Positions 1-64,000 of a stretch of DNA of 64,000 bases are shown piece by piece. The notes beneath the pieces were generated by a model that was not told the DNA's origin, made no database searches, and saw only the letters and a list, made by a program, of their open reading frames with translations. How positions within the stretch are numbered: the stretch's first letter is position 1; each line of letters opens with the position of its first letter. The stretch is from Georgenia wutianyii (GTDB taxonomy: Bacteria > Actinomycetota > Actinomycetes > Actinomycetales > Actinomycetaceae), in NCBI RefSeq assembly GCF_006349365.1, contig NZ_CP040899.1, forward strand, positions 1,922,001-1,986,000. Reading direction: 5' to 3'. A program made the translations under genes and the position numbers.

Positions 1-455
1 GGTTCCACCGGCTGCGGCTCGAGGGTGCCCTCCTCGACCAGCTCGGTGAGCACCTCGGCGAGCAGCCGCCCCGAGGACGCCTCGTCCATCGCCCGCCACT
101 CCGCCCAGCCGAGCACGGCCGGGGCGTCGACGAGCATGATCCGCCGGACGTCGGGGTCCGCCCCCGCCGCGACGAACGCCTCGCAGCCGGCGACGAGCTG
201 GTCCCAGGGGTCGGTGTGCTGCTCGGCGGCGGCCGCCACGCGCGCCCCCACCTCGCGCTGCACCTGCTCCACCACGGCCCGGAAGAGCCCGAGCTTGCTC
301 CCGAAGTGGTGGTAGAGCGCGCCCTTGGTCCTGCCGACGGCCTCGACGATCCGGGCCGGCGGCACGGCGGCGTACCCCTCGCGGGCGAAGAGTGCACGCG
401 CCTCGGACACGAATGCCGCCGCGGTCGCCTCGCGCTGGTCGGCCCTGCTCGTCAT
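1..455 (-). CDS. TetR-family transcriptional regulator (C-terminus beyond window)
   Basis: The reading frame starts at an ATG (453-455, minus strand) and runs off the left edge, giving about 151 residues. An N-terminal helix-turn-helix is visible: residues around GYAAVPPARIVEAVGRTKGA followed by LYHHFGSK, the typical TetR recognition-helix end. The remainder is the ligand-binding/dimerisation domain and is incomplete. It is divergent from the VOC-family gene starting at 533, and the 77-bp gap holds two near-identical operators, so autorepression plus control of the VOC gene is likely. The ligand cannot be told. A GGGGTGGGG stretch before the ATG serves as a ribosome binding site. Confidence 0.88.
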   Translation of the reverse strand, partial: MTSRADQREATAAAFVSEARALFAREGYAAVPPARIVEAVGRTKGALYHHFGSKLGLFRAVVEQVQREVGARVAAAAEQHTDPWDQLVAGCEAFVAAGADPDVRRIMLVDAPAVLGWAEWRAMDEASSGRLLAEVLTELVEEGTLEPQPVE

Positions 456-465
456 CGCCCCACCC

Positions 466-514
466 CTCTTGACATACCTCAGGTACGTGACACTCTTGAC
501 GTACCCAAGGTACG
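466..514. promoter_or_regulatory. Tandem operator for the TetR regulator
   Basis: Two 22-bp direct copies lie at 466-487 and 493-514, offset by exactly 27 bp. Each reads CTCTTGAC(A/G)TACC, then three variable bases, then GGTACG-like sequence, and contains the 11-bp inverted repeat TACCNNNGGTA (475-485 and 502-512). The first copy includes a perfect TTGACA. The pair fills the divergent gap between the TetR gene and the VOC gene, so it probably is the binding site of that regulator. Binding is inferred, the repeats are directly visible. Confidence 0.7.
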
Positions 515-532
515 CCAACGAGAGAGGCAACC

Positions 533-961
533 ATGGAACTCACGAGCTTCTACCCCGTCCTCGGCACCGAGGACCTCGCCCGCTCCACCCGCTTCTACAC
601 CGAGCACCTCGGCTTCGAGGTGACGTTCGCCGCCGACTGGTACGTCAGCCTGCACCGCCCCGGCCCCCCGGCCTACGAGCTCGCGCTCCTCGACCCGACG
701 CACGAGAGCGTGCCCGCCGGCTTCGGCCGGCCCGCGTCCGGCGTCCTGCTCAACTTCGAGGTCACCGACGTCGACGGCGAGTACGACCGCCTCGTCCGCC
801 GCGCCGGCCTGCCGCTCGCGCGGGACATCCGCACCGAGGACTGGGGTCAGCGGCACTTCATCGTCGTCGACCCCGGGGGCGTGCTCATCGACGTCATCAC
901 TCCCACCCCGCCGTCGGCCGAGTTCGCCGCGCAGTATGCCGAGGGCGCCGCGCAGGGCTGA
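533..961 (+). CDS. VOC-superfamily (glyoxalase/bleomycin-resistance-like) protein
   Basis: A 142-residue protein with the single-repeat VOC fold signature: an N-terminal [20 protein letters not shown] segment, a central strand pair around [17 protein letters not shown], and a C-terminal [15 protein letters not shown] strand typical of metal-binding VOC proteins. Family members bind or modify small molecules such as glyoxalase substrates, antibiotics or aromatic compounds, and the substrate here is not evident. The ATG is preceded by AGAGAGG at good spacing. It is divergent from a TetR gene with shared operators, so it is probably the induced target of that regulator. Confidence 0.85.
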
Positions 962-964
962 GGC

Positions 965-2221
965 TCACAGGCCGGTCGGCGTCGGCTCCGGGTAGTGGGC
1001 GCGGAAGTCGCGCACGAGGTTGACGGTCGACGCCGCGCGGTAGAACGTCCGGCGCGGGTCGCGGTCCAGGGCGTAGGCCAGCGGGTGGGTGAAGCGCCGC
1101 GTCCGGTGGACGCGCGCCACCGTCCGCCGCAGACCGGGGTCGGTGAGGTAGCGCCGCACGAGCGACCACGGCAGGTAGGAGTAGACGCCCACCTCCTGCT
1201 CGGGCCGGTACAGCGGCGACGCCACCGGACCGCCGAGCCCGAGCTCGGCCGCGAAGTCGGCGACGACGGCGCGGGCCGGGTTCCGCCCGGCGACGTTGAG
1301 GTAGTAGTTGGGGCGCCCGATGCGCGGGTTGAGGTCGAGGAAGTGCGCGCGACCGTCACGCGGGTCGACCTTGACGTCGAAGTTGGCGAACCCGGTGAAC
1401 CCGAGCTCGCGGAGGATCGCGGCCGCCTGCTCCTCCACCTCCGGCTGCGGCTCGGTGAGGATCGCCGCAGAGTTGCCGATCATCGTCGGCTCGTGGAGCT
1501 GGAGCAGCAGCTGCCCCGACGCCATGAGCGTCACCTCCCCCGCCCGGTCGACGTAGCAGGTGACCGTACGGCCCTGCGTGTCGTGGCCCGGGATGAGCTC
1601 CTGGACGAGGACGACGTCGCGCAGCCCGGCCCTGGCGAGGCGCCGCAGCACGTCATCGGCCTGGGCCGCCGTCGTCGCCGTGTAGACCTTGCGCTTGCCC
1701 GCGAAGGACAGCAGCAGGTGCTCGGCGCTCACGGCGGGCTTGAGGACCACCGGGAAGGTGAGGTCGAGCGCCGGCGGCGCCCAGCCCTCCTGCCCGGCGT
1801 CGGCGAGGTCGACCGCCTGGGAGGCGGGCGTGGCGATCCCGAGGCGGGCGCACGTCGCGGCGAGCACCTCCTTGTCGGCGGCTGCCGTGAGGACCTCCCC
1901 GGAGGCGAACGGGATGACGAAGTGGGGCTCGAGGGCCGCGCGGTTGCGCACGACGAGCTCGACCTCGTGCTCGGCGTTGACCATGAGCAGCAGCGGGGTC
2001 CCGGCGTGGCGACGCCCGACGTCGAGCAGGGCGGCGACCGTCTCCTCCTCCCCGGCGCCCGCACCGACGAGGACGTTGTCGATGATCCGCGAGTGGTCGA
2101 TCGGGCCGCGGAGCTGGTTGGACACGACGATCGAGCGCACGCCGTACGCCTCGTGGAAGGACCGGGCGATGGAGTACACGCCGAGATCGGTGCCGAGCAG
2201 AACCGGGCGGAAGTCGGCCAC
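965..2221 (-). CDS. ATP-grasp carboxylate-amine ligase, D-aspartate-ligase-like
   Basis: A 418-residue ATP-grasp protein. The N-terminal 110 residues form a Rossmann-like pre-ATP-grasp domain (LLGTDLGVYSIARSFHE). The ATP-grasp body follows, with the nucleotide-binding lysine region FPVVLKPAVS near residue 160 and the Mg-binding end FDVKVDPRDG...FLDLNPRIGR. Its length and architecture resemble COG3919-type ligases, which include the Enterococcus D-aspartate ligase that adds a D-amino acid to the peptidoglycan interpeptide bridge. Many Micrococcales carry D-Asp or D-Glu in that bridge, so a wall role is plausible but unproved. The GTG start has GGAGG five bases upstream. It ends four bases from the convergent VOC gene. 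Confidence 0.72.
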   Translation of the reverse strand: MADFRPVLLGTDLGVYSIARSFHEAYGVRSIVVSNQLRGPIDHSRIIDNVLVGAGAGEEETVAALLDVGRRHAGTPLLLMVNAEHEVELVVRNRAALEPHFVIPFASGEVLTAAADKEVLAATCARLGIATPASQAVDLADAGQEGWAPPALDLTFPVVLKPAVSAEHLLLSFAGKRKVYTATTAAQADDVLRRLARAGLRDVVLVQELIPGHDTQGRTVTCYVDRAGEVTLMASGQLLLQLHEPTMIGNSAAILTEPQPEVEEQAAAILRELGFTGFANFDVKVDPRDGRAHFLDLNPRIGRPNYYLNVAGRNPARAVVADFAAELGLGGPVASPLYRPEQEVGVYSYLPWSLVRRYLTDPGLRRTVARVHRTRRFTHPLAYALDRDPRRTFYRAASTVNLVRDFRAHYPEPTPTGL

Positions 2222-2311
2222 GGGATCCTCCAGGGTCGGTGACGACGGGGCCCGGCGAGTCTACCGGCGCGCCCCTCCCGGGTTCGGGCCGGCCCGGCCT
2301 AGCCTGGAGTG

Positions 2312-2887
2312 GTGAACAGCGACGGTTCGCGTATCCCGCCGGACTTCGAGGACGCGCTCCTCAGTCTGCGAGGACGCCGCCAGCGGCCCGAGGTGCACCT
2401 CGCGGAGGTGCCACCGCCCACGCGCATCGCGCCCTACGCCCTGGCGCTCACCGCGGAGGTCAACCCGACGACCGACCCCGAGACGATGCTCGGCAACGGC
2501 CGGTTCGTCGTCCTCCACGACCCCGAGGGCCAGAGCGCGTGGAACGGCACGTTCCGGATCATCGTCATGGCCCGCGCCACCCTCGAGGACGAGATGGGCG
2601 CCGACCCGCTGCTCGGGGAGGTCGGCTGGGCATGGCTCACCGACGCGTTGGAGAGTGCCGGGGCGGGCTACCACTCGCTGTCCGGCACGGTCACGCGTGT
2701 CCTGTCCGAGAGCTTCGGTGGGCTCGCACTGCGCGGCCGGACGGTCGAGATCGAGCTGCGCGCGTCGTGGACGCCGAACACCACCGACCTCGGGCCGCAC
2801 CTCGACGCGTGGACCGAGCTCGCCGCCTCCGCGGCGGGCCTGGAGCCACTCCCGGAGGGCGTCACCGCGCTGCGTCCCCACCAGTGA
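2312..2887 (+). CDS. DUF3000 family protein
   Basis: A 191-residue soluble protein of the actinobacterial DUF3000 family (Rv2680-like), recognised from the overall sequence and its invariable position just before the RNase D/HRDC gene. No catalytic motif can be named and the function is unknown. Two consecutive GTG codons (2309 and 2312) could start it. A TAGCCT hexamer at 2300-2305 lies six bases before the second GTG, which fits a leaderless transcript and favours 2312. The gene is 80 bp upstream of the nuclease gene in the same direction. Confidence 0.8.
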   Translation: MNSDGSRIPPDFEDALLSLRGRRQRPEVHLAEVPPPTRIAPYALALTAEVNPTTDPETMLGNGRFVVLHDPEGQSAWNGTFRIIVMARATLEDEMGADPLLGEVGWAWLTDALESAGAGYHSLSGTVTRVLSESFGGLALRGRTVEIELRASWTPNTTDLGPHLDAWTELAASAAGLEPLPEGVTALRPHQ

Positions 2888-2967
2888 CCGTGGGGCATTC
2901 GTCACCATAGGTCCACCACCGCGCGCCACCGGGCGCCGGGGCCGCGCCGGGGCATACCGTTGGGTCC

Positions 2968-4197
2968 ATGACCGAGCCCGTCGACGTCGAGACGCCCCAC
3001 CTGGTCCCCGTCACCGAACCGCACGAGGGCACTCCCCCGGTCATCGAGACCGACGCCGGTCTCGCCGCCGCGGTCGAGGCGCTCGCCTCCGGCACCGGTC
3101 CGGTCGCCGCGGACGCCGAGCGCGCGTCCGGCTACCGCTACGGCCAGCGCACCTACCTCGTCCAGCTCCGCCGCGAGGGCGCGGGCACCGTGCTCATCGA
3201 CCCGATCGCCGTCGGGCGGCTCGACGCGGTGAACGAGGCACTCGCCGGGCAGGAGTGGGTGCTTCACGCCGCGAACCAGGACCTCCCCGGCTTCCACGAC
3301 CTCGGCCTGCAGCCCGACCGGCTCTTCGACACCGAGCTCGCCGCGCGTCTGCTCGGCCGGCCGAAGGTCGGCCTGGGCGCGCTCATCGCCGAGGAGCTCG
3401 GCTTCGCGCTGGCCAAGGAGCACTCGGCCGCCGACTGGTCCGAGCGCCCGCTCCCGGAGGACTGGCTGCGGTACGCGGCGCTCGACGTCGAGTTCCTCGT
3501 CGAGCTGCGCGACCGGCTCGCCGCCGAGCTCCAGGCGGCGGGCAAGCTCGAGTGGGCCGAGCAGGAGTTCGAGGCCGTGCGCCTCGCGCCGGCCCCCGAG
3601 CCGCGCGTGGACCCGTGGCGGCGCACGTCGGGGATGCACGCCATCCGCGGCGGCCAGGGCGTCGCCGTCGTCCGCGAGCTGTGGCAGGCGCGCGACGAGC
3701 TCGCCCGCAAGCGGGACCGCGCGCCGGGCCGGGTGCTGCCGGACCGCGCGATCGTCGCCGCCGCGCAGGCCCTGCCGCGCAGCGAGCGGGACCTCGTCGC
3801 ACTGCCCGAGTTCGCGGGCAAGGGCACCCGCCGCACCAGCGGCTACTGGTGGGCCGCGGTCGAGCGTGCGCTCGCGCTGCGCCCGGAGGACTACCCGCCG
3901 CGCCGCCTGCCGGTCTCGACCGGTACCCCGCCGCCGCCGCGGGCCTGGCCCGAGAAGGACCCGGCCGCCGCCGCCCGGCTCGACGCCGTCCGCACCGCCG
4001 TGCGCGCCCTCGGCGAGGAGCACCACGTGCCGCAGGAGAACCTGCTCGCCCCCGCGGTGCAGCGGCAGCTCGCCTGGACGCCGCCGCTGACCGTCGACGA
4101 GCCGTCCGTCCGGGCTGCCCTCGCCGACCAGGGCGCCCGCCCGTGGCAGGTCGACCTCACGGCCGGTCCGCTGACCGCGGCACTCGCCACGGCCTGA
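2968..4197 (+). CDS. rnd: Ribonuclease D-type 3'-5' exonuclease with HRDC domain
   Basis: A 409-residue protein orthologous in position to Rv2681. The N-terminal DEDDy exonuclease shows the first acidic pair in VAADAERASGYRYGQ, the second motif in HAANQDLPGF and the third as YAALD with the catalytic tyrosine. An HRDC domain follows at roughly residues 215-295 (LWQARDELARKRDRAPGRVL) and a further C-terminal helical segment completes the protein. Enzymes of this family trim RNA 3' ends, for example tRNA and stable RNA precursors. TACCGT at 2955-2960 lies seven bases before the ATG with no Shine-Dalgarno sequence, so a leaderless mRNA is likely. Confidence 0.9.
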   Translation: MTEPVDVETPHLVPVTEPHEGTPPVIETDAGLAAAVEALASGTGPVAADAERASGYRYGQRTYLVQLRREGAGTVLIDPIAVGRLDAVNEALAGQEWVLHAANQDLPGFHDLGLQPDRLFDTELAARLLGRPKVGLGALIAEELGFALAKEHSAADWSERPLPEDWLRYAALDVEFLVELRDRLAAELQAAGKLEWAEQEFEAVRLAPAPEPRVDPWRRTSGMHAIRGGQGVAVVRELWQARDELARKRDRAPGRVLPDRAIVAAAQALPRSERDLVALPEFAGKGTRRTSGYWWAAVERALALRPEDYPPRRLPVSTGTPPPPRAWPEKDPAAAARLDAVRTAVRALGEEHHVPQENLLAPAVQRQLAWTPPLTVDEPSVRAALADQGARPWQVDLTAGPLTAALATA

Positions 4198-4305
4198 GCC
4201 GCCCGCTCCCCCCGCTCACTCCCTGCTCGCTCCCCCGCCGGACGGACGCCGCCCGACTTACCCGGTACTGTCGGTCGTCGGTAAACCCATCACGAGGGAG
4301 TGACG

Positions 4306-6393
4306 ATGACATCGACCACCCAGCCCACGACCGTCACGGTCGAGGACGTCCCGCTCGCCGGGGGCACGCTCGCGCTGCTCACACTCACCGGCGCCGACGG
4401 CCGCCCGGCCACGCTCGGCCCGCGGAGCATCGCGGCGCTGGACGAGGCGCTGGCCGCCGCCGCGGAGCGTGTCCGCTCGGGTGAGGTGGTGGCCGTCGCC
4501 GTCACCGGGTCCGGGCAGGCCTTCGCCGCGGGCGCCGACCTGCGCGACGTCAGCGTGATGGCCCACGACGACGACGCGCGCGGCGTCGCCCAGGCAGGCC
4601 ATCGGATCGTCGCCACGCTCCGCGAGCTGCCGAGCTTCGCGCTCGTCAACGGGCTGGCCCTCGGGGGTGGCCTGGAGATCGCGCTCGCCTGCCGCTACCG
4701 AGTCGCCTCCACCGACGCCGCACCGCTCGCCCTGCCCGAGACCTCCCTCGGCCTGGTCCCCGGCTGGGGCGGGTGCTACCTGCTGCCCCGCCTCGTCGGG
4801 CCGGAGGCGGCCCTGCAGGTCATCATCGACAACCCGCCCCGCCAGCGCACCCTGTCCGCACAGCAGGCGCTGGACATCGGGCTCGTCGACGCCGTCCAGC
4901 GCGGCGGGGAGGCGGACTTCCGCGACGGCGCCCTCGCGTGGGTCGCCGAGGTGCTCGCCGGAGCCATCGCCCCCGCCCGTCCGGACCACACCGCCGACGC
5001 CGCGGCGTGGGATGACGCCGTCGCCACCCGCCGCGCCGCGGTCGCGCTCCGCGCCGAGGGCGGTGCACCGGCGCCGCAGCGGGCCCTCGAGCTCGTCGCC
5101 GCCGCCCGCACCGCGACGCAGGAGGAGGGCTTCGCCGCGGAGGACGCCGCCCTCACCGACCTCATCATGTCCGACCAGCTGCGGGCCGGGCTCTACGCCT
5201 TCGACCTCACCCGACGGCGCGCCCGGCGCCCCGAGGGCGCCCCCTCCGAGGAGCTCGCGCGGCCGGTGCGGCGCGTCGGCATCCTCGGCGCGGGACTCAT
5301 GGCGAGCCAGCTCGCCGTCCTCCTCGCCCGCACCCTGCGGGTGCCGGTGACGATGCGCGACCTCGACGACGAGCGCGCAGCCGCCGGGCTGGCCCACGTC
5401 GAGGCGCAGGTCGCCCGTCTCCAGCGGTCGGGGCGGCTGGCGGAGGCGAAGGCCGCGGAGCTGCGCCAGCGGGTGACCGCGACCACCGACCTCGCCGACC
5501 TCGCCGGCAGCGACCTCGTCATCGAGGCGGTGTTCGAGGACCTCGGGGTCAAGCAGCGGGTCTTCGCCGAGCTCGAGGCGGTCGTCGGGCCGGACTGCGT
5601 CCTCGCGACCAACACCTCGGCCCTGTCCGTCACCGCGATGGCCGACGGGCTCGCGCACCCCGAGCGCGTCGTCGGGCTGCACTTCTTCAACCCGGTCGCC
5701 CAGATGCCGCTCGTCGAGGTCGTGCGCACGCCGCACACCTCCGACACCGCCTACGCCACGGCCTTCGCCGTCGCCGCCGGGGCACGCAAGAGCGCGATCG
5801 CCTGCCAGGACGCGCCGGGCTTCGTCGTCAACCGCGTGCTCGTCCGGCTCCTCGGCGAGGTGCTCGGGGCGCTCGAGGAGGGCACGACCGTCGCCGACGC
5901 CGACCGCGCGCTGCGCCCGATGGGCCTGCCGATGGGGCCGTTCCAGCTGCTCCAGCTCGTCGGCCCGGCGGTGGCGATGCACGTGCTGGACGAGCTGCGC
6001 CGCACGCTCGGGGACCGCTACCCGCAGTCCCCCGGCCTCGCCCGGATGGTGGCGGAGGGCGAGCGGTTCACCGTCGACGAGCGGCCGAGCGCGGCCTCGG
6101 CCGTCCGCGAGGACCTCGACCGGTTCTTCGGCTCCCGGCCGCTGCCCGAGCCGCTCGACGCCGACGGCGTCCTGCGCCGCGTCCAGCGCGCGCTCGCCGA
6201 GGAGGTGCACCTGCTCCTCCAGGACGGCGTCGTCGCCGACGTGCGCGACGTCGACCTCGCGATGGTGCTCGGCGCCGGCTGGCCGCTGCACAACGGCGGC
6301 ATCGCGCCCTACCTCGACCGCACCGGCACGAGCGAGGCCGTCACCGGCCGGCGCTTCCTGCCCCCCGGCGTCGCCAGCCTCCCCCACCCCTGA
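4306..6393 (+). CDS. fadB: FadB-like enoyl-CoA hydratase / 3-hydroxyacyl-CoA dehydrogenase
   Basis: A 695-residue bifunctional beta-oxidation enzyme. The N-terminal crotonase domain (about 1-250) has the oxyanion-hole stretch GQAFAAGADL and both catalytic glutamates, in LGGGLEIALACRYR and LPETSLGLVPG. The dehydrogenase domain begins at about 325 with the NAD-binding motif VGILGAGLMASQLA, followed by GLHFFNPVAQMPLVEVV carrying the catalytic histidine and PGFVVNRVLVRLLGE. It would hydrate trans-2-enoyl-CoA and oxidise the 3-hydroxyacyl-CoA. The partner thiolase that usually precedes it is absent: only 108 bp separate it from rnd. A GGGAG at 4296-4300 favours ATG 4306 over the GTG at 4300. Confidence 0.92.
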   Translation: MTSTTQPTTVTVEDVPLAGGTLALLTLTGADGRPATLGPRSIAALDEALAAAAERVRSGEVVAVAVTGSGQAFAAGADLRDVSVMAHDDDARGVAQAGHRIVATLRELPSFALVNGLALGGGLEIALACRYRVASTDAAPLALPETSLGLVPGWGGCYLLPRLVGPEAALQVIIDNPPRQRTLSAQQALDIGLVDAVQRGGEADFRDGALAWVAEVLAGAIAPARPDHTADAAAWDDAVATRRAAVALRAEGGAPAPQRALELVAAARTATQEEGFAAEDAALTDLIMSDQLRAGLYAFDLTRRRARRPEGAPSEELARPVRRVGILGAGLMASQLAVLLARTLRVPVTMRDLDDERAAAGLAHVEAQVARLQRSGRLAEAKAAELRQRVTATTDLADLAGSDLVIEAVFEDLGVKQRVFAELEAVVGPDCVLATNTSALSVTAMADGLAHPERVVGLHFFNPVAQMPLVEVVRTPHTSDTAYATAFAVAAGARKSAIACQDAPGFVVNRVLVRLLGEVLGALEEGTTVADADRALRPMGLPMGPFQLLQLVGPAVAMHVLDELRRTLGDRYPQSPGLARMVAEGERFTVDERPSAASAVREDLDRFFGSRPLPEPLDADGVLRRVQRALAEEVHLLLQDGVVADVRDVDLAMVLGAGWPLHNGGIAPYLDRTGTSEAVTGRRFLPPGVASLPHP

Positions 6394-6406
6394 CCCATCC
6401 CCTTCC

Positions 6407-6459
6407 CGCCGAGCGCTGGATCCTGCACACCGACCCCGTGCACGATCCAGCGCTCGGCG
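6407..6459. repeat. Dispersed long palindrome, copy A (hairpin between convergent genes)
   Basis: Two 22-bp arms (6407-6428 and 6438-6459) pair at 21 of 22 positions around a 9-nt loop. The core is CCGAGCGCTGGATCCTGCAC and its near-exact reverse complement. The same core with the same internal mismatch occurs at 59685-59729. Both copies lie between the ends of converging genes (here fadB and pflA). It probably acts as a bidirectional terminator or a REP-like element. There is no U-tract. Confidence 0.8.
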
Positions 6460-6515
6460 ATGGGCGAGTTCGTGGGGAGGGCGGGACCGGGAGGCCGGAG
6501 GGGAAGGAGCGCGGG

Positions 6516-7421
6516 TCAGTAGGTGGTGAGGCCGCGGGAGCGGAACTGGTCGCGCACGCGGTCGGTGAGGTCGAGGGACGGCGGCTGGGTGTCGCCCAGC
6601 TGGTAGTCCATCCCGAGCCGGTCCCACTTGTCCCGGCCCATCTGGTGGAAGGGCAGGACCTCCACCCGGCTCACGGAGCCGAGCGACGCCACGTAGTCGG
6701 CGACGGCGTCGACGTTCTCCTCGGCGTCGGTGAGGCCCGGGACGAGGACGAAGCGCACCCAGATCTCCTTGTCGAGGTCGGCGAGCCGGCGCCCGAAGTC
6801 GAGCGTCGGCTGCAGCTCGCGGCCGGTCGTGCGCTTGTACGTCTCGGGCAGCCCGGACTTCACGTCGAGCAGGACGAGGTCGAGGGCCGACAGCAGCCGG
6901 TCGCTCGCGTAGCGTCCGAGGTAGCCGGAGGTGTCGATCGCCGTGTGGACGCCCATCTCCTTGGCGCCCTCGAGCAGCCGGGTGAGGAACGCCGGCTGCA
7001 TGAGCGGCTCCCCGCCGGAGACGGTGAGCCCGCCGCCGGTGGCCCGGAAGACCGGGACGTAGCGACGCACCCGCCGCAGGAGCTCGTCGACGTCGACGGC
7101 CTCGCCGTCACGCATGCGCAGCGTGTCGGGGTTGTGGCAGTAGAGGCAGCGCAGCGGGCAGCCGGCGAGGAACGTCGTCATCCGGGTGCCCGGGCCGTCG
7201 ACCGCGGTGACGAGCTCCCACGAGTGGAGCGAGCCGATGTCCCCGGCCCGCACCGCCGCGAGGTGCTCGCTGCGGCTCATCTCCTCCACGTGGGCCAGGC
7301 CGGCGGTGCCGGCCGAGCGGCGCAGCATGGGCACCGCGTCCTCCGGCACGGCGACGTACTCGCCGTTGATCCCGTCGGGGGCGACGACGCCGCTCACGGT
7401 CACGTGCTCAGGTGTGGTCAC
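6516..7421 (-). CDS. pflA: Pyruvate formate-lyase activating enzyme (radical SAM)
   Basis: A 301-residue radical SAM activase that uses S-adenosylmethionine to install the glycyl radical on PflB. The cluster motif is GCPLRCLYCHNP with cysteines at about 88, 92 and 95, followed by the SAM-binding GGEP segment (VSGGEPLMQPAFL) and DTSGYLG. Family members are usually about 245 residues, so this one has an extra 60-70 residue N-terminal segment. GTG 7421 is chosen because AGGAAGGAG lies eight bases upstream, and no such site precedes the longer possible start at 7472. It is downstream of pflB in the same direction, separated by a 17-bp hairpin. Confidence 0.92.
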   Translation of the reverse strand: MTTPEHVTVSGVVAPDGINGEYVAVPEDAVPMLRRSAGTAGLAHVEEMSRSEHLAAVRAGDIGSLHSWELVTAVDGPGTRMTTFLAGCPLRCLYCHNPDTLRMRDGEAVDVDELLRRVRRYVPVFRATGGGLTVSGGEPLMQPAFLTRLLEGAKEMGVHTAIDTSGYLGRYASDRLLSALDLVLLDVKSGLPETYKRTTGRELQPTLDFGRRLADLDKEIWVRFVLVPGLTDAEENVDAVADYVASLGSVSRVEVLPFHQMGRDKWDRLGMDYQLGDTQPPSLDLTDRVRDQFRSRGLTTY

Positions 7422-7478
7422 GCTGCCCGCTCCTTCCTGCGAGTCCGCCTTCCCCTCGGGCCGTCCGTACACGCCGAC

Positions 7479-7538
7479 GTCCCCGGTCTCCCTCCTCCTG
7501 ACTGTTCCACGAGGGTGTCTCGGAGGGAAACCGGGGAC
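7479..7538 (-). terminator. Hairpin between pflB and pflA
   Basis: A 17-bp inverted repeat (7479-7495 and 7522-7538) pairs at 16 of 17 positions around a 26-nt loop. It follows the pflB stop by 23 bp and precedes the pflA ribosome binding site. Without a U-tract it may be a partial terminator or an mRNA-stabilising 3' structure that lowers activase relative to PflB. Confidence 0.6.
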
Positions 7539-7561
7539 GGGGCGTTCGGTTCTCCGGTCTG

Positions 7562-9823
7562 TCAGACCCGGCCGTGGAACGTCCGGGAGATGACGTCGAG
7601 CTGCTGCTCCCGGGTGAGGCGCACGAAGTTCACCGCGTAGCCGGAGACCCGGATGGTCAGCTGCGGGTAGTTCTCCGGGTGCTCCATGGCGTCCTCGAGG
7701 GTGTCCCGGTTGAGGACGTTGACGTTCATGTGGAAGCCCTCGCTCACCATGTACGCGTCGAGCAGGCCGACGAGGTTCTTCACCTGCTCGTCCTTGGTCC
7801 GGCCGAGACCGGACGGCACGATCGTGTTGGTCAGCGAGATGCCGTCCTGCGCCTCGGAGTACGGCAGCTTGGCCACCGACAGCGCCGAGGCGAGCATCCC
7901 GTGGCTGTCGCGCCCGTTCATCGGGTTGGCGCCAGGGGCGAACGGCTCACCGAGCCGGCGCCCGTCCGGGGTGTTGCCGGTGTGCTTGCCGTAGACGACG
8001 TTGGAGGTGATGGTGAGCACCGACTGGGTGTGCAGCGCGTTGCGGTACGTCGGGTGGCGGCGCACCTTCTCCATGAACCGCTCGACGAGCATGATGGCGA
8101 TGTCGTCGACGCGGTCGTCGTCGTTGCCGAAGGTGGGGTAGTCACCCTCGACGTCGTAGTCCACGACGAGCCCGTCCTCGTTGCGCACGGGGCGCACGGT
8201 CGCGTACTTGATCGCCGACAGGGAGTCCGCGGCGACCGACAGGCCGGCGATGCCGCAGGCCATGGTCCGCCGGACCTTACGGTCGTGGAGTGCCATCTCC
8301 AGCCGCTCGTAGGCGTACTTGTCGTGCATGTAGTGGATGCAGTTGAGCGCGTCGACGTAGGTCCTGGCCAGCCAGTCGAGCAGGGCGTCGTACTTGCCCA
8401 GCACGTCGTCGTAGTCCAGGACGTCCCCGGTGACCGGCTCGCTCACCGGCGCGACCTGCTTGCCGCTGATCTCGTCGCGGCCGCCGTTGATCGAGTAGAG
8501 CAGCGCCTTGGCGATGTTGACGCGGGCCCCGAAGAACTGCATCTGCTTGCCGATGGCCATGCCGGACACGCAGCAGGCGATCCCGGAGTCGTCGCCGCAC
8601 TGGCTGCGGAGCAGCTCGTCGGACTCGTACTGGATGGCGGAGGTGTCGATGGAGACCTTCGCGCAGAACTGCTTGAAGCCCTCGGGCAGCTTGTCGCTCC
8701 ACAGCACCGTGAGGTTCGGCTCGGGGGCCGGACCCAGGTTGTAGAGCGTCTGCAGCATGCGGAAGGAGTTCTTCGTCACCAGGTGGCGCCCGTCGTCCCC
8801 CACGCCGGCGATCGACTCGGTGACCCACGTCGGGTCGCCGGAGAAGAGCTGGTCGTACTCGGGGGTGCGCAGGAACCGCACGATGCGCAGCTTGATGACG
8901 AAGTCGTCGATGATCTCCTGCGCCTCGGACTCGGTGAGGACGCCGTCGGCGATGTCGCGCTGGAGGAAGATGTCGAGGAACGTCGACGTGCGGCCGAGGG
9001 ACATGGCCGCGCCGTTCTGCTCCTTCACGGCGCCCAGGTAGGCGAAGTAGAGCCACTGGACGGCCTCGCGGCCGTTGCTCGCCGGCCGGGAGATGTCGAA
9101 GCCGTAGGAGGCCGCCATCTCCTTGAGCTCCTGGAGCGCGCGGATCTGCTCGCTGTTCTCCTCACGGTCGCGGATGACCTCGTCGACGGAGAAGAGCTTG
9201 TCGAGCTCGGCGCGGTCCGCCTTCTTCGCCTCGATGAGGGCGTCGACGCCGTACAGGGCCACGCGGCGGTAGTCGCCGATGATGCGGCCGCGGCCGTAGG
9301 CGTCGGGCAGGCCGGTGACGATGTGCGCGCTGCGGGCGGCGCGGACGTCGGGCGGGTAGACGTCGAAGACGCCCTGGTTGTGGGTCTTGCGGTAGGTGGT
9401 GAAGACCTGCTCGAGCAGCGGGTCGACCTCGAACCCGTAGGTCTTGAGCGAGGTGGCGACCATCCGCCAGCCGCCGTAGGGCATGATCGCGCGCTTGAGC
9501 GGCGCGTCGGTCTGCAGGCCGACGATGAGCTCACGGTCCTGGTCGATGTAGCCCGGGGCGTGGGACGTGATGGTCGAGGGCGTCGTCGCGTCGACGTCGT
9601 AGACGCCCTTGGCGCGCTCCTCGGGGAACATCTTCGACAGGGTGCGCCAGATGTGGGTGGTGCGCTCGGTCGGTCCGGCGAGGAAGGAGTCGTCGCCGTC
9701 GTAAGGGGTGTAGTTCCGCTGGATGAAGTCGCGGACGTCGACGGACTCCTGCCACGGCCCGGGGGTGAATCCTCGCCAAGCGTCGGCCGACTGCAGTGCC
9801 TCGTCGATGGTGGTCGTGGCCAT
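7562..9823 (-). CDS. pflB: Formate C-acetyltransferase (pyruvate formate-lyase)
   Basis: A 753-residue glycyl-radical enzyme converting pyruvate and CoA to acetyl-CoA and formate during fermentation. The active-site cysteine pair is present as IACCVSG (C417-C418, equivalent to E. coli C418-C419). The glycyl-radical loop [13 protein letters not shown] near the C-terminus places the radical at about G728. The length is close to the canonical 760. ATG 9823 is preceded by GAGGGAGG. The gene is followed by its activase pflA. The 137-bp upstream gap must hold its promoter, since dxs upstream reads in the same direction. The enzyme is oxygen-sensitive when active, so the organism must at times grow anoxically. 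Confidence 0.97.
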
Positions 9824-9960
9824 TAGTGCCTCCCTCTCCTCCCGGCGGTTGCCGGTTGTGTCCACCGTACGAATCGGACAGGTCATCCGCATGGGACCTA
9901 GGACCACGCGGCCGCGTAAGCACTCTCACACGCGCACACCGATGGTGACACCGGACACCG

Positions 9961-11877
9961 TCAGGCGCGAGGCTCGTGCTCGACGACGTCGTGCGCGGCG
10001 GTGAGTGCGGCGACGGCGCCGGCCGCCTGGCGGGCGACGTCCTGGGCCTGCAGGTGGTAGCGCTCGACGATCGAGGCGCGGCTGGCGTGCTCGAGGAACT
10101 CGTGCGGCAGGCCGTGGGTCTGGACCGGGACGGCATGCCCGGCCTCGGCGAGGGCGTCGCGCACGGCGCTGCCGATCCCGCCGGTGCCCAGACCGTCCTC
10201 GATGACGACGACGAGGTCGTGCTTGGCGGCCAGGTCGAGGAGGTCCTCGCTCACCGGAAGCACCCAGCGGGGGTCGACGACGGTGGAGCCGATGCCCTGG
10301 GCCTCCAGCGCCTGCCCGACGGCGACGGCAGTGGGCGCCATGGCGCCCACACCGACGACGAGCGTGCGTGGTCCGCCGTCGCCGGCGGTGCGGGTGAGGA
10401 CGTCCACGCTGCCCTCGCGCCCGATCGCGGGCAGCGGCCCGGGCAGCGAGCCCTTCGGGTAGCGCACGACCGTGGGGGCGTCGTCGACCTCGACGGCCTC
10501 GCGCAGCTCGGCGCGCAGGGTGGCCTCGTCACGCGGCGCGGCCAGGCGCAGGCGCGGCACCGTCCGCAGGAGCGCGAGGTCCCACATGCCGTTGTGGCTG
10601 GCGCCGTCGTCGCCGGTGATGCCGGCGCGGTCCAGGACGATGGTGACGCCCGCGCGGTGGAGCGCGACGTCCATGAGGAGCTGGTCGTAGGCGCGGTTGA
10701 GGAACGTCGCGTAGAGGGCGACGACGGGGTGCAGTCCGGCGAAGGCCATCCCGGCGGCGGCCGTGAGCGCGTGCTGCTCGGCGATGCCCACGTCGATGAC
10801 GCGGTCGGGGAACTCCTCGGCCATCGGGGCGAGGCCGACGGGGGCGAGCATGGCGGCGGTGACCGCGACGACGTCGCTGCGCTGCCGGGCGATCTCGACG
10901 ATCTCCTCGGCGAACACCGACGTCCAGCCGAAGCGCGAGGGCGTGACGGGCAGGCCGGTCTCGGGGTGGATGACGCCGACGGCGTGGAAGCGGTCGGCGA
11001 CGTCCTCCATGGCCGGGGTGTACCCGCGGCCCTTCTCGGTGATGGCGTGGACGATGACCGGGCTGCCGAACGCCTTGGCGCGACGCAGCGCGAACTCCAT
11101 GGCGGGCAGGTCGTGGCCGTCGACGGGGCCGATGTACTTGATGCCGAGGTCCTCGAAGAGGCCCTGCGGGGCGAGGACGTCCTTCATGCCCTTCTTCAGG
11201 CCGTGGAGGGCGTCGTAGGTGACCCGTCCGGGCGGGCCGCTGCGCTGGAGTGCGCGCTTGCCCCAGCCGAGGACCTTCTCGTAGCCGCGCGCGGTGCGCA
11301 GCGCGTCGAGGTGGTGGGCCAGGCCGCCGATCGTCGGCGCGTAGGAGCGGCCGTTGTCGTTGACGATGATGACGAGACGGCGGTCCTGCGCCTCGGCGAT
11401 GTTGTTCAGCGCCTCCCAGGCCATACCGCCGGTGAGGGCGCCGTCACCGATGACCGCGACGACGTGCCGGTCGGTCTGCCCGGTGAGCTCGTGGGCGCGG
11501 GCGATCCCGTCGGCCCAGGACAGCGCCGTCGAGGCGTGGGAGTTCTCGACGATGTCGTGCTCGGACTCCGAGCGGCTCGGGTAGCCCGAGATGCCGCCCT
11601 CCTTGCGCAGCTCGGCGAAGTCCTGTCGCCCGGTGAGGAGCTTGTGGACGTAGGCCTGGTGTCCGGTGTCGAAGACGATCCGGTCGCGCGGGGAGGTGAA
11701 GACGCGGTGGACGGCGAGGGTGAGCTCGACAACCCCGAGGTTCGGGCCGAGGTGCCCGCCGGTCTTCGCGACGGACTCGACGAGGTAGTCGCGCACCTCC
11801 TCGGCCAGCACCTCGAGCTCGGAGGTGGTGAGGGAGCGCAGGTCAGCGGGCCTGCGGATGCGTCCGAGCTGGCTCAT
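9961..11877 (-). CDS. dxs: 1-deoxy-D-xylulose-5-phosphate synthase
   Basis: A 638-residue thiamine-diphosphate enzyme condensing pyruvate and glyceraldehyde-3-phosphate, the first step of the MEP isoprenoid route. Visible motifs are the N-terminal [15 protein letters not shown] with its catalytic histidine, the ThDP/Mg site [16 protein letters not shown], and the transketolase-type glutamate in [17 protein letters not shown]. The C-terminal transketolase domain is complete. The ATG has GGGGA just upstream. The gene is in the position of Rv2682c dxs1 relative to rnd, but fadB and pflBA now lie between them. Confidence 0.97.
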
Positions 11878-11988
11878 CGCTCCCCTTTCCGGTCAGACGA
11901 CAAATCGCTTCCTCACCTTACGTCCGACGAACGCCCGCCGCGACAACGCCCCGGGCACCAGGAAGGGTGAGATTACCCGCTCCGGAGG

Positions 11989-12588
11989 TCAGGGAGCGGC
12001 ACGGACCAGGTCGGTGAGGACGAAGATCTCCGCGCCATGGTGGATGAGCTCACGGTTCATGTGGAGGACGAGGTGCCCGAAGGGTGAGGCGGCGTCGATC
12101 TCGGTCGCCTGGCTCAGGCCCACCGTCATGAAGTCCTCGTCATCGACGGACTCCACCCCGGTGCGCCACGCCTCGACCCAGCGGGCGAGCTCGGCGCGGG
12201 CTGCGTCGACCTCGCCGTGGACGACGGCGTCGGCACGGCGCCGGCGCCGCTCGCCGAACGTCCACTCCCACCGCTCGAAGTACGCCTCGGTGAGGTGGGC
12301 GACGAGCCAGGCGATGCTGCGCGGGCCGGGGTGGTCCTCGGCGCCGGGCCACTCGGCGACCCACTCCCCCGTGCCCAGGGTGCGCGGCGTGCGCTCCTCA
12401 CCGCGGCGCACGACGTTGAGCGTGCCGGGTCGCGGCTCCCAGGTGAACTCCTCCTGGGTGACGCTCGCCAGCCGCCCGGCGAGCTCGACCCAGGAGAAGC
12501 CGAGCTGCCCGAGCGCCATCGCCCTGGGCGTGGGCACGGACAGGATCGACCAGTCGAGCTCCGGCAGTCCTCCGGTGGCCTCGCTCAT
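11989..12588 (-). CDS. DinB-like four-helix metal-binding protein
   Basis: A 199-residue protein of the DinB/YfiT-like superfamily. Putative metal-ligand histidines are in AWLVAHLTEAYFE and in the C-terminal HLVLHMNRELIHHGAEI, the typical DinB ending. Related actinobacterial proteins include thiol-dependent transferases of the mycothiol system, but the substrate cannot be deduced. The Shine-Dalgarno AAGGAGGAAAG lies directly before the ATG. It is transcribed towards dxs and is separated from acnA upstream by a strong hairpin, so it has its own promoter. Confidence 0.75.
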   Translation of the reverse strand: MSEATGGLPELDWSILSVPTPRAMALGQLGFSWVELAGRLASVTQEEFTWEPRPGTLNVVRRGEERTPRTLGTGEWVAEWPGAEDHPGPRSIAWLVAHLTEAYFERWEWTFGERRRRRADAVVHGEVDAARAELARWVEAWRTGVESVDDEDFMTVGLSQATEIDAASPFGHLVLHMNRELIHHGAEIFVLTDLVRAAP

Positions 12589-12633
12589 GGACCTTTCCTC
12601 CTTCGCCGGCCGCGGCCCGTGCCGAGATCAGGA

Positions 12634-12688
12634 ACGCCGACGGTACCGCCGCGCCCGCTGGTGCGGGAGCGAACGGTACCGTCGGCGT
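12634..12688 (-). terminator. Hairpin downstream of acnA
   Basis: Perfect 14-bp arms ACGCCGACGGTACC (12634-12647) and its complement (12675-12688) enclose a 27-nt loop, starting 11 bp after the acnA stop. There is no U-tract, as is common for GC-rich actinobacterial terminators. Confidence 0.65.
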
Positions 12689-12698
12689 GCTGCGCGGG

Positions 12699-15521
<2,823 letters not shown>

Positions 15522-15604
15522 TTGTGCTCCTTGCCGCTTCGCTGCTGCGCTTGCTCGGTCATCGTCCCACGGGCGGTGGCGTGCGGCGCAGCGGCCCCAC
15601 CCGT

Positions 15605-15622
15605 TATCTCGATGTCAAGATA
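15605..15622. promoter_or_regulatory. Imperfect 18-bp palindrome upstream of acnA
   Basis: TATCTCGATGTCAAGATA reads nearly the same on both strands, with 14 of 18 positions symmetric and arms TATCT...AGATA. It contains TTGACA on the acnA coding strand. It resembles sites bound by MarR-type regulators such as Streptomyces TamR, which controls aconitase. That resemblance is from memory, and the site is only a candidate. Confidence 0.5.
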
Positions 15623-15666
15623 CTTTGTCCGGGCGGTGAAGTCACGCCCGGAGTGCGGCGCGTCGG

Positions 15667-16986
15667 TCAGCGCGGCTCGAGCACGGCCACGCACTCGACG
15701 TGGTGGGTGTGCGGGAAGAGGTCGTAGGCGTCGAGCGCGACGAGCTCGTACCCACCGTCGAGGGCGGTGCGCAGGTCCCGGGCGAGCGCGGCGGGATCGC
15801 ACGCGACGTAGACGAGCCGCCGCGGCCGCAGCTCGGTGAGTGCGTTCATCACCGGCGCCCCCGCCCCTGACCGCGGCGGGTCGAGGACGATGCCGTCGAC
15901 CGAGCCCTTCGCGCCCAGGCCCTCGATGACGGTGGCGGTGACGCCGGAGACGTGGAGGACGGCCTGAGGGTCGGCGTGGAGGTTGCGGCGGGCGTCCTTG
16001 ACGGCACGCTGGTTGACCTCGACGGCGTCCACCCGTCCGCGCTCCCCGACGGCCCGCGCGAGCGGGAGGGTGAACAGACCCGCGCCGGAGTAGAGGTCGA
16101 CGACCCGCGCGCCGGGCTCGGGGCGCAGCGCGTCGAGGACTGCGGCGACGAGCGTGGCCGGCGCGTCGCGGTGCACCTGCCAGAACCCTGTGGCGTCCAC
16201 CCGGTAGGACAGGTCGCCGACGGCCGAGGACACCTGCTCGCGCACGGCCACCCGCTGCGCGGGTGCCTCCTGCCCACGGGGGCGGCGCCCGCGGTCGGGC
16301 CGGCCGGCACGCGCCTGACGCTCCTCGCGCCGGAACGCGCGGCCGGGGTGGTCGAGGTCGAGCTGCCGACCGTCGGCGAGGACGACGGCCGGGCCGTCGC
16401 TGGGGGCGACGACGTCGAGCCGGGTGCCGGCCGGGACGCCCTGCCAGCGGCCGGGCGCGAAGAGGTCGAGCTCGGTGATCGCGGGGACGGCGAGCGGCAT
16501 CTCGCCCAGCGCGACGACGTCGTGGCTGCGGTGGCGGAACATGCCCGCCCGGCCGGCGTCGTCGACGACGAGGTCGATGCGGGTGCGGGTGGCCAGGCCG
16601 TCGCGGGCGTCGTCCTCGCCGAGCGCGTGGACCTCGAGCGGCTGCTCGAGCTCGACGTGCCCGATGCGGCGCAGCGTGTCGCGCACCACCTCGGCCTTCC
16701 ACCGGCGCTGCGCGGGCAGCGTGAGGTGGGCGAGCTCGGCGCCGCCGACCCCGCCGGGACCGGCCTCGGGCCAGCGGCTGGGCACGCGGTCCGGGGAGGC
16801 CTCGTGGACGGCGACGGCGTCCCCGCGCCAGAACTTGCGGCCCTCCCCCGCCTCGGTGAGGCGCACGTCGACGACCTCGCCCGGCGCGGTGTGGCGCACG
16901 AAGACCACCCGGCCGTCGACGCGGGCGACGCAGTGCCCGCCGTGGGCGGGTGACCCGATGGTCACCCCGGTGAGGACGTCGGTCAT
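15667..16986 (-). CDS. TRAM-domain class I SAM-dependent RNA (uracil-C5) methyltransferase
   Basis: A 439-residue TrmA/RumA-family protein, positional counterpart of Rv2689c. A TRAM RNA-binding domain occupies about residues 1-60 (GVTIGSPAHGGHCVARVDGR). The C-terminal methyltransferase has motif I DLYSGAGLFTLPLA, the LDPPRSGAG motif and the catalytic cysteine in VYVACDPAAL. The Fe-S cysteines of RumA are missing: the CGGCxLxH position reads GVGGAELAH. The target base in rRNA or tRNA is unknown. The ATG overlaps the stop of the upstream permease-like gene by four bases (ATGA), indicating translational coupling. Confidence 0.9.
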   Translation of the reverse strand: MTDVLTGVTIGSPAHGGHCVARVDGRVVFVRHTAPGEVVDVRLTEAGEGRKFWRGDAVAVHEASPDRVPSRWPEAGPGGVGGAELAHLTLPAQRRWKAEVVRDTLRRIGHVELEQPLEVHALGEDDARDGLATRTRIDLVVDDAGRAGMFRHRSHDVVALGEMPLAVPAITELDLFAPGRWQGVPAGTRLDVVAPSDGPAVVLADGRQLDLDHPGRAFRREERQARAGRPDRGRRPRGQEAPAQRVAVREQVSSAVGDLSYRVDATGFWQVHRDAPATLVAAVLDALRPEPGARVVDLYSGAGLFTLPLARAVGERGRVDAVEVNQRAVKDARRNLHADPQAVLHVSGVTATVIEGLGAKGSVDGIVLDPPRSGAGAPVMNALTELRPRRLVYVACDPAALARDLRTALDGGYELVALDAYDLFPHTHHVECVAVLEPR

Positions 16987-18680
16987 GGTGAGGTCTCCTC
17001 CAGAGGCCAGGGAACGGTGGTGACGACGGTGCCGGGCAGGGCGAGCAGCCGGGCGCGCAGCCGCGCGGTGCGCCGGCCGAGCAGGAGGCGGCGCAGCGGC
17101 CCGCGGGCGGTGAGCTCGGGCAGGTAGACGACGGCGAGCCCGGCAGGCTCCGCCCGTCGCGCGGTGGCGACGTGCTCGACGACCGCGGTGTCGGGGTTCG
17201 CCGGCGTCGCGGCGAGCTCGACGAGCGGGACGGGCACGTCGAGGGCGGCCCACTGCTCCCGCCGGGCGGCGGCCTCCTGCTCCCCGCGTGGGACGGTGAG
17301 CGCCTCGAGCGAGGTGGCCCGCAGGGCGCGGGCGTAGGCGACGGCGCGCACGGCCGGCCGGTCGACGGCGTGGACGACGACGAACGCCCGCACGGCCGTG
17401 GGAAGCGGCCGGTCCTGGCCCACGTGGGCGAGGGCGGCGCGCAGCTCGCGGTCGTGTCGGCTCACGCCCCACATCATCGCCGACCCGAGCGCGATCGCGA
17501 GCACCGCGGGCCAGCCGGGCACGGCGACGAGGACGAGACTGGCGCACACCGCCGCCCCGGCCACCGTCGTCACCGTCCGGCCGGCGCGGGCGCGGTCCCG
17601 CGCGGCGGGCTGGTAGAGCGTCTCCAGGGCGCGGCTCCAGAGCCGGCGGCCGGTGTGCAGTGTGAGGGCGGTGGCCAGGAGGATGACGACGGCGTACCAG
17701 ACGACCAGCGTGACGACGTCGGACGCGAGCACGGTGGCGAGCGCAGCCCCCGCGGCGAGGAGGACGGCACCGGTGCGTGTCTCCCGCCCGGCGGGCGCCT
17801 CGCCCGGCCGGGCCGGCAGCACCGCCCCGGACAACGACGTCACGGCCGTGACGAGGAGGACGACGGCGAGGAGGACCGCACACACCTGGACGAGCACGTG
17901 CGGGGCACCGACGTCCGCGACGCCGAGGATCGTGGGCTCCTCACCGCCGGCCGGGACGCCTGCGGCGACGGCGACGAGCGTGACGAGGACCCCGGCCCCG
18001 GCGGCGAGCGAGCGCGCGGTCCCGCGACGGTCGGCCACGGGCCGGCCGCGGTGGCCCGGCAGCGCCGGGCGCAGCAGGACGCCGCTGAGCGCACCCGCAA
18101 CGAGGACCGCGAGGACGCCACCGCCCGCCGCCGCCCTGCTGGGGTCGGGCACGTCACTGTCGGCGCCGGAGGCCAGGCCCACCGTCGCCATGAGGACGAG
18201 CAGCACGACGACGGCCGCACCGGTCCACCCGACCGCCGCCAGGGCCCGCCACCGTTCCCGGCTGGGCGCGGTGAGGTGGACGACGAGGACGACGGCGGTG
18301 AGGACGAGCACGGGGAGCAGTCCGCGGTCACGCACGGCGGGCACCGCCACCCCGAGCAGGACGACGGCGAGGGACACCGAGGCGGCGATGAGCAGCACCC
18401 GCTCGAGCACGGACGAGGCGGCGACCACCGGCCACGGGCCGAGGTGGCGGCGCACCTCCCGCGCGTCGGGCAGGCGGCGCAGACCGGCGAGCGCGAGGGC
18501 GAGCACGGCGCCCAGGACGAGGACCACCCAGGCGGCGAGGTCCGCGGCTCGCGAGCCGAGCGTGCCGAACATGGCGGCGGCGGTGAGGACCGTGAGCGCG
18601 GCCCCGGGGACCGGCAGCCGCTCCCGCCGCACCGGCTCGCCGGTCAGGGCCTGGTGGAGGGTGGCGGGACGTGTGCTCAC
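16983..18680 (-). CDS. Divergent APC-permease-position membrane protein
   Basis: A 565-residue membrane protein with about ten hydrophobic segments between residues 25 and 410 and a soluble tail of about 150 residues. In actinobacteria this slot, coupled to the TRAM methyltransferase and facing the trkA pair, normally holds an APC-family permease of about 650 residues. Only the tail looks conserved, including GLAVVYLPELTARGPLRRLLLGRR and the closing LPGTVVTTVPWPL. The membrane core lacks the usual APC substrate and Na-site motifs and is Ala/Val/Leu-rich, so transport activity is uncertain. TAGCAT eight bases before the GTG suggests leaderless expression, divergent from trkA. Confidence 0.7.
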   Translation of the reverse strand: MSTRPATLHQALTGEPVRRERLPVPGAALTVLTAAAMFGTLGSRAADLAAWVVLVLGAVLALALAGLRRLPDAREVRRHLGPWPVVAASSVLERVLLIAASVSLAVVLLGVAVPAVRDRGLLPVLVLTAVVLVVHLTAPSRERWRALAAVGWTGAAVVVLLVLMATVGLASGADSDVPDPSRAAAGGGVLAVLVAGALSGVLLRPALPGHRGRPVADRRGTARSLAAGAGVLVTLVAVAAGVPAGGEEPTILGVADVGAPHVLVQVCAVLLAVVLLVTAVTSLSGAVLPARPGEAPAGRETRTGAVLLAAGAALATVLASDVVTLVVWYAVVILLATALTLHTGRRLWSRALETLYQPAARDRARAGRTVTTVAGAAVCASLVLVAVPGWPAVLAIALGSAMMWGVSRHDRELRAALAHVGQDRPLPTAVRAFVVVHAVDRPAVRAVAYARALRATSLEALTVPRGEQEAAARREQWAALDVPVPLVELAATPANPDTAVVEHVATARRAEPAGLAVVYLPELTARGPLRRLLLGRRTARLRARLLALPGTVVTTVPWPLEETSP

Positions 18681-18719
18681 GGGGCCTCATGCTAGGGCGC
18701 CGCACGGTAGCGTGCCGCT

Positions 18720-19385
18720 GTGCACTTCGTGATCATGGGCTGCGGACGGGTGGGCGCCTCGCTCGCCACGCAGCTGGAGGAGCAGGGCCACTCCGTGGCG
18801 GTCCTCGACCAGAACCCCGACGCCTTCCGACGCCTGCCGGAGGACTTCTCCGGGCAGCGGGTGACCGGTCTGGGCTTCGACCGGGACGCGCTGTCCCAGA
18901 CCGGCATCGAGGACGCCCACGGCTTCGCCGCGGTCTCCAACGGGGACAACTCCAACATCCTGGCCGCCCGGGTGGCGCGGGAGACGTTCGGCGTCGAGCA
19001 CGTCGTCGCGCGGATCTACGACCAGCGCCGCGCCGAGGTCTACGAGCGGCTCGGGATCCCGACCGTCGCGACCGTCCGGTGGACCGCCGACCAGATGCTC
19101 CGCCGACTGCTGCCCACCGGCGGCGTCGCCGACTTCCGGGACCGCTCGGGCCAGGTCGCCCTCGTCCAGGTCGACGTCCACCACGGCTGGGTGGGCCGGC
19201 CGGTGACCGCGCTCGAGGCGGCCTCGGGCGCCCGCGCCGCCTACCTCACCCGCCGCGGCTCGGCGTTCCTGCCGGACGTCCGCACCGTCCTGCAGGACGG
19301 CGACGTGCTCCACGTCCTGGCCCGCACCGACGCCGTCGAGCGGGCCGGCCGGATCGCCGGCAGCCCGCCACCCGAGGAGGACTGA
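18720..19385 (+). CDS. TrkA-type potassium uptake regulator (first copy)
   Basis: A 221-residue RCK protein, counterpart of Rv2691 (ceoB). The N-terminal Rossmann domain starts with VIMGCGRVGASLATQLEEQG and the conserved acidic residue after LDQN. A C-terminal RCK_C domain (about 140-215) ends in DVRTVLQDGDVLHVLA. Such proteins bind NAD(H) or ATP and gate Trk/Ktr K+ channels. The GTG start lies six bases after TAGCGT (18708-18713), a leaderless arrangement. Its stop overlaps the start of the second trkA by one base, so the two subunits are co-translated and probably form a hetero-oligomer. Confidence 0.9.
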   Translation: MHFVIMGCGRVGASLATQLEEQGHSVAVLDQNPDAFRRLPEDFSGQRVTGLGFDRDALSQTGIEDAHGFAAVSNGDNSNILAARVARETFGVEHVVARIYDQRRAEVYERLGIPTVATVRWTADQMLRRLLPTGGVADFRDRSGQVALVQVDVHHGWVGRPVTALEAASGARAAYLTRRGSAFLPDVRTVLQDGDVLHVLARTDAVERAGRIAGSPPPEED

Positions 19386-20059
19386 TGCGCGTCGTCATCG
19401 CCGGCGCCGGGAGCGTCGGACGCTCGATCGCCCGCGAGCTGCTCGCCCACGGCCACACGGTCACGCTCGTCGACAAGCAGCCGGCCGCCATGCGCATCGC
19501 CTCGGTCGCCGACGCGGAGTGGCAGCTCGCCGACGCCTGCGAGATCTCCAGCCTCGCCGCGGCCGGGGTCGGTGAGTGCGACGTCGTCGTCGCGGCCACC
19601 GGGGACGACAAGGCCAACCTCGTCGTCTCGCTCCTGTCCCGCACGGAGTTCGGCGTCCCGCGCGTCGTCGCCCGGGTGAACAACCCGAAGAACGAGTGGC
19701 TGTTCGACTCGGCGTGGGGCGTGGACGTCCAGGTGTCCACGCCGCGGATCATGACGGCGCTCGTCGAGGAGGCGGTGACCGTCGGGGACCTCGTGCGGAT
19801 CTTCAGCTTCCAGGGCTCGGGCACGAGCCTGCACGAGGTGACCCTCGCCGCGGAGTCCCCCGTCGCCGGTCGCACGGTGCGCGACGTCGTGTGGGGGCCG
19901 GGCTGCTTCCTGTCCGCGATCATCCGCGGCGGTGAGCCGCTGCCCCCGGACCCCGACGAGCAGCTCGTCGCCGGGGACCGGCTGGTCCTCGTGCTCAGTG
20001 AGCGGGCTGATCAGGCGTCGCTGCAGGCGCTGGTCGCTCCCGCACCAGCAGCCAGGTGA
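19385..20059 (+). CDS. TrkA-type potassium uptake regulator (second copy)
   Basis: A 224-residue RCK protein, counterpart of Rv2692 (ceoC). It begins with the nucleotide-binding motif MRVVIAGAGSVGRSIARELL and has an RCK_C domain from about residue 135 (VRIFSFQGSGTSLHEVTL) ending in QLVAGDRLVLVLSE. The start overlaps the previous stop as TGATG. The membrane partner of the K+ system is not in this window. The last 65 bp overlap the end of the convergent DUF3159 gene on the other strand. Confidence 0.9.
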   Translation: MRVVIAGAGSVGRSIARELLAHGHTVTLVDKQPAAMRIASVADAEWQLADACEISSLAAAGVGECDVVVAATGDDKANLVVSLLSRTEFGVPRVVARVNNPKNEWLFDSAWGVDVQVSTPRIMTALVEEAVTVGDLVRIFSFQGSGTSLHEVTLAAESPVAGRTVRDVVWGPGCFLSAIIRGGEPLPPDPDEQLVAGDRLVLVLSERADQASLQALVAPAPAAR

Positions 20060-20729
20060 CCCACAGCGCCAGCGCCCACAGCGGCACGCCCATGACGAGG
20101 CGGGCGGTGCCGAGCCACGCTGTCGCGGCGTCGAGGTACAGCGGCACCTGGACGGCCAGGCGTGCGACGAACAGGGCGATCCACAGCCACGTCGCGGCGG
20201 TGTAGCGGCGCAGCCGCGGCCGCTGGTCCGGGTCGGTGCGCCACCCGAAGCCCTCCTGGCGGAGCAGCGCGACGACGACCCCGACGACCGGCCAGCGCAC
20301 GATCACGCTGACCAGGAGCGCGGCCGCGTAGGCCGCGTTGGTCCACAGCCCGAAGGCGAAGTAGTCCTGCGCCTGGCCCGAGCGCCACGCCCACACGACG
20401 CCGATGAGCACGCCGACCACCCCGCCGAGCGCCTGGGTGACCGGCGTCCCGCCGACGAGCCGGGCGACGACGAGCACGACCGCCACGGCTAGCGAGGCGA
20501 TGATCGGCGCTGCGAGCTGGTGCCCCGAGACGAGGTAGACGACGACGAAGACGAGGCCCGGCGCGACGGACTCGACGAGCCCGCGGACCCCGCCGATCGC
20601 CTCGGCGAGGGAGAAGTCCTCCCCCGCGAGCTGGCTCATGCGGGAGCGGGCGACCGCGTCGGCGGCGCTCTGCGCCTCGGGCGCGGCGCCCTGCGCCTCG
20701 GGCGCGGCGTCCTGGTCTGGGCTGGTCAT
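19995..20729 (-). CDS. DUF3159 membrane protein
   Basis: A 244-residue membrane protein of the DUF3159 family (Rv2693c-like). After an acidic Ala/Pro-rich N-terminus come about five hydrophobic segments, beginning with GLVESVAPGLVFVVVYLVSG, and the family stretch around YFAFGLWTNAAYAAALL. Function is unknown. Its ATG overlaps the stop of the OB-fold gene (ATGA), so it is the last gene of the dut-DUF3710-OB-DUF3159 unit. Its 3' end runs 65 bp into the convergent trkA copy. Confidence 0.85.
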   Translation of the reverse strand: MTSPDQDAAPEAQGAAPEAQSAADAVARSRMSQLAGEDFSLAEAIGGVRGLVESVAPGLVFVVVYLVSGHQLAAPIIASLAVAVVLVVARLVGGTPVTQALGGVVGVLIGVVWAWRSGQAQDYFAFGLWTNAAYAAALLVSVIVRWPVVGVVVALLRQEGFGWRTDPDQRPRLRRYTAATWLWIALFVARLAVQVPLYLDAATAWLGTARLVMGVPLWALALWVTWLLVRERPAPAATPDQPAH

Positions 20730-21004
20730 GGGGTGTCCTCGCGAAGGAGCCGGTAGGCGGGGTTGAAGATCGTGGGACGCAGGGCCCCGGTGCAGACCAT
20801 GCCCTCGGCGACGAGACGACGGCCCGGCGTGATGCCGGGCACCTCGCGCCGGCCGAGCCACACGAGGTCGATCTCCCCGGTGCCGTCGTCGAGGCGCGCG
20901 ACGAGGCCGGGTGGCTCGGACGACGGACGGTGGGTGAGGGCGACGACGACGCCGCCCACCTCGATGCGCTCGCGCGGGCGGGCCTCGGCCACGGACCGGG
21001 TCAC
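20726..21004 (-). CDS. Small OB-fold nucleic-acid-binding domain protein
   Basis: A 92-residue single-domain protein, counterpart of Rv2694c. The sequence ERIEVGGVVVALTHRP, then LVARLDDGTGEIDLVWLGRREVPGI and GRRLVAEGMV matches the anti-codon-binding/RecG-wedge type of OB fold. The partner is unknown. The GTG at 21004 lies five bases after the DUF3710 stop, and its own stop overlaps the DUF3159 start. No strong ribosome binding site is present, so it probably depends on coupling from DUF3710. Confidence 0.78.
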   Translation of the reverse strand: MTRSVAEARPRERIEVGGVVVALTHRPSSEPPGLVARLDDGTGEIDLVWLGRREVPGITPGRRLVAEGMVCTGALRPTIFNPAYRLLREDTP

Positions 21005-21009
21005 GGGGG

Positions 21010-21720
21010 TCAGCGGATCTCGGTGATCTCCGGCCCGCGGGTCAGCGGGTCGAAGGACGTCGTCTCGGCAGGCTCGGGGGTGGCCTCGGCGGCGACAGCC
21101 TTGCCCGGCATCTGCAGGGTGAGGACGTCGCGCGGCGGGCGCGCCTCCTGCCCGCGGACGACGACGACGTCGGCGAAGAGGTCCTCGAGCTCCTTGGCGG
21201 CGTCGGGGTCGATCGCGGCGCGGCCGCTGATGACGCCGCGCAGGAACCAGCGCGAGCCGTCGACCCCGACGAAGCGCGCCGGGCGGTGACCCATGCGCCC
21301 GTCCTGGGTCGTCACGGGGAGGCGGGCGAGGATCTCGCGGCCGAACGGGCCGTCGACCTCGTCGGCGGTGCCGCCCTGCTTCTCCACCGAGGCGGTCAGC
21401 TCGGGGCGCAGCTCCTCCCACAGCCCGCCGGAGCGCGGCGCGGCGAAGGCCTGGACCTGAAGGGCCGAGCCGGGCACGGAGAGGCTGACCGCGACGATCT
21501 GGCGGGTGCGCTTGTCGAGCTCCATACGCACCTTGAGGTTCGGGCGGGCGGGCACGCGCAGGGTGCCGAGGTCGATCCGCTGGCCGAGCTCGGGCATGTC
21601 GGCGACGTCCCAGGGCCCGCGCTCCGGACGCGGCCGCTCCTCGGCCACCTCCTCCTGCGCGGTGGGGTCCACCTGCTCCGGCTCCTGGTCAGCCTTGCGG
21701 CGTCGTGAGAAGAGCCCCAT
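21010..21720 (-). CDS. DUF3710 family protein
   Basis: A 236-residue soluble protein of the DUF3710 family (Rv2696c-like). It starts MGLFSRRRK, followed by an acidic stretch, then a conserved body around RIDLGTLRVPARPNLKVRM and GRMGHRPARFVGVDGSRWFL. Function is unknown. The ATG overlaps the dut stop as TGATG, with AGGAGG nine bases upstream inside dut. A longer in-frame start 33 bp upstream is less likely because it would lie inside dut without a ribosome binding site. Confidence 0.88.
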   Translation of the reverse strand: MGLFSRRRKADQEPEQVDPTAQEEVAEERPRPERGPWDVADMPELGQRIDLGTLRVPARPNLKVRMELDKRTRQIVAVSLSVPGSALQVQAFAAPRSGGLWEELRPELTASVEKQGGTADEVDGPFGREILARLPVTTQDGRMGHRPARFVGVDGSRWFLRGVISGRAAIDPDAAKELEDLFADVVVVRGQEARPPRDVLTLQMPGKAVAAEATPEPAETTSFDPLTRGPEITEIR

Positions 21721-22193
21721 CAGTCCTCGCCTCCTGCTCCGGCGGTCTTCCAACCGCCTGTCGAACCCAGACCGCCCGTGCCGCGGGCCGACTCGGACAG
21801 GTCCTGCACCTCGGTGAACCGTGCCTGCGCAACACGCTGGAGGACCAGCTGGGCGATCCGGTCGCCACGTGCGAGGCGGACCGGCTGCCGCAGGTCGGTG
21901 TTGAGCAGGATCACATGGATCTCACCGCGGAACCCTGCATCAACGGTACCCGGAGCGTTGACGACAGTGACCCCGTGACGGGCAGCCAGTCCGGAACGGG
22001 GGTGGACGAACGCCGCCCAGCCCTCGGGCAGCGCGATGGCCACCCCGGTGGGGACCACCGCCCGCTCCCCCGGGCCGAGCTCGACGTCGTGGCGCGCGTA
22101 GAGGTCGGCGCCGGCGTCGCCGGGGTGCGCGTAGGACGGGCTCGGCAGGTCAGGGTCGAGCTTGAGCAGCGGGACGTCGACGATGTCAGTCAC
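21720..22193 (-). CDS. dut: Deoxyuridine 5'-triphosphate nucleotidohydrolase
   Basis: A 157-residue trimeric dUTPase hydrolysing dUTP to dUMP and PPi, keeping uracil out of DNA and feeding dTMP synthesis. All five motifs are visible: AHPGDAGADLYA, VHPRSGLAARHG, NAPGTVDAGFRGEI, RIAQLVLQRV and the C-terminal RGTGGLGSTGG flap. The GTG at 22193 is supported by TACAGT seven bases upstream, giving a leaderless mRNA. It heads a tightly packed run with DUF3710, the OB-fold gene and DUF3159. Confidence 0.96.
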   Translation of the reverse strand: MTDIVDVPLLKLDPDLPSPSYAHPGDAGADLYARHDVELGPGERAVVPTGVAIALPEGWAAFVHPRSGLAARHGVTVVNAPGTVDAGFRGEIHVILLNTDLRQPVRLARGDRIAQLVLQRVAQARFTEVQDLSESARGTGGLGSTGGWKTAGAGGED

Positions 22194-22283
22194 GCCCGCG
22201 ACTGTACTGACCTCCACCGCGAACTCCTCATTCGTCCGGGCGCCGGTCCCTGGGCAGACCGCGAGCGGTGGCACAGTGGGACC

Positions 22284-22793
22284 GTGGACTCCGTCATCTT
22301 TCGTGAGCGGCTGTGGCCGCGCCCGGTCAACCTCGTCCTGGGGGTGCTCTCCGGCCTCGCCGTCGGAGCGGTCGTCTGGCCGCTGAACGAGACCGGCGGG
22401 TACGTCGTCGGCGCGCTCGCCGCGCTCGGCATCGTGCTCGCCCTCCTCGTGACCTCGCCGCTGGTCCTCGTCGACCTCGGCAGCCCGGAGGAGGGTGAGG
22501 GACCGACCCTCACCGCGGGCCGGGCACACATCGGCGCCGAGCACCTCGGGATCACCGAGAGGCTCGACGCCGAGAGGATGGTCGCGGTCATGGGGCCGGA
22601 GGCCGATGCCCGCGCCTATGTCTGCCAGCGCCCGTGGGTGCGGCAGGGGGTGCGCGTGGCCGTCACCGACCCGCGTGACCCGGCGCCGTACTGGCTCGTG
22701 GCCAGCCGGCACCCGGAGCGGCTCGCGGCCGCCCTGGGTCGGGCAGGTCAGGCAGCGCACTCCGAGCAGACGAGCTGGCCGCCGTCCTCGTAG
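22284..22793 (+). CDS. DUF3093 family membrane protein
   Basis: A 169-residue protein of the DUF3093 family (Rv2698-like). Two hydrophobic segments near the N-terminus (VNLVLGVLSGLAVGAVVWPL and VVGALAALGIVLALLV) anchor a soluble C-terminal half with the family stretch WVRQGVRVAVTDPRDPAPYWLVASRHP. Function is unknown. The GTG start is six bases after a CACAGT hexamer, and it is divergent from dut. Its last 46 bp overlap the convergent DUF4193 gene. Confidence 0.83.
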   Translation: MDSVIFRERLWPRPVNLVLGVLSGLAVGAVVWPLNETGGYVVGALAALGIVLALLVTSPLVLVDLGSPEEGEGPTLTAGRAHIGAEHLGITERLDAERMVAVMGPEADARAYVCQRPWVRQGVRVAVTDPRDPAPYWLVASRHPERLAAALGRAGQAAHSEQTSWPPSS

Positions 22794-23047
22794 GCGAGCT
22801 GGCTGCGGTGGTGGACGAGGAAGCAGCGCGAGCAGGTGAACTCGTCTGCCTGACGGGGCAGCACTCGAACCGAGAGCTCCTCGTTGCTGAGGTCAGCACC
22901 GGGGAGCTCGAAGCCCTCGGCTGCCTCCGCCTCGTCCTCGTCGACCGAGGGTGAGGCCTTCTCGGCCCGACGGGCCTTCAGCTCCTCGATCGAGTCCTCG
23001 GAGAGGTCCTCCTCGTTCTTACGAGGCGCGTCGTAGTCGGTCGCCAT
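22748..23047 (-). CDS. DUF4193 zinc-ribbon protein
   Basis: A 99-residue acidic protein of the DUF4193 family (Rv2699c-like). The first half is charged (EEDLSEDSIEELKARRAEK). The second half has a four-cysteine zinc ribbon, FTCSRCFLVHHRSQ then LVCSECA. It is conserved in actinobacteria beside dut and DUF3093, and its role is unknown. The ATG is near an A/T-richer stretch in a 215-bp upstream gap that otherwise shows no gene. It overlaps the end of DUF3093 on the opposite strand. Confidence 0.88.
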   Translation of the reverse strand: MATDYDAPRKNEEDLSEDSIEELKARRAEKASPSVDEDEAEAAEGFELPGADLSNEELSVRVLPRQADEFTCSRCFLVHHRSQLAYEDGGQLVCSECAA

Positions 23048-23262
23048 GTAGACGTCACGCTCCGGTTCGTCTAGTCGTGATTTCGGGGGCACGTCCTGTG
23101 CCGTATCAAAGAACGCCGCGAGCCTCGGATTGTTCCCGCGGCACCCGGATTCTGCCCCATCGCCGGCCGCATAGTCGCCGACGGCGCCACTTTCGTCACC
23201 GTGGCATTGGACACGTTCCTGACGGGTTCCGCGCGGGCTGGGCCACCGGAGGGTCGACGAGC

Positions 23263-24066
23263 TCAGTCGAGCAGCGGCCTCAGGACCCCGACGAGGTCCG
23301 CGACGAGCGCGGGCGGGCCGGCCACCGTGACGGCATTCACACCCGTGCCCAGGCGCTCGACGACGCCGCCCGCCTCGGTCACCGTCAGGGCACCCGCGGC
23401 CATGTCCCACGGGTTGAGGTACTGCTCGAAGAACACGTCGAGACGGCCTTCGGCGACCAGGCAGAGGTCGACCGCGGCGGACCCGAGCCGGCGGATGTCG
23501 CGCACCCGCGGGAGCACCTCGGTGAGGACGCGCGCCTGCCCTGCGCGCCGCTCGGCCGTGTAGGCGAAGCCGGTCCCGGCGAGGGCGGTGTCGAGGCTCG
23601 CCGCCCCCGCCACGGTGAGACGTTCGCTCTCGGCGTACGCCCCGATCCCGCGCCCGGCGGTCCACGTCCGGCCGGTGGCCGGTGCGTGGACGGCGCCGGC
23701 GAGCAGCGTCCACGCGTAGGGGTCCTCGTCGTCGGCGCGGGCCACCGCCACGCTCACCGAGTAGCTCGGCAGTCCGTAGACGAAGTTCGTCGTGCCGTCG
23801 ATCGGGTCGACGACCCACACCAGCCCGGAGGTGCCCTCGTGGCGGCCCTCCTCCTCCCCGAGCACGCCGTCCTCGGGGCGCAGCTCGGCGAGCCGGCGGC
23901 GGATGAGCGCCTCGGCCGCCTGGTCCACCTCGGTGACCAGATCCACACCGCTGCTCTTCGTCGCGGCGACCGAGACGGTCACCGCGGAGCGGATGAGGTC
24001 ACCGGCCTCCCGGGCGACCAGCTCGGCCGTCCTCATGAGCTCGGCGTTGTCGGGGGCGTCGGTCAT
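23263..24066 (-). CDS. Inositol monophosphatase family phosphatase
   Basis: A 267-residue Mg-dependent phosphatase, counterpart of Rv2701c (suhB). The metal-binding motif is VWVVDPIDGTTNFVYGLP and the second motif WDMAAGALTVTEAGGVV. Actinobacterial members make free inositol for phosphatidylinositol and mycothiol or act on fructose-1,6-bisphosphate and related substrates, and the exact substrate is not decided by sequence. AGGAAGG lies upstream of the ATG. It is divergent from sepH across a 129-bp gap. Confidence 0.92.
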   Translation of the reverse strand: MTDAPDNAELMRTAELVAREAGDLIRSAVTVSVAATKSSGVDLVTEVDQAAEALIRRRLAELRPEDGVLGEEEGRHEGTSGLVWVVDPIDGTTNFVYGLPSYSVSVAVARADDEDPYAWTLLAGAVHAPATGRTWTAGRGIGAYAESERLTVAGAASLDTALAGTGFAYTAERRAGQARVLTEVLPRVRDIRRLGSAAVDLCLVAEGRLDVFFEQYLNPWDMAAGALTVTEAGGVVERLGTGVNAVTVAGPPALVADLVGVLRPLLD

Positions 24067-24195
24067 CGTGTGGTCCTTCCTCGGGCATGTGGCCTGTCTC
24101 ATGGTCCCAGGCCGGGCGGAACACACCGACCGCAATCCGGCATCCGGGCCGTATGCAGTGGCACCCTCGTGGGGAAGACCTCGAAGGGGGACGAC

Positions 24196-25293
24196 ATGCT
24201 AGAGCTCGAACTCGTCGGGCTGCACAGCGACGGTGAGCGACTCACGCTCTCCGGGCCGGACGGCCAGCGCTACACGCTGCTGGTCGACGACGCGCTGCGC
24301 GCTGCCGTCCGACGTGACCGGCCGCAGCTCGAGCAGATCCGCGCGAACGGTGGGCTGCGGCCCAAGGAGATCCAGGCGCGCATCCGCGCCGGTGCCTCCG
24401 CCCAGGAGGTGGCCGAGGCCGCGGGCCTGCCGGTCGAGCACGTCCAGCGCTACGAGGGTCCCGTGCTCGCCGAGCGGTCCTGGGTGGTCGAGCAGGCCCG
24501 CCGGTTCACGGTGGGACGAGCCGAGGACTCCCCCAGGCTCGGCGACCTCGTGCTCGACCGGCTCGCCACCCGCGGGGTGCGCGCGCCGGAGATCGAGTGG
24601 GACGCCGTCCGCGGCCAGGACCGCGCCTGGGAGCTCGTCGCCCGCTTCACCGCCGGCGACAAGCACCGGGAGGCGCGCTGGGAGGTCGACATGGCCGCCC
24701 GCTCCACCCACGCCATCGACGACGAGGCACGCTGGCTGTCGGAGACCGACGTCGCCCCCGCCTCCCCCTCCCGCCGCCACCTCGTGCCCGTCCGGCTCTA
24801 CGACGTCGAGGCCGACGGGGACCTCGGGCCCGCGCTCGAGGCGCTCGACGCGGACCTCTCCGAGCCGGAGGACCTCGGTTTCGGAGCGCTGCCCGCCGTG
24901 AGCACCGACGACCTCCTCGCCGAGCTGCGCGCCTCGCGCGGCACCCGCCCCGAGCTCGACCTCGAGGCGGTCGAGGACGACGAGGACTGGGACCTGCCGC
25001 CCGCGGCGCACCCGCCGGCCTCCCGGCCGCACGAGGCGGTCGACGCCCAGGTGCTGCCGCTCCCCCGCGACATCCGCCCGGCCGCCGTCCCGGCACCGAG
25101 CGCCTCCGCCGACGAGCGCACCGCCCCCGCGCAGCCGACGCCGTCCTCCGAGCAGCAGACCGCTCGCACCGGCCCCCGCGCGACGCCCGGTGAGCAGGAG
25201 ACCAAGGAGCAGCCGAGGCGCCGCTCCAGCCGTGGTCGCCGGGCGAGCGTCCCGAGCTGGGACGAGATCGTCTTCGGCGCGAAGCCGGAGTAG
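24196..25293 (+). CDS. sepH: Septation protein SepH
   Basis: A 365-residue protein of the SepH (DUF3071) family. The conserved N-terminal third starts MLELELVGLHSDGERLTL and includes the helix-turn-helix-like segment GLRPKEIQARIRAGASAQEV, followed by YEGPVLAERSWVVEQAR. The C-terminal part is Pro/Ala/Glu-rich and disordered. In Streptomyces and mycobacteria SepH binds FtsZ and promotes assembly of the division ring. AAGGGGG lies five bases before the ATG. A weak 7-bp inverted repeat follows at 25292-25313 between it and the convergent tdk. Confidence 0.92.
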   Translation: MLELELVGLHSDGERLTLSGPDGQRYTLLVDDALRAAVRRDRPQLEQIRANGGLRPKEIQARIRAGASAQEVAEAAGLPVEHVQRYEGPVLAERSWVVEQARRFTVGRAEDSPRLGDLVLDRLATRGVRAPEIEWDAVRGQDRAWELVARFTAGDKHREARWEVDMAARSTHAIDDEARWLSETDVAPASPSRRHLVPVRLYDVEADGDLGPALEALDADLSEPEDLGFGALPAVSTDDLLAELRASRGTRPELDLEAVEDDEDWDLPPAAHPPASRPHEAVDAQVLPLPRDIRPAAVPAPSASADERTAPAQPTPSSEQQTARTGPRATPGEQETKEQPRRRSSRGRRASVPSWDEIVFGAKPE

Positions 25294-25367
25294 CCGCGCA
25301 CGGGTTCGCGGCTGTGACGGCACGCGCCGACGGCTGGTCGCCGACGGCTGGTCGGCCGGGTGGTGGG

Positions 25368-26021
25368 TCAGCCGAGCTGCAGGGTGCCCGGGCTGAGCTC
25401 GACGGCGTGCGCCGAGGCGGAGGTCATCCGCCGGGAGTGGTGCCGTCGACACAGCACCTCGTAGCCGACGGCGCCCTCCGCGCGCTCCTCGGCGACCGTG
25501 TCACCGACGACGACCTGCTCGCCCTCGGTGACCATCCGGCCCCCGATCGTGCGGGCGTTGTGCGTGGCGCGCCGTCCGCACCAGCACAGGGTCTCGACCT
25601 GGAGCTGCTCGACCCGGTCGGCGAGCTCGACGAGCCGCGCGGAGCCCGGGAAGAGCCGGGTGCGGAAGTCGGTGGTGATGCCGAAGGCGAAGACGTTGAG
25701 GTTCATCTCGTCGACGAGCCGGGCGAGCTGCTCGACCTGCTCGGCGCCGTAGAACTGCGCCTCGTCGCACACGAGGTAGTCCACCCGTTCGCCCCGCGTG
25801 CGGCGGTTGACGACCTCCTGCCAGAAGTCGGTGGTGTCGTCGGCCTCGACCGCGCTCACCTGCAGGCCGAGTCGGGAGGAGAGCTTCCCGGTGCCGGCGC
25901 GGTCGTTGCGGCTGAAGATCAGCCCCTGCAGGCCGCGGCGCCGGTGGTTGTAGTCCATCTGGAGGGCGAGGGTGGACTTGCCGGAGTCCATGGTCCCGGC
26001 GAAGAAGACGAGCTCGGCCAT
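25368..26021 (-). CDS. tdk: Thymidine kinase
   Basis: A 217-residue type II (TK1-like) kinase phosphorylating thymidine for salvage. The P-loop is FAGTMDSGKSTLA, the catalytic region is YLVCDEAQF, and the zinc-binding lasso has CWCGRRATHNAR with the distal ligands in VLCRRHH. The length is typical. The gene starts one base after the stop of the upstream phosphodiesterase gene and is probably co-transcribed with it. Thymidine salvage here complements the dut route. Confidence 0.95.
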   Translation of the reverse strand: MAELVFFAGTMDSGKSTLALQMDYNHRRRGLQGLIFSRNDRAGTGKLSSRLGLQVSAVEADDTTDFWQEVVNRRTRGERVDYLVCDEAQFYGAEQVEQLARLVDEMNLNVFAFGITTDFRTRLFPGSARLVELADRVEQLQVETLCWCGRRATHNARTIGGRMVTEGEQVVVGDTVAEERAEGAVGYEVLCRRHHSRRMTSASAHAVELSPGTLQLG

Positions 26022-26022
26022 C

Positions 26023-27195
26023 TCAGACCTCCACCCGAAGCAGCGGGATCTCCAGCTCGGCGGGGGTGAGTGAGCCGTGCACACCGACGAGGGCGATCGA
26101 CGAGGGCGTCTGGGTCCGCGAGTCGACGACGGCGCGCAGTCCCCGGGTGGCGACGACGACGTCCCCGACGGTGGCCCGGTGGCGCTCGCTCAGCGGGCCG
26201 AAGAGACCGATCTCCTCGGCCTCCTCCCGCAGCAGCACCCACGCGGTGTCCTCCAGGACGTCGCGCCAGCGATCGGCGACGGCAGGCGCCGTGCCCGGCT
26301 CCGTGTGGACGTGGACGGCGCGCGGCTCCCCGGCGATGAGGACGACGTCGCGGTCGAGCTCGGGCGTCGCCGCGACGTCGATCCGGGAGTCCGGCCGCAG
26401 GTCGACCATGCCGTGGTCGGCCGTGACGAGCAGGAGTGTGCCGGCGGGCAGCTGGCGCCGGAGCCGGGAGATCTCGGAGTCGAGGAGCTCGACCGCCTCA
26501 CCCCACTGCCAGGACCCCCAGCCGTGGTGGTGGCCCATCTTGTCGACGTCGCCCCAGTAGAGGTAGACGAGGTCGGTGCCGCGGTCGCGCAGCAGCGAGC
26601 TCGCCGCGTCGACCCGGTCGGCGAGGGAGTCGGCGGCGACGAACCGGGGCCCGCGCAGCGCGGCCTCGGTGAGGCCGGACCCGACGAACCGGGCCGGGCC
26701 GACGCTGGCGACGCGCTGGCCCCACGAGTCGACGCCGAGCCGCTCGACGAGCGTCGGCTGCGGCTGCCACTCGCGCGGGCTGATCGTCGCCTCCTCCCAG
26801 GTCACGAGGTTGAGCAGGGAGCCGTCGGCGTCGTTGCGCACCGTGTAGCCGAGCATGCCGGTCTGCCCCGGGCAGGAGCCGGTCCCGAACATCGTGAGGC
26901 TGGCCGCCGTCGTCGAGGGGTAGCCGCACGTGAGGGTGAGCGAGCTCGGCAGGTGGGAGCGCAGGAAGGGCGCGTGGCCACCGCGCTCGGCGAGCATGTG
27001 GGCGCCGAGGCCGTCGACGAGGACGAGGCACACCTTGCGCGCCTCGGGCAGCCCGAGGGCCGCCCGGTCGCTCGCCGAGTCGTGCCCTGAGGACGACGTC
27101 GGGGCGCCGATGGCGTCCAGTGCGGCGGGAAGCACCGCGCGCAGACTGCCGCCCTCGTAGTCCGGCATGCGCAGGTCGGGGGGCGGCTGCGTCAC
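26023..27195 (-). CDS. Alkaline-phosphatase-superfamily phosphodiesterase / nucleotide pyrophosphatase
   Basis: A 390-residue NPP-like enzyme with two predicted metal sites: VCLVLVDGLGAHML, the nucleophilic threonine in YPSTTAASLTMFGTG, LYWGDVDKMGHHHG, TADHGMVD and the distal LVGVHGSLTPAE. No signal peptide or membrane segment is seen, so it should act in the cytoplasm on a phosphodiester or nucleotide. The GTG start overlaps the stop of the upstream DUF5998 gene (GTGA). It is directly followed by tdk, which suggests a nucleotide-linked role. Confidence 0.87.
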   Translation of the reverse strand: MTQPPPDLRMPDYEGGSLRAVLPAALDAIGAPTSSSGHDSASDRAALGLPEARKVCLVLVDGLGAHMLAERGGHAPFLRSHLPSSLTLTCGYPSTTAASLTMFGTGSCPGQTGMLGYTVRNDADGSLLNLVTWEEATISPREWQPQPTLVERLGVDSWGQRVASVGPARFVGSGLTEAALRGPRFVAADSLADRVDAASSLLRDRGTDLVYLYWGDVDKMGHHHGWGSWQWGEAVELLDSEISRLRRQLPAGTLLLVTADHGMVDLRPDSRIDVAATPELDRDVVLIAGEPRAVHVHTEPGTAPAVADRWRDVLEDTAWVLLREEAEEIGLFGPLSERHRATVGDVVVATRGLRAVVDSRTQTPSSIALVGVHGSLTPAELEIPLLRVEV

Positions 27196-27776
27196 GTCGC
27201 CGACACCGTCGCGACGGACAGGGCGCGGGCGAAGCCGAGCGCCTGCTCCAGCGCCTTGTCGCCCTCGGCCTGCGCGCTGACCCGCACGACGACGTCCTCG
27301 GGGGTGAGCAGACCGGTGTAGCCGTGGTCGGCGTCGCACTCGGGGTCGGAGCAGCCGGCCGGCGCGAGGTCGACCTGCTGCGCGCCGCCCCACGTCACGG
27401 CGATCGTCAGCTCGTCCGAGCGCATCCCGCCGTGGGTGCTCGCGGGGTCGCTCACGCCGTGGGTGAGGGCGACCGAGGCGATGCGGCCGAGCGGCACGGC
27501 CTCGGTCGTCGCCGCCGCGGAGGGCACGTCCTCACCCGGGACGTCGTCGACGTGCGCCATGACCAGGCGCGTCGGGGTGAGCGCGAGCGCGGTGAGGTGG
27601 CGGCGCACCTCGCGGGAGTCGAAGGTCGTCTCCGGGTGGACGAGGTAGGCGCGGACCTCCTCACCGGCCAGGGCGATGTCGAGCACGCCCTGGACGAGCC
27701 GGGGGTAGTATCCGGCGCGGTCCAGGTCGGCGCCCAGCTGGGCCTGCAGGTCGTTCCTCACGTTGCGGCGGTCCAC
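27192..27776 (-). CDS. DUF5998 family protein
   Basis: A 194-residue soluble protein of the actinobacterial DUF5998 family. Recognisable stretches are RAGYYPRLVQGVLDIALAGE, HLTALALTPTRLVMAHVDD, and a small cysteine motif, CSDPECDADHGYTG, that may bind metal. The function is unknown. The GTG start lies 19 bp inside the end of the upstream Pat-like gene, with GGAG only two bases before it. The gene is coupled at its end to the phosphodiesterase. Confidence 0.8.
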   Translation of the reverse strand: MDRRNVRNDLQAQLGADLDRAGYYPRLVQGVLDIALAGEEVRAYLVHPETTFDSREVRRHLTALALTPTRLVMAHVDDVPGEDVPSAAATTEAVPLGRIASVALTHGVSDPASTHGGMRSDELTIAVTWGGAQQVDLAPAGCSDPECDADHGYTGLLTPEDVVVRVSAQAEGDKALEQALGFARALSVATVSAT

Positions 27777-30457
27777 GGCTCCATCTTGGCACCACTTGCG
27801 CCCACCCCGGGCAGGACGCGTCTGCCGCTGTCGGCCCTCCCGGGTGGTGAGACCTCGACGACGGCACTGAGGATGGCCGCGCCACGGCGGGCGACGAGCA
27901 CCGGGTTGAGGAGGATCTGGCGCACCTCGGGAAGGTCGTCGGTGAGGACCGACACACGCGCGATGACGTTCTCCAGGGCGCGCACGTCGAGCACCGGCAG
28001 GCCACGGTGGCCGAACAGCCGCGGGGAGGCCTTGGCGCTGCGCACCATCTGCGCGACGTCGACGTCGGTGAGTGGGGGGATGCGGTAGGAGACGTCGTCG
28101 AGCAGCTCGACGGCGTCCCCGCCGAGCCCGAAGGACACGACCGGCCCGTAGAGCTCGTCCTCGGTCCCGCGCACGACGCACGCCACCCCCGGCGGCGCCA
28201 TGCGCTGGACGTCGAAGGCCGCGGGCTCCCTGCCGGTGGCCGCGAGGTCGCGCCGCATCGCCGTCATCGCGCCGGTGAGCTCCTCCGCGGTGCGCAGGTC
28301 CAGGCGAACGCCCCCGAGGTCCGCCCGGTGACGCAGCACCTCGTCACGGGTCTTCAGCGCCACCGGCCAGCCGAGGTCCTCGGCGGCCGCGACCGCCTCC
28401 TGCGGGGTGGTGACCGCCAGGCTGGGCACGAGGTCGAGGCCGTAGCAGGCCAGCAGCTCGGCGACCAGCTCGGGCTCCAGGCGCGTGGACTCCCCCGCCT
28501 CGAGGGACTGCAGGACGGGGGCGAGCAGCTCACGGGCGCGGGCGGGGGCGATGCCACTCGGGTCGACGAGCTCACCGCGCCCGTTCGCGCGCCACCGCGC
28601 GTGGGCGACCGCTCCCGCGAGCGCGGCGACGGCGTCGGCGCCGGTGGCGTAGGCGGGCACCGTGCGGCCCTCGCTCGTCAGCTCCGCGGTGAGGCCGGCC
28701 GGCCCCTCGCCCGAGGCGAGGACGGGCCGGTCACCCGCGGCCGCGGCGTCGGCGACCGCCCGCCACACCGCCGGGTCCGGGCCACCGAACGGGGGGACGT
28801 GGGCGACGACGAGCGCGTCCCACGAGTCGTCCTCCTGGAGGCGGGCGAGCTCACGTGCGTAGTCCTGCGCGGTCGCCAGCGCGGTGAGTCCCTCCCCGGC
28901 GGGCCGGGGGCGCAGGCCGTGACTGCGCGCCACGCCGGCGATCGTGCTCGTGAGGGCACCGGAGTTGCTCAGCACCGCCGTCCGCGGACCGCGCGGCAGC
29001 GGCTGGGAGACGAAGAGCTGGGCGAGGTCGAGCATCTCCGCGGCGGTGCGCGCCCGGATGACCCCGGCCTGGTCGAGCATCTCGGCGAGCACCCGCTGCG
29101 GCTCGCGCGTGGTGCGCACGCGGTGGCCCGGCGGGACCTGCTGGCCGGTCTGCCCGCTGAGCAGGGTGATGAGCGGCGTCGTCGCCCCGAGCCGGCGCGC
29201 GATGCGCGAGAACTTGCGTGGGTTGCCGATCGACTCGAGGTTGACGACGGCGGCGCGGATGCCGTCGTCGTCCTGCCAGGCCTGCATCGTGTCGTTGCCC
29301 GAGACGTCCGCCCGGTTGCCCGCGGAGACGAAGCCGCGCACCCCGATGCCGCGGCGCTCCACCGCGCCGAGCAGGACGGCGCCGGCAGCGGCCGACTGGC
29401 TGAACAGCGCGAGGCCGCCCGGGCCGGGCGCGGGGCGCGGCGTGGCGGCGAGACGTCCCGCCGGCCCGCTCGCGACGAGCCCGTAGGACGCCGGACCCAG
29501 GAGGCGCATCCCCGCCGCGCGGGTGGCGCGGCCGAGCTCGACCTGCCGGCGGCGGCCCTCCGGGCCCTCCTCGGCGAAGCCGCCGGAGAGCACCGCGACC
29601 GCGTGGACACCGAGCCGCGCCAGCTGGGGCACCGCGGCGACGACGGCGTCCGGCTCCCCCGCGACGACCGCGAGGTCCGGCCGGTCCTCCTCCGCGACGT
29701 GCGCGGCGAGGTCGGTGAGGGTCGCGTACGCGCCCTCACCGGGCAGCCCGACGAGGTGGACCGGACCGTCGAAGCCGCCGGCGGTGACCGACTCCGCGGC
29801 GCGCCGGGCGTAGACCTCCTCCGGGCCGCCGAGGGCCGCGACGACGACCGACCCGGCGGCGAGCATCGCGCGCATGCTCAGCGACTCGGCGCGCTGCTCG
29901 CGCTCGGCCATGACGGCCCAGGAGCGGCCCGTCTCCTCGATGTGGAAGTCGACGTGGAGGACGCCGTCGTCGAGCTCCTGGCGCACCTCGTAGCCCGCGT
30001 CCCGGAAGACGCGGATCATCCGGGCGTTGGCGGGCAGCACCTCGGCGGTGAAGCGGGCCACGCCGCGCTCGCGCCCCGCCGCGGCGAGGTGCTCGAGGAG
30101 CACCGAGCCCAGCCCGCGGCCGTGCTCGGAGTCCGCGACGTAGAAGGCGACCTCGGCGACGTCGGTGTCGAGGCGGTCGTACCGGCCGACCGCGAGGATC
30201 CGGTCCTCGCTCGTGAGGACGAGCGCGACCCGGTCCACGTGGTCGACGTGGGTGAAGCGGTGGAGGTCCTTGTCGCTCAGCCGCTCCATCGGCGCGAAGA
30301 AGCGGTAGTACTGCGACAGGGGCGACTGGCGCTGGTGCATCTCCTGCAGCGCCTGGGCGTCCTCGGGCCGGATGGGGCGGATGTGCATGGGGACGCCGTC
30401 CCGCAGAACGACGTCGGCCTCCCAGTGCGCCGGGTACGGGGGTGCCTCCTCGCTCAT
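27758..30457 (-). CDS. GNAT / acyl-CoA ligase (NDP-forming) fusion, Pat-like
   Basis: An 899-residue fusion. Residues about 1-170 are a GNAT acetyltransferase with the CoA pyrophosphate loop in EHGRGLGSVLLEHLAAAGRE. Residues about 195-650 are the CoA-binding and flavodoxin-like parts of an ADP-forming acyl-CoA synthetase (RLLGPASYGLVASGPAG, LSNSGALTSTIAGVA). Residues about 680-890 are an ATP-grasp domain (GWPVALKTRDEVLRHRADLGGVRLDL). Relatives acetylate lysines on acyl-CoA synthetases or sense acyl-CoA. A domain-degenerate ligase half is common in the family, and catalytic competence was not established. TAGGGT six bases before the ATG indicates a leaderless mRNA, divergent from parC across 270 bp. 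Confidence 0.9.
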   Translation of the reverse strand: MSEEAPPYPAHWEADVVLRDGVPMHIRPIRPEDAQALQEMHQRQSPLSQYYRFFAPMERLSDKDLHRFTHVDHVDRVALVLTSEDRILAVGRYDRLDTDVAEVAFYVADSEHGRGLGSVLLEHLAAAGRERGVARFTAEVLPANARMIRVFRDAGYEVRQELDDGVLHVDFHIEETGRSWAVMAEREQRAESLSMRAMLAAGSVVVAALGGPEEVYARRAAESVTAGGFDGPVHLVGLPGEGAYATLTDLAAHVAEEDRPDLAVVAGEPDAVVAAVPQLARLGVHAVAVLSGGFAEEGPEGRRRQVELGRATRAAGMRLLGPASYGLVASGPAGRLAATPRPAPGPGGLALFSQSAAAGAVLLGAVERRGIGVRGFVSAGNRADVSGNDTMQAWQDDDGIRAAVVNLESIGNPRKFSRIARRLGATTPLITLLSGQTGQQVPPGHRVRTTREPQRVLAEMLDQAGVIRARTAAEMLDLAQLFVSQPLPRGPRTAVLSNSGALTSTIAGVARSHGLRPRPAGEGLTALATAQDYARELARLQEDDSWDALVVAHVPPFGGPDPAVWRAVADAAAAGDRPVLASGEGPAGLTAELTSEGRTVPAYATGADAVAALAGAVAHARWRANGRGELVDPSGIAPARARELLAPVLQSLEAGESTRLEPELVAELLACYGLDLVPSLAVTTPQEAVAAAEDLGWPVALKTRDEVLRHRADLGGVRLDLRTAEELTGAMTAMRRDLAATGREPAAFDVQRMAPPGVACVVRGTEDELYGPVVSFGLGGDAVELLDDVSYRIPPLTDVDVAQMVRSAKASPRLFGHRGLPVLDVRALENVIARVSVLTDDLPEVRQILLNPVLVARRGAAILSAVVEVSPPGRADSGRRVLPGVGASGAKMEPWTAAT

Positions 30458-30727
30458 GGCCCCACCCTAGTTGCGGCCACCGACGCCCGGCCCCACCTCA
30501 CGACACCTGCCACCAACTCCCCCGCACGCCTCTGGGACACCCCTCCCGACGGCGTGTCGCCCGCGTGTCCCCGACGTCGTGGCAGGTTCCGCACACATCC
30601 GCACGGGTCGGCGCCGATCGGCAGGTCCACGACGGCCCCGCCGACGGCGATCCACCGAGCGGGCCGCCCCTCGGACACGGGGCCTGGATGCACCGAGACC
30701 GCCTGGGATCGGGAGAGAATGGAGCAC

Positions 30728-33184
30728 ATGCCACGTCGCAGCACCCCGCCGCCTCCCGTGCACGAGCAGATCATCGACATCGACGTGTCGACCGAGATGC
30801 AGGGCTCGTTCCTCGAGTACGCCTACTCGGTCATCTACTCCCGGGCGCTGCCCGACGCGCGCGACGGCCTCAAGCCGGTGCAGCGACGCATCCTCTACCA
30901 GATGGACGAGATGGGCCTGCGGCCCGACCGCGGCCACGTGAAGTCGGCCCGCGTCGTCGGCGAGGTCATGGGAAAGCTCCACCCCCACGGCGACACCGCG
31001 ATCTACGACGCCCTCGTCCGCCTCGCCCAGCCGTTCGCGCTGCGCGTCCCGCTCATCGACGGGCACGGCAACTTCGGCTCCCTCGACGACGGCCCGGCGG
31101 CCCCGCGCTACACCGAGGCCCGCCTCACCGCCGCCGCGCTCCTCATGACGGCCGGCCTGGACGAGGACGTCGTCGACTTCGTCCCGAACTACGACAACCA
31201 GCTCACGCAGCCCTCCGTGCTCCCCGCAGCGATGCCGAACCTGCTGGTCAACGGCGCCTCGGGGATCGCCGTCGGCATGGCGACGAACATGCCGCCGCAC
31301 AACCTCGTCGAGGTCGTCGCCGCCGCGCGCCACCTCATCGCCAAGCCCGAGGCGACGCTCGAGGAGCTCATGCGCTTCGTCCCGGGCCCGGACCTGCCCT
31401 CGGGCGGCAAGATCGTCGGTCTCGAGGGCATCCGCGACGCCTACGCCTCGGGCCGCGGCTCCTTCCGCACCCGGGCGACGACGCACCTGGAGAACGTCAC
31501 CGCGCGGCGCAAGGCGATCGTCGTCACCGAGCTGCCCTACCAGGTCGGGCCCGAGCGGGTCATCGAGAAGATCAAGGAGGCCGTCGACGCGAAGAAGCTC
31601 CAAGGCATCTCCGACGTCGCCGACTACACCGACCGCGAGCACGGCCTGCGGCTCGTCATCGAGCTCAAGACCGGGTTCAACCCCGACGCCGTCCTCGAGC
31701 AGCTCTTCCGCTACACCCCGATGGAGGACTCCTTCGGGATCAACAACGTCGCGCTCGTCGACGGCCAGCCGCAGACCCTGGGGCTGCGCGACCTGCTCTC
31801 GGTCTACGTCCAGCACCGCATCCAGGTCGTCCGGCGACGCACCGAGCACCGCCTGGCCAAGCGGACCGAGCGGGCCCACCTCGTGGCCGGACTCCTCCTC
31901 GCGATCTCCGACATCGACGAGGTCATCGCGGTCATCCGCTCCTCCGACGACGCCGACGCCGCCCGCGAGCGGCTCAAGATGGTCTTCGACCTCTCCGAGC
32001 CGCAGGCCGACTACATCCTCGCCCTGCGCCTGCGCCGGCTCACCAAGTTCTCCCGCATCGAGCTCGAGGCCGAGCGCGACGCCCTCGCCCGGGAGATCGA
32101 GGAGCTGCGCACCATCCTCGGCGACGAGGCGCTGCTGCGGTCGGTCGTGAGCGACGAGCTCGCCGAGGTCGCCGCCACGCACGGCACCCCCCGGCGCACG
32201 GTGCTGCTCGAGCACGCCGGTGGCCCGGCGACGTCGTCGGCCGCCTCCGGGCGCAAGGGCGGGACGAGCGTGCCGCTCGAGATCCCCGACGAGCCGTGCT
32301 GGGTCGCGCTGTCCGGCACCGGGCTCATCGCCCACGGCAGCCAGGAGCCGCCGCGCGAGGGCCCGCGAGTCGCGCACGACGCGCTCGCCGCCGTCGTGCC
32401 CGCGCGAACCCGTGGTGACGTCGGCGTCGTCCTCAGCAGCGGACGCTGCGTGCGCCTGCCCGTCCTCGACACGCCCGGCCTCCCGACGACCGACTCGGCG
32501 CCCGGACTATCCGGTGGCACCCCGATCACCGAGCTGGTCCAGCCCGAGCCCGGGGAGCGCGTCGTCGGCCTCACCCGCCTCGACGACGACGCCCCGCCGC
32601 TCGCGCTGGTCACCGCCGGCGGGACGGTCAAGCGGGTCAACCCGTCCGACCGGCCGGGGAACAAGGACGAGTGGCACGTCGTCTCGCTCAAGCCGGGCGA
32701 CGCCGTCGTCGGGGCGGCGCACGCCCCGGACGAGCACCGCCTCGTCCTCGTCACGAGCGAGGCCCACCTCCTGCACTTCCCGGCCTCCGCCGTGCGTCCG
32801 CAGGGACGCAGCGCCGGCGGCATGGCCGGTATCAAGATGCCGGACGACGCGCGGGTGGTCTCGTTCGGCGTCGTCCACCCCGACGACGTCTCGCGCAGCC
32901 TCGTCGTCACCGTCGCCGGGTCCTCCACGGCGCTGCCGGGGACGATGCCCGGGAGCGCGAAGGTCACCCCGTTCGACCGGTTCCCCGGCAAGGGCCGGGC
33001 GACCGGTGGCGTGCGGGCGCACCGCTTCCTGCGCGGCGAGGACGTCCTCACCCTCGCGTGGGTGGGCCTGGAGCCGATCCGGGCGGTCGCGTCCGGCGGC
33101 CAGCCGGTCGACCTGCCCGAGGTCGACGAGCGCCGCGACGGCTCCGGCCGTCCCCTCGCCGCCCCCATCGCCGCCATCGGCTGA
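30728..33184 (+). CDS. parC: DNA topoisomerase IV / gyrase-type subunit A
   Basis: An 818-residue type IIA topoisomerase A subunit. The active-site tyrosine is Y128 in APRYTEAR, and the quinolone-resistance region reads [13 protein letters not shown] with threonine at residue 90. The C-terminal pinwheel is present but carries only a loose GyrA-box-like stretch ([11 protein letters not shown]), favouring a decatenase over a supercoiling gyrase. The partner gene is at 35756-37891. Two in-frame ATGs exist at 30719 and 30728. GAGAAT seven bases before the second favours 30728. The gene is followed within 36 bp by the first 18-bp repeat array. Confidence 0.93.
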
Positions 33185-33220
33185 CCCCCGCCACGCCCCT
33201 CCTCCCGTCCCCTCCCCCGC

Positions 33221-33523
33221 CGACAGCAGACTTCCGCGCGACAGCAGACTTTCGCGCGAGAGCCGACTTTCGCGCGACAGCAGACTTCTCGCCGAGAGCC
33301 GAGTTCCGCGCGACAGCAGACTTCTCGCCGAGAGCCGAGTTCCGCGCGACAGCAGACTTCTACAAGGCTGGCTCTCGCGAGGAACCCGGCTGTCGCGCAC
33401 AAGTCGGCTCTCGCGCGGAACTCGGCTCTCGCGCACAAGTCGGCCCTCGCGCGAAAGTCGGCTCTCGCGCACAAGTCGGCTCTCGCGCACAAGTCGGCTC
33501 TCGCGCGAAAGTCGGCTCTCGCG
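33221..33523. repeat. 18-bp repeat array 1: two opposed arms
   Basis: This array fills most of the 404-bp gap between parC and the convergent GNAT gene. The left arm (33221-33360) holds 7.8 units in exact 18-bp register, alternating CGACAGCAGACTTNCGCG with CGAGAGCCGACTTTCGCG. A short non-repeat spacer follows (33361-33369). The right arm (33370-33523) holds 8.5 units of the reverse-complement type, such as GGCTCTCGCGCACAAGTC. Each unit junction contains the near-palindrome CTCTCGCGCGAAAG. Because 18 is a multiple of three and no stop occurs, several frames stay open, but no start or codon pattern supports a protein. The arms could fold into one long hairpin. Confidence 0.9.
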
Positions 33524-33588
33524 GCGGAGGGCGGGGCGGGGCTGGCGGAGGGCTCGGCTGAGGCTGCGCGCCGGTGGGCGGGCTCGAG

Positions 33589-34638
33589 CTAGACGGCGCG
33601 GGTGAACATGAGGGAGTGGCGGGTCGGCTCGTAGCCGAGGTTTCCGAACAGGCCGAAGTCGCCGCCGGGCTCCGGGGAGTCGACCCCCAGGCCCGCGTAC
33701 TGCATGCCGTCGGCGGCATAGGCGCGCATCGCGGTCACCAGCAGCGCCGTCGCCACCCGCATCCCGCGCCACTCCTCGCGGACGCCGAGCAGCTCGGTGT
33801 AGCCCTCGGTCCACCCCTGGGCGGCCCAGTCCCCCTCGTAACGCCCCGAGATGAGGTACCCGGCCACGCGGGCGCGGTCGCTCGTCCGGTCGAGGGCGAC
33901 GAAGCTCCACGACGGCGCGAAGTACGTCCGGCCCTGCATCCACGTCTCGGGCGTGTGGAGCTCGGCGCCCCACTGCCCGGCGAACGCGTCGTTGTGCGCG
34001 CGGCGCACGGCGTCCTCGAGGGCGGCGTCCCACGGCTCCACGCTGATCTTGCCCTTCGCCTCCACCTCGGGCAGCGGCAGCGACAGGTCGCGCCGCATCT
34101 CGGTGTAGAAGCGGGTGGGCACGAAGCCGGCGAGCCGCAGCATGTCCTGGAAGTCGGTCATGTCGTCCTCGACGTGGACGACGGCGAGTGCGCTCGCGTA
34201 CCCGGCGTCGTCGAGGATCGAGCGGGCCGCAGCGAGCTGCCACTGCAGGAGCGTCGTGCCGATTCCCCGCCGGCGCCACTGCGGGTCCACGCCTCCGTCG
34301 CACAGCGCCCGGCAGGTGCCCGCGGTCGGGCGGACGCGGACGATGGCGTAGGCGCGCGGCACGCCGTCGGCGTCGACGGCGATGGTCCGCGCCGTCCCGA
34401 CGTCGGCGCCCACCTGGACGAACGTCTCCGCCGACTCCTCGGCGGTGGTGCGGTACGGCGGGTTGTCGTGCTCCTCGATGCGGCCCAGGAGGGCGACGAG
34501 AGCATCGTTGTCGGCGAGCGTCAGCTCACGCCAGCGCAGGTCGTGGCCGTGCGGCAGCTCGGGGTGGGGCCAAGGGGCACCGGCGTCCCCGACGCCCTCC
34601 GCCGGGGTGCGCGGGGCGTCGCCGAAGTGCTCGAGCAT
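33589..34638 (-). CDS. Double-GNAT acetyltransferase, paralog 1
   Basis: A 349-residue protein with two GNAT folds in tandem. The N-terminal domain has WRRRGIGTTLLQWQLAAARS, and the C-terminal domain has YTELLGVREEWRGMRVATAL and ends LGYEPTRHSLMFTRAV. The layout resembles mycothiol synthase, but the substrate is unknown. TATCGT lies six bases before ATG 34638, which selects this start over the in-frame GTG 21 bp upstream. It is one of three homologous copies clustered around parE (with 34699 and 38368). Confidence 0.85.
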   Translation of the reverse strand: MLEHFGDAPRTPAEGVGDAGAPWPHPELPHGHDLRWRELTLADNDALVALLGRIEEHDNPPYRTTAEESAETFVQVGADVGTARTIAVDADGVPRAYAIVRVRPTAGTCRALCDGGVDPQWRRRGIGTTLLQWQLAAARSILDDAGYASALAVVHVEDDMTDFQDMLRLAGFVPTRFYTEMRRDLSLPLPEVEAKGKISVEPWDAALEDAVRRAHNDAFAGQWGAELHTPETWMQGRTYFAPSWSFVALDRTSDRARVAGYLISGRYEGDWAAQGWTEGYTELLGVREEWRGMRVATALLVTAMRAYAADGMQYAGLGVDSPEPGGDFGLFGNLGYEPTRHSLMFTRAV

Positions 34639-34698
34639 GGTCCGACGATACGTTGTCACCGGGCTTCGGCCTACCGACGGTGGCCGGTAGGGGAAACC

Positions 34699-35718
34699 TC
34701 ACACCTCGATCGTGTAGAGGATCCGGGCGGCGCCCGGACGGTAGCCCATCCGCTCGTAGAAGTGGTGCGCGCCCGAGGGGTTCTCCATGTCGACGTCGAG
34801 GGCGGCCACCTCGATCCCGTCGCGGTAGAGCGCGCCGAGGACCGAGCTGAGCAGCGCGCGCGCTACCCCGGTGCCGCGGTGCTCGCGCAGGACGCCGAGC
34901 AGCTCGGTGTAACCCTCGCTGTGCCCCAGCGCCTCCCACTGGTGCTCGTGACGGGCGGTGAGCGCGTAGCCGGCGATCGTCCCCGACTCGACGTGGACGG
35001 CGACGACGCTCCACGCCGGCTCGAGCTCGTGCTCCCGCGCGGCCCACGTGTCCTCGTCCACGGGCTGGGAGCCCCAGTGGTCACGGAACGCCTCGTTGTG
35101 CGCGAGGCGCACGGCCTCGTCGAGCTCCGGGGTCCACTGGCGGATCTCGTAGCCCTCGGGGACCTTCGTGGCCTCGGGCTCCTCGGTCAGCGGGCGTCGC
35201 ATCTCGCGGAAGGTGCGCTTGGGGCTGAAGCCGGCTGCGGCGTAGAGCCGGCGCCTGTCCTCGAGCCGCTCGTCGACGTAGGCCGCGATGCGGCCCGGGA
35301 GCGAGGGGTCGAGGGTGGCGAGGATCTGCCGGGCGCGGTCGTCCTGCCAGGTGAGGAGCGCGCGGCCGATCCCGCGGCCGCGCCACGAGGGATCCACCGA
35401 GGCGGCGATGAAGACGCGGGCGTGGGTCTCGTCGCCGAGCGGGGAGTGGACGAACGCGGCGGCGCGCAGCTCGCCGGTGGTGTCGAAGCCTCCGAGGCTG
35501 TCGGCCTTCATCCCGGTGGAGGGCCGGGCGAGGATCTCGACGACGCGCGACCGGCCGGTGCGCATCGTGGGCTGGTCGACGTCCTCGCAACGCTCGACGA
35601 GCGCGTAGACCTGGTCGGCGTCGTCGGGGGTGAGAGCACGCCACACGAGTCCGAGGTGGTCGCCGGGAACGGTCGCCTCGGCCGGAGGCGCGGCGCGGTC
35701 GGGGAGCAGTTCGGGCAT
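34699..35718 (-). CDS. Double-GNAT acetyltransferase, paralog 2
   Basis: A 339-residue tandem-GNAT protein homologous to its neighbours. It has DPSWRGRGIGRALLTWQDDR in the first domain, LAHNEAFRDHWGSQPVDEDTW in the linker region and GYTELLGVLREHRGTGVARA in the second. The acceptor molecule is unknown. TAGGAT at 35726-35731 lies seven bases before the ATG, giving a leaderless start and arguing against the GTG six bases upstream. It sits between paralog 1 and parE, all on the minus strand, with separate promoters. Confidence 0.86.
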   Translation of the reverse strand: MPELLPDRAAPPAEATVPGDHLGLVWRALTPDDADQVYALVERCEDVDQPTMRTGRSRVVEILARPSTGMKADSLGGFDTTGELRAAAFVHSPLGDETHARVFIAASVDPSWRGRGIGRALLTWQDDRARQILATLDPSLPGRIAAYVDERLEDRRRLYAAAGFSPKRTFREMRRPLTEEPEATKVPEGYEIRQWTPELDEAVRLAHNEAFRDHWGSQPVDEDTWAAREHELEPAWSVVAVHVESGTIAGYALTARHEHQWEALGHSEGYTELLGVLREHRGTGVARALLSSVLGALYRDGIEVAALDVDMENPSGAHHFYERMGYRPGAARILYTIEV

Positions 35719-35755
35719 GTCCACGATCCTATGGTGTGGTCGGCGGCCGCTCAGG

Positions 35756-37891
35756 TCAGGCGTCGATGCGCTCGCGGTCGATCTGGGCCGCGCCGGCGAC
35801 GATGAAGTCCTTGCGCGGCGCGACGTCGTTGCCCATGAGCAGCTCGAAGACGCGCTCGGCCTCGGCCAGCGCATCGGCGTCGGCCATGCTCACCCGCCGC
35901 AGGGTGCGGTGGGCGGGGTCCATCGTCGTCTCGGCGAGCTGGTCGGCGTCCATCTCCCCCAGACCCTTGTACCGCTGGATGGGCTCCTTGTAGCGCTTGC
36001 CCTGGCGCTCGAGCTTGCGCAGCAGCTGGTGGAGCTCGGCCTCGGAGTAGGTGTAGATCTTCTCCCCCTTCTTGCCGCCCGAGCCGGCGATCTCGACGCG
36101 GTGCAGCGGCGGGACGGCGGCGAACACGCGGCCGGCCTCGACGAGGGGGCGCATGTAGCGGAAGAACAGGGTGAGCAGGAGGGTACGGATGTGGGCGCCG
36201 TCGACGTCGGCGTCGGTCATGAGGATGACCTTGCCGTAGCGCGCGGCGTCGAGGTCGAAGGTGCGGCCGGAGCCGGCGCCGATGACCTGGATGATCGAGG
36301 CGACCTCGGCGTTGCGCAGGATGTCGGCCGGGGACGCCTTCTGGACGTTGAGGATCTTCCCGCGGATCGGCAGCAACGCCTGGAAGTCGCTCGAGCGGGC
36401 AAGCTTGGCAGTGCCGAGCGCGCTGTCCCCCTCGACGATGAACAGCTCGGAGCGCTCGATGTCGTCGGTGCGGCAGTCGGCGAGCTTGGCGGGCAGTCGC
36501 GAGCTCTCCAACGCGTTCTTCCGGCGGGAGATCTCCTTGGTGAGCCGCGCCTGGACGCGGGCGCGCATCTCTCCGACGACCTTCTCCAGGACGGCGGTCG
36601 CCTGCACCTTGTCCTGCCGCTTGGGCGAGGTGAGGATCTCGGTGAGCTGCTTGTCCACGACGGAGGACACGATCCCGCGCACCGGCGCGGTCCCGAGGAT
36701 CTCCTTGGTCTGGCCCTCGAACTGCGGCTCGGGCAGGCGGACGGTGACGACGGCGGTGAGGCCGGCGAGGACGTCGTCCTTATCGATCTTCGGGTCCTTG
36801 GCGGTGACCTTGAGGCGCCGGGCGTTGGCGTCGATCTGCTTGCGCACCGTCTTGACGAGCCCCTGCTCGAAGCCGGTGAGGTGGCTGCCGCCCTTGGGGG
36901 TGGCGATGATGTTGACGAAGGAGCGCACGTCGGTCTCGTAGCCCTGGCCCCAGCGCAGCGCGATGTCGACCTCGCACGTGCGCTCGACCTCCTTGGGGCG
37001 CAGGTGCCCCGAGGAGTCGAGCTGCTGGACGGTCTCCATGAACGTGCCCGACCCGGTGAGGTGCAGGACGTCGGAGACGGGCGGGTCGGTGGCGAGGAAG
37101 TCGGCGAAGTCGACGACACCGCCGTCGTGGCGGAACACCTCCTCGACCGGGCCGTCCTCGCCGGGGGTGCCGGGCAGGCGCCGCTCGTCGCGCACGGTGA
37201 TGGTGAGGCCGGGGACGAGGAAGGTCGTCTGGCGGGCGCGGGTGACGAGCTCGTCGTACCCGAACTGGGAGGTCGAGGGGAAGATCTGCGGGTCGGCCCA
37301 GTAGCGGACCCGGGTGCCGGTGCGCCCGCGCGCCACCTTGCCGACGACGGCGAGCTCGCTCGACTCGACGAACGGGGCGAACGGCGCGTCCGGGCCGGCG
37401 CCGGCGCGGTCGTCGTAGGTGCCGGGCTCACCCCGGTGGAAGGTCATCCGGTAGGTCTTGCCGCCTCGGTCGACCTCGACGTCGAGGCGGGCGGACAGCG
37501 CGTTGACGACGGAGGCACCCACGCCGTGCAGACCACCGGAGGCGGCGTAGGAGCCGTTGCCGAACTTGCCGCCGGCGTGGAGCTTGGTGAAGACGACCTC
37601 GACGCCGCTGAGCCCGACGGAGTCGACGGTGTCGACGGGGATGCCGCGGCCGTTGTCACGCACCTCGACCGAGCCGTCCGGGTGGAGGACGACGTCGATC
37701 GCGTCACCGTGGCCCTCGAGCGCCTCGTCGACGGCGTTGTCGATGATCTCCCAGAGGCAGTGCATGAGCCCGCGCGAGTCGGTCGACCCGATGTACATGC
37801 CCGGACGCTTGCGCACCGCCTCGAGACCCTCGAGCACGGAGAGGTGTCGAGCGGTGTACTGGGCGGGAGACGCGGTCGACTTGGGGGGCAC
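35756..37891 (-). CDS. parE: DNA topoisomerase IV / gyrase-type subunit B
   Basis: A 711-residue type IIA topoisomerase B subunit. The GHKL ATPase motifs are EIIDNAVDEALEGHGD, DNGRGIPVD and GGLHGVGASVVNAL. The TOPRIM domain has EGDSALGTAKLARS and the metal-binding DADVDGAHIRTLL. The C-terminal end, RFELLMGNDVAPRKDFI-like, is complete. It pairs with the A subunit at 30728. The GTG start at 37891 lies six bases after TATGAT (37898-37903), so the mRNA is probably leaderless. A perfect 12-bp palindrome, GGACCTAGGTCC, lies at 37990-38001 in the divergent gap. Confidence 0.94.
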   Translation of the reverse strand: MPPKSTASPAQYTARHLSVLEGLEAVRKRPGMYIGSTDSRGLMHCLWEIIDNAVDEALEGHGDAIDVVLHPDGSVEVRDNGRGIPVDTVDSVGLSGVEVVFTKLHAGGKFGNGSYAASGGLHGVGASVVNALSARLDVEVDRGGKTYRMTFHRGEPGTYDDRAGAGPDAPFAPFVESSELAVVGKVARGRTGTRVRYWADPQIFPSTSQFGYDELVTRARQTTFLVPGLTITVRDERRLPGTPGEDGPVEEVFRHDGGVVDFADFLATDPPVSDVLHLTGSGTFMETVQQLDSSGHLRPKEVERTCEVDIALRWGQGYETDVRSFVNIIATPKGGSHLTGFEQGLVKTVRKQIDANARRLKVTAKDPKIDKDDVLAGLTAVVTVRLPEPQFEGQTKEILGTAPVRGIVSSVVDKQLTEILTSPKRQDKVQATAVLEKVVGEMRARVQARLTKEISRRKNALESSRLPAKLADCRTDDIERSELFIVEGDSALGTAKLARSSDFQALLPIRGKILNVQKASPADILRNAEVASIIQVIGAGSGRTFDLDAARYGKVILMTDADVDGAHIRTLLLTLFFRYMRPLVEAGRVFAAVPPLHRVEIAGSGGKKGEKIYTYSEAELHQLLRKLERQGKRYKEPIQRYKGLGEMDADQLAETTMDPAHRTLRRVSMADADALAEAERVFELLMGNDVAPRKDFIVAGAAQIDRERIDA

Positions 37892-38064
37892 CCGGCGATC
37901 ATACGAAGGCCGAGGTGCCGAACCGGGCAGGCGGCACCGGCGGGTGGCCGATCCCACGCCGAATAACGTGATGTGGAGCACTCTGCGAGGGACCTAGGTC
38001 CGCTGCGAGCGAACGAGGCCCCCGTCCGGGGAAGATCTCGGGGCGTTCGTGGTTGTATGCAGAC

Positions 38065-38271
38065 GTGAACGCGACTATGACCGCCCCCATGACCGCCCAG
38101 GACCGCTGCGACCGTTGCGGCGCCCAGGCGTACGTGCGTGTGGAGCTCCCCGTGGGTGAGCTGCTGTTCTGCGCGCACCACGCGCGCAAGCACGCCGAGG
38201 CCCTCGAGGGTGTCGCCACCGCCATCCAGGACGAGACGCACCGCCTCACCGAGGACGGCCCCGCACGCTGA
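38065..38271 (+). CDS. Small DUF7455-like zinc-finger protein
   Basis: A 68-residue protein with metal-ligand residues CDRCGAQAY and LLFCAHHARKH, matching the small actinobacterial DUF7455 family usually found between sigA and parE, as here. The function is unknown. The GTG at 38065 lies six bases after TTGTAT and may be leaderless. In-frame ATGs at 38077 and 38089 are alternatives that would keep the cysteines. A strong intrinsic terminator follows 20 bp after the stop. Confidence 0.82.
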   Translation: MNATMTAPMTAQDRCDRCGAQAYVRVELPVGELLFCAHHARKHAEALEGVATAIQDETHRLTEDGPAR

Positions 38272-38291
38272 GCCGCCACTCCCGACTCGTC

Positions 38292-38327
38292 CGGCGCCGT
38301 CCCTGTGGGACGGCGCCGTCGTTTTTT
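38292..38327 (+). terminator. Intrinsic terminator after the DUF7455-like gene
   Basis: Perfect 12-bp arms CGGCGCCGTCCC (38292-38303) and its complement (38307-38318) with a 3-nt loop are followed by a six-T tract (38322-38327). This is the only terminator in the window with a clear U-tract. Confidence 0.93.
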
Positions 38328-38367
38328 CCCGTGCCCGCCGAGGGCCGCCGGCCGTAGGGTCGGGAGC

Positions 38368-39369
38368 ATGACGACTTTCCCTGCACCTGTCGCCGGACTC
38401 GCCTGGCGTCCGATCGCCCTCGGGGACGTCGCCGTGTGGCACCGCCTCGTGCGGGCGATCGAGGACGCGGACGAGCCGAGCGAGCGGCACACCCCCGAGG
38501 ACCTGGCCGAGGAGCTCACCGGCGGTTCGTGGAAGGACCCGGCCCGCGACAGCATCCTCGGCCTGGACGGCGACGGCGTGGCCCGCGCCTTCGGGCACGT
38601 CGAGGTCAACCCGGGCGACGTGCGCACCGTGCGGGCCTTCTGCTGGGGCGGGGTGGACCCGCAGTGGCGCGGCCGCGGGATCGGTGCCGAGCTCCTCGCC
38701 TGGCAGGAGCGCCTGGCCCGGACGAAGATCGCCGCCGCGGGGCGCGGGGCCCCGGGCCGCGTGCTCGTCCACACCGACGACGACGCCACCGCGACGATGC
38801 GCCTGCTCGACCGGGGCGGTTTCACCCCGCTGCGCGTCTTCCTCGAGCTGACCCGCCCGCTGGAGGGTGACCTTCCCCCGGTCGAGGTGCCCGAGGGCCT
38901 GCGCCTCGTGCCCTTCGACCCGAGCCTGAGCGAGCGGCTGCGGGTGGCCCACAACGAGGCGTTCGCCCACCACTGGGGCAGCGAGCCTCGGTCCCAGGAG
39001 AACTGGGAGCGGCACAGCGTCGGCGGCCGGTTCTTCCGACCGGGCTGGAGCTTCGTCGTGCTCGACGGCGAGGAGGTGGCCGCCTACTCCCTCACCTCGG
39101 CCTACACGCAGGACTGGGAGCCGCAGGGCTACAGTGCCGGCTGGACCGACCTGCTCGGGGTGCGGCCCGCGTGGCGGCGGCGCGGGCTGGCCTCCGCCCT
39201 GCTCGCGGCGACCATGCAGGCCCTGCGGGCCGACGGGATCGAGCGCGCCGACCTCGGGGTGGACATGGAGAACGAGAGCCGGGCCGTCGACCTGTACACC
39301 TCTCTGGGGTACAGCGAGACGCGCCGCGGCCTGGCCTACGGCAAGGACGTGCCGGGCGCGGCGGGCTGA
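38368..39369 (+). CDS. Double-GNAT acetyltransferase, paralog 3
   Basis: A 333-residue tandem-GNAT protein, homologous to the two copies on the other side of parE. The first domain has DPQWRGRGIGAELLAWQERL, the junction has RVAHNEAFAHHWGSEPRSQE, and the second domain has GWTDLLGVRPAWRRRGLASA, ending with SLGYSETRRGLAYG. The substrate is unknown. TAGGGT at 38355-38360 lies seven bases before the ATG, a leaderless arrangement. It converges on the small membrane-protein gene at 39388. Confidence 0.86.
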   Translation: MTTFPAPVAGLAWRPIALGDVAVWHRLVRAIEDADEPSERHTPEDLAEELTGGSWKDPARDSILGLDGDGVARAFGHVEVNPGDVRTVRAFCWGGVDPQWRGRGIGAELLAWQERLARTKIAAAGRGAPGRVLVHTDDDATATMRLLDRGGFTPLRVFLELTRPLEGDLPPVEVPEGLRLVPFDPSLSERLRVAHNEAFAHHWGSEPRSQENWERHSVGGRFFRPGWSFVVLDGEEVAAYSLTSAYTQDWEPQGYSAGWTDLLGVRPAWRRRGLASALLAATMQALRADGIERADLGVDMENESRAVDLYTSLGYSETRRGLAYGKDVPGAAG

Positions 39370-39387
39370 GACCCGCCGCGCGAGCGG

Positions 39388-39846
39388 CTAGTGGGTCGGC
39401 GGGGCTGCGTCGGGCGCCTCGCCGGTCGCGGCCCCGGCGGTTCCCGAAGCTGCGGCGGCGTTCTCGGCACGCCGGTCGACCACGGCCATGACGAGGGCGA
39501 GCCCGGCCCCCGCGACCGCCATGACGGCGCGCGGGCGGCGCACGCCCCAGCGCACGAGGGTGCGCTGGGTGAGGGCGTCGAGGCGCTCACCGAGCTCGGC
39601 GGCGCCGTAGGCGAGGCCGACCACCCCCGCGGTGAAGCCCGCACGGCGGGCGAGGTCGGTACGGAGCTCGGGGTCCTCCCCCAGGCCGACCCACACCGTC
39701 GCGCCGGTGAACCCGGCGACCGTGGTGCGCAGGGCGAAGCGCCCGACGGGACTGCGGCGGGCGGGGTCAGGGAGGGTGAGCAGGCCGGTCACCGCGGCGC
39801 CGACGACGTCCGCCGTCCGCAGGCCGAGAGGAAGCTGAGAGGTCAT
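39388..39846 (-). CDS. Hypothetical small membrane-associated protein
   Basis: A 152-residue protein of unknown family. The central region has hydrophobic or amphipathic segments around FALRTTVAGFTGATVWVGLG, FTAGVVGLAYGAAEL and AVMAVAGAGLALVMAVV, while the C-terminal tail is Ala/Pro-rich. TACGAT six bases before the ATG supports the start. The codon use resembles neighbours, so it is probably a real gene. No function can be named. Confidence 0.65.
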   Translation of the reverse strand: MTSQLPLGLRTADVVGAAVTGLLTLPDPARRSPVGRFALRTTVAGFTGATVWVGLGEDPELRTDLARRAGFTAGVVGLAYGAAELGERLDALTQRTLVRWGVRRPRAVMAVAGAGLALVMAVVDRRAENAAAASGTAGAATGEAPDAAPPTH

Positions 39847-40020
39847 CCGGCGATCGTAACGAAACTCCCCGACACCTGACGCCCGAAACGGCGCCGACGA
39901 CCGGGACGCGTGGCTAGGGTGGCCGTGCCGCCCCCTACCCCACCCCCACACCGGGCGTACCGCGGCAGGTCCTCGTGGGCCTCGACACGACCCCAGTCAC
40001 CCGCCCTCCGAGGAGACCCC

Positions 40021-41583
40021 ATGGAACTCGCCGGATCCGTCCTCATCGCCGTCGTCGTCGTCGCGGCGCTCCTGGTCCTCACCCTCATCGGGTTCATCTA
40101 CGCCAAGGTCCGCTTCAAGATCGCCTCGCCCGACGAGGCCCTCATCATCACCGGGCGCAAGAGCGGCGTGCCGGTGATCAACCCGGAGACCGGCCAGGAG
40201 ACCACCGACCTGTCGGGGCAGCGGGTCGTCATCGGCGGCGGCACGCTCGTCAAGCCCGTCTTCGAGCAGGTCGCGCGGCTGTCCCTCGCCTCCCAGAGCT
40301 TCCCGGTCACCGCCGAGGACGCGACGACGAAGAGCGGCATCGGCGTGACGCTGCGCAGCATCGCCGTCGTCAAGGTGGGCGGCACCGAGCGGATGGTGCG
40401 CGCCGCCGCCCAGCGCTTCGCCGGCCGCAGCCAGGAGCAGGTCATCGAGCAGCAGACGAGCGAGGTGCTCGTCGGTGTCCTGCGCACGATCGCCGGCACG
40501 CTCACCGTCGAGTCGATCCTCTACGAGCGCCAGGACTTCTCCAAGGAGGTCAAGGACATCGCCGTGCCGATGCTCGCCGAGCGCGGCCTCGTGCTCGAGA
40601 ACTTCGAGATCCAGACGGTGGAGGACTCCGGGGACTACATCCGCAACCTCGGCCGTCCCCGCGCTGCGGCCGTCGCGCGCGACGCGGAGATCGCGGAGGC
40701 GCAGGCCCGGCAGGAGAGCACGGAGCGCTCGAACGAGGCCGCGGTCCAGATCGCCGAGTCGAACAAGGCGCTCGCGCTGCGCAACGCCCATATCGCCGAG
40801 CAGACGGCAACGGCACAGGCCGAGGCCGAAGCCGCCAAGGAGCGGGCCGAGGCGGAGGCCCAGCAGTCCGTCCTCATCCAGCAGGAGCAGGTGGCCCTGC
40901 GCCGGGCGGCGCTGCGCGAGCAGGAGCTGCAGACCGAGGTCCGCAAGCCCGCCGAGGCGAAGAAGTACGAGGCCTCGCAGGAGGCCGACGCCCGCAAGTA
41001 CGCCTCCGAGCAGGAGGCCGAGGCCGCCAAGACCACCGCGATCCGCAAGGCCGAGGCGGAGGCACATCGCACGACGGCGCAGGCAGAGGCCGAGGCGTCG
41101 GCCCTGAGGGCCCGGGCCGATGCCGCGCTCGTCGAGCAGCAGCGCCGCGCCGAGGGCGCCCTGGCCCTCGCCCGCGCCGAGGCCGACGGCGTGCGCGCCC
41201 GCGGTGAGGCCGAGGCGGACGCCGAGCGCGCCCGTGGTGAGGCGCGCGGTGCGGCGATCAAGGCCGAGTCGGACGCCTACCAGGCGTTCCCCGAGTCCGC
41301 GCGGCTGCAGATGGTGCTCGAGGCCCTGCCGCGCATGGCCCAGCCGTACGCCGACGCGCTCGCCAGCATCGACGACATCACCGTCATCGACAAGGACGGT
41401 GCCTCGCGCCTCCCCGACCAGGTGGCGGCGGGCGTGCAGGAGCTCGGGACGCTCCTCAAGGCGCAGACCGGCATCGACCTGCTCGAGCTCGTCCGCGGCC
41501 GGGTGCCCGCCGAGACCGCCACGGTGCCGGCGCGCACGACGCCCGGGACCAACGGCGTCGGCGGCGACGGGACCTCCGCCTAG
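40021..41583 (+). CDS. Flotillin-family (SPFH domain) membrane protein
   Basis: A 520-residue protein with one N-terminal membrane segment (about residues 5-27), an SPFH/band-7 domain (about 28-210, including EQVARLSLASQSFPVTAEDA), and a long Glu/Ala-rich coiled coil (about 215-440) rich in EAEA repeats. A C-terminal flotillin region follows (LQMVLEALPRMAQPYADALAS). Bacterial flotillins scaffold membrane domains of altered fluidity and often cluster with lipid or envelope genes. GAGGAGACCCC places a ribosome binding site before the ATG. No NfeD partner gene is adjacent. Confidence 0.93.
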   Translation: MELAGSVLIAVVVVAALLVLTLIGFIYAKVRFKIASPDEALIITGRKSGVPVINPETGQETTDLSGQRVVIGGGTLVKPVFEQVARLSLASQSFPVTAEDATTKSGIGVTLRSIAVVKVGGTERMVRAAAQRFAGRSQEQVIEQQTSEVLVGVLRTIAGTLTVESILYERQDFSKEVKDIAVPMLAERGLVLENFEIQTVEDSGDYIRNLGRPRAAAVARDAEIAEAQARQESTERSNEAAVQIAESNKALALRNAHIAEQTATAQAEAEAAKERAEAEAQQSVLIQQEQVALRRAALREQELQTEVRKPAEAKKYEASQEADARKYASEQEAEAAKTTAIRKAEAEAHRTTAQAEAEASALRARADAALVEQQRRAEGALALARAEADGVRARGEAEADAERARGEARGAAIKAESDAYQAFPESARLQMVLEALPRMAQPYADALASIDDITVIDKDGASRLPDQVAAGVQELGTLLKAQTGIDLLELVRGRVPAETATVPARTTPGTNGVGGDGTSA

Positions 41584-41690
41584 CGACCAGCCGGATGCGC
41601 GCGCACCCCGGCCGGTGGTCCTCGGACCCCGGCCGGGGTACGCGTGTCCCGGCGCCGTGCACCTGCCCCGGTGGCGGGAGAGGATCGGGC

Positions 41691-41721
41691 TTGACCCTCA
41701 CGCGACGTGAGGGCGCACGGT
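41691..41721 (+). promoter_or_regulatory. MerR-type promoter/operator of the TipA-like gene
   Basis: A perfect inverted repeat with 8-bp arms, CCCTCACG-CGA-CGTGAGGG, occupies 41695-41713. It sits between TTGACC (-35, 41691-41696) and CACGGT (-10, 41716-41721), a 19-bp spacer typical of MerR-activated promoters. The -10 lies six bases before the ATG, so transcription should start at or near the start codon. Confidence 0.8.
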
Positions 41722-41727
41722 TGACCC

Positions 41728-42522
41728 ATGACCGACACGACAGGGGTTCTCACGGTGCTCACGGTGGGCCAGGTGGCCGAGCAGTTCGGCGTGACGGTGC
41801 GGACGCTGCACCACTACGACGAGATCGGCCTGCTGTCCCCGAGCGAGCGCAGCGGCGCGGGCTACCGCCTCTACACCGAGGCGGACATCGTGCGGCTGCA
41901 GAACGTCGTCGTCTACCGGCGGCTGGGCTTCTCGCTGGAGGAGATCACCGCCCTGCTCGACGACGCCACGGGCGGCTCCCTCGCGGAGCACCTGCGGCGC
42001 CAGCGTGCCGCGGTCATGTCCCGGCTGGAGGAGATGAACGATCTCGTCACGGCCATCGACCGAGCACTGGAGAAGGAGATGAGCGGAGTGGACCTCACGA
42101 GGGAGGAGCAGCGCGAGCTGTTCGGTGACGGGTTCGGCGACGAGTACGCCGCCGAGGCGCAGGAGCGCTGGGGGGACACCGACGCGTGGCGTCAGTCCCG
42201 CGAGCGGTCCGCGCGCTACACCAAGGAGGACTGGGCGCGGATCAAGGAGGAGACCGACGCGGTCAACGCCGAGTTCGTGGCGGCGATGCAGGCGGGACTG
42301 CCGCCGACGAGCACCGAGGCGATGGACGCCGCCGAGCACGCCCGGCTGCAGATCCACGAGCGGTTCTACGACCTCACGCCCGAGTTCCACCGCTGCCTGG
42401 CGGACATGTACGTCGCCGACCCGCGCTTCACCAAGACCTACGAGGACGTCGCGCCGGGCCTGGCCCAGTACGTGCGCGACGCGATCCACGCCAACGCCGA
42501 CCGCCAGGCCGACCGCGCCTGA
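41728..42522 (+). CDS. tipA: TipA-like MerR-family transcriptional regulator
   Basis: A 264-residue regulator. The N-terminal MerR winged helix is LTVGQVAEQFGVTVRTLHHY with the second element ADIVRLQNVVVYRRLGFSLE, followed by a dimerisation coiled coil (about 85-120). The C-terminal TipAS domain, beginning near DLTREEQRELFGDGF and including HERFYDLTPEFHRCLADMYV, is the drug-binding module that captures thiopeptide-type antibiotics in Streptomyces TipAL. The operator with stretched spacer immediately upstream indicates autoactivation. It converges on sigA and shares a 21-bp-stem terminator with it. Confidence 0.92.
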   Translation: MTDTTGVLTVLTVGQVAEQFGVTVRTLHHYDEIGLLSPSERSGAGYRLYTEADIVRLQNVVVYRRLGFSLEEITALLDDATGGSLAEHLRRQRAAVMSRLEEMNDLVTAIDRALEKEMSGVDLTREEQRELFGDGFGDEYAAEAQERWGDTDAWRQSRERSARYTKEDWARIKEETDAVNAEFVAAMQAGLPPTSTEAMDAAEHARLQIHERFYDLTPEFHRCLADMYVADPRFTKTYEDVAPGLAQYVRDAIHANADRQADRA

Positions 42523-42534
42523 CGGCCCCGTAGA

Positions 42535-42580
42535 ACGCAGAGAGCGGAGCCGCCCGGCCGGGCGGCTCCGCTCTCTGCGT
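42535..42580. terminator. Bidirectional terminator between tipA and sigA
   Basis: A perfect 21-bp stem (42535-42555 with 42560-42580) closes a GGCC tetraloop. It begins 12 bp after the tipA stop and ends 11 bp before the sigA stop, so it can act on both strands. No long U-tract is present. Confidence 0.88.
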
Positions 42581-42591
42581 CGTGGGACCGA

Positions 42592-43971
<1,380 letters not shown>

Positions 43972-44027
43972 AGAAGGCCTTTCGGAGGGGATTGTGATGT
44001 CCGGCTCCTGGCCGGCGCGTGCTTACA

Positions 44028-44033
44028 ATTATA
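44028..44033 (-). promoter_or_regulatory. Consensus -10 element of sigA
   Basis: A perfect TATAAT on the minus strand lies 57 bp upstream of the sigA GTG within an A/T-rich island (44025-44034) that stands out in this GC-rich window. No good -35 hexamer is seen 16-19 bp upstream, so activation or a -10-driven promoter is possible. Confidence 0.55.
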
Positions 44034-44131
44034 ACGCGGAAGGCCCGTTTCGGGAGGTCTCGCGTTCGCGCGCGCCCTTCAGCGACCTGACACCGATCTC
44101 AACGGCGCGGGCGCGCCGGTCATTCCCCTGG

Positions 44132-44542
44132 TCAGAACGGCGCGTCGTCCCCCGCGGCCGGGGACTTCACCGCGAGCACCGGGCACGGTGCGTCGAGGAG
44201 GATGCGCTGGGCGTTCGAGCCGAGGATGAGCTTGCCCACCGGGGACCGACGCCGAAGTCCGATGACGATGAGGTCGGCGACGGTCTCGACCGCCGTGTCG
44301 ACGAGGTCGGCGGCGACGTCCTTACCGCGCCCGGGCTGCCGGACCTCGTAGGCGACGTCCGCCTCGTCGAGCCTGTCGCGCAGGCCGTCCAGCTCGACGT
44401 CGATGTCGGCATGCTCCTCCTGCCTCGCACGCCGCGACCTGACGACGACGACACGCGCGTCCCGCAGCCGAGCCTCGGCGACGCCGGCAGCGAGTGCCGC
44501 CTCCCCCTCGGGGGTGGCGAGGTAGCCCACGACGATCGTCAT
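44132..44542 (-). CDS. Universal stress protein family protein
   Basis: A 136-residue single-domain USP. It opens MTIVVGYLATPEGEAAL and ends with the ATP-binding signature GLRRRSPVGKLILGSNAQRI followed by LDAPCPVLAVK. Such proteins bind ATP and accumulate under stress, with roles in dormancy or redox tolerance. GGAG lies six bases before ATG 44542, so the longer start 12 bp upstream is unlikely. It is downstream of the DUF4192 gene on the same strand, 51 bp away. Confidence 0.9.
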   Translation of the reverse strand: MTIVVGYLATPEGEAALAAGVAEARLRDARVVVVRSRRARQEEHADIDVELDGLRDRLDEADVAYEVRQPGRGKDVAADLVDTAVETVADLIVIGLRRRSPVGKLILGSNAQRILLDAPCPVLAVKSPAAGDDAPF

Positions 44543-44593
44543 CAAGCACTCCATCCTCCGGTCGGCACCCGACCACCCGGTTCGGACAGGACG

Positions 44594-45778
44594 CTACCGG
44601 ATCGGCGCCTCCGCGGCCGTACCGCCGCCGACGCTCGAGTGCACCCATCCCGGCGCCAGGCGCGCGTCGAGCGCGTCGACGACGAGCTCGGCGAGCCGGG
44701 TGCCCGGCCGAGCGCGCAGTGCCTGCTGGGCCAGGACGTCGGCGCGGGCACCGTCGGCCGACCACCACGCCATCCATGCGAGCAGGCCGAGGGCGAGGGC
44801 CGCGGACGAGCTCGGCACGCACGAGACGACCGCCCGCAGCACGGTTCCGGCCGCCTCCAGCCGGGCGGGCTCGGGCGGTGGCCCACCGGGGAGCATGGCG
44901 AGGTCGAGGGTGCGTGCCACGAGCCCTGGGCCCGGGACCTCGGGCGGTGCGGGCCGGATCACCGAGCACAGCACACCGTCGCGCACGGCATGGTCCTCGA
45001 GGCCGACGGCGAGCCGCCCGAGCTCCGGCGCGGGCAGCTGTGCCTCCTGCCGCGCGAGCACGAGCAGCCGGTGCCACCGCCTCCACTCGCCGGTGCGCCA
45101 CGCGACCATCTCCTCCTGCCCGGCCGCCGGCACCGCGCCGGGGCGGCCGAAGGCGGCCCCGGGGTCCGCGGCTCCCCCGCCGCTGCGAGCGCGCACCGCG
45201 GCCAGGGTGCGCCGGGCCTCGCGCGCCGCCCGGCCCGCCGCGCGGCGCCGTGTCGAGTCCGTGCCCCGGGGGACCGCGAGCATGGCCCGGTCCGCCGCGA
45301 CCGTGGCGCCGTGGAGGACCATCGTGGCGGCCACCGGGCTGTGCTCCAGCTCGGCGACGTCCCGCTCGGACGGTTCGCACTCCTCCCGCTCGCCCCAGCA
45401 GCCGTAGGTGCGGGCCCCGACCACCCACGGCCCGGGCGGGTCGGCCCAGTCGGTCAGCGCCCGCAGGTGGTCGAGCGCCCCGCGCACGACGGGGTCGGCC
45501 GCGAGACGGGAACGGGGCAGGTCGCTGTAGAGGACGACGAGGACGTCGCTCGAGCCGTCGGCCGCCATGAGCTCGTCGATGTCGCGCAGGAGGCGCGGGC
45601 CGACCACGGGGTGGGCGACGTCGGGGAGGTCGACGCGCGAGACGAGGCCGACGGGCATCCCGCGCCCGCGCAGCCCGAGCAGGACGACGGAGTCACGTGG
45701 CCGGAAGCCCAGTCGGTAGGGCAGGTGGGCGAGGAGGTCCTCGGGCCGGCTGATCCTGATCCGCAGGGGCGTGTCCAT
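44594..45778 (-). CDS. DUF4192 family protein
   Basis: A 394-residue protein of the DUF4192 family. The N-terminal part has the family stretch RISRPEDLLAHLPYRLGFRP followed by DSVVLLGLRGRGMPVGL, and the C-terminal part is helical and rich in Ala, Arg and Trp (LALGLLAWMAWWSADGARAD). The family is actinobacterial and uncharacterised. The gene is divergent from the polyprenyl synthetase gene across 111 bp. No signal peptide is visible despite the hydrophobic C-terminal helix. Confidence 0.85.
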   Translation of the reverse strand: MDTPLRIRISRPEDLLAHLPYRLGFRPRDSVVLLGLRGRGMPVGLVSRVDLPDVAHPVVGPRLLRDIDELMAADGSSDVLVVLYSDLPRSRLAADPVVRGALDHLRALTDWADPPGPWVVGARTYGCWGEREECEPSERDVAELEHSPVAATMVLHGATVAADRAMLAVPRGTDSTRRRAAGRAAREARRTLAAVRARSGGGAADPGAAFGRPGAVPAAGQEEMVAWRTGEWRRWHRLLVLARQEAQLPAPELGRLAVGLEDHAVRDGVLCSVIRPAPPEVPGPGLVARTLDLAMLPGGPPPEPARLEAAGTVLRAVVSCVPSSSAALALGLLAWMAWWSADGARADVLAQQALRARPGTRLAELVVDALDARLAPGWVHSSVGGGTAAEAPIR

Positions 45779-45889
45779 GCGGACATGGCACACCCGCGAC
45801 CGGGTCGCCCGCGGCGCCCTCCCGTACGTCCGTGGACGGGCGCGGGCCGGGTCGCTCCTGGGGAGCAGCCTCGTCGTAGGGTGACCGTC

Positions 45890-46972
45890 ATGGCAGCAGC
45901 ACCTACCTCCGGCCTCGCCGCTCTCGTCACCGACCGGGTCCGGACCGCCCTGCGCGAGCACACGGTCCCCTTCCACGGCCTGGAGGGCATCGAGGAGCTC
46001 CTCTCGGCCGCCGAGGCGCTGCTCGGTGGCGGCAAGCGGCTGCGGGCGGCGTTCTGCGCCGCCGGATGGGGCGCCTACTCCCCCGCCCCGGTCGAGGCGG
46101 GCTCGGCCCCGGTGCTCGCCGGGAGCGCACTCGAGCTCTTCCAGGGCGCCGCCCTGGCCCATGACGACCTCATGGACGGCTCGCACACACGCCGCGGGCT
46201 CCCCGCCGTGCACCGCCGCATGGCCGCCGAGCACGCCGACCAGGGCTGGCTGGGCGACCCGGAACGGCACGGCGCGGCGGGCGCGATCCTCCTCGGGGAC
46301 CTCCTGCTCTCCGTCTCCTCGGTCGAGATGGACCACGCGCGTCGCGACGTCGTGGCCCCGGCCACCGATCGGGCCCGGGCCATCTGGGACCTCATGACCA
46401 CCGAGGTCGCCGTCGGGCAGTACCTCGACGTCCGCTCCCAGGTGCTGCCCTGGAGCGAGACGAGCGACGTCGAGCGCGCCCTCACCGTCGTCAAGCACAA
46501 GTCGGCCCGCTACAGCGTCGAGCACCCGCTCACGCTGGGGGCCGCGCTCGCCGGGGCGGACGACGACGACGTCGAGCGGCTGCGCCGCGCCGGCCTGCCG
46601 CTCGGGATCGCCTTCCAGCTGCGCGACGACGTCCTGGGCGTCTTCGGGGAGCCCGAGGTCACGGGCAAGCCGGCCGGTGACGACCTGCGCGAGGGCAAGC
46701 GCACCGTGCTCCTCGCCCTCGCCCTGCGCAACGCCGACGCCGCGCAGCGCGCCCGCCTCCAGGCCGACGTGGGCCGCGCGGACCTGACCACCGCGGACGT
46801 CGCCGACCTGCGCGACATCCTCGAGCGCACCGGGGCCGTCGAGGAGCACCAGGAGCTCATCGACGAGCACCTCGAGAAGGGCCTGTCGGCCCTCGCGGAC
46901 CTCAGGCTGCCGACCGCCACCGAGGAGCTCCTCACCGGGCTGGCCCACTCGCTCACCGCCCGGTCCGCCTGA
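45890..46972 (+). CDS. Polyprenyl diphosphate synthase (GGPPS/IdsA type)
   Basis: A 360-residue trans-prenyltransferase elongating allylic diphosphates with IPP. The first aspartate-rich motif is AHDDLMDGSHTRRG (residues 92-96 for DDLMD). The second is AFQLRDDVLGVFG, with DDxxG replacing DDxxD as in many actinobacterial members. Product chain length cannot be read from sequence. It is the positional counterpart of Rv2173 idsA2 beside the Rv2175c-like gene. TAGGGT at 45877-45882 lies seven bases before the ATG, so the mRNA is probably leaderless. It uses precursors from the dxs-initiated MEP pathway. Confidence 0.92.
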   Translation: MAAAPTSGLAALVTDRVRTALREHTVPFHGLEGIEELLSAAEALLGGGKRLRAAFCAAGWGAYSPAPVEAGSAPVLAGSALELFQGAALAHDDLMDGSHTRRGLPAVHRRMAAEHADQGWLGDPERHGAAGAILLGDLLLSVSSVEMDHARRDVVAPATDRARAIWDLMTTEVAVGQYLDVRSQVLPWSETSDVERALTVVKHKSARYSVEHPLTLGAALAGADDDDVERLRRAGLPLGIAFQLRDDVLGVFGEPEVTGKPAGDDLREGKRTVLLALALRNADAAQRARLQADVGRADLTTADVADLRDILERTGAVEEHQELIDEHLEKGLSALADLRLPTATEELLTGLAHSLTARSA

Positions 46973-47002
46973 CCCGGCGGTCCCCGGCGGGGCCGGGCGC
47001 CG

Positions 47003-47380
47003 CTAGACCGCGCGGGTCTGGGCGACGCGCCGGACCTCGTGGATCCGCTTGCTCCGCAGCGCCTCGATCGGCGTCGTGCCGAGCTCGGGCTGCTCGGTGA
47101 GCAGCCAGTCGACCGCCTCCTCGGGACCGAACCCGGTGTCCAGCAGCTGCATGAGCGTGCCGCGCAGGGACGGCACCGGACCGGGCTGGGCCGCGCCGTC
47201 GTCCGCGGTGAGGATGAAGGCGGCCGGGACGAGGAACGGACCGTCCTCCCGCCCACGCCGGGATCCCGCGAGGGTGTGGTCGCGAAGCAGCGACCTGACG
47301 TCGCGCAGCCGGACGTCGAGGAGCTCAGCCACCTCGGGCAGGGAGTACCAACGCATGCCTGTGGAGTCGTCGATCGTCAT
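47003..47380 (-). CDS. Rv2175c-like DNA-binding protein
   Basis: A 125-residue protein with an N-terminal winged-helix-type segment (MRWYSLPEVAELLDVRLRDV then RSLLRDHTLAGSRRG) and a C-terminal helical region (LMQLLDTGFGPEEAVDWLLT). M. tuberculosis Rv2175c binds DNA and is phosphorylated by PknL. A threonine near the N-terminus is present here (MTIDDSTG), comparable to the phosphorylated region. TAGGCT six bases before the ATG supports leaderless expression. The kinase candidate lies at 49395, with a LysM gene inserted between. Confidence 0.9.
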   Translation of the reverse strand: MTIDDSTGMRWYSLPEVAELLDVRLRDVRSLLRDHTLAGSRRGREDGPFLVPAAFILTADDGAAQPGPVPSLRGTLMQLLDTGFGPEEAVDWLLTEQPELGTTPIEALRSKRIHEVRRVAQTRAV

Positions 47381-47534
47381 CCCGGCAGCCTACTGACCCC
47401 TCCTGGGTGCCCACGAACCCCGCACTTTACGCATGCGACGAATGAGCGCTAGTGTCACACCAGTCACAGCATTAACACCAGTCACTATGGTTTCCGGGGG
47501 CGACACGCCGCCGGGCCGTGCGCGGAGGACATCG

Positions 47535-48986
47535 ATGAAGGCTCACACCCGCACCCGAGCGCCCCGCTCCGTCGGTCGCACCGGCGTCAGCCTCGCGCTC
47601 GCGGCGACCACGATCGCGGCGATGACGGTCCCGGCGGGGGCCGCAGGGCTCTCGCACCCGACCCAGACCGTCGGGGCCACGGCCCTCGCCACGGTCCCGA
47701 CGGCACCCCAGCGCGTCGCCGCCACCTACCAGGTGCGGCCGGGTGACACCGTGGGCGCCATCGCGCTGCGGACCGGCACGACCGTCTCGGCGATCGTCGC
47801 GGCGAACAACCTGCGCTCCGACGCCCTCATCAAGATCGGCCAGATCCTGCGACTGCCCTCCGGCGCCCAGGCCGCGGCCCCGACGCGCACCCCCGCCTCT
47901 GCAGCAACGACGCACACCGTCGCGGCGGGCGACACCGTCTCCGGCCTCGCCAAGCGCTACGGCACGACCGTCGAGGCGATCGTCTCGGCGAACCGTCTGG
48001 ACCACCGGGCCCTCATCATCATCGGCCAGCGGCTCACGGTCCCGGGCGCCGCCGTCGTGCCCGCGACCCCGGCCCCCGCGGCCCCCGCGAGCACGACGAC
48101 GGCTCACACGCACGTCGTCCAGGCGGGCGACACCGTCTCGGGCCTGGCCAAGCGCTACGGCACCACCGTGTCCCGCATCGTCTCGGCCAACGGCCTGAGC
48201 AACGCCGGACTCATCTACGTCGGCCAGCGGCTCACGGTCTCGGGCAGCGGGGCGGCGCCCGCGGCTCCCGCCCCGACCACCACCCAGGTGAGCAACCCGG
48301 TGAGCAGCACGCCGGCGAGCAGCGCGGCGGGCACCCACGTCGTGCGCTCCGGGGAGACCGTCTCGGGCATCGCCCAGCGCTACGGCACCACCGTCGCGGC
48401 GATCATCTCGGCCAACCGGCTCGGCAACGCCGGCCTCATCCAGATCGGCCAGCGGCTCACCATCCCGGGCGCCTCCGCCTCCGGTGGCGGATCGAGCCAG
48501 CAGCTCGTCGGGGACACCTTCCTCGGACGCACCTACGCGAGCAACGTCGTCTCCGCCGCGAACACGAACAAGGCGACGCTCCTGTCGATGTCGGTCCCCT
48601 CCCGGGACCAGATGCGCGCCATGGTGCGTGAGACGGCCGTGCGCATGGGCGTCGACCCCGCCCTCGCCCTCGCCATCGCCCAGCAGGAGTCCGGCTTCGA
48701 CGCCCGTGCGGTCTCCCCCGCCAACGCCGTCGGCGTCATGCAGGTCATCCCGAGCTCGGGCGAGTGGGCCTCGACCCTCGTGGGCCGCCGCCTCAACCTC
48801 CTCGACCCGCAGGACAACGTCACCGCGGGCGTCGCGATCCTGCGCCAGCTCGTGCGGGCGGCCGACAACCTCGACCAGGCGGTCGCGGGCTACTACCAGG
48901 GCCTCGCCGGGGTGAAGCGCAACGGCATGTACCCGGACACCCGGAACTACGTCGCCGGCATCCGCACCCTCATGCGCCAGTTCTGA
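47535..48986 (+). CDS. Secreted LysM / lytic transglycosylase protein
   Basis: A 483-residue cell-wall hydrolase. A long signal peptide (residues 1-37, VSLALAATTIAAMTVPAGAA) is followed by four LysM peptidoglycan-binding domains at about 64-108, 126-170, 190-234 and 265-309, separated by Ala/Pro/Thr linkers. The C-terminal SLT-type transglycosylase (about 355-483) has the catalytic glutamate in ALAIAQQESGFDARAVSPAN and the VMQVIP motif. It would cleave glycan strands outside the membrane. GGAGG lies six bases before ATG 47535. A candidate promoter is TTTACG...TAGTGT at 47426-47455. The PASTA kinase gene downstream suggests coordinated wall control. Confidence 0.93.
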   Translation: MKAHTRTRAPRSVGRTGVSLALAATTIAAMTVPAGAAGLSHPTQTVGATALATVPTAPQRVAATYQVRPGDTVGAIALRTGTTVSAIVAANNLRSDALIKIGQILRLPSGAQAAAPTRTPASAATTHTVAAGDTVSGLAKRYGTTVEAIVSANRLDHRALIIIGQRLTVPGAAVVPATPAPAAPASTTTAHTHVVQAGDTVSGLAKRYGTTVSRIVSANGLSNAGLIYVGQRLTVSGSGAAPAAPAPTTTQVSNPVSSTPASSAAGTHVVRSGETVSGIAQRYGTTVAAIISANRLGNAGLIQIGQRLTIPGASASGGGSSQQLVGDTFLGRTYASNVVSAANTNKATLLSMSVPSRDQMRAMVRETAVRMGVDPALALAIAQQESGFDARAVSPANAVGVMQVIPSSGEWASTLVGRRLNLLDPQDNVTAGVAILRQLVRAADNLDQAVAGYYQGLAGVKRNGMYPDTRNYVAGIRTLMRQF

Positions 48987-48994
48987 GCCCACCC

Positions 48995-49280
48995 GGCTGT
49001 CAGCCAGAACTCCGCTCTCGCGCAGAAGTCGGCTCTCGCGCAGAAGTCGGCTCTCGCGCAAAAGTCGGCTCTCGCGCAAAAGTCGGCTCTCGGCGTGAGG
49101 TGCCCGTCCCCTTCACGCCGACAGCGGAGTTCTGCGTGACGGCGGAGTTCTGCGTGACAGCGGAGTTCTGCGTGACAGCGGAGTTCTGCGTGACAGCGGA
49201 GTTCTGCGTGACAGCGGAGTTCTGCGTGACAGCGGGGTTCTGCGCGTCGGCGGACCTGGTCGCGAGAGCGGGGTTGCGTG
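48995..49280. repeat. 18-bp repeat array 2: two opposed arms, mirror polarity of array 1
   Basis: This array lies in the 408-bp gap between the LysM gene and the kinase gene. The left arm (48995-49102) contains about six units such as GGCTCTCGCGCAGAAGTC and GGCTCTCGCGCAAAAGTC, two substitutions or fewer from units of array 1's right arm. After a short spacer the right arm (49119-49280) has about nine units of the opposite orientation, five of them identical TGACAGCGGAGTTCTGCG. The 18-bp register is kept within each arm. The two arms have diverged from each other more than in array 1. The remaining 114 bp before the kinase gene show only its promoter. Confidence 0.88.
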
Positions 49281-49394
49281 TCGGCACAGCGGCTCCCGTC
49301 CAGAGGGGTCTCGCGTGAGCAGTGAGGGGCCTCGCAGGCGGCGCACCGGCGGACCTGTGCGGCTCGGCCGCCGCGCGACCATAGACTCACGTCC

Positions 49395-51317
49395 GTGCAA
49401 GGCACCGTGAGCGACCCCCTGATCGGCCGTCTCGTCGACGGCCGCTACGAGGTGCACGCGCGCGTCGCGCGCGGCGGCATGGCCACCGTCTACCGGGCGC
49501 TGGACCGGCGTCTGGACCGGACCGTCGCGCTCAAGGTCATGCACCCGCACCTCGCGGACAGCGCCGACTTCGTCGCGCGCTTCCGCCGCGAGGCACGTTC
49601 CGCCGCCCGGCTCAACCACCCGGGCATCGTCGCGATCTACGACCAGGGCCACGCCGACGACGCGACCTACCTCGCGATGGAGCTCGTCGAGGGGCACAAC
49701 CTGCGCGCCGAGCTCCGCCGCCACGGCGCCCTGCCGCTCGGGCGCGCCCTCGAGGTCGCCGACGGTGTCCTCGACGCCCTCGCCTGCGCGCACCGCGCCG
49801 GGGTCGTCCACCGCGACGTCAAGCCCGAGAACATCCTCCTCGAGGCCGACGGGCGCACCAAGGTCACCGACTTCGGCCTCGCCCGCGCCGTCACCGAGGT
49901 GACGGCCGCCTCGACGGGCACCGTCCTCGGGACGGTCGCCTACCTCGCCCCGGAGATCGTCACGTCCGGCACCGCCGACGCGCGGGCCGACGTCTACGCC
50001 CTCGGCGTCGTCCTGTTCGAGCTCGTCACCGGCTCCCAGCCGTTCGTCGCCGACCAGCCCATCCGCGTCGCGTTCCAGCACGTCAACGACGGCGTCCCGC
50101 TGCCCTCGACCCGGGTGCCGTGGCTGCCCGCCGAGGTCGACGAGCTCGTCGCCGCGCTCACCGCCCGCGACGCCGCCGACCGCCCGGCCGACGCCGACGC
50201 CGCCCTCACCCTCCTGCGCCGCACCCGCGACGTGCTCGACGAGGCCACCCTCGCCCGCCGCGCCGACGTCCCCCCGGCCACGGAGGAGGACGGCGAGCCC
50301 GCCGACTCCTCCTCCACCGACGTCACCGCGCTCGCCGCGGGCACCGTCGCCCTCCCCATCGGCGCGATCCCCCCGGAGGTCGCCGAGCCCGAGGCGCACC
50401 CGGGTGGTCCGGCCCGCAGACGGCGCCGGCGTCGCGGCTTCGCCTTCCTCATGCTCCTGCTCGTCCTCGGCGTCGCCGGCGGCGGGTCGTGGTGGTGGTT
50501 CACCGCGGGCCCGGGCGCCTACGTCACCGTGCCCGAGGTCGTCGGCCTCAGTGAGGACGAGGCGGTCGGCGTGCTCACCGAGGCGGGCATCGCCCTGGAG
50601 GTCGAGCGCGAGAACCACGACACGGCCCCGCAGAGCGAGGTGTTCGCGGCCGAACCCGCTCCCGGGGACCAGGTCCACAAGGACGGCACCGTCCTCCTGC
50701 GGGTCTCGGAGGGCATCCTCATGGTCCCCGTGCCGGCCGTCGTCGGACTGGAGCAGGCACAGGCCGAGCAGGCGCTCGCCGACGCGCAGCTCACCCTCGG
50801 CCAGGTCGAGACGCCGTGGAACGACGAGGTGCCGGCCGGGCAGGTGATGGCCGCGAACCCGGCGCCCGAGGAGGTCATCCCGTACAACCAGCCGGTCGAC
50901 CTCGTCGTGTCGGCCGGGCGGGAGCCCGTCGAGCTCGTCTCCGTCGTCGGCGCCGACTCCGACACCGCGGTCGCCGACCTCGACAACGCCGGCCTCGGTG
51001 CCGTCGTCGAGGAGGCCTACGACGCGAGCGTCCCCGCGGGCCGCGTCATCTCCCAGACCCCGTCCCCGGGCGACGGCGTCCAGCTCTACCGCGGCGACGA
51101 CGTCACCATCACCGTGTCCCTCGGTCCGCAGCCGGTCGCGCTGCCCGACCTCGTGGGGCGCCAGCTCGGCGCGGCCACCGCGGAGCTCGAGCGGGCCGGT
51201 TTCGTCGTCGAGGTGGAGCGGGTGCTCGGCGGCATCTTCGGCACGGTCCGCAGCATGTCCCCCGCCGCCGGCGAGCTGGCCGTGCCCGGGTCGACCGTCA
51301 CCCTCACCGTCGTCTGA
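49395..51317 (+). CDS. pknL: Ser/Thr protein kinase with four PASTA domains
   Basis: A 640-residue membrane kinase. The cytoplasmic kinase domain (about 12-275) has the P-loop VARGGMATVYRA, lysine in VALKVM, catalytic loop VHRDVKPENI (D141), DFGLAR and GTVAYLAPE. An acidic linker, a poly-Arg stop-transfer and one membrane helix (about 349-370) follow. Four extracellular PASTA repeats (about 376-640) should bind muropeptides or lipid II. It occupies the pknL place near the Rv2175c-like gene, but M. tuberculosis PknL lacks PASTA repeats. TAGACT at 49382-49387, seven bases before the GTG, points to a leaderless mRNA. Confidence 0.93.
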   Translation: MQGTVSDPLIGRLVDGRYEVHARVARGGMATVYRALDRRLDRTVALKVMHPHLADSADFVARFRREARSAARLNHPGIVAIYDQGHADDATYLAMELVEGHNLRAELRRHGALPLGRALEVADGVLDALACAHRAGVVHRDVKPENILLEADGRTKVTDFGLARAVTEVTAASTGTVLGTVAYLAPEIVTSGTADARADVYALGVVLFELVTGSQPFVADQPIRVAFQHVNDGVPLPSTRVPWLPAEVDELVAALTARDAADRPADADAALTLLRRTRDVLDEATLARRADVPPATEEDGEPADSSSTDVTALAAGTVALPIGAIPPEVAEPEAHPGGPARRRRRRRGFAFLMLLLVLGVAGGGSWWWFTAGPGAYVTVPEVVGLSEDEAVGVLTEAGIALEVERENHDTAPQSEVFAAEPAPGDQVHKDGTVLLRVSEGILMVPVPAVVGLEQAQAEQALADAQLTLGQVETPWNDEVPAGQVMAANPAPEEVIPYNQPVDLVVSAGREPVELVSVVGADSDTAVADLDNAGLGAVVEEAYDASVPAGRVISQTPSPGDGVQLYRGDDVTITVSLGPQPVALPDLVGRQLGAATAELERAGFVVEVERVLGGIFGTVRSMSPAAGELAVPGSTVTLTVV

Positions 51318-51362
51318 CCCCTGTCGCGGACCGGGACGTTGGTCCCGGCCCGTCCCATTTGA

Positions 51363-51410
51363 CCACTACATGTTGTGGTCGGAGCCGCGACACGCCCCTA
51401 CTGATTGTGT
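51363..51410 (+). promoter_or_regulatory. Paired NrdR-box-like operator of nrdDG
   Basis: Box 1 (51363-51378) is CCACTACATGTTGTGG, inside the 20-bp near-perfect palindrome at 51361-51380. It matches the NrdR-box core CWANATNTWG. Box 2 (51395-51410) is CCCCTACTGATTGTGT, sharing 11 of 16 positions with box 1. The boxes are separated by 16 bp, so their centres are 32 bp (three helical turns) apart, as known for NrdR sites. No nrdR gene is in the window. Confidence 0.82.
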
Positions 51411-51473
51411 TTCGAGGTCTCTGCCAGCCCTAGCGTCGTCGGTGCGCACCACTTACCGGACCAGGGAGGACCC

Positions 51474-53333
51474 ATGTCAGAGGCCCGCACACCGCGAGTT
51501 TCCGTCGACCCCGTCACCACCATCGAGGAGTACCTCGACCGAAGCGACTGGCGGGTCAACGCCAACGCGAACCAGGGCTACTCGCTGGGCGGCATGATGC
51601 TCAACACGACCGGCAAGGTCGTGGCCAACTACTGGCTGAGCACCGTGTACGCACCGGAGGCGGGCACCGCCCACCGCGAGGGCGACATCCACATCCACGA
51701 CCTCGACATGTTCGCCGGCTACTGCGCCGGCTGGTCGCTGCGCCGGCTGCTCGAGGAGGGCTTCAACGGGGTGCCCGGGGCGATCAGCGCCGGCCCCGCC
51801 AAGCACTTCTCCTCCGCCGTCGGGCAGATCGTCAACTTCCTCGGCACCCTGCAGAACGAGTGGGCCGGCGCCCAGGCGTTCAGCTCCTTCGACACCTACA
51901 TGGCCCCCTTCGTGCGCCTGGACGAGATGTCCTACCGCGAGGTCAAGCAGTGCATGCAGGAGCTCATCTACAACCTCAACGTCCCCTCCCGCTGGGGTAC
52001 GCAGACCCCGTTCACCAACCTCACCTTCGACTGGACCTGCCCGGAGGACCTGCGCGAGCAGGTGCCGCTCATCGGCGGCGAGCCGTGCGACTTCGCCTAC
52101 GGGGACCTCCAGGCGGAGATGGACATGGTCAACCGCGCGTACATGGAGGTGATGACGGAGGGCGACGCCAACGGACGCGTCTTCACCTTCCCCATCCCCA
52201 CGTACAACATCACCAAGGACTTCGACTGGGAGGCGGAGAACACCGAGCGCCTCTTCGCGATGACGGCGAAGTACGGGCTCCCCTACTTCCAGAACTTCGT
52301 CAACTCCGACCTCGACCCGGGCATGATCCGCTCGATGTGCTGCCGCCTGCAGCTCGACCTGCGCGAGCTCCTCAAGCGCGGCAACGGCCTGTTCGGCTCC
52401 GCGGAGCAGACCGGCTCCCTGGGCGTCGTCACGGTCAACATGGCCCGCCTCGGCTACCTCCACGCGCTCGACGAGGACGGCCTCGTGCGCCGGCTGGACG
52501 AGCTCATGGACATCGCCCGGGACACCCTGGAGCTCAAGCGGGTCGTCATCCAGGAGCACATCGACGGCGGCCTGTTCCCCTTCACCAAGCGCTACCTCGG
52601 CACCCTGGACAACCACTTCTCGACCATCGGCGTCAACGGGATGAACGAGATGGTGCGCAACTTCAGCCTCGGGGAGTACGACATCACCGACCCCCGCGGC
52701 CACGCCCTGTGCGCCCGCATCCTCGACCACGTCCGCGACCGGATGGTGGAGTACCAGGAGGCCACCGGCCACCTGTACAACCTCGAGGCCACCCCCGCCG
52801 AGGGCACGACGTACCGCTTCGCCAAGGAGGACCGCAAGCGGTTCCCCGGCATCATCCAGGCGGGCACCGACACCAACCCGTACTACACGAACTCCTCCCA
52901 GCTCCCCGTCGGCTTCACCGACGACCCGTTCGAGGCCCTGGAGCGCCAGGAGGAGCTGCAGTCGAAGTACACCGGCGGCACGGTGCTCCACCTGTACATG
53001 AACGAGCGAGTCTCCTCCCCCGAGGCGTGCAAGCAGCTCGTGCGGCGCGCGCTGGAGAACTTCCGCCTGCCCTACGTGACGATCACCCCGACCTTCTCCA
53101 TCTGCCCGAACCACGGCTACCTCTCCGGTGAGCACTTCACCTGCCCGCAGTGCGCCGAGGAGCGCTCCGAGGAGGTCGCGTGCGAGGTGTGGACCCGGGT
53201 CATGGGCTACTTCCGGCCGGTGAGCTCGTTCAACATCGGCAAGAAGGGCGAGTACGCCGAGCGGGAGATGTTCACCGAGAGCGCCGCCGCGTCCTCCCCC
53301 ACCGCCGAGCGCCTCGCCGGGCAGCCGGCATGA
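51474..53333 (+). CDS. nrdD: Anaerobic (class III) ribonucleoside-triphosphate reductase
   Basis: A 619-residue glycyl-radical enzyme reducing NTPs to dNTPs without oxygen. The early conserved stretch HREGDIHIHDLDMFAGYCAG and SSRWGTQTPFTNLTFDWTCP are present. A zinc-binding end (SICPNHGYLSGEHFTCPQCA) precedes the radical loop FNIGKKGEYAER with glycine at about 589. The protein starts directly with the catalytic region and lacks the N-terminal ATP-cone of the E. coli enzyme, so allosteric control by dATP may differ. GGGAGGA precedes the ATG. nrdG overlaps its stop by four bases, and NrdR-like boxes lie upstream. Confidence 0.96.
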   Translation: MSEARTPRVSVDPVTTIEEYLDRSDWRVNANANQGYSLGGMMLNTTGKVVANYWLSTVYAPEAGTAHREGDIHIHDLDMFAGYCAGWSLRRLLEEGFNGVPGAISAGPAKHFSSAVGQIVNFLGTLQNEWAGAQAFSSFDTYMAPFVRLDEMSYREVKQCMQELIYNLNVPSRWGTQTPFTNLTFDWTCPEDLREQVPLIGGEPCDFAYGDLQAEMDMVNRAYMEVMTEGDANGRVFTFPIPTYNITKDFDWEAENTERLFAMTAKYGLPYFQNFVNSDLDPGMIRSMCCRLQLDLRELLKRGNGLFGSAEQTGSLGVVTVNMARLGYLHALDEDGLVRRLDELMDIARDTLELKRVVIQEHIDGGLFPFTKRYLGTLDNHFSTIGVNGMNEMVRNFSLGEYDITDPRGHALCARILDHVRDRMVEYQEATGHLYNLEATPAEGTTYRFAKEDRKRFPGIIQAGTDTNPYYTNSSQLPVGFTDDPFEALERQEELQSKYTGGTVLHLYMNERVSSPEACKQLVRRALENFRLPYVTITPTFSICPNHGYLSGEHFTCPQCAEERSEEVACEVWTRVMGYFRPVSSFNIGKKGEYAEREMFTESAAASSPTAERLAGQPA

Positions 53334-54091
53334 CGTCCGTCGCGGCGGCCGCCCCGGCCAGGGCCACCGTCTCGGCCACCGACCTCCAGGTGGCGGGGAT
53401 GACCCCGCTGTCCACGGTCGACTGGCCAGGGCGGCTCGTCGCGACGGTGTTCTGCCAGGGCTGTCCCTGGGACTGCTCCTACTGCCACAACCCGGGCCTC
53501 ATCCCGCCACGTACCCCCGGGCAGCTCGCGTGGGACGACGTCCTCGCCTTCCTCCACCGGCGTCGGCGCCTGCTCGACGGCGTCGTCTTCTCCGGCGGTG
53601 AGGCGACGCGGCAGGCCGCGCTCCTGCCCGCCGTGCGCGCCGTGCGCGAGCTCGGCTTCGCCGTCGGGCTCCACACGGCCGGCCCCTACCCCCGCCGGCT
53701 CGCGGCCGTGCTCGAGGACGTCGACTGGGTCGGCCTGGACGTCAAGGCGCTGCCCGAGGACTACGACGACGTCGTGGGCCGGCCCGGCGCCTCCCACCTC
53801 GCCTGGGACTGCCTCGACGTCCTCGTCGCCTCGGGCGTCGCCCACGAGGTGCGAACGACGATCGCCCCCGGCTCCCCCGCGGCGCGCCACGCCGTCGAGA
53901 TCGCCCGGCGGGTGCGCGACGCGGGGGCGCAGTCCTTCGCCCTCCAGGTCGCCCGCACCACGGGGACCCGCGCGGAGTTCACCGCCTCCCACGACGCCGC
54001 CGACCGCGCCGCCTGGCGCGAGGAGGTCGCCCGGCTCGACGCGCAGATCCGCGCGCTCGGCCTGCCCGACTACACCCTGCGGGAGGCCTGA
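53330..54091 (+). CDS. nrdG: Anaerobic ribonucleotide reductase activating protein (radical SAM)
   Basis: A 253-residue radical SAM activase for NrdD. The cluster motif is FCQGCPWDCSYCHNPGL with cysteines at 45, 49 and 52, followed by VFSGGEATRQAALLPAV. It is longer than the roughly 155-residue E. coli NrdG and closer to the PflA-like long type, with a full partial TIM barrel (VDWVGLDVKALPEDYDDVVG). The ATG overlaps the nrdD stop (ATGA), so translation is coupled. It ends 52 bp before the ether-lipid-type operon, which has its own promoter. Confidence 0.94.
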   Translation: MTSVAAAAPARATVSATDLQVAGMTPLSTVDWPGRLVATVFCQGCPWDCSYCHNPGLIPPRTPGQLAWDDVLAFLHRRRRLLDGVVFSGGEATRQAALLPAVRAVRELGFAVGLHTAGPYPRRLAAVLEDVDWVGLDVKALPEDYDDVVGRPGASHLAWDCLDVLVASGVAHEVRTTIAPGSPAARHAVEIARRVRDAGAQSFALQVARTTGTRAEFTASHDAADRAAWREEVARLDAQIRALGLPDYTLREA

Positions 54092-54143
54092 GCACGGCGC
54101 GGGATGTTCTGGTCGAGGGCGGCCGGCCGCTAGAGTTCGGCAA

Positions 54144-56411
54144 ATGCACTCACCGTTGGAGCACGCGCACGTCCTCGTCACGGGCGCCACCGGCTTCGTC
54201 GGACAGGCCGTCGTCGAGAAGCTCCTGTCCGCCTACCCCACGACGCGGATCAGCATCCTCGTCCGACCCCGCGGGGACCTCACCGCCCAGCGCAGGGCGG
54301 AGAAGCTGCTGCGCAAGCCCGTCTTCCGTGGCTGGCGCGAGTCGGTCGGCGAGGAGAACGCCCTCGCCGCGTTCACCGAGCGGGTCACCGTCATCCCCGG
54401 CGACCTCGAGGACGTCCCCGAGCTGCCCACGGACCTCGACGTCGTCGTCCACTCGGCCTCGAGCGTCTCCTTCGACCTGCCGATCGACGAGGCCTTCACC
54501 GCGAACGTCGCCGGCCCGGTCAACCTCTACGAGCGACTGCTCGCCACCGGGACCGACCCGCACGTCGTCCACGTCTCGACGAGCTACGTCGCCGGGCTGC
54601 GCAAGGGCGTGGCCGAGGAGCGCAGCCTCGGTCACGACGTCGACCACCGCGCCGAGCTGCGGTCCGCGCTCGCCGCGCGGGAGGAGGCCGAGCGCGCCTC
54701 ACGCCGCCCCGAGGTGCTCCAGGAGCTGCTCCGCCAGGCGGAGGTCGACCACCGCCGCGCCGGTCCGCGCGCCGTGGCAGCCGCCGCCGAGGCAGCCCGC
54801 GAGGCGTGGGTGCGCGACGAGCTCGTCTCCCACGCCCGCACCCGGGCACTGTCCCTCGGCTGGCCCGACGTCTACACCTTCACCAAGGCCATGGGCGAGC
54901 GCGTCGCCGAGGAGCTGTGGCAGAGCAACGGCCACCGCCTCTCGGTCGTCCGCCCGACGATCATCGAGTCCTCGCTGCGCCACCCCTTCCCCGGCTGGAT
55001 CGACGGCTTCAAGGTCGCCGACCCGCTCATCGCCGCCTACGGGCGCGGCCTGCTGCCGGAGTTCCCGGCGCTGGCCGACACCGTGCTCGACGTCATCCCC
55101 GTCGACTTCGTCGTCAACGCGATCCTCGCGGCCGCCGCCGTCCCGCCCGCAGCCGGCGAGGCCGCCTACTACCAGGTCTCCTCGGGCATCACGAACCCGC
55201 TGCGCTTCGGCAAGCTCTACGAGTACGTGCGCGAGTACTTCTCCGCCAACCCGATGCGCGACTCCAGCGGCTCGCACGTGTCCGTGCCCGCGTGGTCCTT
55301 CCCCCACCGCGGCGCGGTCGAGCGCGCGCTGCGCCGCCGGGAGCGCGTCGTCGACGTCGCCGACCGCGCGCTCGCGCAGATGCCCGCCCGGCCGGCCACC
55401 CGCAAGTGGATGTCCACGCTCTACAAGGCGCGTCGCGACCTCACGACGCTGCGCAAGTTCACCTCGCTCTACCAGCCGTACACCGAGATCGAGGTCATCT
55501 TCGACGACGCGCGTACCCGCGCGCTGCACGACTCCCTGCCCGCCGAGCGGCGCCTGGAGCACGGCTTCGACACCACCGAGATCGACTGGAAGACCTACCT
55601 CCAGGAGATCCACATCCCCGGCGTGCCCGGGCTCACCCGCGGGGACCGCCCCAAGGAGAAGGCCCCCACGGACGCCGAGCTGCCCCAGCGCAGCGACGTC
55701 GTCGCCGTCTTCGACCTGCAGCGCACGGTCATCGCCGCGACGCTCGTCGAGCAGTACCTGTGGGTCGAGCTCGCCACCCGCCCGCCCTCGCGCTGGCCGC
55801 GGGCGCTGGGCAACCTCGTGGCCCTCGGGCCGCGCTACCTCCAGGCCGAGCAGCGCGACCGCGGCGACTTCATCCGCACGTTCATGCGTCGCTACGCCGG
55901 CACGCACGAGGCGGAGCTGCGCGCGGCGATCGCCGACCGCGTCCAGGAGTCGCTGCGCCGGGACGTCCTGCACGAGGCCGTCGCCCAGATCCGACGCCAC
56001 CGCGCCGCCGGGCACCGCACGGTCCTCGTCACCGGCGAGATCGACGTCTTCGTCGAGCCGCTCGCCTCGCTCTTCGACGTCGTCGTCGCCGGGAAGATGG
56101 AGAAGGACGACGACGGCCGCTGGACCGGCCACCTCGCCACCTCCCCGCTCGTCGGGGAGTCGCGCGCGACCTGGCTGACCCGCTACGCGCGCGACGAGGG
56201 CATCGACCTCACCGGGTCCTACGCCTACGGCGACAGCTACGCCGACCGGCCGTGGCTCGAGGTCGTCGGCAACCCGAGCGTCGTCAACCCCGACGCGCAG
56301 CTCTACCGGTACGCTCGCGCTCAGCGCTGGCCCGTGCACTCGTGGACGACGACCGTCGAGGGCCGGGTGACACCCGTCCTGCGTAGTCTGAAGGAGGCGG
56401 TGCGCCGATGA
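54144..56411 (+). CDS. Fatty acyl-CoA reductase (FAR-type SDR) fused to a HAD-IB domain
   Basis: A 755-residue fusion. The N-terminal extended SDR (about 1-400) has the NADP motif VTGATGFVGQAVVEKLL, the catalytic YTFTK (Y244, K248), and the FAR hallmark VVRPTIIESSLRHPFPGWID, so it should reduce acyl-CoA to a fatty aldehyde or alcohol. Residues about 515-730 are a phosphoserine-phosphatase-like HAD domain with VTGEID and YGDSYADRPWLEV. Motif I reads DLQRT (D524-T528), so the usual second Asp is Gln. TAGAGT at 54131-54136 lies seven bases before the ATG (leaderless). Its stop overlaps the next start, heading a coupled four-gene operon. Confidence 0.87.
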   Translation: MHSPLEHAHVLVTGATGFVGQAVVEKLLSAYPTTRISILVRPRGDLTAQRRAEKLLRKPVFRGWRESVGEENALAAFTERVTVIPGDLEDVPELPTDLDVVVHSASSVSFDLPIDEAFTANVAGPVNLYERLLATGTDPHVVHVSTSYVAGLRKGVAEERSLGHDVDHRAELRSALAAREEAERASRRPEVLQELLRQAEVDHRRAGPRAVAAAAEAAREAWVRDELVSHARTRALSLGWPDVYTFTKAMGERVAEELWQSNGHRLSVVRPTIIESSLRHPFPGWIDGFKVADPLIAAYGRGLLPEFPALADTVLDVIPVDFVVNAILAAAAVPPAAGEAAYYQVSSGITNPLRFGKLYEYVREYFSANPMRDSSGSHVSVPAWSFPHRGAVERALRRRERVVDVADRALAQMPARPATRKWMSTLYKARRDLTTLRKFTSLYQPYTEIEVIFDDARTRALHDSLPAERRLEHGFDTTEIDWKTYLQEIHIPGVPGLTRGDRPKEKAPTDAELPQRSDVVAVFDLQRTVIAATLVEQYLWVELATRPPSRWPRALGNLVALGPRYLQAEQRDRGDFIRTFMRRYAGTHEAELRAAIADRVQESLRRDVLHEAVAQIRRHRAAGHRTVLVTGEIDVFVEPLASLFDVVVAGKMEKDDDGRWTGHLATSPLVGESRATWLTRYARDEGIDLTGSYAYGDSYADRPWLEVVGNPSVVNPDAQLYRYARAQRWPVHSWTTTVEGRVTPVLRSLKEAVRR

Positions 56412-57223
56412 GCACCACCCGCCGGTCCCTGTCAGCTCCCGAGCCCTCGGTCCTGCGCGGCCGCGCGCTCGTCACCGGGGGCACCTCCGGCCTCGGGCTC
56501 GAGTTCGCCCGGGCGCTGGCCGCTCGCGGCCTCGCGGTCGTCCTCGTCGCACGTGACGAGCAGCGGCTCGAGAAGACGGCCGAGCAGCTGCGCTGGCGCT
56601 ACGGTGTCGAGGTGGAGACGCTGGCGGCCGACCTCTCCGCGCGCGACGACGTCGACGCCGTCGCCGCGCGGCTCGAGGACGCCGACTCCCCCGTCGACGT
56701 CCTCGTCAACAACGCCGGCCACGGCGTCCACACCCCGTTGCTCTCCGCCGACCTCACCGAGCTCGACCGCTCCCTGGAGGTCATGGTCCGCTCGGTCATG
56801 GTCCTCGGCGGCGCGGCCGGGCGGGCGATGGTCGCCCGCGGGCACGGCGCCATCATCAACGTCGCCTCGGTCGCCGGGCTCGTCCCCATGGGGGCCTACT
56901 CGGCGATCAAGTCGTGGGTGGAGACCTACTCGGAGTCCCTGTCGCTCGAGCTCGCCGGGACCGGCGTCCAGGCGACGGCGCTCCTGCCGGGCTGGGTGCG
57001 CACCGAGTTCCATGAGCGGGCCCGGATCCGCACGAGTGCCATCCCCGACGCCCTGTGGCTCGAGGCCGACCGGGTCGTCGCCGACGCCCTCGCCGACGTC
57101 GAGCGCGGCAAGGTCAAGACCATCCCCTCCCGACGCTTCCGCGCGATCGCCTTCCTCGCGCGCCACGCCCCGCGCCCGCTCATCCGGCGGGCCACCGCAG
57201 TGATCAGAGGAGGACGCTCGTGA
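56408..57223 (+). CDS. Short-chain dehydrogenase/reductase, candidate alkyl/acyl-DHAP reductase
   Basis: A 271-residue classical SDR. It has the cofactor motif VTGGTSGLGLEFARAL with a downstream RDEQRLEK arginine favouring NADP(H), the NNAGHGVHTPLL segment, a serine in NVASVAGLVPMG, and the catalytic YSAIK (Y164, K168). A C-terminal basic extension could be membrane-associated. The ATG overlaps the stop of the FAR-HAD gene, and GTG of the PlsC gene overlaps its own stop. In the operon context it is the natural candidate for reducing 1-alkyl-DHAP to 1-alkyl-glycerol-3-phosphate. That role is inferred. Confidence 0.85.
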   Translation: MSTTRRSLSAPEPSVLRGRALVTGGTSGLGLEFARALAARGLAVVLVARDEQRLEKTAEQLRWRYGVEVETLAADLSARDDVDAVAARLEDADSPVDVLVNNAGHGVHTPLLSADLTELDRSLEVMVRSVMVLGGAAGRAMVARGHGAIINVASVAGLVPMGAYSAIKSWVETYSESLSLELAGTGVQATALLPGWVRTEFHERARIRTSAIPDALWLEADRVVADALADVERGKVKTIPSRRFRAIAFLARHAPRPLIRRATAVIRGGRS

Positions 57224-57972
57224 GCGAGGACGCCACAGCCGAACACCCCCCGCGCCTGCGCCGCTACCACGCCCGCTGGCACCGCGGCCTGCGGTTCGTC
57301 GCGCAGCGCATGCTCCTGCGCCCCGTCGTCTCGGCGGTGACGACGACGACCGTCGAGGGCACCGACAACGTCGACGGCCTCAAGGGTCCGTTCATCCTCG
57401 TCGCCAACCACTGCAGCCACCTGGACACCGGCGTCCTCATCTCCCAGCTGCCCTACCGACTGACCAAGCGCCTCACCGTGGGCGCGGCGGCGGACTACTT
57501 CTACGCGCGCTGGTGGGTCAAGGCGATGACCTCGCTCTTCTTCAACACCTACCCGATCGAACGCACCGGGGGCACCGGCAAGGCGAAGGGCATGTCCCAG
57601 CGGCTGCTCAAGAGCGGCCTGCCGATCCTCCTGTTCCCCGAGGGCACCCGCTCCCGCGACGGCGTCATGCGCCGGTTCAAGCCGGGCGCGGCTGCCCTGA
57701 GCACGAGCACCGGGGTCCCGTGCCTGCCGGTCGCGCTCATCGGCACGCACGAGGCGATGCCCGTCGGCCGTTTCTGGCCGGTGCCGGGCCGCCCGCGCGT
57801 GCGCATCCTCGTCGGGCGCCCGATGCGCCCGCAGGCCGGGGAGTCGGTGCGCGAGTTCAGCGACCGGCTCGCCCAGCGGATCAGCACCATGCAGACCATG
57901 CAGACGCCGTACGTCGTCGGCGATGCGAGACGGGACGGCCACGGTCGCCGGTCCCAGGAGGAGGCTTCGTGA
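57220..57972 (+). CDS. PlsC-family acyltransferase
   Basis: A 250-residue membrane-associated acyltransferase. The catalytic HX4D block is NHCSHLDTGVLI, the acceptor-phosphate binding block is LFPEGTRSRDG, and a third conserved block is LPVALIGTHEAMPVG. Standard members acylate 1-acyl-glycerol-3-phosphate. In this operon acylation of DHAP or of alkyl-G3P is equally possible. AGAGGAGG precedes the GTG, which overlaps the SDR stop. A second PlsC is at the right edge of the window (63203), so this copy is probably pathway-specific. Confidence 0.9.
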   Translation: MSEDATAEHPPRLRRYHARWHRGLRFVAQRMLLRPVVSAVTTTTVEGTDNVDGLKGPFILVANHCSHLDTGVLISQLPYRLTKRLTVGAAADYFYARWWVKAMTSLFFNTYPIERTGGTGKAKGMSQRLLKSGLPILLFPEGTRSRDGVMRRFKPGAAALSTSTGVPCLPVALIGTHEAMPVGRFWPVPGRPRVRILVGRPMRPQAGESVREFSDRLAQRISTMQTMQTPYVVGDARRDGHGRRSQEEAS

Positions 57973-59657
57973 CGGGTGTGACGCACCAGAAGTGGTGGGG
58001 CTGGGGAGTCGAGGGAGTCGCGTTCGACCACAGCAACAAGCCGAAGATGGCGCCCTTCGTCCTCGACAGGATCGGCATCGACCTGTCCGCGCCCGGCACC
58101 CCGCCCCCGAGCTTCGAGGACCTCACCGTCCCCGCGCCGCGGCTGCCCGAGGAGCTCGCCGGTGAGCTGCGCGGTGCGCTCGGCGAGGACCACGTCGTCA
58201 CCGAGGACTTCGACCGCGTCGTCCACACGTACGGCAAGGGCCTGGTCGACCTCGTGAAGATCCGCGCGGGCCACCTCCCGCGCGTGCCCGACGTCGTCGT
58301 CTACCCGGGCAGCGAGGACGAGGTGCGCGCCGTCGTCGACGCCGTCGTCGCCGCGGACGCCGTGCTCATCCCCTTCGGCGGCGGGTCGAACATCACCGGC
58401 TCGCTCACCCCGTCAGCGGACGAGACCCGGCCGATCGTCTCCCTCGACCTCGGCCGCCTCAACCGCGTGCTCGAGGTCGACGAGGACGCCGGCCTGGCCC
58501 GGATCGAGGCCGGCGGCCTCGGACCGGACCTCGAGGAGCAGCTCAACGCGCGCGGCTGGACGATGGGCCACCAGCCCGACTCCTTCAAGCACTCGACGCT
58601 CGGCGGCTGGATCGCCACTCGCTCCTCGGGCATGCAGTCCGACAAGTACGGGGACATCGCCGACATCACGCGCGGCCTGCGCGTGGTCCTGCCCGGCAAG
58701 GTCGTGGTCCTGCGTCCGCTGCCCAGCACCTCCTCCGGGCCGAGCGTGCGCGAGATGATCATCGGCTCCGAGGGTCGTCTCGGGGTCATCACCGAGGCGT
58801 GGGTCCAGGTCCACCGTCTGCCGGAGAACCGCGAGATCATCGCCTACCTCTTCCCGAACTGGGGCAGTGCCATCCAGGCGATGCACGCGATCTCCGTGTC
58901 CGACGCCCAGCCCTCGGTCACCCGCGTCTCCGACGGCAACGAGACCGCCTTCTCCTTCTCCACCCAGAAGGCCTCGACCGGCACCAAGAAGATCGTCCAG
59001 GACGGGCTGTTCGGCTTCCTCGAGAAGCGCGGCTGGGACATGGACAAGGTCTGCCTCAGCTACGTCGGCTACGAGGGCGGCGCTGCCCGGGTGAAGGCGG
59101 ACAAGGCCGTCGTCGGCAGGATCGTGCGCGAGCACGGTGGGATCAAGCTCGGCAAGGGCCCCGGCGCGCTGTACGACCAGAAGAAGTTCGACACGCCCTA
59201 CATCCGTGACTTCCTGCTCGACATCGGCGCCCTCGCCGACGTCTCCGAGACCGCCATGCCGTGGTCGCGGATCATGGAGGTCTACCACCACACGACCCGC
59301 GCCGCCCGGGACGCGTTCGACTCCCTCGGCGTCCGCGGGTACATCATGTGCCACCTGTCGCACAGCTACCACGCGGGTGCGTGCCTGTACTTCACGTTCG
59401 CCCTCGTCGCGAGCAGCTCTGACATGGACGAGCAGCTGCGCCAGTACTGGACGGTGAAGAAGGCGATCCAGCAGTCGTTCGTCGACCACGGCGGGACGAT
59501 CTCCCACCACCACGGGGTGGGCACCGACCACGCGCACTGGCTGGAGGAGGACATCTCCCCCGCGGGCGTCGACCTCCAGGTCGCGCTCTTCCAGGGCACC
59601 GACCCGGGCCGCAACCTCAACCCCGGCACGATCCTGCCCGCCCACCGCGAGTGGTGA
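57969..59657 (+). CDS. agpS: Alkyl-dihydroxyacetonephosphate synthase-like FAD enzyme
   Basis: A 562-residue FAD-linked oxidase-family protein closely resembling human AGPS throughout. It has the N-terminal WWGWGVEG signature, the PCMH FAD-binding IPFGGGSNITGSLTP, QPDSFKHSTLGGWIATRSSG, IGSEGRLGVITEAW, the FAD C-terminal domain with ETAMPWSRIMEVYHHTTRAA, AGACLYFTF, and the active-site histidine triplet SHHHGVG (H513-H515). AGPS swaps the acyl chain of acyl-DHAP for a fatty alcohol, forming the ether bond. M. tuberculosis Rv3107c is a related actinobacterial protein. GTG overlaps the PlsC stop. The gene ends 10 bp before a strong palindromic hairpin. Confidence 0.9.
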   Translation: MTGVTHQKWWGWGVEGVAFDHSNKPKMAPFVLDRIGIDLSAPGTPPPSFEDLTVPAPRLPEELAGELRGALGEDHVVTEDFDRVVHTYGKGLVDLVKIRAGHLPRVPDVVVYPGSEDEVRAVVDAVVAADAVLIPFGGGSNITGSLTPSADETRPIVSLDLGRLNRVLEVDEDAGLARIEAGGLGPDLEEQLNARGWTMGHQPDSFKHSTLGGWIATRSSGMQSDKYGDIADITRGLRVVLPGKVVVLRPLPSTSSGPSVREMIIGSEGRLGVITEAWVQVHRLPENREIIAYLFPNWGSAIQAMHAISVSDAQPSVTRVSDGNETAFSFSTQKASTGTKKIVQDGLFGFLEKRGWDMDKVCLSYVGYEGGAARVKADKAVVGRIVREHGGIKLGKGPGALYDQKKFDTPYIRDFLLDIGALADVSETAMPWSRIMEVYHHTTRAARDAFDSLGVRGYIMCHLSHSYHAGACLYFTFALVASSSDMDEQLRQYWTVKKAIQQSFVDHGGTISHHHGVGTDHAHWLEEDISPAGVDLQVALFQGTDPGRNLNPGTILPAHREW

Positions 59658-59667
59658 GCTAGCCCCC

Positions 59668-59744
59668 GACCCACCCCTTCATCCCCGAGCGCTGGATCCT
59701 GCACGCGACGTGCACGATCCAGCGCTCGGCGGAAGGGGTGGGTC
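59668..59744. repeat. Dispersed long palindrome, copy B (77-bp hairpin)
   Basis: The core arms (59685-59704 and 59710-59729) repeat the CCGAGCGCTGGATCCTGCAC sequence of copy A at 6407-6459 with the same single mismatch. Here an outer pair GACCCACCCCTTC (59668-59680) with its exact complement (59732-59744) extends the stem. The element lies between the converging agpS-like and molybdopterin genes. A bidirectional terminator or REP-like role is likely. Confidence 0.82.
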
Positions 59745-59772
59745 GCACGCGGGACGCCGCTGCGTGCGCGGG

Positions 59773-60378
59773 CTACTCCTGGTAGCCGTAGCGCTCCTCG
59801 CGCCAGGCGTCACCGCGCAGGTGGTAGCCGCGCGACTCCCAGAAGCCGCGCTCGGGCTCGAGGGTGTAGTTCCACCCGCGGACCCACTTCGGGCCCTTCC
59901 ACGAGTACAGGTGGGGCAGGATCAGCCGCAGCGGCGCACCGCGCTCCTGGGTCAGCGGCTCGCCGGCGTGGTGGGTGGCGAGCACGGCCCGCGCCGACAT
60001 GAGGTCCTCGAGCCGGATGCTCGCGCTGTAGCCGAACTCCGCGAAGACGAGGACCTCGTCCACGCCGTCGGCGGGCGGCGCGGCCTCGACGAGGGCACGG
60101 GCCGAGACACCCGACCAGCTCTCGTCGAGCGTGCTCCACCGCGAGGAGCAGTGGAGGTCGGCGACGACCTCGAGCTGCGGGAGCCCGAGCACCTCCTCGA
60201 GCGAGAAGCGGTGCTCGCGGTTCTCGCGGGTCATCCCCCCGACCGTGAGGTCCCACCGGTCGGGCCGCGGACGGGGCACCGGCCCGTAGTGCATGACCGG
60301 CGCCTGCGCCAGGAGGTGCTGCCCCGGAGGCAGGCTGCGCTCCGGCGGCACGTCGATCGCCCCTGCGGTGCTCATCAT
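59773..60378 (-). CDS. Sulfite-oxidase-like molybdopterin-binding protein
   Basis: A 201-residue cytoplasmic protein of the oxidoreductase molybdopterin-binding (SUOX/YedY-like) fold. The Mo-ligand cysteine is C77 in VVADLHCSSRWS. Other conserved stretches are WDLTVGGMTRENREHRFSLE, GAPLRLILPHLYSWKGPKWV and the Trp/Arg-rich ending. There is no signal peptide, heme domain or dimerisation domain, so the electron partner and substrate are unknown. Two adjacent ATGs (60378 and 60375) could start it. Immediately upstream on the coding strand is a run of 11 G that takes the place of a ribosome binding site. It follows the DAHP synthase gene by 24 bp. Confidence 0.85.
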   Translation of the reverse strand: MMSTAGAIDVPPERSLPPGQHLLAQAPVMHYGPVPRPRPDRWDLTVGGMTRENREHRFSLEEVLGLPQLEVVADLHCSSRWSTLDESWSGVSARALVEAAPPADGVDEVLVFAEFGYSASIRLEDLMSARAVLATHHAGEPLTQERGAPLRLILPHLYSWKGPKWVRGWNYTLEPERGFWESRGYHLRGDAWREERYGYQE

Positions 60379-60379
60379 G

Positions 60380-60390
60380 CCCCCCCCCCC
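60380..60390 (-). repeat. G11 homopolymer at the ribosome-binding position
   Basis: Eleven consecutive C on the plus strand read as G11 one base before the ATGATG of the molybdopterin-protein gene. It is the longest homopolymer noticed in the window. It could act as the Shine-Dalgarno and change spacing by slippage. Confidence 0.85.
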
Positions 60391-60402
60391 GTCCGGTGTC
60401 CC

Positions 60403-61755
60403 TCAGGAGCCCCGCAGCATCTCCGCGACGGCGAACGCCATCTCGAGCGACTGCTGGTGGTTGAGCCGAGGGTCGACGAGCGTCTCGTAACGACGGCTGA
60501 GCGCGCCCTCGTCGATGTCCTCGCCACCGCCGAGAATCTCGGTGACGTCGTCACCGGTGAGCTCGACGTGGAGCCCGCCGGGCACGGTGCCGGCCTGCTC
60601 GTGGGACTCGAAGAAGCCGCGGACCTCGTCCAGGACGACGTCGAAGCGGCGGGTCTTGTACCCGCTCGGCGAGGCGAAGGTGTTGCCGTGCATCGGGTCG
60701 CACACCCACGTCACCGGGCTGCCCTCGCGGGCGACGGCGGACAGCAGGTCCGGCAGCACCTCGCGGATGCGACCGGCGCCCATGCGGGTGATGAACGTGA
60801 GCCGGCCGGGCTCGCCGTCGGGGTTGAGCCGCTCCTGCAGCGCGAGGGCGGTCTCCGGCGTCGTCGTCGGGCCGAGCTTGACGCCGATCGGGTTGCGCAC
60901 CCGGGAGAGGAGGTCCACGTGCGCGCCGTCGATCTCGCGCGTGCGCTCCCCGATCCACAGGAAGTGCGCCGAGGTGTTGTACGGCAGGCCGGTGCGCGAG
61001 TCGATGCGCGTCATCGCCCGCTCGTAGTCGAGCAGCAGCGCCTCGTGGCTGGAGTAGAAGTCGACGGTCTTCAGCGCGTCGAAGTCGGCGCCGGCAGCCG
61101 CCATGAAGCGCACCGCCCGGTCGATCTCGGCGGCCAGCGCCTCGTAGCGCTTGTAGGCCGGGTTGGAGGTGAAGCCGCGGTTCCACTCGTGGACGCGGCG
61201 CAGGTCGGCGAAGCCACCCCAGGTGAACGCCCGGATGAGGTTGAGCGTCGTCGCCGAGCGGTGGTAGGAGCTGAGCAGCCGGTTGGGGTCGGGCACCCGC
61301 GACTCCGGCGTGAAGGCGTGGCCGTTGACGGCGTCGCCCCGGTAGGCGGGCAGCTCGACGCCGTCGCGCTCCTCCATCGTGTTGCTGCGCGGCTTGGCGT
61401 ACTGCCCGGCCATGCGGCCCATCTTGATGATCGGGAGGCTGGCGCCGTAGGTGAGGACGACCGCCATCTGCAGGATGGTGCGGATCTTGTTGCGGATGTT
61501 GTCCGCCGTCGACTCCGCGAAGGTCTCGGCGCAGTCGCCACCCTGGAGGAGGAACGCCTCACCGCGCGAGGCCTTGGCCAGCTCCTCGCGGAGCTTGTCC
61601 GCCTCGCCGGCGAAGACGAGCGGCGGATAGGTCGCCAGCTCCTCGGTGACCGCGCGCAGCTCCTCGGCGCTGCGCCACTCCGGCTGCTGGGAAGCCGGAA
61701 GGTCGCGCCAGTTGTCCAACCCACGAAGGACCGCGGGATCAGCCTCGATAGTCAC
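60403..61755 (-). CDS. aroG: Class II 3-deoxy-7-phosphoheptulonate (DAHP) synthase
   Basis: A 450-residue plant/actinobacterial-type (AroA-II) DAHP synthase joining PEP and erythrose-4-phosphate in the first shikimate step. Conserved blocks include LQGGDCAETFAEST with the metal-binding cysteine, KMGRMAGQYAKPRS, HFLWIGERTREIDGAHVDLL, GVKLGPTT and WVCDPMHGNTF. The length is close to M. tuberculosis AroG (462). The GTG start has TATCCT (61763-61768) seven bases upstream and no Shine-Dalgarno, so the mRNA is probably leaderless. Feedback sites cannot be judged. Confidence 0.96.
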   Translation of the reverse strand: MTIEADPAVLRGLDNWRDLPASQQPEWRSAEELRAVTEELATYPPLVFAGEADKLREELAKASRGEAFLLQGGDCAETFAESTADNIRNKIRTILQMAVVLTYGASLPIIKMGRMAGQYAKPRSNTMEERDGVELPAYRGDAVNGHAFTPESRVPDPNRLLSSYHRSATTLNLIRAFTWGGFADLRRVHEWNRGFTSNPAYKRYEALAAEIDRAVRFMAAAGADFDALKTVDFYSSHEALLLDYERAMTRIDSRTGLPYNTSAHFLWIGERTREIDGAHVDLLSRVRNPIGVKLGPTTTPETALALQERLNPDGEPGRLTFITRMGAGRIREVLPDLLSAVAREGSPVTWVCDPMHGNTFASPSGYKTRRFDVVLDEVRGFFESHEQAGTVPGGLHVELTGDDVTEILGGGEDIDEGALSRRYETLVDPRLNHQQSLEMAFAVAEMLRGS

Positions 61756-61788
61756 GCGGGCAAGGATACGTGAGGTCCGGAAAGTGGA

Positions 61789-61831
61789 ACGCCGCCGGTC
61801 CGCACCGTGGGAACGGTGGGACCGGCGGCGT
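61789..61831 (-). terminator. Hairpin downstream of the phosphofructokinase gene
   Basis: Perfect 13-bp arms ACGCCGCCGGTCC (61789-61801) and its complement (61819-61831) enclose a further 6-bp stem, CACCGT/ACGGTG, with a small loop. The result is a stem of about 19 bp with one bulge, starting 22 bp after the gene's stop. Confidence 0.82.
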
Positions 61832-61852
61832 GGACAGCCGGGGTCGAGCGGC

Positions 61853-63082
61853 TCAGTGCTCGGCGGCGGGAGCGGCCTCGACCGACTGCCCGATGCTGCC
61901 CATGAGCTCGGTGAACCACGGCTGGGTGATGTCGAACGCCTTGCCGCCGGCGATCCGCGGGAACGGGATCGTCGTCAGCTCGTCGTTGTTCTCCTCGTCG
62001 TGGCCGATGACGCCGGAGACGTCCGCGAGGGCGCTGTCGACGGCCTTGTGCACCATCGTGCGGATGAGCTCGAGGTCGCGCTCGTTGGCCGGGGCCGAGC
62101 GGGAGAAGTAGCCGGACTTCTGGACCATGACCTTCTCGGCGCCGATGAGCTCGGCGAACTGCTTGGCGAACCACTGGCCGGGGTTGATGGTGTCGAGCTT
62201 GACGTGGCCGAACGGGTCGCGCTGGACCTCCTCGCCCTTCGCCTCGAGCTCGGCGACGATCTCGGGCACGCCCGCACCCTCGGACAGGAAGATGTTGACG
62301 TTGCCGAGCTCGTCCATGACGCCGCGCAGGCGGGCGGCCTCACCCTCGAGGTCGAGCTTCATCTCGGGCACGAAGACGGCGTGGACGTCCCACCGCTCCT
62401 TGACCAGGCCGGCGGTCGGGTTCCACTCGGGCTGCTCGGCGACCCACTGGTGGTACTCACGCGCCGCGGCGGCGGTGAGCCAGCCGCAGTGGCGGCCCAT
62501 GACCTCGTGGACGATGAGCATGCGCGGGTTGGAGCGGTGCTCGCCGATGATGTTCTGCGCGAAGCGGCTGGCCTGCTCGGCGGCGGTGTAGGCGCCGAGG
62601 GACTGGCGGATCGGGATGATGTCGTTGTCGATCGTCTTCGGCAGGCCGACCACCGCCATGTGGTAGCCGTTGTCCTCGAGGTAGGCGGCGAGGTCCGCGG
62701 CGGTGGTGTTGGTGTCGTCGCCACCGATGGTGTGCAGGACGTCGACGCCGTCGGCGCGCAGCTGCTCGGCGGCGACCTTGAGCGGGTCGTCACCCTCCTT
62801 GACGAGCCCGCGGTCGACGAGGTTCTTCACGTTGGTGAGCTTGACGCGGCTGTTGCCGATGGGGCTGCCACCGAACTTGTGCAGGACGTGCGCGTGGGCG
62901 CGCGCCTCCTCGTCGATGACGATCTTCGTGCCGGTGAGCAGGCCGTGGTAGCCGTACTCGTAGGCGATGATCTCCACGTCCGGCGCCACCTCGGTGTAGC
63001 GCTCGATCAGGCCTCCGACGGCGGAGGACAGGCAGGGGGCGAAGCCTCCCGCGGTGAGCAGGGCGACACGGCGAACGGACAT
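61853..63082 (-). CDS. pfp: Phosphofructokinase with pyrophosphate-type active site
   Basis: A 409-residue group-III PFK family protein. The phosphoryl-donor motif reads IGGDDTNT (120-126), with Asp123 where ATP enzymes have Gly, and GLPKTIDNDI has Lys149 where they also have Gly. Both changes mark PPi-dependent enzymes (PPi--fructose-6-phosphate 1-phosphotransferase). The substrate loop follows with the catalytic TIDND aspartate and VMGRHCGWL. A PPi enzyme is reversible and saves ATP during fermentation. AAAGG precedes the ATG. A strong hairpin follows the stop. Confidence 0.93.
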   Translation of the reverse strand: MSVRRVALLTAGGFAPCLSSAVGGLIERYTEVAPDVEIIAYEYGYHGLLTGTKIVIDEEARAHAHVLHKFGGSPIGNSRVKLTNVKNLVDRGLVKEGDDPLKVAAEQLRADGVDVLHTIGGDDTNTTAADLAAYLEDNGYHMAVVGLPKTIDNDIIPIRQSLGAYTAAEQASRFAQNIIGEHRSNPRMLIVHEVMGRHCGWLTAAAAREYHQWVAEQPEWNPTAGLVKERWDVHAVFVPEMKLDLEGEAARLRGVMDELGNVNIFLSEGAGVPEIVAELEAKGEEVQRDPFGHVKLDTINPGQWFAKQFAELIGAEKVMVQKSGYFSRSAPANERDLELIRTMVHKAVDSALADVSGVIGHDEENNDELTTIPFPRIAGGKAFDITQPWFTELMGSIGQSVEAAPAAEH

Positions 63083-63202
63083 CGCGGAACCTTTCGGGTC
63101 GAGGGCGGCCGCTCGGGCGGCCGGCGAGCGGGTGCTCGCGCGCTCCGTCCAGTGTAGTTGCGTGGGGGCGAGGCGGCCGGGACCGTCTACCCGGCGGACC
63201 GT

Positions 63203-64000
63203 CTACCCGGCGGACGACGGCGGCTGGTCGCCGATGGGGCCGTGGTCCTCGCCCTCGTCCGCCTCCTGCGCCGCGGCCTCGAGCAGCTCCTTGCCGTGCA
63301 CGAGCTCCTGCTCGGTGGGCTCGGGGACCCCGGTCGCGGGGACCCGCCGCCCGCCCGGTGCCGCCGGGCCGCCGCTCGGCCGCCCGGCCGCAGCCTTGGC
63401 CTTGGCCTTGACCGTCGCCGCGTACTGGTCGACGTACTCCTGGCCGGAGAGCCGCATGATCTCGTACATGATCTCGTCGGTCACCGAGCGCAGGACGAAC
63501 CGGTCGTCCTCGAGCCCTGCGTAGCGGCTGAAGTCGAGCGGCTCACCGATGACGACGCCGATCGGGCGCAGTCGCGGGATGCGGGTGCCGATGGGCTGGG
63601 CGATGTTCGTGCCGATCATCGCCACCGGGATCACCGGCGCCCCGGACTGCAGTGCGAGACGTGCCACACCGGTCTTGCCGCGGTAGAGCCGCCCGTCGGG
63701 GCTGCGGGTGCCCTCGGGGTAGATGCCGAACAGCTCCCCTTCCTGCAGCCTGCGCAGGCCGGTGTTGAGCGCCGCCTCGCTCGCCTTGCCGCCGCTGCGG
63801 TCCACCGGGATGGTGCCGACCCCGCGCATGAACCCGGCGACGAGCTTGCCCTTGACGCCGCTGCCGGTGAAGTAGTCCTGCTTGCCGAGGAAGACGACCG
63901 ACCTGCGCAGCATGAGCGGCAGGAAGAAGGAGTCGATGACGGCGAGGTGATTGCTCGCGAGGATCGCGGCGCCATGGTCGGGCACGTGCTCGGCGCCTCT
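63203..64000 (-). CDS. plsC: 1-acyl-sn-glycerol-3-phosphate acyltransferase family protein (N-terminus beyond window)
   Basis: The frame continues past the right edge, and 265 residues are visible. Catalytic HX4D is SNHLAVIDSFFLPL and the phosphate-binding block is IYPEGTRSPDGRLYRG, followed by PVIPVAMIGTN. A Lys/Ala/Pro-rich acidic tail of about 70 residues, longer than usual, ends the protein. It should acylate lysophosphatidate at the membrane for phospholipid synthesis. The ATG at 63985 is internal, since homology to the family continues upstream of it (EHVPDHG). Confidence 0.88.
   Translation of the reverse strand, partial: RGAEHVPDHGAAILASNHLAVIDSFFLPLMLRRSVVFLGKQDYFTGSGVKGKLVAGFMRGVGTIPVDRSGGKASEAALNTGLRRLQEGELFGIYPEGTRSPDGRLYRGKTGVARLALQSGAPVIPVAMIGTNIAQPIGTRIPRLRPIGVVIGEPLDFSRYAGLEDDRFVLRSVTDEIMYEIMRLSGQEYVDQYAATVKAKAKAAAGRPSGGPAAPGGRRVPATGVPEPTEQELVHGKELLEAAAQEADEGEDHGPIGDQPPSSAG

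Follow-up and report, generated by a model that had tools for sequence, protein, structure and literature searches.

In aerobic bacteria, animal-type ether lipids and plasmalogens have been described mainly from myxobacteria, according to the relevant passages of one study (PMC9131029). In Myxococcus xanthus, these passages describe the operon MXAN_1676-1674, which encodes AGPS, a FAR-GNPAT protein and an NAD-epimerase, and report that disruption of the AGPS gene leaves ether lipids only a little lower, the main route being that of ElbD (PMC9131029). The anaerobic PlsA/PlsR plasmalogen route has been reported in some Actinobacteria orders in the pertinent section of PMC9702350, and AGPS homologues are mentioned for Actinobacteria MAGs in part of the text of PMC11868695. 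Searches of the open-licence literature, several of them broad, which yield a weak negative, retrieved no report of a FAR-SDR-PlsC-AGPS operon in actinobacteria and none of a plasmalogen enzyme of the diiron type. Since a similar operon is known in M. xanthus, the operon described here is not unprecedented.

The window analysed, a stretch of 64,000 nucleotides from Georgenia wutianyii, contains four complete open reading frames, translated and checked, all on the plus strand and in the order FAR, SDR, PlsC, AGPS. As read from the sequence, FAR and SDR overlap by ATGA (56408-56411), SDR and PlsC by GTGA (57220-57223), and PlsC and AGPS again by GTGA (57969-57972). The first-pass annotation had listed four genes overlapping by ATGA or GTGA and had assigned them to a FAR-type acyl-CoA reductase, a PlsC acyltransferase, an AGPS-like FAD enzyme and an SDR; the overlaps and all four families are confirmed, the latter by the domain matches, residues and scores given below, whereas the order in which it listed the genes has to be replaced by the one above. 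The features of the locus are as follows.

54107..54136, plus strand: promoter-like core (TTCTGG and TAGAGT, 18 nt apart), with 7 nt between it and the FAR start codon
54144..56411, plus strand: FAR-HAD, a fatty acyl-CoA reductase at residues 9-494 followed by a HAD-IB-like domain (521-719), from domains and a match to PDB 7eoz
56408..57223, plus strand: SDR, proposed 1-alkyl-DHAP (or acyl-DHAP) reductase, with S154, Y164 and K168 present
57220..57972, plus strand: PlsC-type acyltransferase, proposed DHAP acyltransferase, from HX4D and FPEGTR motifs and natural PlsC-AGPS fusions
57969..59657, plus strand: AGPS, FAD-dependent alkyl-DHAP synthase (ester-to-ether exchange), from matches to 2uuu and 4bby and from its residues
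59667..59745, no strand: two nested inverted repeats with arms of 21 nt and 14 nt, in the gap between AGPS and a molybdopterin-domain gene convergent with it

Alignment showed that four loci of congeners (L039, L040, L041 and L058) share the promoter-like core that precedes FAR in the window, and a core so near the FAR start would imply a leaderless mRNA for the operon, while the nested inverted repeats after AGPS are likely to mark its end. The upstream nrdD-nrdG genes were set aside as members of the system, since none of the loci outside the window's genus has nrdD matches at that place.

The operon is best read as serving an alkyl-DHAP ether-lipid pathway (probability about 0.83), an interpretation that had been put forward in the first-pass annotation and is now supported by the AGPS assignment and by wide clustering in relatives. 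With the direction of flux that we infer, FAR would convert fatty acyl-CoA to fatty alcohol, PlsC would acylate dihydroxyacetone phosphate (DHAP), AGPS would exchange the acyl group for the fatty alcohol on its FAD to give 1-alkyl-DHAP, and SDR would reduce the ketone of the latter. The putative product, 1-alkyl-glycerol-3-phosphate, would then be converted to alkyl-acyl phospholipids by ordinary sn-2 acylation and head-group reactions whose genes lie elsewhere.

Judged by sequence, AGPS stands out strongly as the best-supported member of the operon. Family profiles place FAD_binding_4 and FAD-oxidase_C domains in the protein, and its closest solved proteins are the AGPS enzymes of Dictyostelium (2uuu, E 3e-108) and guinea pig (4bby, E 2e-81), with scores of 366 and 278 bits, as against at most 76 bits for D-lactate/glycolate oxidases. 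Residues R319, R413, Y474 and H513-H515 are invariant in 81/81 sequences, window included, and align with guinea-pig R419, R515, Y578 and H615-H617, which we take to be the catalytic residues of AGPS.

The FAR protein matches the family profiles NAD_binding_4 (5e-48) and HAD (3e-31), the Sterile domain scoring 35.1 bits, just below its cut-off of 35.4. Its reductase part aligns with a solved fatty acyl-CoA reductase (7eoz, E 8e-54); T13, G14, Y244 and K248 are kept in 54/54 sequences and the YxxxK motif is present. The C-terminal HAD-IB-like domain had been missed in the first-pass annotation. HAD phosphatases are expected to carry DxD in motif I and a Lys in motif III. Across the 54 FAR sequences, D524 of motif I is always present and the second Asp is replaced by E, Q or H (29, 17 and 8 sequences, respectively), while the motif III Lys is absent at residues 671-676 from every one, an invariant Arg (R674) standing instead at its place or one residue off, depending on the alignment. 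The aspartates of GD(S/T/A)xxD are kept in 54/54. Lacking both DxD and the motif III Lys in these sequences, the domain is probably not acting as an ordinary phosphatase. There are also two free HAD paralogues, of which L023 was compared with the HAD domain of FAR; the motif pattern was not found in L022.

Both remaining proteins have intact catalytic motifs. The operon acyltransferase belongs to the Acyltransferase family (PF01553), with H64 and D69 of HX4D in 79/79 sequences, and is classed as PlsC-type on matches to 1-acyl-glycerol-3-phosphate acyltransferase types (5kym; TIGR00530 at 63 bits, below the cut-off of 103), in a comparison that covered sequences other than GNPAT; DHAP is its putative substrate. 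The SDR is an adh_short protein with the catalytic S, Y and K in 74/74 sequences. Its nearest NCBIfam model is mycolate reductase (169 bits, below the cut-off of 380) and it is matched equally well by SDRs of many substrates, so that its role as alkyl-DHAP reductase is a proposed one.

Clustering in relatives, the lasting absence of which had been named in the first-pass annotation as a refutation, proved to be widespread. The survey covered the best 80 among at least 406 actinobacterial loci, all 80 being named ones. In 78 of them a co-oriented PlsC gene lies upstream of AGPS at a distance of no more than 2 kb (about 310 bases or less in 77, 1014 bases in L084), and in 71 SDR is present as well. 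Two proteins are natural PlsC-AGPS fusions. FAR was found in the flanks of 53 of these 80 loci (25 co-oriented upstream, 27 divergent and 1 downstream) and not in the fetched flanks of the other 27, some loci being cut by contig ends; judged by genus, 19 of the 27 presumably belong to Propionibacteriaceae. A class sample of 246 genomes, dominated by one genus (g76, 12 genomes), with genome and genus lists for the counts compiled by hand, was divided by the presence of a close AGPS (54-100% identity). FAR is present in 29/31 genomes with a close AGPS and in 31/215 without (Fisher p 9e-19, uncorrected for ancestry), or, by genus, in 9/9 and 16/95 (p 7e-7, ancestry likewise ignored), and in 21 of the 29 genomes having both, the coordinates place FAR and AGPS no more than about 6 kb apart. 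Three genomes (G126, G199 and G027) contain FAR, an adjoining PlsC and a diiron gene, yet no AGPS at E 1e-60, and FAR is therefore not exclusive to the alkyl-DHAP route.

An operon conserved across many actinobacterial families would explain the plasmalogen-type dimethyl acetals of the aerobic genera Subtercola and Frigoribacterium; no genes were found named for the plasmalogen markers of these aerobic actinobacteria, and the operon supplies candidates. For Subtercola vilae DB165, Table 2 of PMC5945732 gives dimethyl acetals, with iso-16:0 DMA at 17%, and the strain bears the cluster (L087); the main text of the S. vilae genome paper contains no terms for acetals, plasmalogens, ethers or desaturases (PMC6518244). 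The 2-hydroxy-14:0 listed for some actinobacteria by the MIDI system may be anteiso-15:0 dimethyl acetal read wrongly (PMC7472656). In Subtercola species for which dimethyl acetals have been published, the cluster is accompanied by a desaturase-like diiron protein and a site-less partner, and a marker of the anaerobic plasmalogen route was not found in the three Subtercola genomes tested. The diiron protein of the relatives, which is absent from the window, has the ligands E, ExxH, E, ExxH and matches the soluble acyl-ACP desaturase fold. This pair is a candidate vinyl-ether former, although it could as well serve acyl-chain desaturation. We tentatively propose, as a rather doubtful extension, an aerobic actinobacterial plasmalogen route in which the AGPS operon would provide the alkyl ether and the FAR-near heteropair (an intact diiron protein and its site-less partner, both soluble and acyl-ACP-desaturase-like) would form the vinyl ether, taking the role of the membrane enzyme CarF/PEDS1, strains without the pair stopping at alkyl ethers. 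Should vinyl-ether formation indeed be the work of the diiron pair, this would represent a second oxygen-dependent solution, with a soluble enzyme instead of a membrane one. The animal vinyl-ether-forming enzyme was itself found only in 2019.

Several observations on the diiron gene and on published acetals speak against this proposal. Two Pseudokineococcus genomes (L103 and L106) gave no match to the gene, although a dimethyl acetal has been reported for Kineococcus rubinsiae, presumably a relative of Pseudokineococcus, and the Kineococcus acetals are perhaps a case explained by the operon. Agreia has the diiron gene, and for this genus one table of PMC5945732 states 'ND', whereas the text of the same paper gives up to 4% iso-15:0 DMA. 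The acetal peak is said to be absent from two other Frigoribacterium species, and the main text of the Herbiconiux paper does not name dimethyl acetals. Among the 33 diiron genomes of the class sample, 5 are without FAR and 13 without a close AGPS; 8 of the 13 have an AGPS-like gene that is more distant, and the other 5 show none at E 1e-60.

Other uses of the four genes have to be weighed against the alkyl-DHAP reading. The fatty alcohols might enter wax esters or another lipid, the AGPS-like protein being a 2-hydroxy-acid oxidase. GlcD-type oxidases share its FAD_binding_4 and FAD-oxidase_C make-up, GlcD scores highest against it among NCBIfam models (122 bits, below the cut-off of 568), and FAR-type enzymes are used for wax esters in other bacteria, as noted in a passage of PMC11948995. 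However, AGPS is favoured by some 200 to 290 bits, its residues are invariant and PlsC adjoins it in almost all of the best 80 loci, which makes this explanation very improbable; a plain hydroxy-acid oxidase identity was set aside on the scores against solved AGPS enzymes and oxidases. A pathway variant compatible with the alkyl-DHAP reading is possible, if the less likely arrangement: PlsC would carry out the sn-2 acylation of alkyl-glycerol-3-phosphate, SDR would aid FAR as a fatty-aldehyde reductase, and acyl-DHAP would come from a general acyltransferase. PlsC is indeed nearest to sn-2 type enzymes and SDRs of many substrates match the operon SDR, but it is PlsC, rather than FAR or SDR, that consistently neighbours AGPS or is fused to it, three further PlsC-like matches in the genome could cover sn-2 acylation, and FAR aligns with the solved FAR over its whole length.

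Full plasmalogen synthesis in the window's strain, with the aid of a desaturase that is encoded outside the operon and has escaped recognition, would accord with the dimethyl acetals of cluster-bearing relatives. It appears unlikely, given that the window's genome gave no match to the diiron family of the relatives, to PF09989, the marker of the anaerobic route (matched in 4/14 controls), or to PF10520, the PEDS1/CarF family, for which the 246 genomes were equally negative and no positive control gave a match, so that this last result is no proof of absence. The alkyl-DHAP reading, together with the lack of the diiron pair, leads to the prediction of alkyl ethers without plasmalogens in this strain. 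Congeners that do have the diiron pair (G002, G003 and G004, to which the loci L058, L040 and L041 are assigned) are predicted to contain dimethyl acetals. 'Plasmalogen precursors', as suggested in the first-pass annotation, is thus a fair description, whereas finished plasmalogens are not predicted here.

Compared with known systems, the operon would share with the PlsA/PlsR route bacterial ether lipids as the product, but that route acts on finished diacyl lipids, and the window's genome lacks PF09989, which we take to be part of PlsA. The four chemical steps proposed are the same as those of the eukaryotic peroxisomal pathway (FAR1, GNPAT, AGPS and PexRAP), and the window AGPS is homologous to the animal and Dictyostelium enzymes, as is its FAR to the solved FAR; unlike that pathway, the window has a PlsC-like acyltransferase, a generic SDR, a HAD domain on FAR and no CarF/PEDS1 match (a profile that no positive control matched). 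Compared by description in the passages cited, MXAN_1676-1674 likewise unites AGPS, FAR and acyltransferase functions with an NAD-dependent enzyme in one operon, although FAR and acyltransferase are fused there and the third gene encodes a protein of epimerase/dehydratase type (PMC9131029). The myxococcal elb cluster (ElbA-ElbE), as outlined in the same source, resembles the window in combining FAR and acyltransferase domains (ElbD) with a HAD-type protein (ElbB) (PMC9131029), whereas the four window proteins are without an acyl-CoA synthetase or ACP domain and ether formation would rest on AGPS.

The alkyl-DHAP pathway proposed for this region would be encoded by four genes, each of which overlaps the next by four bases, followed at the 3' end by nested repeats:

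54144–56411, + strand, fatty acyl-CoA reductase (FAR)
55704–56300, HAD-IB-like domain fused to the C-terminus of FAR (residues 521–719)
56408–57223, + strand, short-chain dehydrogenase (SDR), putative alkyl-/acyl-DHAP reductase
57220–57972, + strand, PlsC, putative DHAP acyltransferase
57969–59657, + strand, alkyl-DHAP synthase (AGPS)
59667–59745, two nested inverted repeats 3' of AGPS, between convergent genes

The first-pass annotation had proposed a coupled four-gene ether-lipid operon, and its list of genes and the overlaps are borne out. The order, however, is FAR–SDR–PlsC–AGPS, and the HAD domain fused to FAR was overlooked. The 52-base gap separating FAR from nrdG (which ends at 54091) contains a TTCTGG/18 nt/TAGAGT core ending 7 bases 5' of the FAR ATG. 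The core and its spacing are common to the window and four aligned congener loci (L039, L040, L041 and L058), amid much variable sequence in the same five-locus alignment; the operon would appear to have its own promoter and a leaderless transcript. The upstream neighbour is nrdD–nrdG (51405–54091), encoding the class III (anaerobic) ribonucleotide reductase; all loci with nrdD at this position belong to the genus of the window.

Among PDB chains, AGPS matches its Dictyostelium and guinea-pig counterparts at 366 and 278 bits, respectively, versus 76 bits for the top non-AGPS chain, and its closest named relatives are Georgenia and Oceanitalea proteins (88–89 % identity). The guinea-pig residues R419, R515, Y578 and H615–H617, which we take to be those with functional roles, align with R319, R413, Y474 and H513–H515 of the window protein, all of which are invariant in 81/81 actinobacterial AGPS sequences (the window's included). 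Of the 246 genomes that make up the class sample, 120 carry an AGPS-like gene at E 1e-60, either a close one (31 genomes, 54–100 % identity) or a distant one alone (89 genomes, about 30–40 % identity); FAR is present in 60 genomes and together with close AGPS in 29. At L135 (6757–9399), the single distant-gene neighbourhood covered, the AGPS-like gene adjoins a YegS/diacylglycerol-kinase-like lipid kinase gene and its product retains the triple histidine, on account of which the distant gene may encode an AGPS too.

A scan of named genomes provided the best 80 of at least 406 loci, in which all four genes lie on one strand in the order FAR–SDR–PlsC–AGPS in 24, FAR is divergent in 27, SDR–PlsC–AGPS lacks FAR in its flanks in 20 and other arrangements account for 9. 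The genera among the loci listed include Georgenia, Jiangella, Ruania, Occultella, Subtercola, Herbiconiux, Frigoribacterium, Microlunatus and Streptomyces. The tightest association of AGPS is with PlsC: in 78 of these best 80 loci, PlsC precedes AGPS on the same strand at a distance of no more than 2 kb, and in 77 of the 78 the two are separated by about 310 bases or fewer. Two database entries, P0080 and P0095, are natural PlsC–AGPS fusions, although frameshift artefacts are possible in principle. The catalytic motifs of both PlsC and SDR are intact, and the sequence assigns a substrate to neither. The first-pass observation is confirmed, and its reading as an alkyl-DHAP ether-lipid operon, in which we infer the roles of PlsC and SDR, is largely supported. 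A second PlsC-like gene (63203–63985, − strand, 33 % identity to the operon's PlsC) is possibly an sn-2 acyltransferase.

Close AGPS clusters (70–71 % identity) also occur in a Mycobacterium MAG (L059) and Mycobacterium simulans (L060), with an AGPS identity above that of many other families among the matches listed; horizontal transfer is possible. Elsewhere, LarA-like genes (lactate racemase N-terminal, PF09861) adjoin FAR and a PlsC gene (L129:9903–11966, L130:1129–2787, L134:11723–13738 and L071:3454–5019); the opposite side of FAR is occupied in both L129 and L130 by an NAD_synthase-family gene, presumably LarE-like. The source genomes of L129, L130 and L134 gave no AGPS match at E 1e-60.

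Residues 9–494 of FAR align with the solved fatty acyl-CoA reductase 7eoz (8e-54). In the HAD domain fused to FAR, the nucleophile D524 and both Asp of GDSxxD are retained in 54/54 sequences, the second Asp of DxD is replaced by Glu (29), Gln (17) or His (8), and none of the 54 has a Lys at residues 671–676; all carry Arg at R674, a position that coincides with the motif III Lys or is one residue away from it, according to how the sequences are aligned. The canonical FDIDNT and Lys are retained in a free HAD paralogue of this genome. The domain is thus a conserved yet altered HAD and is unlikely to act as an ordinary phosphatase.

In relatives, paired acyl-ACP-desaturase-like genes, a candidate vinyl-ether former, lie near FAR at 33 loci (e.g. 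L054:4291–5151, L092:4470–5423 and L072:7503–8375), with the diiron site intact in one member in 33/33 and in the partner in 0/33; the pair was not found in the window's genome. PF09989, which we take to be part of PlsA of the anaerobic plasmalogen route, gave a match in 4 of 14 controls and, of the 16 genomes tested, in one (Propionicicella). It was not found in three genomes of Subtercola, in one each of Agreia, Frigoribacterium and Pseudokineococcus, in four further genomes or MAGs of Propionibacteriaceae, in the window's genome or in four of its congeners.

Dimethyl acetals (DMAs) are reported for Subtercola vilae DB165, the strain of L087 (iso-16:0 DMA at 17 %, plus others), and likewise for S. 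boreus, S. frigoramans and S. lobariae (PMC5945732). One Frigoribacterium strain and F. faeni are reported to show a DMA or aldehyde peak, and two other species to lack it (PMC12823222). The anteiso-15:0 DMA of Kineococcus rubinsiae, confirmed by GC-MS, had been called 2-hydroxy-14:0 by the MIDI system (PMC7472656), and in a later MIDI study the type strain of S. vilae (DSM 105013, the same strain as DB165) has 15.6 % 2-OH-14:0 (PMC9287328). The K. rubinsiae authors describe their DMA as surprising at first sight, given that DMAs are typical of anaerobes; they regard DMAs as a sign of plasmalogens and cite S. boreus and S. frigoramans as aerobes containing them (PMC7472656). The operon makes testable by what means aerobic actinobacteria produce plasmalogens.
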